NCBI GenBank assembly: GCA_937900875.1
Contig: CALCGD010000068.1
Coordinates: forward strand, 1-35,251
Length of the DNA stretch: 35,251 bases
Source of the DNA: an uncultured Flavobacteriales bacterium
Lineage (GTDB): Bacteria; Bacteroidota; Bacteroidia; UBA10329
Direction: 5' to 3'
Positions 1 through 35,251 of this stretch are shown piece after piece. Numbering within the stretch: the stretch's first letter is position 1; every line of letters begins with the position of its first letter. Below the pieces are notes generated by a model, which saw only the letters and a list, made by a program, of their open reading frames with translations, made no database searches and was not told the DNA's origin. The position numbers and the translations under genes are program-made.

Positions 1-2
1 TG

Positions 3-677
3 AGGACGCTAGAAGGGGCAAGAGTAGAAGGGACAGATCTTGCTACTGGCTACACAGTTGGTATGGACCTAGATGCGGTGAATGATGCAATAGTTGACAA
101 TGCAGCCATTCGACTACAATCAAATGGAGATGCAGAGTTTCAACGAACGTTGGAAGCTTCGCCATCACGTGTTGTAATGCGCGCATTTGACCCCGTAACT
201 GGTGGTTCGCAGCCCGCTGGAATAACCTTTGTTCCTGACCCTTCCAATCCGCAAATTGTAGTGGACGGATGGTTGACTAAGCCTGGTGGTAGCTTTAGAA
301 TAGACCATCCGCTCGATCCAGACAACAAGTATTTGTATCACTCTTTTGTAGAATCGCCAGATATGATGAATATTTATAATGGTAACATCACTACCGACAC
401 AAACGGAGAGGCTGTCGTTTTTCTGCCCGAATATTTCACTGCGTTGAATAAGGATTTTCGGTATCAACTTACCGTGATTGGGTTGTTTGCACAGGTTATT
501 GTGCTTAAGGAGGTTGCAGAAAATCAATTTGTGATTAAATCAGACCAACCAAATATTAAGGTTAGCTGGCAGGTAACCGGTATTAGAAAAGATGATTACG
601 CAAACTTTTACCGAATGAAAGTGGAGGTCGAAAAAGATGAGGGCATGAAGGGTAAAAGGCTTTTTGTAAAGCCGTAA
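3..677 (+). CDS. C-terminal part of a protein with a conserved 'KYLYHSFVESPDMMNIYNGNITTDTNGEA..FRYQLTVIG' terminal domain, hypothetical (5' end outside window)
   Basis: Frame 3 is open from the window edge (RTLEGARVEGTDLATGYTVGMDLDAV...), so the ATG at 63 is probably internal. The C-terminal motif resembles a recurrent bacterial hypothetical surface/tail-type domain, recalled from memory. Confidence 0.75.
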   Translation, partial: RTLEGARVEGTDLATGYTVGMDLDAVNDAIVDNAAIRLQSNGDAEFQRTLEASPSRVVMRAFDPVTGGSQPAGITFVPDPSNPQIVVDGWLTKPGGSFRIDHPLDPDNKYLYHSFVESPDMMNIYNGNITTDTNGEAVVFLPEYFTALNKDFRYQLTVIGLFAQVIVLKEVAENQFVIKSDQPNIKVSWQVTGIRKDDYANFYRMKVEVEKDEGMKGKRLFVKP

Positions 678-693
678 AGTTGGATAAACTTGA

Positions 694-727
694 AAGCCCC
701 GATCAGGAAACTGACCGGGGCTTTTTT
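694..727 (+). terminator. Rho-independent terminator
   Basis: AGCCCCGATCAG-GAAA-CTGACCGGGGCT followed by a T-run, just after the stop at 677. Confidence 0.85.
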
Positions 728-844
728 CTGTGAATTGAACTGTTTGTGCAACGCATAATCCGTGTCAACCTAATCTCGTAGCAAGCTCTAGAAACAACTT
801 TCGGAATAAAAGAAAATACCATTGAAATCTGAGAAATATCAGAA

Positions 845-886
845 TGAAAAATTTGATATTTTTCATCTGTGGTAATGCTATATTCG
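845..886 (+). promoter_or_regulatory. Inverted repeat plus possible promoter for the lipoprotein gene
   Basis: TGAAAAAT-TTGAT-ATTTTTCA (845-865). TTTG at 852-855 and TATATTCG at 879-886, one mismatch to TAnnTTTG. Confidence 0.35.
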
Positions 887-915
887 TGCTCTAACAAACC
901 CCCAACTATAAAACC

Positions 916-1461
916 ATGAAAGTGAGATCATTCCTTTTTATTACAACGATTTTAATCGGTTCGTTGACGTCATCATGTAATCTGGACAAGGACGATGACG
1001 ATGATCTCTACACATACCCAGATCTTACGGCCACCGTAACCGTGACGGGAGCTGTAATAGATAGCTTCACGTTTACCAATGCTGAGAACGGTGCAGCTGG
1101 CGCAGCCTACATATTGCATGGCTCGCATTCTGGGGCAGACAACATAATTCTAATAGCTGGAAACAGTGCCAGTTCTACCTATAGCATTACAGCCACATTA
1201 CCCACCATCCAGACAGGAACGGTTAACCTTACAGAAGGAAGTTACCTAAACTCTGCTGGTACACAACCAGTGGTGTTCACCGAATTGCTAAGCGGTTCAC
1301 TTACGATTACAAGCGCTGATTTGCTCTGGGCACAAGGAGCTGGTCAAGTTTACAGTATAGATGGAACTTGGAGCGTAGAACTGGAAGAGGATGCAAGTCC
1401 GGCCCAAGCTGTCACCCTCACGGGTGCGTTTAATAACCTAGTTATTATTTCAGTGCCTTAA
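916..1461 (+). CDS. Hypothetical lipoprotein
   Basis: N-terminal signal with lipobox-like LTSSC followed by an acidic linker (NLDKDDDDD). Compact 181-aa ORF followed by a terminator. Confidence 0.75.
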   Translation: MKVRSFLFITTILIGSLTSSCNLDKDDDDDLYTYPDLTATVTVTGAVIDSFTFTNAENGAAGAAYILHGSHSGADNIILIAGNSASSTYSITATLPTIQTGTVNLTEGSYLNSAGTQPVVFTELLSGSLTITSADLLWAQGAGQVYSIDGTWSVELEEDASPAQAVTLTGAFNNLVIISVP

Positions 1462-1491
1462 CCAATAAGGTCTGCTTGTATATTGAACTCG

Positions 1492-1523
1492 GCCCCGATC
1501 AAAACTGATTGGGGCTTTTTTTT
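1492..1523 (+). terminator. Rho-independent terminator
   Basis: GCCCCGATCA-AAAC-TGATTGGGGC followed by a run of T. Confidence 0.85.
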
Positions 1524-2775
1524 ATTCGAACCTCAAACTCTCAATCGGGTCCAAATTGGAAGCCTTGATTGCAGGATAAATTCCGGAAATAACGCCCACC
1601 ACAAAGCAGATTATTACGCCAACAGTAATCCAAAGCCACGGAATAATAAAACCACCACCAATCATGGCCGAAACGCCATTTCCGATCAGTATTCCAAACA
1701 CAATTCCAAACAATCCGCCTAAAATAGAGATGGTGATTGCTTCAACTAAAAACTGAAGGCGAATGAAGGCTTTGGTAGCTCCAAGGGCTTTTCTTACCCC
1801 AACTTCTCTCGTACGCTCTGTGACCGAAACAAGCATAATGTTCATCAGACCAATAGCCGCGCCCATCAGCGTAATTATTCCAATCATAAATCCGGCAATC
1901 TGAACTTCGTATAAATTATCCACCAACATTTTAGAAAGATTGTCACTTCTCACAATCTCAAAGTTGTTTTCTTCTCCCGCTCGCACACCTCTAACAACCC
2001 TGAAGGTGCCAGTAGCTTCACTGATAGCGCTTTCTAGAGAGACTACATTATCAGCTAAAACGCTTATAGCAAAAGATGTGGACCGTCTTAAAAAGTGCTG
2101 TCTCGCATTGGTTAATGGAATCATGCATGTTTTGTCGCCCCCGAAACTCATGCTCGAACCTTTTTCGGCTAATACACCAATCACCTTGTATTTATGAGCG
2201 CCAACCGCAATTTCTTTCCCTACCGCCTCAATTGTTCCTGGGAACAAAATTTTCTCAATTTCAGAGCCGATAAGAATTACTGGAGTCCCGAAGCGTTCCT
2301 CCATTTCAGTGAAATTCCTACCGATTGTGATCTCGTATCCACTGGCGCCAAAATAGTTTCGGTCACAGCCGACAACATTAACGTTCGGCTGCGTTTTTTC
2401 TGAAGCATGCTTTAAAGTAGCCGCAAAAGAAGCAACTGCAGAAACGCTAACATTTGCAGGAAAAACAAAAGATTCCTTAAAAGATACTGCTTCGCGATAA
2501 GTAACTCTTGAGTATCGTTTAGGTTTCTTTCCGCCCTTGCCAATTCTAATATTGGTGCCCCTGTTTCGAATGGTGAAAGTGTTGGCCCCCATGCTGGTAA
2601 AGTTGCTTGTAATTGAACCCTTAATTCCATCAATAGAGGTGAGGATTCCGACCAATGCCGTTATTCCAATAGCAATTATCAGCATAGAAAGAATGGCACG
2701 TAGCCACTGACTCCGTATTGCGCCAAGCGCAACTTTAATGTTTTCTAGAAGGAGTTGATAATGCTTTTTATTCAT
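1522..2775 (-). CDS. ABC transporter permease, FtsX/MacB-type
   Basis: 417 aa. N-terminal TM helix, MacB-like periplasmic domain, C-terminal 'LMNIMLVSVTERTREVGVRKALGA' and 'GIYPAIKASNLDPIESLRFE' motifs. Confidence 0.92.
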   Translation of the reverse strand: MNKKHYQLLLENIKVALGAIRSQWLRAILSMLIIAIGITALVGILTSIDGIKGSITSNFTSMGANTFTIRNRGTNIRIGKGGKKPKRYSRVTYREAVSFKESFVFPANVSVSAVASFAATLKHASEKTQPNVNVVGCDRNYFGASGYEITIGRNFTEMEERFGTPVILIGSEIEKILFPGTIEAVGKEIAVGAHKYKVIGVLAEKGSSMSFGGDKTCMIPLTNARQHFLRRSTSFAISVLADNVVSLESAISEATGTFRVVRGVRAGEENNFEIVRSDNLSKMLVDNLYEVQIAGFMIGIITLMGAAIGLMNIMLVSVTERTREVGVRKALGATKAFIRLQFLVEAITISILGGLFGIVFGILIGNGVSAMIGGGFIIPWLWITVGVIICFVVGVISGIYPAIKASNLDPIESLRFE

Positions 2776-2822
2776 CTCTCTTAAGGCTTGCGAAAGGTAG
2801 CTATTTGTACTTGGTTCTAGCC

Positions 2823-2853
2823 TTGATTATGGCGTTTCGAATGACTAAATTTG
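2823..2853 (+). promoter_or_regulatory. Putative Bacteroidota-type promoter for acnB
   Basis: TTG (2823-2825), 20 nt spacer, TAAATTTG (2846-2853), exact match to TAnnTTTG. Confidence 0.6.
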
Positions 2854-2944
2854 CCCTCTGAAAATGAACGGTTTCTGAATTGAATTGTTCACTTGTAAAA
2901 AGCGAGTTCGCTAATCATCTAACAACACCGAAAACACTTGTGTA

Positions 2945-5725
2945 ATGAACATATATGAAGATTATCTAAAGGAGATTGAAGAACGAAAAGCCCAAGGTCT
3001 TCATCCTAAGCCAATTGATGGCGATGAGTTGCTAAGCGCGATTATTGGCCAAATCAAGGATTTGAACAACCAGTATCGAAAAGACTCCCTTAATTTCTTC
3101 ATTTATAATGTGCTTCCTGGTACCACAAGTGCAGCTGGCGTTAAGGCTAAATTTCTGAAGGAGATAATTCTTGGCGAATCTGTTCTTGAAGAAATTACAC
3201 CTGAATTTGCCTTTGAGTTATTGTCTCATATGAAGGGTGGAGCTTCGGTTAAAGTCCTTCTCGATTTTGCTTTAGGAGATGATGCCGCTAAAGCAAAAGA
3301 AGCTGCTAAGGTTCTCAAAACCCAAGTGTTTTTGTATGACGCAGATACGTCTCGATTGGAAAAAGCTTTCAAAAGCGGTAACTCAATTGCTAAAGAACTT
3401 CTTGAAAGCTATGCTAAGGCTGAGTTCTTTACGCAACTTCCAGATGCAGAAGAAGTGATTGAAGTGGTCACATTTATCGCAGGTATTGGCGATATTTCTA
3501 CCGATTTACTTTCTCCAGGTGGTGACGCTCACTCACGTTCAGACCGCGAATTACATGGCCAGTGTTTGTTTGAGCACAACAAAGAAATGCAAAAGGAACT
3601 TTTGACATTGAAAGCACAACACCCAGATAAGCGGGTAATGTTGATTGCAGATAAAGGAACGATGGGAGTTGGTTCTTCGAGAATGTCTGGTGTAAATAAT
3701 GTGGCTTTATGGACTGGAGTTAAATCAAGTCCTTATATCCCATTCATCAATATTGCTCCTGTAATTGCAGGTACAAATGGAATTTCCCCAATTTTCTTAA
3801 CCACAGTTGGTGTAACAGGTGGTATAGGAATTGACCTTAAAAACTGGGTAAAGCAAAAAGATGCAGAGGGAAATACAATTGTTGATGAAAACGGAGACGC
3901 CATTTTAAAGGAAGAATATTCTGTAAAAACAGGAACAGTTCTGACCATCAACACCAAGGAAAAGAAACTTTACAACGGTGATAAGGAATTGAAAGATATT
4001 TCTGCTGCCTTAACTCCACAGAAAGTAGAGTTTATTAAAGCTGGCGGATCTTATGCTGTTGTTTTTGGTAAGAAGCTACAAACCCTTGCTGCTAAAACAT
4101 TAGGAATTGCAGTTCCTCAAGTGTACGCACCTTCGAAAGAAATTTCTGTTGAAGGACAAGGGTTAACAGCTGTTGAGAAAATATTCAACAAGAATGCTGT
4201 TGGAAATACGCCTGGTAAAACCTTGCTTGCTGGTTCTGATGCGCGTGTTGAAGTAAACATCGTGGGTTCTCAGGATACCACGGGATTAATGACTTCGCAG
4301 GAGTTGGAGAATATGGCTGCCACAGTTATTTCTCCAATTGTTGATGGAGCTTATCAATCTGGCTGTCACACTGCTTCTGTTTGGGATGATAAGTCTAAGG
4401 CTAACATTCCAAGATTGATGAAGTTTATGAATGACTTTGGATTGATAACAGCGCGTGATCCTAAAGGTCAGTATCATGCAATGACCGATGTGATCCACAA
4501 AGTATTGAATGATATTACTGTTGGAGATTGGGACATCATTATTGGTGGCGATTCGCACACACGTATGTCAAAAGGTGTTGCTTTTGGAGCAGATTCAGGA
4601 ACGGTTGCTTTAGCATTAGCTACGGGTGAGGCTACAATGCCAATTCCACAGTCCGTAAAAGTGACCTTTAAAGGAAGCATGAGAAGCTTCATGGATTTCC
4701 GTGATGTGGTTCATGCAACACAACTGCAAATGTTGAAGCAGTTTAGTGGAGAAAACGTTTTTCAAGGAAGAGTGATTGAGGTTCATATTGGGACGCTTAC
4801 AGCCGACCAAGCTTTTACGTTTACTGACTGGACCGCAGAGATGAAAGCGAAAGCTTCTATCTGTATCTCTGAGGATGACACGTTGATTGAATCGTTAGAG
4901 ATTGCCAAAGGCCGTATCCAAATCATGATTGATAAGGGAATGGACAATGAGAAGCAAGTTCTAAAAGGATTGATTACCAAGGCTGAAAAGAGAATTTCTG
5001 AAATCAAATCGGGAGAAAAACCAGCTTTGAGACCAGATGCTAACGCGCTTTATCATGCTGAGGTAGTTGTCGATTTGGACGAGATTGCAGAGCCAATGAT
5101 TGCTGATCCAGATGTAAACAATGAAGATGTTTCTAAGCGTTATACGCACGATGTAATCAGACCATTATCTTTCTATGGAGGTACTCGTAAAGTTGATTTA
5201 GGATTCGTTGGGTCTTGCATGGTTCACAAAGGAGACATGAAAATTTTGGCTCAAATGTTAAAGAACATTGAGGCGAAATATGGTAAAGTCGAATTCAAAG
5301 CTCCACTTGTAGTAGCACCTCCAACCTATAATATCGTTGATGAATTGAAAGCTGAAGGCGATTGGGAAGTATTGGAGAAATACTCAGGGTTTGTGTTTGA
5401 TGATGCGGCTCCAAAAGCAGCAGCTCGTACCAAGTACGAAAACATGCTTTATTTAGAACGTCCAGGATGCAACCTTTGCATGGGGAACCAGGAAAAAGCG
5501 GAGCCAGGAGATACGGTAATGGCAACATCAACCCGTTTATTCCAAGGGCGAGTTGTGAAAGATTCTGGCGAGAAAAAAGGAGAATCTTTATTGTCGTCAA
5601 CTCCAGTAGTTGTGTTGTCTACGTTTTTAGGTAGAACTCCTACAATGGCGGAGTACGAAGAGGCTGTTGATGGAATCGTTCTTACCAAGTTCAAGCCTTC
5701 AAAGAAGGACTTGGTGCTGGCGTAA
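2945..5725 (+). CDS. acnB: Bifunctional aconitate hydratase 2 / 2-methylisocitrate dehydratase
   Basis: 926 aa. AcnB HEAT-like N-terminus, swivel domain and 'GGDSHTRMSKGVAFGADSGTVALALATGE' and 'RPGCNLCMGNQ' motifs. Confidence 0.96.
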   Translation: MNIYEDYLKEIEERKAQGLHPKPIDGDELLSAIIGQIKDLNNQYRKDSLNFFIYNVLPGTTSAAGVKAKFLKEIILGESVLEEITPEFAFELLSHMKGGASVKVLLDFALGDDAAKAKEAAKVLKTQVFLYDADTSRLEKAFKSGNSIAKELLESYAKAEFFTQLPDAEEVIEVVTFIAGIGDISTDLLSPGGDAHSRSDRELHGQCLFEHNKEMQKELLTLKAQHPDKRVMLIADKGTMGVGSSRMSGVNNVALWTGVKSSPYIPFINIAPVIAGTNGISPIFLTTVGVTGGIGIDLKNWVKQKDAEGNTIVDENGDAILKEEYSVKTGTVLTINTKEKKLYNGDKELKDISAALTPQKVEFIKAGGSYAVVFGKKLQTLAAKTLGIAVPQVYAPSKEISVEGQGLTAVEKIFNKNAVGNTPGKTLLAGSDARVEVNIVGSQDTTGLMTSQELENMAATVISPIVDGAYQSGCHTASVWDDKSKANIPRLMKFMNDFGLITARDPKGQYHAMTDVIHKVLNDITVGDWDIIIGGDSHTRMSKGVAFGADSGTVALALATGEATMPIPQSVKVTFKGSMRSFMDFRDVVHATQLQMLKQFSGENVFQGRVIEVHIGTLTADQAFTFTDWTAEMKAKASICISEDDTLIESLEIAKGRIQIMIDKGMDNEKQVLKGLITKAEKRISEIKSGEKPALRPDANALYHAEVVVDLDEIAEPMIADPDVNNEDVSKRYTHDVIRPLSFYGGTRKVDLGFVGSCMVHKGDMKILAQMLKNIEAKYGKVEFKAPLVVAPPTYNIVDELKAEGDWEVLEKYSGFVFDDAAPKAAARTKYENMLYLERPGCNLCMGNQEKAEPGDTVMATSTRLFQGRVVKDSGEKKGESLLSSTPVVVLSTFLGRTPTMAEYEEAVDGIVLTKFKPSKKDLVLA

Positions 5726-5746
5726 ACTGACTAAGTAATTAATGAG

Positions 5747-5776
5747 AAAACCCGAGCTAATTACTCGGGTTTTTTT
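5747..5776 (+). terminator. Rho-independent terminator
   Basis: AAACCCGAG-CTAATTA-CTCGGGTTT plus T-run. Confidence 0.85.
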
Positions 5777-5857
5777 GTGCCTTTTCCTCAGGTAAAACAT
5801 CTTTAATCAAACAAGATCTTCTGGCGCTTGTTACATTAGCATAAAACAATTTCAGAT

Positions 5858-8137
5858 ATGGCAGCATTCGATTTAGACATGATAAAAGAGGTGTACGCTC
5901 GGTACCCAAAGCGTATGGCCGCAGCTAGAAAGGCAGTTGGTAAACCACTGACTTTGGCTGAGAAAATTCTTTACACCCACCTTTGGGATGGAGAAGCAAC
6001 GGTAGCTCACGAAAGAGGTAATTCTTATGTGGATTTCGATCCAGACAGAGTTGCTATGCAAGATGCAACGGCTCAAATGGCTTTGTTGCAGTTTATGCAA
6101 GCAGGAAAGAAGAACGTTGCCGTCCCGTCTACCGTGCATTGCGATCACTTGATTCAGGCAAAAGTCGGTGCAACTGCCGATCTTCAGGAAGCAATGAACA
6201 AGAGCCACGAGGTTTTCAATTTCCTTGAAAGCGTTTCAAACAAATACGGCATTGGTTTCTGGAAGCCAGGAGCAGGTATTATTCATCAAGTTGTTTTGGA
6301 GAATTACGCATTCCCAGGTGGAATGATGATTGGAACAGACAGCCACACGGTAAATGCTGGTGGCTTGGGTATGGTTGCCATCGGAGTTGGTGGCGCTGAT
6401 GCGGTTGATGTAATGGCAGGAATGCCATGGGAGCTGAAATTCCCAAAACTGATTGGTGTTAAATTGACTGGAAAGCTGAACGGTTGGACTTCTCCAAAAG
6501 ATGTTATTCTGAAGGTTGCTGGAATCCTTACCGTAAAAGGTGGAACAGATGCAATTGTGGAATACTTCGGAGACGGAGCAAAGAGCATGTCTTGTACAGG
6601 AAAAGGCACCATTTGTAATATGGGTGCTGAGATTGGCGCTACTACTTCCACTTTCGGTTATGACGAAAGCATGGAGCGTTATTTACGCGCTACTGGTCGT
6701 GCCGATGTTGCCGATTTGGCAAACGGAGTGAAAGAACATTTGACTGGAGATGCTGAGGTTTACGCTAATCCAGAGCAGTATTTTGATCAAGTAATTGAGA
6801 TTGATCTTTCAACGCTTACTCCACACATCAACGGACCGTTTACGCCAGATTTGGCTACACCAGTTGCCGATATGAAGACCGCTTCTGCTAAAGCAGGATG
6901 GCCAACAAAAATTGAATGGGGATTGATTGGTTCTTGTACCAACTCCTCTTATGAAGATATTTCTAGAGCTTGTTCTATTGCCGAGGATGCCTTGGCAAAA
7001 GGTTTGAAGCCAAAGTCTGAGTTTGGTATTAACCCAGGTTCTGAGCAAGTTCGATTCACGATAGAAAGAGATGGCTTCATTAACACATTTGAGAAGCTTG
7101 GCGCAACCATTTTCACGAACGCTTGCGGACCATGTATCGGACAATGGGGACGTTACAACGACCCGAAAAACGGACCGAAGAACACCATCGTTCATTCGTT
7201 CAACAGAAACTTTAGCAAACGTGCTGATGGAAACCCCAACACACACGCGTTTGTTACATCGCCAGAAATGGTTGCCGCGTTGGCAATCTCAGGAGACTTG
7301 AACTTCAACCCAATTACCGATACGCTTACCAACGATAAAGGCGAGCAAGTGAAATTGGCTGAACCAACAGGACATGAGCTTCCACCAAAAGGATTTGATG
7401 TAGAGGACAATGGGTATCTAGAGCCAGCAGAAGATGGAGGTAACGTAGAAGTTAAAGTAAACCCTGAAAGTGAGAGAATTCAGCTTTTGGCTGGTTTCGC
7501 GCCTTGGGATGGAAAGAACATTACAGGAGCTAAACTTCTTATTAAGGCGGAAGGAAAATGTACAACTGATCACATCTCAATGGCTGGGCCATGGTTGCGT
7601 TACAGAGGTCATCTAGACAACATTGCAAACAACACGTTGATCGGTGCGGTTAACGCATTTGGTGGAGGAATTAACGCTGTGAAAAACCAGTTAGACGGTT
7701 CAGTGGGAGAAGTTCCTACTGTGGCGAGAGCTTACAAAGCGGCTGGAGTTTCGTCAATCGTTGTTGGAGACAGCAACTACGGAGAAGGTTCTTCTAGGGA
7801 ACATGCAGCCATGCAGCCTCGTCATTTAGGAGTTATCGCGGTATTGGTAAAATCATTTGCTCGTATTCACGAAACAAACTTGAAGAAGCAAGGAATGTTG
7901 GGTCTTACGTTCGCTAACGAAGCGGATTACGACAAAATTCAAGAAGATGACACCATCAACTTCACAAACCTTACTTCATTCTCTGTTGGCAAGCCGCTAA
8001 CCTTAGAGTTTGTACACGCTGATGGGTCGAAGGATACCATTCTTGCAAACCACACATACAACCAAGCACAGATTGAATGGTTTAAAGCAGGTTCTGCTCT
8101 GAATATGATTAAAGCAGAAGCCGCAGCTAAGGCTTAA
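5858..8137 (+). CDS. Aconitate hydratase, mitochondrial/AcnA-superfamily type
   Basis: 759 aa. '[32 protein letters not shown]', '[13 protein letters not shown]' and '[22 protein letters not shown]' motifs. Confidence 0.96.
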
Positions 8138-8160
8138 ATCGTAATTTCATTTTTTAAGGA

Positions 8161-8187
8161 AACGGGCGACCTTAGTCGCCCGTTCTT
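8161..8187 (+). terminator. Terminator-like hairpin after aconitase
   Basis: Perfect 10-bp stem AACGGGCGAC-CTTA-GTCGCCCGTT; weak T-tract (CTTGT). Confidence 0.6.
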
Positions 8188-8197
8188 GTATTCGCAA

Positions 8198-8974
8198 ATG
8201 GCTAAAAAAATCATTCCTAAAAGGTCAAAACCCTCTGCCAAAAAGCCATGGTACAAACGTTTGCTTTGGCTTGTTGGAAAGGTCATTTTAGGATTTTTCT
8301 TGTTTAGTGTCGGGATGGTTGTGCTTTACCGATTCGTGCCTGTACCGGTAACTATTTTGCAATTGTCGAGATGCGTGCAGCAGTTTCAGGAAGATAAGCC
8401 GATGGTGCTTTATAAGGATTGGGAGCCGTTGGAAAACATCAGCAATAAATTGCAGTTGGCTGTTGTCTGCGCTGAGGATCAGAAGTTTCTCAATCACAAT
8501 GGTTTTGATATTGAAGCCATAGAAAAGGCCATTGAACATAACAAGAAAGGAAAGCGAAAGCGAGGTGCCAGCACCATCAGTCAGCAAACGGCCAAGAATG
8601 TGTTTCTGTGGGAAGGAAGAACTTGGGTTAGAAAAGGATTGGAAGTGTATTTCACTGCGCTAATCGAACTAATTTGGACCAAGGAACGCATAATGGAAGT
8701 GTACCTGAATGTGATCGAAATGGGCGATGGTATTTATGGCGCTCAGGCTGCTTCAAAGCATTATTTTAAGAAAGATGCTGCCAACCTCTCAAGTGCCGAA
8801 GCTGCACTTTTGGCCTCAGTACTTCCAAGCCCAAGAAAATATTCGGTGATAAGACCGAGTTCATTTGTTCGTGGTCGCCAATCTTGGACAATGGGACAAA
8901 TGAGCCATTGGGGAGGGAAATTGGAATTCGACAATCCGCCCGTTCATAAGGAAAAGAAGAAAAAGAAGAAATAA
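8198..8974 (+). CDS. mtgA: Monofunctional biosynthetic peptidoglycan transglycosylase
   Basis: GT51 motifs 'EDQKFLNHNGFD', 'RKRGASTISQQTAKNVFLWEGR', 'KERIMEVYLNVIEMGDGIYGAQAAS'. The TTG at 8186 overlaps the hairpin, so ATG at 8198 is preferred. Confidence 0.93.
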   Translation: MAKKIIPKRSKPSAKKPWYKRLLWLVGKVILGFFLFSVGMVVLYRFVPVPVTILQLSRCVQQFQEDKPMVLYKDWEPLENISNKLQLAVVCAEDQKFLNHNGFDIEAIEKAIEHNKKGKRKRGASTISQQTAKNVFLWEGRTWVRKGLEVYFTALIELIWTKERIMEVYLNVIEMGDGIYGAQAASKHYFKKDAANLSSAEAALLASVLPSPRKYSVIRPSSFVRGRQSWTMGQMSHWGGKLEFDNPPVHKEKKKKKK

Positions 8975-8980
8975 TAATCC

Positions 8981-9847
8981 ATGGTCAGTTATAATCCAAA
9001 AAGCTGGTTCAGCATCATATTTCAGCTTCATAAGTATGATACGTTTAGGCAGTTACTTCCTACAATTACCGTTTTAGGCATTCTCACTTTAGTTTTTTGC
9101 TATGTAGAAATTGAAATTCTAAATCTTGAATACACGAGCACTATTGCAGTGCATTCACTTATCGGCTTTGTGCTTTCATTACTCTTAGTATTCAGGACAA
9201 ACACTGCGTATGATCGGTGGTGGGAAGGACGTAAGCATTGGGGTGCCATGGTCAACAACACTAGGAATCTGAGCATTAAACTCAGTCAGATTATTCCTAC
9301 AGAGGAAACCGAAAGAAGGCAGCTTTTTCGTGTGCTACTTACTAATTACGTGTTCGCCATGAAGGAGCATTTGCGCGAAGGAGTTCTAGAACAAGAATTG
9401 GAAGAAATAGCTGGTTTTGATAAGAAGGAAGTGATGAGTCGAGATCACGTTCCAAATGCCATTGCACAGCAGATTTATCACCAACTTCTACTTCTGAAAA
9501 AAGATGGTCTGATTAGCGATGAACAGCAGATAACATTGGATAATGAATTCCGTTCGCTGACCGATATCATAGGTGCTTGTGAGCGAATTAAGAAAACACC
9601 CATACCGTATTCCTACAGTGCGTTCATCAAGAAGTTCATATTTATTTATGTGATGAGTTTGCCGTTTGGCGTTGTACGTGATTTCGGCTATTCCACCATT
9701 TTCGTAGTGCTGTTTATCTTTTATGTGCTCGCCAGTTTGGAGTTAATTGCAGAGGAGATAGAAGACCCTTTTGGCCCTGATGCGAATGACCTTCCAACCG
9801 ATGCTTTGTCTGAAACCATCCGAAAGAATTTGAAGGAATTGTATTAA
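8981..9847 (+). CDS. Bestrophin-family (UPF0187) ion channel protein
   Basis: 288 aa. 'LLVFRTNTAYDRWWEGRKHWGAMVNNTRNL' and 'DPFGPDANDLPTD' motifs. Confidence 0.92.
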   Translation: MVSYNPKSWFSIIFQLHKYDTFRQLLPTITVLGILTLVFCYVEIEILNLEYTSTIAVHSLIGFVLSLLLVFRTNTAYDRWWEGRKHWGAMVNNTRNLSIKLSQIIPTEETERRQLFRVLLTNYVFAMKEHLREGVLEQELEEIAGFDKKEVMSRDHVPNAIAQQIYHQLLLLKKDGLISDEQQITLDNEFRSLTDIIGACERIKKTPIPYSYSAFIKKFIFIYVMSLPFGVVRDFGYSTIFVVLFIFYVLASLELIAEEIEDPFGPDANDLPTDALSETIRKNLKELY

Positions 9848-9881
9848 AGAAAAGCCCCATCAACTTAAAGCTGATAGGGCT
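9847..9881 (-). terminator. Terminator of the VOC-dps operon (minus strand)
   Basis: Minus strand AGCCCTATCAG...TTGATGGGGCTTTTCTTT. An internal pair is U-G on the minus transcript but a mismatch on plus, and the T-run is only on minus. Confidence 0.65.
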
Positions 9882-9901
9882 CAACTGAGAGTAAAACCGG
9901 T

Positions 9902-10378
9902 TTAATTTCTGCCGAGATATGCACTTAGCATCCAAACAGTTTTTTCTTGTTCTGTGATGTAATCACTCATTTGAGAATTGGTTCCTTCATCTCCAGCCTC
10001 ACCAGAAACGACAAGAATCTTTCTTTCCATTTCCAATAGCGTTTTTAGATTGGAGAGGGTAGTGGTTACCGTGCTTTCTCCATCTTTTAAATTGGAAGCC
10101 TCTTTAATAGTAGAATGCTCCAAATAGGATGTGAATGTGTGGTGAGGTGTTTCACCTAGTGTAAGAACTCGCTCCGCAATTTCATCCACTTTTAGAACGG
10201 CATCACTATATAATTCTTCAAACTTCACATGCAATTCAAAAAAGCTTGGGCCTTGAATGTTCCAATGAAAACCGCGAAGGTTTTGGTAAAACATCTGATA
10301 GTTGGCCAAAAGCACATTCAACTCTTTGGCTAGTTTGTTTGATTGTTCGGTTTTAAGTCCGATTTGATTCGTTTCCAT
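9902..10378 (-). CDS. dps: Dps-family DNA-binding/ferritin-like protein
   Basis: 158 aa. 'LNVLLANYQMFYQNLRGFHWNIQGPSFFELHVKFEELYSDAVLKVDEIAERVLTLG' carries the Dps ferroxidase pattern. Confidence 0.95.
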   Translation of the reverse strand: METNQIGLKTEQSNKLAKELNVLLANYQMFYQNLRGFHWNIQGPSFFELHVKFEELYSDAVLKVDEIAERVLTLGETPHHTFTSYLEHSTIKEASNLKDGESTVTTTLSNLKTLLEMERKILVVSGEAGDEGTNSQMSDYITEQEKTVWMLSAYLGRN

Positions 10379-10397
10379 TTTTTTTTGTCTTTAAAAG

Positions 10398-10817
10398 TTA
10401 GTCAACGTACGAGTTGCGATCTTCTGGTTTGTCGGTCAAATACTGAATGAATTCGTACTCATTTCCATCAGCGTCTAAGTAGTAATCGCGTAATCGGTAT
10501 TTATGTTCAGTAAACGGATAGTTGCTTTGGTATCCTGCTTCGCGAAGCCTTTTGCCAACCGCTCTTACATCGCTCACAACAAATCCCATGTGGTTGAATC
10601 CGTGCTTCAAATAGCTATCACTTCCTTCTACCTCAGCCGTGGTTTCGGTTAATGCTAAGTAAGACTGGTCGGTGCCAATATGCGCCCATCTTCTTTGGTT
10701 GTCAGCGCCTTCTCCTCTTATTTTGAATTCTGGCATAGCGGTTTGAATAAATCGTACGGCCTCCTCCAAATTATTGACTGTAATGTTGTTGTGTTCTAAA
10801 TATGATTGAGTGTTCAT
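10398..10817 (-). CDS. VOC (glyoxalase/bleomycin resistance) family protein
   Basis: 139 aa. 'HNNITVNNLEEAVRFIQTAMPEFKIRGEG' and 'HMGFVVSDVRAVGKRLREAGY...YYLDADGNEYEFIQY'. Confidence 0.9.
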   Translation of the reverse strand: MNTQSYLEHNNITVNNLEEAVRFIQTAMPEFKIRGEGADNQRRWAHIGTDQSYLALTETTAEVEGSDSYLKHGFNHMGFVVSDVRAVGKRLREAGYQSNYPFTEHKYRLRDYYLDADGNEYEFIQYLTDKPEDRNSYVD

Positions 10818-10846
10818 CTGTATAGATTTTGGTTAATAATTTTTGC

Positions 10847-10880
10847 TGAAACAAAGGTGTCCCTCAAACCTATATCAGTC
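10847..10880 (-). promoter_or_regulatory. Putative promoter of the VOC-dps operon
   Basis: Minus strand reads TTTG-ACTGATATAGGTTTGAGGGA-CACCTTTG: a TTTG -33 element, 20-nt spacer, one mismatch to TAnnTTTG. Coordinates approximate. Confidence 0.5.
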
Positions 10881-10886
10881 AAATCA

Positions 10887-10918
10887 ATAGTTTCTATATT
10901 CGTATAGATAATAACTAT
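10887..10918. promoter_or_regulatory. Putative OxyR operator
   Basis: ATAG-N3-CTAT-N6-ATAG-N7-CTAT (10887-10918). The right half matches the E. coli OxyR ATAG-N7-CTAT module. Contains TCTATA-TTCG-TATAGA and flanking AATAGTT/AACTATT. Confidence 0.5.
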
Positions 10919-10921
10919 TAA

Positions 10922-11851
10922 ATGACATTACAGCAACTTGAATACGTCCGTGCATTGGACATTGAACGCAACTTTGTTCGTGCCGCAGAAAGATGTTTTG
11001 TTACCCAGCCATCTCTGACTATGCAGGTCCAAAAGTTGGAAGACCAGTTGGGCATCAAAATCTTCGACCGTTCTAAAAAACCACTTATTCCAACTCCTTT
11101 AGGCGAAAAACTCGTTGCTCAAGCATATACCATTCTTCGCGAAGCCGAACGTTTTAAAGAGATTGTAAAAGAACAAGAAGGCAAACTTTCTGGCGAGTTG
11201 AAAATTGGCATTATTCCAACTTTGGCACCTTATTTATTACCGCTTTTTGTTCCGAAATTTGAGTCAGATTTTCCTGATATCCGCTTAATTGTTCAAGAAC
11301 TTCAAACCAATGTAATGGTGGAAAAACTCAGGAAAGACGAGCTTAACCTTGGCATTCTGGTTACGCCTCTAGAGGAAAAAGGCATTCATGAATATCCACT
11401 TTTTAATGAGCCAATGGTGGGCTATGTAGGAGAAAGCCATCGACTTTCGTTTAAGAACAAAATTGATGTTGCCGACCTCGACCTTGATGACATCTGGTTA
11501 CTTTCTGAAGGTCACTGCATGCGTGGACAGGTCCTCAACATCTGCAAAGCTCACCAAACTAATAATGAAAGCAATTTTGTATTCGAAAGTGGATCTTTAG
11601 AAACCTTAGAACGTTTGGTGGAAAAGCATCGGGGAATGACAGTTCTTCCTTTCCTGGCCACCTTGAATCTCGACACGAAACAAAGAAAATTGTTGCGTGA
11701 GTTCAATGGTATTCCTCCTGTTAGAGAGGTTAGTCTAGTTACCAATCGTATTCACATCAAAACGGCAATGATTGAAGCACTTAAGTCCGTTATTCTTGCT
11801 TCAATCCCTCAAAATTTGTTAAATCTAGAAGGCAGTATAATAGCACTCTAA
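10922..11851 (+). CDS. oxyR: LysR-family hydrogen peroxide-inducible regulator (OxyR)
   Basis: 309 aa. N-terminal LysR HTH 'MTLQQLEYVRALDIERNFVRAAERCFVTQPSLTMQVQKLEDQLG'. 'LLSEGHCMRGQVLNIC' fits the OxyR Cys motif (GHCxRxQxLxxC). Confidence 0.93.
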   Translation: MTLQQLEYVRALDIERNFVRAAERCFVTQPSLTMQVQKLEDQLGIKIFDRSKKPLIPTPLGEKLVAQAYTILREAERFKEIVKEQEGKLSGELKIGIIPTLAPYLLPLFVPKFESDFPDIRLIVQELQTNVMVEKLRKDELNLGILVTPLEEKGIHEYPLFNEPMVGYVGESHRLSFKNKIDVADLDLDDIWLLSEGHCMRGQVLNICKAHQTNNESNFVFESGSLETLERLVEKHRGMTVLPFLATLNLDTKQRKLLREFNGIPPVREVSLVTNRIHIKTAMIEALKSVILASIPQNLLNLEGSIIAL

Positions 11852-11948
11852 AATGGAGGTTAGTAACTAATGCTGAGTTGGTCATTCTGTGACATATGCT
11901 CAGCAATAAACAGCGACCTTTGGGCACCCACATTACTAAAATAGCCAA

Positions 11949-13079
11949 ATGGCTCAAGAACTTATTCAGCGAGTAAAATTTCCACCTCGAGAGGCTGGCG
12001 AAAGCTTTTCCAAAACCTTGAATAGCCGAGTAAATGCATATTTCAAGGAAAATGGTATTTCCAAGTTTGCTGATGGAAGAATGTATTTGAAGTCTTTCAT
12101 TATTCTTTCCGCCTATATCGTTCCGTTTGCACTCATGTTAACAGGCATCATTACATCAACGCCTGCAATTATTGCATCGTGGATGTTGATGGGAGTTGCA
12201 ACCTCTGGCATTGGAATGTCTGTAATGCACGATGCAAATCATGGGTCATATTCTGAAAGTAAATTTGTGAATAAGGCAATGGGCTACTTGGTGAATTTAG
12301 TTGGTGGAAGTGCTGAAAACTGGAAAATTCAGCACAACATTTTACATCATACATATACTAATATTGATGGGCTGGATGCGGATACAGTAACGTTTCCGAT
12401 GCTACGGTTTTCGCCTTTCGCTAAGAGAAGAGCGGTCCATAAATTCCAGCATATTTACGGTTGGTTTTTCTACGGATTAATGACCGTTAGTTGGGTTTTC
12501 ATGAAAGACTTTAAGCAATTAGTGGATTATAAGAATTCTGGAATGACCACCAACTACGATACTGGATTTGGTCAAATCATTCTGCGAATAATCTTGTTCA
12601 AAGCAGCTTATTTGTTTGTCACGCTTGCCTTGCCTATTTACCTGCTGCCGCTTCCTTGGTATGGAACGCTAGGATGCTTTTTCTTGATGCATTTCATTGG
12701 AGGGTTAATTCTAGGAATGGTGTTTCAGGCTGCACATATTATGGAAGTATGCGAGTTTACTCAGCCAGACGATAAAGGCGTTATGAGAGATTCATGGGCT
12801 ATTCATCAGCTTAAAACAACCACAGATTTCGCCCCTAATAATAAACTAGTTACTTGGTTTGTTGGCGGGCTGAATTTTCAAGTGGTGCACCATTTATTCC
12901 CTAAGGTGAGCCATGTTCACTACCCCGCTTTGTCTCCAATTGTGGCACAAACGGCAAAGGAGTTTAACCTTCCTTACCATTGCATTCCAACGTTTGCTGA
13001 GGCAGTACTGGGCCATGGAAAAATGCTTCGCGCACTTGGCAGAGAGGACGTTCCTTCGTCTATGGTTGTTCATATGTGA
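11949..13079 (+). CDS. Membrane fatty acid (acyl-CoA) desaturase
   Basis: Histidine boxes HDANHGS, HNILHHTY and QVVHHLFP in a 376-aa multi-TM protein. Confidence 0.93.
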   Translation: MAQELIQRVKFPPREAGESFSKTLNSRVNAYFKENGISKFADGRMYLKSFIILSAYIVPFALMLTGIITSTPAIIASWMLMGVATSGIGMSVMHDANHGSYSESKFVNKAMGYLVNLVGGSAENWKIQHNILHHTYTNIDGLDADTVTFPMLRFSPFAKRRAVHKFQHIYGWFFYGLMTVSWVFMKDFKQLVDYKNSGMTTNYDTGFGQIILRIILFKAAYLFVTLALPIYLLPLPWYGTLGCFFLMHFIGGLILGMVFQAAHIMEVCEFTQPDDKGVMRDSWAIHQLKTTTDFAPNNKLVTWFVGGLNFQVVHHLFPKVSHVHYPALSPIVAQTAKEFNLPYHCIPTFAEAVLGHGKMLRALGREDVPSSMVVHM

Positions 13080-13100
13080 GAATTTCTGTTTTTGAAGTTT

Positions 13101-13127
13101 TGATTTAGCTCCGCTCAACTACCTTTG
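13101..13127 (+). promoter_or_regulatory. Putative promoter for hemE
   Basis: TTG, 17 nt spacer, TACCTTTG (13120-13127, exact TAnnTTTG), only 4 nt before the ATG at 13132. Confidence 0.5.
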
Positions 13128-13131
13128 CGCC

Positions 13132-14157
13132 ATGCTTAAAAATGACCTTTTACTGCGCGCTGCGCGAGGAGAAAAAGTTGAAAGAACTCCAGTTTGGCTT
13201 ATGCGCCAAGCTGGTAGAATTCTTCCAGAATACAGAGAAGTACGTTCTAAAATGGGTGGCTTCAAAGAGTTGGTCGAAACCCCCGAATTTGCTTGTGAGG
13301 TTACCATTCAGCCTGTGGATCATTTAGGCGTTGATGCGGCCATTATCTTTTCAGACATACTTGTAATCCCGGAAGCAATGGGTTTGCCATATCAAATGAT
13401 TGAGAAGCAAGGTCCGTGGTTTGAGAATACCATCAAATCTGCGGCTGATGTGGATAAAATGGTTGTAGCAGAAGCAGAAGGTGTTAGGTATACAATTGAT
13501 GCCATTGCAATGACCAAAAAGGAACTGAACGGAAGAGTACCGTTGATTGGTTTTGCTGGCGCACCTTGGACCATTTTTTCCTACATGATAGAAGGAAGCG
13601 GTTCGAAGACTTTCTCAAAAGCAAAGAAATTCCTTTATACAGAGCCAGTTTTAGCACATAAATTACTTGAGAAAATTACGCTTAGCACCATCAATTATTT
13701 GAAAGGTCAGATTGAAGCAGGCGCAGATATCGTTCAAATATTTGATAGTTGGGCAGGCATTCTTAGCGCAGAGCAATACAAGGAATTTGCCCTGCCTTAC
13801 ATAGCCAGAATTTGCGATGCTATTGATGAAGTTCCGGTTACGGTTTTTGCAAAAGGAGCCTATTTTGTGAGAAAAGAATTAGGCGAGTTGAACTGCCAAA
13901 CAATCGGGCTAGATTGGAACATGGACATTGCTGAAACAAGAATGCTAGTTGGTCCAAATAAAACCCTTCAAGGAAACCTTGACCCATGTGTTCTTTATTC
14001 TGACGATGAAGAGATTGTCAGTAAAACCAGAGAGATGCTTCAAGCATTCGGTCCACATAGGCATATCGCAAACCTCGGTCATGGAGTTTATCCAGATATC
14101 GACCCAAGAAAAGTAAAGTTGATGGTTGATACAGTAAAAGACTTCCGCTTTAGCTAG
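13132..14157 (+). CDS. hemE: Uroporphyrinogen decarboxylase
   Basis: 341 aa. '[21 protein letters not shown]', '[16 protein letters not shown]' and '[12 protein letters not shown]' motifs. Confidence 0.97.
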
Positions 14158-15181
14158 CAAATAGCTTTTCTAATGTTTTTCTGAATTCTGCAGGGTCCAA
14201 TTCAAACGATTGGTCTGCTTCTGCAACGCCTCCAAGCAGCATATTCCAATTGATTCCAAGGGCAGCACATAACCAATAATACTGGGTGCCAATTCTGTTG
14301 TTAGAACAGAGTTCCAAAACCTTTGTGTGCTCATAATTGCAGAACATTACATTGGCTAAGCCAGCACCGTGAATTCCAATAATGTGAGTGGCGCCATTAA
14401 ACACCTCAGCTTGTTCTCTCATATTCAGTTTTCCGGGGTCAAATTCTTCAATCTGGAACTCGTTTAGTATCGGCTTAATTACGGCCAAGTTTGAGATTCG
14501 CCTAGTACCGGTTCTGTTGACAAAGAGCGCTTTTTTTTTGCCAATCGGCTTGTTGTTTTGGACGAAGAGCTGCTTTGTCTTTACCCAATACTCCTTTTTA
14601 TAAGGCAACGGACGGGCAACATAAAGTTCCTTAATTAGCATCGGTTCTTCGATGGGCATCCAATTGTACTTGCGCAGGTCGGTTTCCTTAATTAGGAATT
14701 GAACGAACGGTTTGTTAAACACCTGTTTCCCAATCAGTAGTGGATAATCTATTGAAATGTGCTCTTCAAATAAATAAATCTTGTGCAGCACATCGGAAAG
14801 AAAATGAAAGTAGTTGATGCCCATACTGCCATCAATAACAATGGCTTTGTCCAACTTTTGGCAACTGCTAAATAATTTAGCCTTGAGTGTTGGAAGGGGA
14901 GACGGAAGATTGTTTCTGGTTCTAATACTCACTCCATTAATCGTTCTCAACCCCTCAATAACGTATGCGTATTGCGGTTCTACCAAACCATTTTCAACCT
15001 TTATTGCTATCTCGTTGTGGTCCCATTTTTTGTTGTGATAACCAACCGCCTCATTTACTCTAAGGTCTTCAAAATTGAGTGGATGATTTACAAACGGTTT
15101 GTATGATTCGCGATAAATGACACCGCGATTGGAGTCGTCTATTTTCCAGAAGAATGATTTGATGCGATTATTGAGACTCAT
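14150..15181 (-). CDS. Glycosyltransferase family 61-like protein (DUF563)
   Basis: 343 aa. '[19 protein letters not shown]' and '[23 protein letters not shown]' motifs typical of GT61. Confidence 0.85.
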
Positions 15182-15287
15182 GCAGCTGTTTCCGTTTCAA
15201 AGAAAGCACAAACAAAAGCATTTTCGTGTTTTGAAAACTCTTTCTTTCAGATTGGTAAGTGTTACGTATTGCTGAGTAAATTCGATT

Positions 15288-16448
15288 ATGCCTTTTTCAT
15301 CAATCATTCAAATTTTGGTGATGCTGGGTTTCCCAATTCTGGTTATCGAGATTGTGAAACGCAACAAACTGGCAGGTATGGTTGGTCCTGTAATCTTATG
15401 CTATGCGGTTGGTTTAGTAGTTGGAAACCTGCCAAACTCTCCGGTGAACATGAAATTGAGTCAAGATGTAGCTGAAGGCTGCGTACCGTTGGCCATTTCG
15501 TTGATGTTGCTTTCAACTCGTTTTATGGCATGGCTCAAGTATGCGAAGCGCACAGCGCTGTCTTTTGGATTGGCCGTTATCGCTGTACTTGTTGCCTCAT
15601 TTTCAGTTTCGGCATTTTTTCATTTACAAGAAATGGGTGTTGAAGACGTTTGGAAACTATCTGGAATGATGGTTGGCGTATATACCGGAGGAACTCCGAA
15701 TCTTGCTGCAATCGGTACTGGGTTAGGAATATCGAATGAAACATTCATTATTCTAAATGCTTGCGATTTAATGTTGAGTGCCATGTATTTAGTTCTACTT
15801 CTGTCGGTTGCTCAAAAAGTGGCGCTCAAATTCCTACCGTCTTTTGTGCCGATGGAAAAGCACGATCGGGACGAAACGTTTCATTATCAGCGTTATCAGC
15901 AAATGGCGTCTAAAACCAAGGTTGGAGTTTCGTTATTAATGGCGTTTGGTATTTCAGCAGCTATTGTTGGGGCAAGTGTTGGATTCTCCATGTTAATTGA
16001 TGGGAAAATCACTGCTCCATCCGTAATTCTTGCAGTCACTACATTAAGCATCGGAGCTTCCTTCATTAAGTTTGTTCGGTTTCTGCCACGCACCTACGAG
16101 TTTGGAGAATACTTCTTGTTGGTGTTTTGCATGGGAATTGGCTCCATATCCAACTTCGCTGAAATGATTCAGGCCAGTCCGCAAGTGCTGTTGTATGTTA
16201 CGTGCGTTTTTGTTGGTACGCTTTGCATTCACTTTCTTCTTTCATGGATTTTCCGAGTTGATGCTGATACAATGCTTATTACCTCGGTAGCAGGAATTTT
16301 TGGACCAGCCTTTATAGGCCCAGTAGCTAGCGTTTTAAAGAATAAAGATATTGTGGTTAGCGGCCTAACAACTGGGCTTGTTGGTTACGCAATTGCCAAT
16401 TATTTAGGATTGGGAATGGCGCATTTCTTCCACGTGGTGTTTCCGTAA
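15288..16448 (+). CDS. DUF819-family integral membrane protein
   Basis: 386 aa multi-TM. 'MMVGVYTGGTPNLAAIGTGLG' and 'SVAGIFGPAFIGPVASVLKNKDIVVSGLTTGLVGYAIANYLG'. Confidence 0.88.
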   Translation: MPFSSIIQILVMLGFPILVIEIVKRNKLAGMVGPVILCYAVGLVVGNLPNSPVNMKLSQDVAEGCVPLAISLMLLSTRFMAWLKYAKRTALSFGLAVIAVLVASFSVSAFFHLQEMGVEDVWKLSGMMVGVYTGGTPNLAAIGTGLGISNETFIILNACDLMLSAMYLVLLLSVAQKVALKFLPSFVPMEKHDRDETFHYQRYQQMASKTKVGVSLLMAFGISAAIVGASVGFSMLIDGKITAPSVILAVTTLSIGASFIKFVRFLPRTYEFGEYFLLVFCMGIGSISNFAEMIQASPQVLLYVTCVFVGTLCIHFLLSWIFRVDADTMLITSVAGIFGPAFIGPVASVLKNKDIVVSGLTTGLVGYAIANYLGLGMAHFFHVVFP

Positions 16449-16459
16449 ATTCGCGCCCG

Positions 16460-17698
16460 ATGGCCGAAAATAAAGTTTACGATTTATGTATAGTTGGTGG
16501 TGGAATTGTAGGTGCTGCCACCGCATTTAGTTTTCAGCAGGCTTATCCTGATTTGAAAGTGCTTTTAATTGAGAAGGAAGGTCGCCCAGCACCGCACCAA
16601 ACAGGTCATAATTCGGGTGTTATTCATTCTGGCATTTACTATAAACCGGGCTCTTTAAAGGCGCTAAACTGCGTAAAGGGTAAGAATCAACTAATTGATT
16701 TTGCCAAGCAACATGGCATCAAGCATGATGTCTGCGGTAAAGTGATTGTTGCCATGGAGGAAAGTGAATTTCCTCATATGGAGAAGGTCTTTAACAATGG
16801 CATTGCCAATGGATTAACCGACAATAGATGGATTAATTCTGAAGAGATTAAAGACATTGAACCGTACTGTACAGGCATAAAGGGAATTTGGGTGCCCTAC
16901 ACGGGAATCATTGATTTTGTGGGAGCCACTTCGAAAATGTTGGAGATTACTGAGGCTTTAAACGAAGAAAGTGCAGTGGTTTTTAATGAAGAAGTTTTGT
17001 CTTTTGCGGAAGAAGGAGAGTTGAAGCAGATTAGAACAAATAAAGCTTCTTATCGGGCTAAGTTCATGGTTTTTTGTGGTGGATTACAGGCCGATAGATT
17101 GGCTAAAAAAGACGGAGTGAAACTCGATATGTCTATTGTTGGGTTTAGAGGAGATTATTACGAATTAGCTGAGCACGCAAAGCACAAAGTTCGCAACCTC
17201 ATTTACCCAGTGCCAAACCCAGAGTTTCCCTTCTTGGGAGTACATTTTACTCGGATGACGGACGGAAGTGTAGAGTGCGGTCCGAATGCGGTGTTCAGTT
17301 TTAAGCGGGAAGGCTACGGAAAAACGGACTTTGATTTAAGAGACACTGTAGATGCTTTGACGTTTAAAGGAACGTGGAACCTGCTGTTCAATCATTTTGG
17401 GTTTGCCTACAACGAATACCGAAGGGCGTTTTCTAAGCGTTTATTCTTAAAAACATTACAACGCCTAATTCCAGATTTAACAATGGACGATTTGGTGCCA
17501 GGTAGAGCAGGAGTGCGTGCCATGGCGTTAGGGATTGATGGAGAAACGATTGACGATTTTCGTATTGAGCAAAAGGGAAATTCTCTACACGTGTTAAACG
17601 CGCCAAGCCCAGCAGCCACTGCAAGTTTGGCAATTGGAGATCAAATAAGGGAAATGGCAGAAGAACGATTTTCGCTCAAAGACAGCCTTAGTCTGTAA
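16460..17698 (+). CDS. lhgO: L-2-hydroxyglutarate oxidase
   Basis: 412 aa FAD oxidoreductase. 'DLCIVGGGIVGAATAFSF', 'HQTGHNSGVIHSGIYYKPGSLKA', 'PFLGVHFTRMTDGSVECGPNAV'. Confidence 0.94.
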   Translation: MAENKVYDLCIVGGGIVGAATAFSFQQAYPDLKVLLIEKEGRPAPHQTGHNSGVIHSGIYYKPGSLKALNCVKGKNQLIDFAKQHGIKHDVCGKVIVAMEESEFPHMEKVFNNGIANGLTDNRWINSEEIKDIEPYCTGIKGIWVPYTGIIDFVGATSKMLEITEALNEESAVVFNEEVLSFAEEGELKQIRTNKASYRAKFMVFCGGLQADRLAKKDGVKLDMSIVGFRGDYYELAEHAKHKVRNLIYPVPNPEFPFLGVHFTRMTDGSVECGPNAVFSFKREGYGKTDFDLRDTVDALTFKGTWNLLFNHFGFAYNEYRRAFSKRLFLKTLQRLIPDLTMDDLVPGRAGVRAMALGIDGETIDDFRIEQKGNSLHVLNAPSPAATASLAIGDQIREMAEERFSLKDSLSL

Positions 17699-18239
17699 TT
17701 CGGTACTTCTCAGTAAGCGTATCCCATTTAATAATGAACTGCTCCATTATTTCATCAATATTCTTCAATAGAATAGGGTCTGGGGCTTTTAGTTTTCGGA
17801 AGTAATCCTTCTGAAATTCGTTTAGGTTATACTTTAAGAAAACTGCCCGACTCATAGCATAATGCGTGTTTTTAGACGGGTAATTTATTCGGCCGAAATA
17901 AGAATTTAAGTTATCTAGAACGGTGCGCATGCTCACGGAATCAATTTCATAGACTGCCGCAAGTCGTTCAACAATAAGCTCTCGAATACGGTCTTCCTGC
18001 CCTTCGTAGAAATAGTCGTCCAGCAATTTGAAATTTCCAGCAAGAACAATAAGAAGGAAATCGTCCTGATTGTTAGGGTCTACTTGAGCTTCGGAAAGAA
18101 GGTTAACATCATTATTTAGTATCACTGAAACTTCAGGAAAACTAGTGTCAACTGCATTGAAAATGATGTTGACGAACAGATCCGCTACCTTTTCTTCTGC
18201 AACTTTCTTCTTAAATAAGGAGGTTAGGCCAAGCGCCAT
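17688..18239 (-). CDS. Hypothetical protein
   Basis: 183-aa ORF with coding-like composition in a stretch with no competing long ORF; no recognised family. Confidence 0.7.
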   Translation of the reverse strand: MALGLTSLFKKKVAEEKVADLFVNIIFNAVDTSFPEVSVILNNDVNLLSEAQVDPNNQDDFLLIVLAGNFKLLDDYFYEGQEDRIRELIVERLAAVYEIDSVSMRTVLDNLNSYFGRINYPSKNTHYAMSRAVFLKYNLNEFQKDYFRKLKAPDPILLKNIDEIMEQFIIKWDTLTEKYRITD

Positions 18240-18327
18240 GTAGGTGTAACTGTAGGTTTGGGTAAAGTTAGCCTTGGGTATTGCTAGATCAAAGACAATC
18301 TTATGTACTTGTTAACATCAGTTGGTT

Positions 18328-18362
18328 AAAAAAGAAAGCCCCGAAACCAGAGGTCTCGGGGC
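18328..18362 (-). terminator. Orphan minus-strand terminator
   Basis: Minus strand GCCCCGAGACC-TCT-GGTTTCGGGGC-TTTCTTTTTT. Internal pair is G-U on minus but A-C on plus. Confidence 0.7.
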
Positions 18363-18500
18363 CAAAATCGATGATCTATGATAACTCGATCAACCAATAA
18401 ACCAAGTAAAACGACCAGCATTTGCGTATCACTTCAACACCGACTTATCTATAAAACCCTCTAACCCAAAGGTTTGTTCAGATTAAACGTTAGAGTTGAA
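18363..18500 (-). ncRNA. Candidate small structured RNA (speculative)
   Basis: Region without a supported ORF between two terminators on the minus strand. Contains CTCTAAC/GTTAGAG (18459-18495) with nested GTTT/AAAC, ending in its own terminator. Confidence 0.35.
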
Positions 18501-18521
18501 AATTATTGTGTGAGACAATAG

Positions 18522-18559
18522 AAAAAGCCCTTGAATCATGGATGATTCAAGGGCTTTTT
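18522..18559. terminator. Bidirectional rho-independent terminator
   Basis: AAAAAGCCCTTGAATCAT-GG-ATGATTCAAGGGCTTTTT, perfect 18-bp inverted repeat directly downstream of the minus-strand esterase gene. Confidence 0.9.
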
Positions 18560-18580
18560 GAAAGTCGTTTATCGAGTTAC

Positions 18581-19804
18581 TTATTGCTTGATAAAGTGAG
18601 CTGTACTAATCACATCTCCAATAGTTCTTAGCGTGTAAGTTCCGGCTGGAAGTTCAGATACGTTTAAGGTATTCTGTCCCTTGATTGTATTTGATGTGAG
18701 AACGGTACGTCCAATTGCATCAATTACTTCAACCAGAGCAATTTCTTCTGCATTAAATGTGATTTCGTCCAAAGCAGGATTCGGGAACAAAGCAATTTTG
18801 TTTTGGTTTACTTCGGAAATTCCAGAAGAAAGTTGGGCGCAGCTGTTTGTCTCTGATCCACAAACTAAATCAGCTAAAAATTCGGTCACGAAATCCATTG
18901 CAGCTTGATCAATTGGGCTCAAGTAACCCACGTGATTGTTTACACCAGGATAGCTTCTCAGTTCGTGGTTTAAGCCGATGTTTTCTGCTCTCACATGAAC
19001 ATGCCCACTTCCAGAAGCTATCAAACCTGTTGGGAAACCAGATACAGAAACTTCTTGAGTTAGGAATGGAACTACGCCATCTTGCTCTTCATGAACACTC
19101 ACAATGGCGGCATCACCTGCTTCCATCCAAGTTGTATCTCCTATCGCCCCACTAAAGCTAAGCACACCTAAGGCATCGCTCGAGTAGTTTGGTGTTCCGC
19201 TGTTTCCTTCTACACCGCCAAGTCCTGCTGTATCATTCACCATATAAGCTGGAACTTCACTTAGCTTATCTAAATAGGCTGAATGAATAGCTGCAATTGC
19301 TCCAGCAGAAATTCCTCCTACAATGATTTTCTCACAATCTATGCCGTAAGGATTTCCATCTTCAGCTGCGGTTTTCTTCAGGTATCTTACACAAGCATTC
19401 ATGTCATGAGCACCTCTTAGAACTGCCAGAGTAGTGGTTACTTCGCTTGGCAAGAAGAAACCAACTCGGTAATCTGGGGCAACAACTACGTAACCCATTT
19501 TAGCAAGAATGTTACACATAAAGGCAACGTCTGCACGGCTACCACCTATGAAAGATCCACCGAAAGCCATTAGAATTACCGGTCTATCAGTTTGTGTGTC
19601 TCCAGCTGGAGCGTAAACGTCCATTTTTAAATCTACAGCGCCTCCGCCTAAGGCAGTGTTGCTGCCAAATGTAACTGCGCTTGTAACGTCAACATTCTGA
19701 AATAGATCAAACGTAGTGTATCGTCCTCCAGAGCAATCGGTTTGGGCAAAACTTGCGCCTACAGCTGCAATCATTGTTAAACAGATGGTAAAAATTCTTT
19801 TCAT
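18581..19804 (-). CDS. Secreted alpha/beta hydrolase (carboxylesterase-like) with T9SS type A sorting domain
   Basis: Signal peptide. 'LMAFGGSFIGGSRADVAFMCNILAKMGYVVVAPDYRVGF' and 'VGGISAGAIAA' esterase motifs. C-terminal 'IALFPNPALDEITF...LPAGTYTLRTIGDVISTAHFIKQ' sorting domain. Confidence 0.9.
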   Translation of the reverse strand: MKRIFTICLTMIAAVGASFAQTDCSGGRYTTFDLFQNVDVTSAVTFGSNTALGGGAVDLKMDVYAPAGDTQTDRPVILMAFGGSFIGGSRADVAFMCNILAKMGYVVVAPDYRVGFFLPSEVTTTLAVLRGAHDMNACVRYLKKTAAEDGNPYGIDCEKIIVGGISAGAIAAIHSAYLDKLSEVPAYMVNDTAGLGGVEGNSGTPNYSSDALGVLSFSGAIGDTTWMEAGDAAIVSVHEEQDGVVPFLTQEVSVSGFPTGLIASGSGHVHVRAENIGLNHELRSYPGVNNHVGYLSPIDQAAMDFVTEFLADLVCGSETNSCAQLSSGISEVNQNKIALFPNPALDEITFNAEEIALVEVIDAIGRTVLTSNTIKGQNTLNVSELPAGTYTLRTIGDVISTAHFIKQ

Positions 19805-19838
19805 GGTAATCAGGATTATTAGATTGTTAATGTGTGAT

Positions 19839-19846
19839 CAAAGATA
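19839..19846 (-). promoter_or_regulatory. Putative -7 element for the secreted esterase
   Basis: Minus strand TATCTTTG, exact TAnnTTTG, about 35 nt upstream of the start. The -33 element is not clear. Confidence 0.4.
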
Positions 19847-19852
19847 AATTAA

Positions 19853-21001
19853 TCATAATGCAATTTCGTGTACACCATCTGACGGAATACATTGATAAAA
19901 CGAAGGGGCAAAGCCAAACGTCTCAGTATAAGTTGACGCTAATTTTTGACTGACCTCATCCATAGATTCAGTTTCAACAAGCGCTACGCAACAGCCGCCA
20001 AAACCAGCGCCTGTCATTCGGGCTCCTAAGCATGTGGGTTCAGTCGTAAGGGCCTCAACTATATGATTCAACTCAGGACAACTTACTTCGAAGTCATTTT
20101 GTAGAGATAAATGAGAGGCATGCATCAGTTTGCCAAAGGAGTTCAAATCTGACAACTTTAGCGATTTGACTGCTTCCTTAACATGCTCATTTTCAGTAAA
20201 AGCATGACGTGTTCGTTTTCGTAAAATTGGACTGTCTATCAAATTCAAATCTTCATCTAATGCATCAACTAAGTTTGAAATGTCTCGGTGTGAACGAATA
20301 ATGTCTAACGACTCCGAACACTCCTTTATTCGCAGATTATACGCGCTTGTGGCCAATTCTCTGGACTTGTTCGAATTCACTAGCAAAATGCTGTAATCGT
20401 TCAGTTTTAGAGGCACTATTTCATTTTCTAGACTGTTGCAATTAAGCAGGATAGCCGCAGATTTTTTTCCGTTTGCTACTGCATACTGATCCATAATTCC
20501 ACATTTCACGCCTATAAACTCATTCTCAATTTTCTGACAATCTAGCGCCATCTGTATTCGATTTGGCTCTAAACCTGATTCTATTTTAGAAAACATATAG
20601 AAACAAAGTACTTCTAGAGCCGCAGAAGAAGAAAGCCCCGATGCCTTAGGAAGTGTGCTAGAAATGTGAATGTCGCAGCCAGATATTGAGATTCCATTTG
20701 TTTGAAGATGTAACACCACTCCAAGAATAAAATCGGACCAGTGACTTTGCTTTTTCCTAGGGAGTGAATCAAGGTTTAACGTGGTTAATTCATCGAAGTC
20801 TGACGAGAAAATATTGATTTCTCTAGAGTCATTTTTTCTAATTACAGCAGTGATTCCAAGAGAAATTGCTGCTGGTAAAACTAAACCTCCTAGGTAGTCA
20901 ATATGCTCTCCAATGAGATTAACCCTGCCTGGACAGAAGAATCCACGCAGATTATCAGACTTGCCAAACAATTTGTGAAAACGGGCAGTTAGTTTCTTCA
21001 T
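19853..21001 (-). CDS. galK: Galactokinase
   Basis: 'CPGRVNLIGEHIDYLGG', 'LPKASGLSSSAALEV' and 'GARMTGAGFGGCCVALVE' GHMP kinase motifs. Start placed at MKKLTARFHK (21001) rather than 21040. Confidence 0.94.
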   Translation of the reverse strand: MKKLTARFHKLFGKSDNLRGFFCPGRVNLIGEHIDYLGGLVLPAAISLGITAVIRKNDSREINIFSSDFDELTTLNLDSLPRKKQSHWSDFILGVVLHLQTNGISISGCDIHISSTLPKASGLSSSAALEVLCFYMFSKIESGLEPNRIQMALDCQKIENEFIGVKCGIMDQYAVANGKKSAAILLNCNSLENEIVPLKLNDYSILLVNSNKSRELATSAYNLRIKECSESLDIIRSHRDISNLVDALDEDLNLIDSPILRKRTRHAFTENEHVKEAVKSLKLSDLNSFGKLMHASHLSLQNDFEVSCPELNHIVEALTTEPTCLGARMTGAGFGGCCVALVETESMDEVSQKLASTYTETFGFAPSFYQCIPSDGVHEIAL

Positions 21002-21082
21002 ATAGCCGAAAATTAATCTTTGTTGAACTGATAGAGTCAATCAAGTCGCTAACTTTACGTGAATTCGAAAATTATTCCCCTT

Positions 21083-21556
21083 ATGTCTAAGATTGAGCGC
21101 CTTTTTGCCGAGTACAGCGAAAGCCATCAGAACGAAACAAATCAGTTCATTCATTGGATTTTTGTTCCGCTCATATTCCTAAGTGTTATTGGTCTGTTAT
21201 GGGATCTGAAGTTGGGAGTAGAACTTAGTTTTCTGGGTGGAGAGCAGCTTAATGCCGCCATGGTGGCAACTGTTTTAGCTTATGGGTATTATTTGTCATT
21301 GTCTTTTAGCATATCTCTTGGAATTCTAATCATATCTGGCCTAGGGCTACTAGGATGTTTCCTTTATGGGAGTCAATTACCATTGAGTGTTTGGAAAATT
21401 TCGTTGATCATTTTTGTGTTGTCGTGGATAATGCAATTCGTTGGACATAAAGTGGAAGGCAAAAAGCCTTCGTTTTTCAAAGACATTCAATTTTTTATGG
21501 TCGGTCCAATGTGGGTGTTGGCCAAATTGTACAACAAACTCGGTATTAAGTATTGA
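21083..21556 (+). CDS. Mpo1-like / DUF962 family membrane protein
   Basis: 'FAEYSESHQNETNQFIHWIFVPLIFLSVIGLLWDL' and 'WIMQFVGHKVEGKKPSFFKDIQFFMVGPMWVLAKL' motifs. Start moved from GTG 21059 to ATG 21083. Confidence 0.9.
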   Translation: MSKIERLFAEYSESHQNETNQFIHWIFVPLIFLSVIGLLWDLKLGVELSFLGGEQLNAAMVATVLAYGYYLSLSFSISLGILIISGLGLLGCFLYGSQLPLSVWKISLIIFVLSWIMQFVGHKVEGKKPSFFKDIQFFMVGPMWVLAKLYNKLGIKY

Positions 21557-21558
21557 TT

Positions 21559-22974
21559 ATGGAAGAAGCAGTAATGGAAAAACCAGCAACAGGTACGGCC
21601 TATTCGGCTGTCGTTCAGAAGCAACGCGATTATTTTTGGTCGCATGTTACTAAACCAATTGAGTTTAGGAAGACTCAACTTAGGAAACTGAAGGCTGCCT
21701 TTGCGAAGCACGAAGACAGTCTATTAGCTGCACTCAAAGCTGATCTTAATAAGCCAAAACAAGAAGCATTCACAACGGAGCTTGGAATTACGGTTGCAGA
21801 AATCGACCATTACATCCGTCATCTAGAAGATTGGATGGAGCCAGAGCGTGTTCCAACTCCATTGTTTTTCCAACCAGGGACTTCTATGATTATGCCCGAG
21901 CCATTTGGAGTAACCCTAATAATTGCGCCTTGGAATTATCCAGTTAAGAACCTCTTTGGACCCTTGTTGGGAGCAATGGCTGCTGGTAATACTGCAGTGG
22001 TTAAACCATCAGAAATTTCTCCGAATTGTAGTAGGGCTATCGCTGATTTGATTAAGGACACATTCGACCCTGAATACATTGTAAGTATTGAAGGTGGAGT
22101 TCCTGAAACTACCGAGTTGTTGAAGGAAAGATTCGATTATTTGCTGTTCACCGGAGGAACTGAAATCGGTAGAATTGTATACCAGGCGGCTGCTAAGCAT
22201 CTAACACCCGTTACTCTTGAGTTGGGAGGAAAGAGCCCTTGTATTGTAGATACCAACATCAACGTGAATGTGGCAGCCAAACGATTAGTTTGGGGCAAGT
22301 TTCAAAATGCTGGACAAACGTGCATTGCGCCAGATTATATCTATGTAAACAACAAAATCAAGGATAAATTTCTTGGTAGAGTAAAGCATTACATCGGAGA
22401 GTTTTTTGGTGATGCAAATAAACCATCCGATGACCTTGGGCGTATCATTAGCGACCGTCACTTTGAGCGCGTAAGCAAGATGCTAACAGGAGATATACTG
22501 GTTGGAGGAGTGACAGACGCTGCTACGCGATACATCGCACCAACGATTATCGATAACGTTACCACGGATCATCCTGCCATGCAGGAAGAAATATTCGGAC
22601 CTGTTATGCCGGTTATGGGATACGATAATTTCGATGAGGTAATCAATCACATCAATGCGGGCGAGCGTCCGTTGGCTATGTACTTATTCAGCAACGACTC
22701 TAAGTTGAAAAAACGGTTGATGAATGAAACCTCTTCGGGTGCCATCTGTGTAAACGAAACAATGGTTCATGCAGGCCAGCCTAATTTACCGTTTGGCGGA
22801 GTAGGGAATAGCGGAATTGGCGCCTACAATGGCAAGCTTGGTTTCGATACGTTTTCACACAAAAAGCCAGTTATGGTGAGGTCTTATTTGGGTGATGTTG
22901 CGCAGAAATACCCTCCTTATACAAGCGGGAAACTGAGCTTCATTAAAATGGCGTCAAAGTTTCTACTTCGTTGA
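21559..22974 (+). CDS. Aldehyde dehydrogenase family protein
   Basis: 'IIAPWNYPVKNLFGPLLGAMAAGNTAVVKPSE', 'TLELGGKSPCIVD', 'GKFQNAGQTCIAPDYI', 'NLPFGGVGNSGIGAYNGKLGFDTFSHKK'. Confidence 0.95.
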   Translation: MEEAVMEKPATGTAYSAVVQKQRDYFWSHVTKPIEFRKTQLRKLKAAFAKHEDSLLAALKADLNKPKQEAFTTELGITVAEIDHYIRHLEDWMEPERVPTPLFFQPGTSMIMPEPFGVTLIIAPWNYPVKNLFGPLLGAMAAGNTAVVKPSEISPNCSRAIADLIKDTFDPEYIVSIEGGVPETTELLKERFDYLLFTGGTEIGRIVYQAAAKHLTPVTLELGGKSPCIVDTNINVNVAAKRLVWGKFQNAGQTCIAPDYIYVNNKIKDKFLGRVKHYIGEFFGDANKPSDDLGRIISDRHFERVSKMLTGDILVGGVTDAATRYIAPTIIDNVTTDHPAMQEEIFGPVMPVMGYDNFDEVINHINAGERPLAMYLFSNDSKLKKRLMNETSSGAICVNETMVHAGQPNLPFGGVGNSGIGAYNGKLGFDTFSHKKPVMVRSYLGDVAQKYPPYTSGKLSFIKMASKFLLR

Positions 22975-23900
22975 GAATAATCCTGATTAGTCTATTTCTT
23001 ATTCCTCTCTTCGGAGGTGCACAGGGAATTCGCCCCGACATAGACCATGTAATAGTTATTGGTGTAGATGGAATGAGCCCTGATGGGATTCAGAATGCCA
23101 ATACTCCAACCATCGATAGCATATTAAAAGTTGCCGCATTTACTTGGAAATGCCAAGCAGTATTGCCTACCAGCAGCAGTCCCAATTGGGCTAGCATGAT
23201 AATGGGAGCAGGGCCAGATAAGCATGGAATTACTTCAAACGCTTGGCAACCGCACAAACAAACACTCGAATTAGAATGTGAAGGAACCAAACGGAATGGC
23301 AAGCCCAGCGGTATGTGGCCAACCATTTTTGGTGAGTTGAGGAGACAAAAGCCAGATGCCAAGATTGCGTGCTTCAACGATTGGTTGGCCTTTAATAGAC
23401 TGTTTGAAAAAGGTGTAGTTGACAAACAGCGCGATGCAATTCTGTTGCAAGCCGCCTCACACCACGGCTACAAAGGAATTACCCGAATGGCTTCTAATTA
23501 CTTTAAAAAGAAGAAGCCCAATTTCATGTTTGTGCATTTAGACCATGTAGACCATGCTGGTCATCATGATGGACACGGAACACAAGCGTATTATGATGCA
23601 GTTGGTGTGGCAGACGAAATGATTGCCAAGATAATTGAAGCGGTAAAAGCATCTGGGGTAGCAGAAAGAACCATCATCATCATTACAGCCGACCATGGTG
23701 GAAAAGGACATGGCCACGGAGGAGATTCTCCAGAGGAGGTAAACGTACCTTGGATTCTTACTGGACCAAGCGTTGTAAATGGAGAATTATCGGTTGAAGT
23801 AAACACATACGATACAGCTGCAACTATAGCCTATTTACTAGGAATTAAAGCCCCGGATTGTTGGATTGGTAAGCCTATTCTTCAAGCGGTTGCTCAATAG
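22971..23900 (+). CDS. Secreted alkaline phosphatase-superfamily protein (nucleotide pyrophosphatase/phosphodiesterase type)
   Basis: Signal peptide MRIILISLFLIPLFGGAQG. 'HVIVIGVDGMSPDGI', 'PTSSSPNWASMIMGAGPDKHGI' and 'IIIITADHGGKGHGHGG' motifs. TTG start overlaps the upstream stop (TTGA). Confidence 0.9.
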   Translation: MRIILISLFLIPLFGGAQGIRPDIDHVIVIGVDGMSPDGIQNANTPTIDSILKVAAFTWKCQAVLPTSSSPNWASMIMGAGPDKHGITSNAWQPHKQTLELECEGTKRNGKPSGMWPTIFGELRRQKPDAKIACFNDWLAFNRLFEKGVVDKQRDAILLQAASHHGYKGITRMASNYFKKKKPNFMFVHLDHVDHAGHHDGHGTQAYYDAVGVADEMIAKIIEAVKASGVAERTIIIITADHGGKGHGHGGDSPEEVNVPWILTGPSVVNGELSVEVNTYDTAATIAYLLGIKAPDCWIGKPILQAVAQ

Positions 23901-24000
23901 CGGGCTGACTTAATAGAATTGCTTAATCGATAACATGGCTGACTAACTATTTTGTCTCTCGGATTATAAATTAGCCAGGTCATACTGATATTCTGTACCT

Positions 24001-24822
24001 CTACTCACCTGGTTGACCATAATAGTCTATTACCTTATTGACAAGTAAATTTACGTTGCCAATAACCGCTTTGAGGTGAAATTCGTTATCATTTAGGAAT
24101 AACAAATCGTGATTTAGCAACTTTTGATTTTGCAACAAATCACTCTCCACTTTTAATCCGACCCAAGACTCTTCTTTCTCGACTCTTTGGATACTTTTAA
24201 TTTGATAGAAAACGTCATTTTGTAACGAAATTGGAACAAAATGCTGAAGAAATAGAGCGAGTGTATAAACGTTGTTTAATTCGGTTCGGGTTAGATTGGT
24301 TCCATGTTCTAAAGTCTTGTCAGTTAACTCGTCAAGATTTGCTCTTCTAACAGTATTCCTGAGCTTGTAGGAATACAACATGACGTTTTGAATATTCATT
24401 AACAGGCTGAAAATTATTCTTGGCTGAACTGAATTTCGATGATCCTTGAAATCATCATTTAGTTTTTTTATGAATGCCACGGGTTTCATTGTGCAGCTTG
24501 TCGGATCATTTGTGATTGATAAATCGTGATATTCAATCTTCTCTAGGCACACGAAATTGTAAATGTCCCCGAGTCGCATTTTTATGTGAAGGCGAAAGCT
24601 TTCTTTGGTTTTTCTTTCCTCATATTTCTTTTGAGCAAATGGAATAAATATGGCCGCGAGGAGAGAAAAGAATGCAACCGATAGAATGGAAATAGAAACC
24701 CAGTCAAAGTTCGATTCTACCGGATTGGGGTAAACATGCAACGAAATATTTTGGGCTGCGATTACAGTGTCGGTAACCCCAAACACTGAAATAGTATCCA
24801 TCATTGATATGGTATCAGTCAT
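24001..24822 (-). CDS. Hypothetical membrane-anchored protein
   Basis: 273 aa with a hydrophobic segment (WVSISILSVAFFSLLAAIFIPFA) followed by a charged, probably cytosolic domain; 24 nt downstream of the RecD-like gene. Confidence 0.7.
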   Translation of the reverse strand: MTDTISMMDTISVFGVTDTVIAAQNISLHVYPNPVESNFDWVSISILSVAFFSLLAAIFIPFAQKKYEERKTKESFRLHIKMRLGDIYNFVCLEKIEYHDLSITNDPTSCTMKPVAFIKKLNDDFKDHRNSVQPRIIFSLLMNIQNVMLYSYKLRNTVRRANLDELTDKTLEHGTNLTRTELNNVYTLALFLQHFVPISLQNDVFYQIKSIQRVEKEESWVGLKVESDLLQNQKLLNHDLLFLNDNEFHLKAVIGNVNLLVNKVIDYYGQPGE

Positions 24823-24846
24823 TTGAGAAAGATATTGATTTAGGCC

Positions 24847-26280
24847 TCATGTATCAGAGCCTATAAATTGTTCATTAAAATTTACCAAGTACAGCTTTTC
24901 TGAAGCACGGGTAATGGCGGTATAGAGCCAACGCACGTATTCAACACCTAACATCTCAGCAGTTAAATAACCTTGGTCTACAAACACCGCAGGCCATTGA
25001 CCGCCTTGCGCTTTGTGGCATGTGATGGCATAACCGAATTTGATCTGAAGCGCATTCAAATAAGGATCAGTGGCAATCTTCTTGGCTTGTTCTGATGCGG
25101 TTGGAATATCTGCATAACTCGCACAAACCGAGGTGTACAGTTGCTCCATGTCTGGTTCAGGTAGGGAAGGAGCTTCTACATGCAATGAATTGAGTAAGAG
25201 CTTAACATCCAAAGAGTCCTCATTCGGGTAGTCCATTAAACGCACGGTAGCATTCGCAAACCGAAAGCCATGCATTTCTTCGGTATAGCCCAACCTCATA
25301 ACCTCAATCATATCGCCATTGGCAATAAACCCAGCACCCGATCCTTTTGGAAGCCAGAAGTAGTTGTTCTTAACAACCATCAGCTTATCAGTAGAAGCAA
25401 TCTCGTCTTCCATGTATTTGATCCGTAAACGAATCTGCTGATTGAACTGGTTGGCGCTTTTGTTTGAACGCGTAATCACCATTGCACAGTCTTCGCCATA
25501 AAAGCTGTAGGCCGAATTCAATTCGTCCTCCAAATCGAGCATGTCAATCACCTTTATATCTGGGTAGTTGACTTTTAAAGCAATGTCTGATAGACCTTGT
25601 AAAAGCAGATTTCTGAGTTCGGTGGCGTTATTGAGAATTCCCGAATCTGCATCTTGCCGAACCACTTCGCGCAATTCGTGCTGCATTTCCCACTTAAAAT
25701 CGAAATTGGTTTGCAAAACTTTGCTGTCTAGCGCAGGGCTGTCTAAAGAACCTACTGGAGGTAATTGTGCGGTATCTCCAATTAAAATGAGCTTGCAATC
25801 CTTGCCATCTTCCATGAATTTCATCAAATCTGAAAGCAGGTTTTTAGACTGAATTTTGCCAGAACCAGTGTCTCGTGCGAGCGAAATCATAGACGCTTCA
25901 TCAACTATAATCACCGCATTCTTTCCACGATTCTTTCTAAGCGCAAACCGAATGTTGCCAAACTCATCGGTAGTTATTTGGTAAATGAATTTGTGAATAG
26001 TGAAAGCTCTTTGCCGCGTGTACGAAGCAAGCACCTTGGCGGCCCTTCCCGTAGGGGCTAGCAGGGCAAATTTCCTGTTCATCGATTTTAAGGTTTGCAC
26101 CACGCTAATAACCATAGATGTTTTGCCGGTTCCTGCATATCCGCGTAGAAGAAACACCTTCCCAATGTTCTCTTCTGTAAGAAACTCAGACAGCCGATAA
26201 ACGAACCCTTCTTGCCCGATAGTAGGCTTGAAAGGGAGCTCAGAAATAAGCTTATCGTAGGCGGTTTTTGGTGTAATCAC
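24847..26280 (-). CDS. RecD-like ATP-dependent DNA helicase / AAA ATPase
   Basis: Walker A 'LRGYAGTGKTSMV', 'APTGRAAKVL', Walker B 'VIIVDEASM', 'LILIGDTAQLPPVG', C-terminal 'ITCHKAQGGQWPAVFVD...RWLYTAITRASEKLYLV'. Confidence 0.93.
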   Translation of the reverse strand: MITPKTAYDKLISELPFKPTIGQEGFVYRLSEFLTEENIGKVFLLRGYAGTGKTSMVISVVQTLKSMNRKFALLAPTGRAAKVLASYTRQRAFTIHKFIYQITTDEFGNIRFALRKNRGKNAVIIVDEASMISLARDTGSGKIQSKNLLSDLMKFMEDGKDCKLILIGDTAQLPPVGSLDSPALDSKVLQTNFDFKWEMQHELREVVRQDADSGILNNATELRNLLLQGLSDIALKVNYPDIKVIDMLDLEDELNSAYSFYGEDCAMVITRSNKSANQFNQQIRLRIKYMEDEIASTDKLMVVKNNYFWLPKGSGAGFIANGDMIEVMRLGYTEEMHGFRFANATVRLMDYPNEDSLDVKLLLNSLHVEAPSLPEPDMEQLYTSVCASYADIPTASEQAKKIATDPYLNALQIKFGYAITCHKAQGGQWPAVFVDQGYLTAEMLGVEYVRWLYTAITRASEKLYLVNFNEQFIGSDT

Positions 26281-26427
26281 TTTTTGTCGAAGAAAAACTT
26301 GGCTTTGCCGAATCTATAAATAAGATCGTCTAAAACGGCTATGTCGTTTGTCGATAACCCATTCAAAAACCAAACCTAACATTTCGCATCCGAGTTAAAA
26401 TAGCTGAGACCAGAAACCTTATTGAAC

Positions 26428-28420
26428 ATGAAAAAGATTTTACTCCTTACAATTTTAGCTGCTATTTCAACAGCATCAGTTGCTCAAAACGTTGGCATTG
26501 GCTCAACTAGTTTTGTTCCTAATTCGGATGCGATTTTGGAATTGCGATCCACTACTTCGGGGTTTCTAATGCCTAAAATGACTTTCGCTCAAATGAGTGC
26601 GATTGCTGGTCCTACTGAAGGATTGCTTGTGTACCAGTCTAATCTCACACCAGGGTTTAAGTATTTCGATGGATCTGCTTGGGTTCCGTTTGGTGGTTCA
26701 AGTGGAGGTGCTGACAATTTTGGCAGTCATGTAGCTGAAATGAATATTGCCTTGGACGACTATTGCCTTGGACGACTATTGGTTAAGTAATGATGGAGAT
26801 GCTGAAGGAATTAGAGTTTCAAACAATGGATATGTTGGAATTGGTACAGGATCGCCAACTGCTCCATTACATGTGGAAGGTGATGTGAGAATTGGAGCTA
26901 ACGGTTACATTGATGATGATGCAACGGTTGGTGGAGATGTGGATGACTGGATTAGACTGAATGGATATGTGGAGGTGAAAACGAATTCTGATGACCACGG
27001 CTTGGTTATTAGAGATAAGGACAATAATGACTACGCAGCCATCACCCAAAAAAATGGATGGAGTTATTTAAGTGACAATGGAGTTTCTGGATCATATTTT
27101 TTGAGAGGAAATGATGCTGATGTTGAAATTAGAGGAGACTTAGATGTTAAGGGAAGTGATGTGTACGATAGCAGTGGCGAAATAAGGGTTAGCGGAGAAG
27201 ATGATGTATTTATCACGATGGATTACAATGGGGATGACAACGATTCTCGTGCTATCCGTTTCGGAAAGAACAGTATGACGGCCCCAACTGAATTGATGAG
27301 ATTAACCGAGACTGGAAGATTGGGAGTTGGTCATAGCAGTCCTCGAGCTAACATTCATATTTATGGTAATAGCGCAAGTGGTTTTGTGCCAGCTGGTCTT
27401 GGAGCTGCAGCTGGGCCTGAACTCGCTTTTTCAAGAGGTGGTTTTGCTAATCCGGGAGCTAGTATTCAAATGATAGATTACAATGGGTACTCATCTGGTC
27501 TCTGCTTTAATGTTCACAGAGGAGTAAACTATGGAGGAGGTGGCACATTTGCAGATAACTGGCCTACTGATGTTGTTCAGGCAATGACCATTCGAAATAA
27601 TGGAAATGTTGGTATAGGTACCGCTGACCCAGCAAAATTGCTGCATGTGGCAGAATCAAGTGGTGGCAGTATCATGGTATCGAGAAATGATGCAAATACC
27701 AATTTGGGAGAAGTTTTGGGGGAGTTAGTGTTTGACAGTTCTGATGACACCACTCCTTCTACAGTAGATGGCAGCGCGGTAATCAGAGCAACTGCTTCAG
27801 AAAACCACGGAAACAGTAATAAAGGTGGTGAACTCTTGTTTTTGACCAAACAATCTGGGAATGGCGCAAATTCGGCTGCAACCGAAAGAATGCGCATCAC
27901 AAATAATGGTCGAGTAGGAATTGGAACAACAACACCATTGGCACAGTTACATACCAAGGGTTCTGTTCGTTTAGAAGGTTTATCTGGTTCTGGGTCTCGA
28001 ATGGTTGTTGCCGATGCCAATGGAGATTTATCTACCCAAGCCATTCCTGGCGGAAGTGGAGGTGCTTCTGCTTACGGTGTAAACGGAACAGGAACTCAAA
28101 ATACAAGCTCTTCATCGTTCTCTAACATCAACAGCATGAGTTTAAATTTGACTGCTGGAACGTACATTTTACAATTTAATGCTGAGGTAACTTCTAATAA
28201 TTCAAGCACGCTTGCTGAGTTTCTGTTTTTCGCAAATGGAGCCACAGTTTCGGCATCAGCACGTACAATAGAGCCAGATAATGCCGAAAACAAAACAGTA
28301 ACAGTTACTTGCGTGGTTACAGTAAGTTCTACGCAAACGGTTACCACACAATTTAGAAAGAGCTCTGGAAGCGGAAGTATAACCGTAGCAAACCGCTGCT
28401 TTACGGCTATCAGACTATAA
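26428..28420 (+). pseudogene. Surface/tail-fibre-like GIGT-repeat protein gene, frame-disrupted by a 16-bp tandem duplication (as assembled)
   Basis: ORF 26422-26790 (signal peptide, NVGIGSTSF, ends ...MNIALDDYCLGRLLVK*) and ORF 26747-28420 (...IALDDYWLSNDGDAEGIRVSNNGYVGIGTGSP...). Removing one 16-bp copy restores ...AEMNIALDDYWLSNDGDAEG... in one frame. Confidence 0.8.
26745..26781 (+). repeat. Tandem duplication, unit TATTGCCTTGGACGAC (16 bp)
   Basis: Two perfect copies (26745-26760, 26761-26776) followed by partial copy TATTG (26777-26781). Confidence 0.97.
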
Positions 28421-28446
28421 TATTCACATCCACCACCAATTGAATA

Positions 28447-28480
28447 CAAAAAGGTCGCTCTAAATAGAGCGACCTTTTGT
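28447..28480 (+). terminator. Rho-independent terminator
   Basis: AAAAGGTCGCTC-TAAATA-GAGCGACCTTTT, perfect 12-bp stem. Confidence 0.85.
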
Positions 28481-28494
28481 ATTTTAAACCCATT

Positions 28495-28731
28495 ATGTGG
28501 ATAGAAAAAGATAATCGATTAGTGGGAATTTTTGAGTTCAACGACTTTGGTGAGGCATTCGCCTTTATGACCCGAGTTGCCTTGGTTTCAGAAAAATTGA
28601 ATCATCATCCAGAATGGACCAATGTTTACAACAAGGTTGAAATTCGACTTTGTACTCACGATGCTGGAAATGTAGTCACAGCAAAGGATAGGACACTGGC
28701 TTCAATGATTGAAAGCATATATCAGCGATGA
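28495..28731 (+). CDS. 4a-hydroxytetrahydrobiopterin dehydratase (pterin-4a-carbinolamine dehydratase)
   Basis: '[51 protein letters not shown]' is the PCD family pattern. Start placed at MWIEKDNR because the TTG at 28477 lies in the terminator. Confidence 0.92.
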
Positions 28732-29150
28732 ACTATTCACTACTGTTTAAAATTGCGAATGGATTGGTAATTCCAGCTTGGCTTATGCTAGTGGCTTTTC
28801 CTAGAACAAAAATCACCAAAATCGTAGTCCAATCGTATTTGTATCCTATCCTATTGAGCGCATTGTATTTGTCGCTTTTCATTATTTCATGGGGAGGAGA
28901 AGGTGGAATGGACACCCTTGAAAACCTGAAAACATCATTCGCCAGAGATGAAGTATTGGTGCTCGGTTGGGTGCATTATTTGGTGTTCGACCTATTTATT
29001 GGCGCATGGATGGTCAGAGATGCAGAATCTCTTGCCATTCAACATTTAAAAATCGTTCCATCGCTAATTCTAACCCTGTTTGCGGGCCCTGTTGGGCTGC
29101 TTTCTTACCTCATCATTAGATGGACTATGACCAAAAAACTTACGTTATGA
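28728..29150 (+). CDS. ABA4-like (DUF4281) family membrane protein
   Basis: 140 aa. '[15 protein letters not shown]' and '[25 protein letters not shown]...[13 protein letters not shown]' motifs. Confidence 0.85.
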
Positions 29151-29219
29151 ACAGTGAAAACTGTTAGTAAGCCTACCGTTTTGTTAAAAACATGCGCTTT
29201 TAGAGGCTTCTATATCGTC

Positions 29220-29227
29220 TAACTTTG
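29220..29227 (+). promoter_or_regulatory. Putative -7 promoter element for parA
   Basis: TAACTTTG, exact TAnnTTTG, 23 nt before the parA ATG. Confidence 0.4.
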
Positions 29228-29250
29228 CTTTCCTAAATCAGCAGAAGAAT

Positions 29251-30051
29251 ATGAGCAAGATTATAGCAATCGCAAATCAGAAGGGAGGAGTAGGGAAAAC
29301 CACCACCGCCATTAATCTCGCAGCTAGTTTGGCTGTATTGGAGTATAAAGTGCTGTTGGTAGATGCTGATCCGCAGGCTAATTCAACTTCGGGCGTTGGG
29401 TTTGATCCTCGAAACATAAAGACAAGCGTATATGAATGTATTATTGGTGAGGCTGAACCGAAGGATATCATTCTTCATACAGAAACGCCAAACCTAGATA
29501 TACTTCCTGCACATATAGATTTGGTAGGTGCAGAAATTGAAATGATTAATCTACCGAATAGGGAGATGATGGTGAAATTGGTGTTGAATAAGGTGAAAAA
29601 TGATTACGACTTTGTGGTGGTGGATTGCTCTCCTTCTCTAGGTTTAATTACCGTTAACTGCCTTACCGCGGCCGACAGTGTTCTTATACCAATTCAGTGC
29701 GAATACTTTGCTTTAGAAGGATTAGGGAAATTGCTGAATACAATAAAGATTGTTCAAGCACGCTTAAATCCTGACCTAGAAATGGAAGGGTTGCTTTTAA
29801 CAATGTATGATCAACGACTAAGATTGGCAAACCAAGTAGTGGAGGAGGTGAAAATGCATTTCCAGCAATTGGTTTTTGACACGGTAATCGCCAGAAACAC
29901 CAAATTAGGCGAAGCACCAAGTCATGGTAAAACCATTATTATGCACGATGCGGCTTCTAAAGGAGCCAATAATTACCTCAATCTGGCGAGAGAAATCTTA
30001 CAGAAAAACGGTATGACAAGATTAAAAGAGAGCGAAAAAATATTGAGCTAA
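29251..30051 (+). CDS. parA: Chromosome partitioning ATPase ParA/Soj
   Basis: 'IAIANQKGGVGKTTTAINLAA' deviant Walker A, 'VLLVDADPQANST', adjacent to parB. Confidence 0.96.
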   Translation: MSKIIAIANQKGGVGKTTTAINLAASLAVLEYKVLLVDADPQANSTSGVGFDPRNIKTSVYECIIGEAEPKDIILHTETPNLDILPAHIDLVGAEIEMINLPNREMMVKLVLNKVKNDYDFVVVDCSPSLGLITVNCLTAADSVLIPIQCEYFALEGLGKLLNTIKIVQARLNPDLEMEGLLLTMYDQRLRLANQVVEEVKMHFQQLVFDTVIARNTKLGEAPSHGKTIIMHDAASKGANNYLNLAREILQKNGMTRLKESEKILS

Positions 30052-30932
30052 TGACAAAGACAAGAGCATTAGGCAGAGGACTTGGAGCGCTGCTCGATAA
30101 CCATGACGGAGATTTAACTTCAAAACCATTAGCTACCGATCCAGGAGCGGCTGGTTCAATAAGTGGTATTTTAATTTCAGAAATTGAGGCAAATCCGTTT
30201 CAACCGCGGTCTCGTTTTGACCAAGAGAAATTGGATGAACTCGCTGCTTCCATTACCCAACTTGGGATTATTCAGCCACTTACACTCAGAAAAGTTCGTC
30301 CTAATAAGTATCAGATTATTTCTGGAGAGCGAAGATTTAGAGCTTCTCAACTAGCGGGTTTAACCGAGGTTCCGGCATACATCCGTGTTGCAAATGATCA
30401 AACAATGCTAGAAATGGCCTTGGTTGAAAACATTCAGAGAGATAATCTTGATGCCATAGAGGTAGCCATCTCATACCAGCGCTTGATTGATGAATGTAAA
30501 TTGACGCAAGAAGCGCTTGGAGAACGAGTAGGGAAAAAGCGATCTACAATTACCAATTACTTGAGGTTGTTAAAACTTCCGCCTCAAATACAGAAAGCAA
30601 TTATGGATCGTGTGCTAACAATGGGGCATGCACGTGCCATCATCAATGTTGATGATGAGAATGAGCAACTCCTGCTGTTTAAGGAGATAATCAAGGGAGG
30701 CTTGTCGGTTAGAGCAGCAGAACAAGCAACACGAAATGCTAAGAAAGATTCTAAGCCGGCAAATACAGATTTGCCATTAGAGTATCAACGCATTAGAGAT
30801 AACGTAAAGCAGCAGTTGAATGCGGAGGTTAGCCTAAAGGTGAATTCTAAAGGGAAAGGAAGCTTTTCTATTGCCTTCGACAATGAAAAGGAGCTCAAGC
30901 GCGTTCTATCCATCTTAGATCTTTTGCCTTAA
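30051..30932 (+). CDS. parB: ParB/RepB/Spo0J family partition protein
   Basis: 'RALGRGLGALL', 'IEANPFQPRSRFDQEKLDELAASITQLGIIQPLTLR', 'ISGERRFRASQLAGL', 'MALVENIQRDNLDAIE'. Confidence 0.96.
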   Translation: MTKTRALGRGLGALLDNHDGDLTSKPLATDPGAAGSISGILISEIEANPFQPRSRFDQEKLDELAASITQLGIIQPLTLRKVRPNKYQIISGERRFRASQLAGLTEVPAYIRVANDQTMLEMALVENIQRDNLDAIEVAISYQRLIDECKLTQEALGERVGKKRSTITNYLRLLKLPPQIQKAIMDRVLTMGHARAIINVDDENEQLLLFKEIIKGGLSVRAAEQATRNAKKDSKPANTDLPLEYQRIRDNVKQQLNAEVSLKVNSKGKGSFSIAFDNEKELKRVLSILDLLP

Positions 30933-30945
30933 CTAATTTGCTTTC

Positions 30946-31521
30946 TTGAATAGGTATCTCATACCATGCATTTTCTGTCTGATTTTCTTATCGGCCACAA
31001 CAGCTTTTGCCCAAGACATTAAATCTGATGTTGAAGTAGTTGAGAAGGATAGCGTGGTGGTGAAAAAGCATTCTCCGCTTAAAGCAACTTTAATGAGTAC
31101 GGCTTTGCCTGGCTTGGGGCAGGTTTACAATGGGAAATGGTGGAAAGTACCAATCATATACGGAGCCTTTGGAGGACTTATTTATTCTTCTGTTTTCAAT
31201 GATGCAAAATGCCGAACCTATAGAAATGCCTACCTCGTTAGAATTGATGACGACCCGGCTACTACGGATGAATTTGAAGGACGCTATTCTGATGCCAACC
31301 TGCGGGAGTTAGTTGATTTTTACCAACGTAACCGCGATTTGTCCCTTATTTTCACGGGGGTCATTTATGCGTTAAACATTATAGACGCTACGGTGGATGC
31401 TCACCTTAAAGATTTTGATGTGAGTGATGACCTCACGCTAAAAGTTAGACCGACCATGCAGCAGATTGGTCCAGGGGTGATGCCAACCCCCGTTTTGGCT
31501 CTAACTCTTCGACTTAAATAA
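30946..31521 (+). CDS. DUF5683 domain-containing membrane protein
   Basis: Signal peptide then 'KATLMSTALPGLGQVYNGKWWKVPIIYGAFGGLIYS...AHLKDFDVSDDL'. Typical position after parB in Bacteroidota. Predicted TTG start. Confidence 0.87.
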   Translation: MNRYLIPCIFCLIFLSATTAFAQDIKSDVEVVEKDSVVVKKHSPLKATLMSTALPGLGQVYNGKWWKVPIIYGAFGGLIYSSVFNDAKCRTYRNAYLVRIDDDPATTDEFEGRYSDANLRELVDFYQRNRDLSLIFTGVIYALNIIDATVDAHLKDFDVSDDLTLKVRPTMQQIGPGVMPTPVLALTLRLK

Positions 31522-31557
31522 AACTCTAATTTTGCGCGTAACCACTACAACAGCAAA

Positions 31558-32298
31558 ATGAAAATTGCCCTTTCTGGATATGGTAAAATGGGCAAGGAAA
31601 TCGAAAAGATTGCCTTAAGTCGCGGTCATGAGATTGTGGTTACGTTCAACGAACCAGATGATTGGAATGGCAAAGAAGATCACCTAGCGAAAGCAGATGT
31701 TGCCATTGAGTTTTCTATGCCACAAAGCGTGGTTAGCAACATTTTCAAATGTTTTGACGCAAAGGTTCCTGTTGTAGTTGGTACTACGGGGTGGTTGGGT
31801 CAACTAGAACATGTGAGAACAGTTTGCAGAGAACACAATCAATCGCTATTGTACGCCTCTAATTTTAGTGTTGGCGTAAATCTCTTTTTCGAAGTAAACC
31901 GTGTGCTTGCCAAGCTTATGAATGAGCACGAAAATTATGAGGTTACGATAGATGAAACACATCACACCAGCAAGCTAGACGCACCAAGCGGCACGGCCAT
32001 TAAGCTGGCAAACGATATAATTGACGGCCTAGATAGAAAAGACGTTTGGAAAAACGAATTAACCCCAAATTTTTATGAGGTCGATATTCTTTCTCATCGG
32101 GTAGAAAACGTGCCTGGCACACATGTGGTTAGCTACCAATCGGACATTGATAAAATAGAACTGACCCATACCGCAAAAAGCAGAGAAGGATTTGCTAAAG
32201 GGGCTGTATTGGCTGCCGAATGGATTGTTGGAAAAAAAGGCGTATTCACTATGAGCGACCTCTTAAAGGATGTTAAGTTCGAAGGCTTCTCTAAATAA
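31558..32298 (+). CDS. dapB: 4-hydroxy-tetrahydrodipicolinate reductase
   Basis: 'MKIALSGYGKMGKEIE', 'VVVGTTGW', 'ASNFSVGVNLFFEVN', 'DETHHTSKLDAPSGTAIKLA'. Confidence 0.96.
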   Translation: MKIALSGYGKMGKEIEKIALSRGHEIVVTFNEPDDWNGKEDHLAKADVAIEFSMPQSVVSNIFKCFDAKVPVVVGTTGWLGQLEHVRTVCREHNQSLLYASNFSVGVNLFFEVNRVLAKLMNEHENYEVTIDETHHTSKLDAPSGTAIKLANDIIDGLDRKDVWKNELTPNFYEVDILSHRVENVPGTHVVSYQSDIDKIELTHTAKSREGFAKGAVLAAEWIVGKKGVFTMSDLLKDVKFEGFSK

Positions 32299-32408
32299 AT
32301 CTTCAATAGATAAGTTACTTGCATTAACATTTGGGTCGAGTTGTTAGAAAAACTGGATCCTTCAATCATTGAAGAAATAGAAACTACAATTAGAATTAAG
32401 AAAGGAAC

Positions 32409-33857
32409 ATGATGTCATTGTCAGATATTGGAATGTTAGGAATGTTGTTGCCGCTCTATATACTGTGGACCATCGTATATGCATTGGTGTTTAACAAAGC
32501 AGAAGTAAGTTGGTGGAAGGCATTGGTGCCAATCTATTCGACTTATGTTTTGCTTAAACTCATAAACAAGCCATCCTATTGGATTATCATGCTGTTTATT
32601 CCAATCATTGGTCTGTTTTATGCAGTGGGAATGCTGGTTGAGATTATGCACTCTTTTGGAAAGCACAAGTTCTATCAACATGCACTAGGAGTAATTTTCG
32701 GAATATTCTATCTGCCTTTTTTAGCATTAAGTAAGGATGTGAAATACACGCATCCCGATAAGCAAAAAAGACCTACAAAGTCAACGTCAAGAGAATGGGT
32801 AGATGCCATTGTGTTTGCTGTTTTTGCGGCAACATTTATCCGTCTTTTCGCTATTGAAGCGTACACCATTCCGACCTCATCTATGGAGAAATCTTTGCTT
32901 ATAGGCGATTTTCTGTTTGTGAGTAAAATGAGCTACGGACCAAGAACGCCAAACACTCCTTTGGCCTTTCCTTTTGCGCACCATACCATTCCTGTAATAA
33001 ACACAAAGGCGTATCTAGAGTGGTTCGATTTACCTTATTACCGACTACCTGGTTTCGGGAAAATTGAGAATAACGATGTAGTTGTTTTCAACTATCCAAT
33101 GGAAGGGTTTAGACCTGTAGATAAAAGAGAAAACTACATTAAGCGTTGTGTTGCAATTCCTGGAGATGAATTGGAGGTGAAAGAAGGCGTACTCTACATA
33201 AACGGAGAAGAAGCCTACCGACCAGAAAATATGCAACACTCGTACAGCGTAAAAACCAACGGTACTGGTTTTAATAAACGAGTGCTTCGCAAACTAGATA
33301 TTACTGAAGGAGGAAGGGTTTCCAATAGCGGAGACTTTAGCCTTACAATGACAAAAGATGCGGCTGCCGAGATTGAAAAACTGGCAAACGTGGAAAGTGT
33401 AGAATCGTCTTTCGCTAAACCGGGCACATATGCAGAATACATTTTTCCGAATTCAGATGCTGAATTAAACTCTACCGATAAGAGTAAGTTTTATTGGAAC
33501 GTAGATAATTTCGGTGCAATTCAGATTCCGAAAAAGGGCGAAACTATTGAGTTAACGCTAGAAAACCTGCCGATTTACGAACGCCTTATTTCGTTTTACG
33601 AAGGGAATGATCTGAAGATTGAAGAAAGCAAGATTTATATCAATGGAGCAGAAGCAGCGTCTTACACCTTTAAAATGGACTACTATTTTATGATGGGTGA
33701 TAACAGACACAACTCTGCGGACAGTCGCTTTTGGGGCTTTGTTCCCGAAGATCATATTGTCGGAAAGGCCGTGTTTATATGGCTTTCTATTGATAAGAAT
33801 GCAACAAGCTTCTCCGAAAGAATCCGATGGAGACGAATGTTCAGTCTAATTCGTTAA
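32409..33857 (+). CDS. lepB: Signal peptidase I (large Bacteroidota type)
   Basis: 'EAYTIPTSSMEKSLLIGDFLFVSKMSYG', 'NYIKRCVAIPGDELEVKEGVLYING', 'MMGDNRHNSADSRFWGFVPEDHIVGKAVFIWLS'. Confidence 0.95.
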   Translation: MMSLSDIGMLGMLLPLYILWTIVYALVFNKAEVSWWKALVPIYSTYVLLKLINKPSYWIIMLFIPIIGLFYAVGMLVEIMHSFGKHKFYQHALGVIFGIFYLPFLALSKDVKYTHPDKQKRPTKSTSREWVDAIVFAVFAATFIRLFAIEAYTIPTSSMEKSLLIGDFLFVSKMSYGPRTPNTPLAFPFAHHTIPVINTKAYLEWFDLPYYRLPGFGKIENNDVVVFNYPMEGFRPVDKRENYIKRCVAIPGDELEVKEGVLYINGEEAYRPENMQHSYSVKTNGTGFNKRVLRKLDITEGGRVSNSGDFSLTMTKDAAAEIEKLANVESVESSFAKPGTYAEYIFPNSDAELNSTDKSKFYWNVDNFGAIQIPKKGETIELTLENLPIYERLISFYEGNDLKIEESKIYINGAEAASYTFKMDYYFMMGDNRHNSADSRFWGFVPEDHIVGKAVFIWLSIDKNATSFSERIRWRRMFSLIR

Positions 33858-34550
33858 TCAATTTGATTTAGCTAATGTTTCTTGAGAAACCGCCAGGTTG
33901 TTCTTGGCTAGGTAGTAATTCGGAAATATTTGCAATGCAGTTTCGTAGCTCAAAATCGCATCTTCCGTTTGTCCAACTTTTGATTGAATGAAGCCAAGCA
34001 TATTGAATGCTACGGCTTTATAGGGTAATAGTTGGCTACCGCCTTTAATAAACTCAGTCATCACGGCACTTCCAGATTCAGGGTTTATGATGATTTTCTG
34101 AATGTGAGGCATTGCTTCGTTCAGTTTGCTCAGGTTAATATTGGCAAAAGCTACTTCGTATAACCACTCCAAATTATCAGGATTCTTCGCAAGTAATTTT
34201 GAAAAATGTTCAAGAGACTCTTCGTGTTTACCTAGGTTTTTAGATGCTCTTGCGATTGTTTTTGTTAGTTCATCGCTTTCTCTCACATTTAATGCTCTAC
34301 TGGCAATCTTATGCGCTGCTTCAAAAGAACCGGCATTTAAGTACAATATTGCTAGCGTATCCAAGGCGTTGGCGTTGTACTTATCCACTGCTGCTATTCG
34401 GTTCAAACAAATGATGGCCGAGGTAAGGTCTCCATTTGCAATTACAGCATTGTAAACAGTCCACTCATGATCAATCATTTTTTGTTGCTGATTACAGCCA
34501 ACGAATGCGAGAGTTGATACCAATATGAAAGAAAAAAGAACCTTAGTCAT
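33858..34550 (-). CDS. TPR-repeat lipoprotein
   Basis: 230 aa. Lipobox-like LAFVGC, TPR-like repeats (e.g. 'AVAFNMLGFIQSKVGQTEDAILSYETALQIFPNYYLAKNNLA'). Confidence 0.85.
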   Translation of the reverse strand: MTKVLFSFILVSTLAFVGCNQQQKMIDHEWTVYNAVIANGDLTSAIICLNRIAAVDKYNANALDTLAILYLNAGSFEAAHKIASRALNVRESDELTKTIARASKNLGKHEESLEHFSKLLAKNPDNLEWLYEVAFANINLSKLNEAMPHIQKIIINPESGSAVMTEFIKGGSQLLPYKAVAFNMLGFIQSKVGQTEDAILSYETALQIFPNYYLAKNNLAVSQETLAKSN

Positions 34551-34705
34551 TTATGTGCGTTTAGATTTGAGCAGCCAATTTAAGTAATGATTACTCACCG
34601 CTTGTTTTAGAATAAATAGAGATTCACAACTTTTATGAAAAACAGATAGCCTTGTGGCACCATTTTGGCGACTTTAGCGTTAATGGACGTGGAAATAGAT
34701 TTGAT

Positions 34706-35251
34706 ATGAGAAGATTGACAATGATTGTAGCAGCTCTTACGGTATTCACCGTGAATAGCTTCGGGCAGAGAACGATTAAAGAAGAATACAAACTAAAGTT
34801 TGATGATGTTCTTAATTTGATTGAAACCAAATATGTAGATGAACCAAACTATGATGAGCTTGTAGAAGAGGCCATCGTTGGAATGGTAAAGGAACTCGAC
34901 CCCCATAGCGAGTATATGACAGCGGAGGAGTACAAAAGCATGAGTGAACCGCTATCAGGGAACTTTGAAGGAATTGGCGTACAGTTCAATATCTTAAAAG
35001 ATACAATAGCCGTGGTTTCTCCAATTTCTGGCGGCCCTTCCGAAAAACTTGGTATTCGTTCTGGAGATAAGATTGTTGAAATTGAAGACACATTGGTAGC
35101 CGGAATAGGAGTTACCAATAGAGATGTAATAAGCAAACTGCGGGGAGATAAAGGAACTAAGGTTCGAGTGAAAATATTTAGACGGGGAGTTAAGAGCCTG
35201 ATTGAGTACACCATTGTAAGAGACAAAATTCCGATTTACAGTCTGGATGCA
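34706..35251 (+). CDS. S41-family (C-terminal processing) peptidase, N-terminal part, truncated by window end
   Basis: Not in the ORF track because no stop lies in the window. Translation MRRLTMIVAALTVFTVNSFGQRTIKEEYKLKFDDVLNLIETKYVDEPNYDELVEEAIVGMVKELDPHSEYMTAEEYKSMSEPLSGNFEGIGVQFNILKDTIAVVSPISGGPSEKLGIRSGDKIVEIEDT... (PDZ plus S41 N-terminus). Confidence 0.9.
   Translation, partial: MRRLTMIVAALTVFTVNSFGQRTIKEEYKLKFDDVLNLIETKYVDEPNYDELVEEAIVGMVKELDPHSEYMTAEEYKSMSEPLSGNFEGIGVQFNILKDTIAVVSPISGGPSEKLGIRSGDKIVEIEDTLVAGIGVTNRDVISKLRGDKGTKVRVKIFRRGVKSLIEYTIVRDKIPIYSLDA

Follow-up and report, generated by a model that had tools for sequence, protein, structure and literature searches.

A gene for a predicted surface fibre in an uncultured Flavobacteriales bacterium is split into two open reading frames by a 16-bp tandem duplication. 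The gene lies in a stretch of 35,251 nucleotides, here called the window (GenBank assembly GCA_937900875.1, contig CALCGD010000068.1). The locus raises the question of whether the duplication is a reversible on/off switch of a surface protein, a loss of function, recent or old, or an error of the assembly.

Organisation of the locus

The positions of the gene, the duplication and the neighbouring features are given in Table 1.

Table 1. Features at and around the interrupted fibre gene (positions in the window).
Feature	Position	Strand	Basis or remark
Divergent helicase/AAA ATPase gene	24847..26280	-	Left neighbour, kept in all seven genomes with the gene at this place
ORF1, truncated N-terminal part of fibre-type surface protein, 120 aa	26428..26790	+	ORF reading; orthologue conservation
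ORF2, first GIGT repeat, beta-repeat modules and tip domain	26744..28420	+	+1 frame; ORF reading
Tandem duplication, 2.3 exact copies of TATTGCCTTGGACGAC	26745..26781	+	Frame-shifting, derived
C-terminal TNF/C1q-like jelly-roll tip domain	28058..28417	+	AlphaFold2, Foldseek
Strong hairpin with T-rich 3' arm	28442..28484	+	Fold of 28441-28490
Genes presumed to encode a pterin-4a-carbinolamine-dehydratase-like protein, a small membrane protein, ParA and ParB	28477..30932	+	Conserved right neighbours, synteny

The sequence contains two exact back-to-back copies of the unit, followed by the first five bases (TATTG) of a third. Tandem Repeats Finder reported the same tract with a period of 16, 2.3 copies, 100% match and a score of 74, by far the top of the 11 rows for the window, and the exact self-match at an offset of 16 covers 21 bases, far beyond chance.

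ORF1 starts with a signal peptide, MKKILLLTILAAISTASVAQ (identified by eye), continues into a conserved N-terminal domain of ~100 aa and ends in ...MNIALDDYCLGRLLVK*. ORF2 is open from just past the TGA at 26741 to its own stop, with no internal stop codon, and comprises 557 codons counted from the TTG at 26747. Subtraction of one 16-bp unit gives, by arithmetic, a single frame of 658 codons, in agreement with the ~660 aa of the original prediction, whose coordinates, unit and frames were likewise reproduced by the sequence, Tandem Repeats Finder and ORF reading. With no further stop in the 557 downstream codons, the duplication is, as had been claimed, the sole lesion in this copy of the gene.

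The two frames overlap at 26744-26790 and ORF2 begins with TTG, which would be compatible with production of both halves, either by a programmed +1 frameshift or by a separate start of a second protein. However, no slippery or RF2-like +1 site was seen by eye in the overlap, and the earliest ATG in ORF2, at 27218, is located well within the module region, with no convincing start upstream of it. In addition, ORF2 has no signal peptide, and the duplication is present in no relative (see below). A programmed frameshift was rejected on inspection of the overlap and of the ORF2 start positions, and it is scarcely conceivable that both halves are made.

Folding of the region past the gene gave -24.9 kcal/mol (z -9.6), and the hairpin found there is the probable transcription terminator of the fibre gene.

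The window is itself one contig (C68) of an assembly of 3.6 Mb in 355 contigs with 96% completeness, and the genome is therefore probably a metagenome-assembled genome. The fibre gene is chromosomal and syntenic between the helicase gene and parAB; the family names of the right-hand neighbours are assigned from the sequence and are presumptive. No phage DNA match for the locus was found in phage records, the single-unit junction had no match in IMG/VR, and no prophage genes were noted around the fibre gene. A prophage tail-fibre gene was considered and dismissed, as the gene stands in conserved chromosomal synteny, outside any phage gene cluster and without a phage DNA match.

Predicted gene product

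Pfam and NCBIfam gave no curated domain above cut-off. The repeat modules match the PHROGs tail-fibre families phrog_9942 and phrog_18345 (3e-20 and 9e-15, respectively), and the closest solved relatives by sequence are the mosaic adhesive trimeric (MAT) fibre proteins of Bdellovibrio, with phmmer values of 6.7e-6 for 8oml and 5.5e-5 for 8ond and further matches to 8on4 and 8ojn. A phmmer search of solved chains with the N-terminal stub found no match. Since AlphaFold modelled only the tip of the full-length protein well, the C-terminal 120 residues were folded alone. AlphaFold2 gave a jelly roll with a pLDDT of 93.4, and Foldseek matched this fold to the BC2L-C lectin, the PLTL lectin and the tip of Bd2734 (TM 0.64-0.84).

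According to PMC10769870, MAT fibres are trimers in which the signal peptide is followed by a conserved domain; their shafts are beta-helical, and their tips vary, with TNF-like ones among them. The protein studied here resembles those of Bdellovibrio bacteriovorus (PMC10769870; 8oml, 8ond, 8on4, 8ojn, 8okw) in being secreted, in the conserved domain directly past the signal peptide and in a beta-repeat shaft with sequence similarity to the solved chains; this shaft relationship is found by phmmer, the shaft model being of low confidence. Further common traits are interchangeable tips, including a TNF-like one (Bd2734), and several paralogues per genome. The exchangeable tip is represented here by a TNF/C1q-like fold, the sequence of which varies among orthologues. 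Unlike the MAT fibres, the present protein has a shorter shaft, no visible S74 peptidase domain and an N-terminal domain without a detectable solved match, and its host belongs to the Bacteroidia and is not a known predator. The tail fibres of phrog_9942 and phrog_18345 are similar in their repeat modules, whereas the present gene is chromosomal and syntenic and has no match in phage DNA. Taken together, sequence and model predict a secreted, trimeric-fibre-type adhesin with shuffled GIGT beta-repeats and a TNF/C1q-like, lectin-type tip, and the original description as a tail-fibre-like secreted protein was apt.

Orthologues at the same locus

The comparison set consisted of nine genomes of the genus, the own genome among them. 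The gene occupies the same chromosomal place in seven (the own genome, G000, and G001, G002, G003, G004, G005 and G008), with the synteny in G001 seen on the helicase side only, because the contig stops short of the other neighbours. Two genomes were left out: G006, in which no orthologue of comparable similarity is present, and G007, whose nearest copy has 55% identity over the N-terminal domain and other neighbours. The N-terminal domains of the six syntenic orthologues are 62-68% identical to that encoded in the window, and the helicase neighbours are 81-93% identical among themselves. Thus, the seven genomes represent distinct species.

A conserved domain of ~100 aa after the signal peptide (by eye) is present in all syntenic orthologues. 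They differ in the number and order of the modules and in the sequence of the tip, as is expected of a mosaic fibre.

Comparison with relatives had been proposed in the original prediction as a check on the duplication. In the nucleotide alignment across the lesion, the window has exactly 16 extra columns and the six others have none; hence, the duplication is derived. The same alignment showed neither the TATTG pair nor an array at the equivalent site in the six relatives. Four orthologues are intact single frames, of 793 (G003), 766 (G004), 459 (G005) and 490 aa (G008); a fifth is interrupted by a nonsense codon and the sixth by indels that cluster.

In the orthologue from G001, a conserved Glu codon is replaced by TAA at L020:1145-1147 (G001:C366), 14 codons away from where the equivalent of the window's lesion begins. 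Apart from this codon, the frame runs unbroken to the C-terminus, and the G005 protein aligns with it over residues 1-453 in one frame. The orthologue from G002 can be read through its first ~230 codons and again through its last 358. Over the intervening ~200 bp the frame shifts several times, and the small indels cluster in a single repeat module at L019:4330-4540 (G002:C187). This cluster could be due to decay or to a local assembly error of a repeat module. Because a badly assembled module could produce such clustering, the interruption in G002 is counted as less secure. The helicase gene next to the locus is an unbroken frame in each of the seven genomes, and in a tree of the helicases the three interrupted genomes do not form one group. 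As the three interruptions also differ in kind, they are separate events.

The tips were compared in the window (28058-28417), L019, L020, L021, L022 and L024. The three interrupted genes have one common tip subtype (FRKxSGSGxxxV), the intact genes of G003, G005 and G008 have another (IEIRCxK or IEVRCKK), and the end of the G004 protein is of a third kind.

Origin and age of the duplication

TATTG is found at both ends of the unit, the copies are exact and the relatives lack them, which is the pattern of a microhomology-mediated tandem duplication (spontaneous sequence duplication). The single-unit ancestor would have contained TATTG twice, 11 bp apart, and slippage or template switching between these 5-bp microhomologies would yield exactly this 16-bp duplication. 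It would have arisen within this lineage, or else within the sub-population represented by the assembly. The origin at the TATTG microhomologies put forward originally is thus likely, given that TATTG borders the unit and that the copies are exact. The core 19-mer of the duplication has no exact match in the genome other than these two copies; hence, the unit was not copied in from a paralogue or elsewhere.

For a census of tandems in the own genome, 310,647 bases were sampled, part of them masked as N, leaving ~0.29 Mb readable. The tract in the fibre gene is the strongest exact tandem in this sample, and no second out-of-frame exact tandem inside a gene was seen in it. The other tandems with a period that is not a multiple of three are three in number (periods of 8, 10 and 13) and all lie between ORFs.

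These data also bear on an assembly artefact, in which the true chromosome would have one unit, the assembler or a gap filler having joined two contig ends at the 5-bp TATTG and not over the full 21-bp overlap. The geometry, a 21-bp overlap with a 5-bp sub-overlap, fits this exactly. The draft is fragmented, with 355 contigs for 3.6 Mb, and genes of the fibre family are often found at contig ends, so that the family assembles badly. However, the tract of 37 bp is below read length and as such would not have confused the assembler; within the genome, the 19-mer occurs nowhere but at the two copies, and the sampled sequence has no comparable frame-breaking tandem. The lesion itself stands as originally described in this single draft of 355 contigs, and the assembly error that was offered as one of its explanations is rather unlikely, though it deserves more weight than any other rival considered here.

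As to its age, the downstream modules have pN/pS values of 0.12-0.38 against the relatives, and the N-terminal domain has values of 0.29-0.41. The similarity of the two ranges gives no sign of long decay. As pS is near saturation in these comparisons, pN/pS is a weak clock, and it is chiefly the lack of any other lesion that speaks for a recent event; a long-dead gene is expected to show more damage. An old pseudogene fixed in this species would agree with the independent interruptions of the same gene in related species, but the 557 downstream codons without a second lesion and the still low pN/pS make it very improbable. Hence, the event appears to be recent, one of the options proposed for it.

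Switch or loss of function

The frame shift would leave a secreted stub of 120 aa with no shaft and no tip, and thus an adhesin that would be off. The 21-bp homology left behind makes occasional reversion plausible, and the allele may accordingly be transient. This revertibility is what invites comparison with evolved phase-variation (contingency) loci, in which a unit expands and contracts at a high rate and so switches an adhesin, as had been suggested for this gene.

Some features do agree with a switch. The product would be a surface adhesin, the unit length is not a multiple of three, and the two-unit state offers 21 bp of homology for contraction. There are also precedents. According to PMC4022640, which cites Waite et al. 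(2001, 2003) for it, spontaneous sequence duplications in the pneumococcal genes cap3A, cap8E and tts lead to phase variation, breaking and restoring ORFs of capsule genes. As in those genes, a short tandem duplication breaks the frame of an ORF for a surface structure and is in principle revertible. Here, however, one allele in one draft genome is concerned, the product is a fibre protein where theirs are capsule enzymes, and switching has been observed in the pneumococcal genes but not at this locus. Similarly, contingency loci with simple sequence repeats, e.g. those of Campylobacter, shift the frame of a surface gene by the number of repeat units, whereas the present tract has two units only, no conserved array and a low expected forward rate.

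Against a switch, the conserved hypermutable array that marks a contingency locus is lacking, the six orthologues having neither an array nor the TATTG pair at the site. About 40 such 5-bp microhomologies are present in the gene, not far from chance, and switching off would depend on one of them. For units of 10-40 bp, the out-of-frame 5-bp microhomology pairs in the gene number 42, compared with 30.5 +/- 5.4 in codon shuffles, and the 42 include the pairs arising from the duplication itself and from the repeat modules. The density of 21 pairs per kb is within the range of the other genes in the window (12-27 per kb), and thus the site is not special. As for the rates, PMC4022640 expects reversion at <=1e-5 for an insertion of at longest 9 bp, and a review (PMC11868660) reserves the phase-variable label for high rates in both directions.

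Routine switching at the duplication is therefore not supported, and the reversible switch of the original prediction was not upheld: the relatives lack array and TATTG pair, none of the six has the duplication, and the microhomology density is ordinary. An evolved phase-variation locus is improbable here. The absence of the extra copy from the relatives, two of which are apparently broken in other ways, points to a loss that is easy or favoured and not to a built-in switch. Thus, the duplication is probably a loss-of-function allele of recent origin that could in principle revert. It would affect a MAT-like fibre gene that has paralogues and is lost repeatedly, and would be no dedicated switch.

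Recurrent interruption within the fibre family

The N-terminal domain family has 85 matches in the nine genomes. Leaving aside those that run into a contig end, the other members are open over 291 aa or more, and every short member is located at or close to the end of a contig. Of about 65 other members away from contig edges, counted over the nine genomes, not one is short in its open frame. Interruption is found in 3/7 genes at the syntenic locus against 0/64 elsewhere in the family (Fisher p = 6e-4), where 64 is approximate, the paralogues are non-independent draws and open-frame length as a measure of intactness misses late truncations in the comparison paralogues. With G002 dropped, 2/7 are interrupted and p = 8e-3. 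Most likely, therefore, to judge from these sequences, loss of this one syntenic fibre gene is unusually frequent in the genus. Such recurrence, with apparently unrelated lesions in three of seven species, is a point invisible from the window alone.

Loss of one fibre would be tolerated or favoured because paralogues remain, and possible drivers are phage pressure, predator pressure and a change of the surface to be bound. A bolder and doubtful extension is that the parAB-side fibre gene is repeatedly and independently switched off across the genus by whichever mutation comes first, twice directly behind the N-terminal domain. There would then be recurrent selection against one fibre, by phage, predator or niche, and short duplications would serve as temporary, self-reverting OFF alleles in the wild.

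If the loss of function is real, MAT-like chimeric fibres, known from a predatory bacterium, would also form a multi-copy, module-shuffling family in Bacteroidia not known to be predatory, one syntenic member of which would be lost far more often than the rest. The locus would then be a plain test case for short tandem duplications as temporary OFF alleles in natural populations.

Two further observations concern the family. In the own genome, four fibre paralogues with the N-terminal domain lie within 6.5 kb of one 13-kb contig (L118; G000:C270:6094-12592), which suggests a fibre gene cluster. At L125:2730-3436 (G006:C33), a start resembling the N-terminal domain leads into a collagen-like GxxGxx repeat and not into GIGT repeats; in terms of predicted sequence, similar N-terminal domains carry different shafts.
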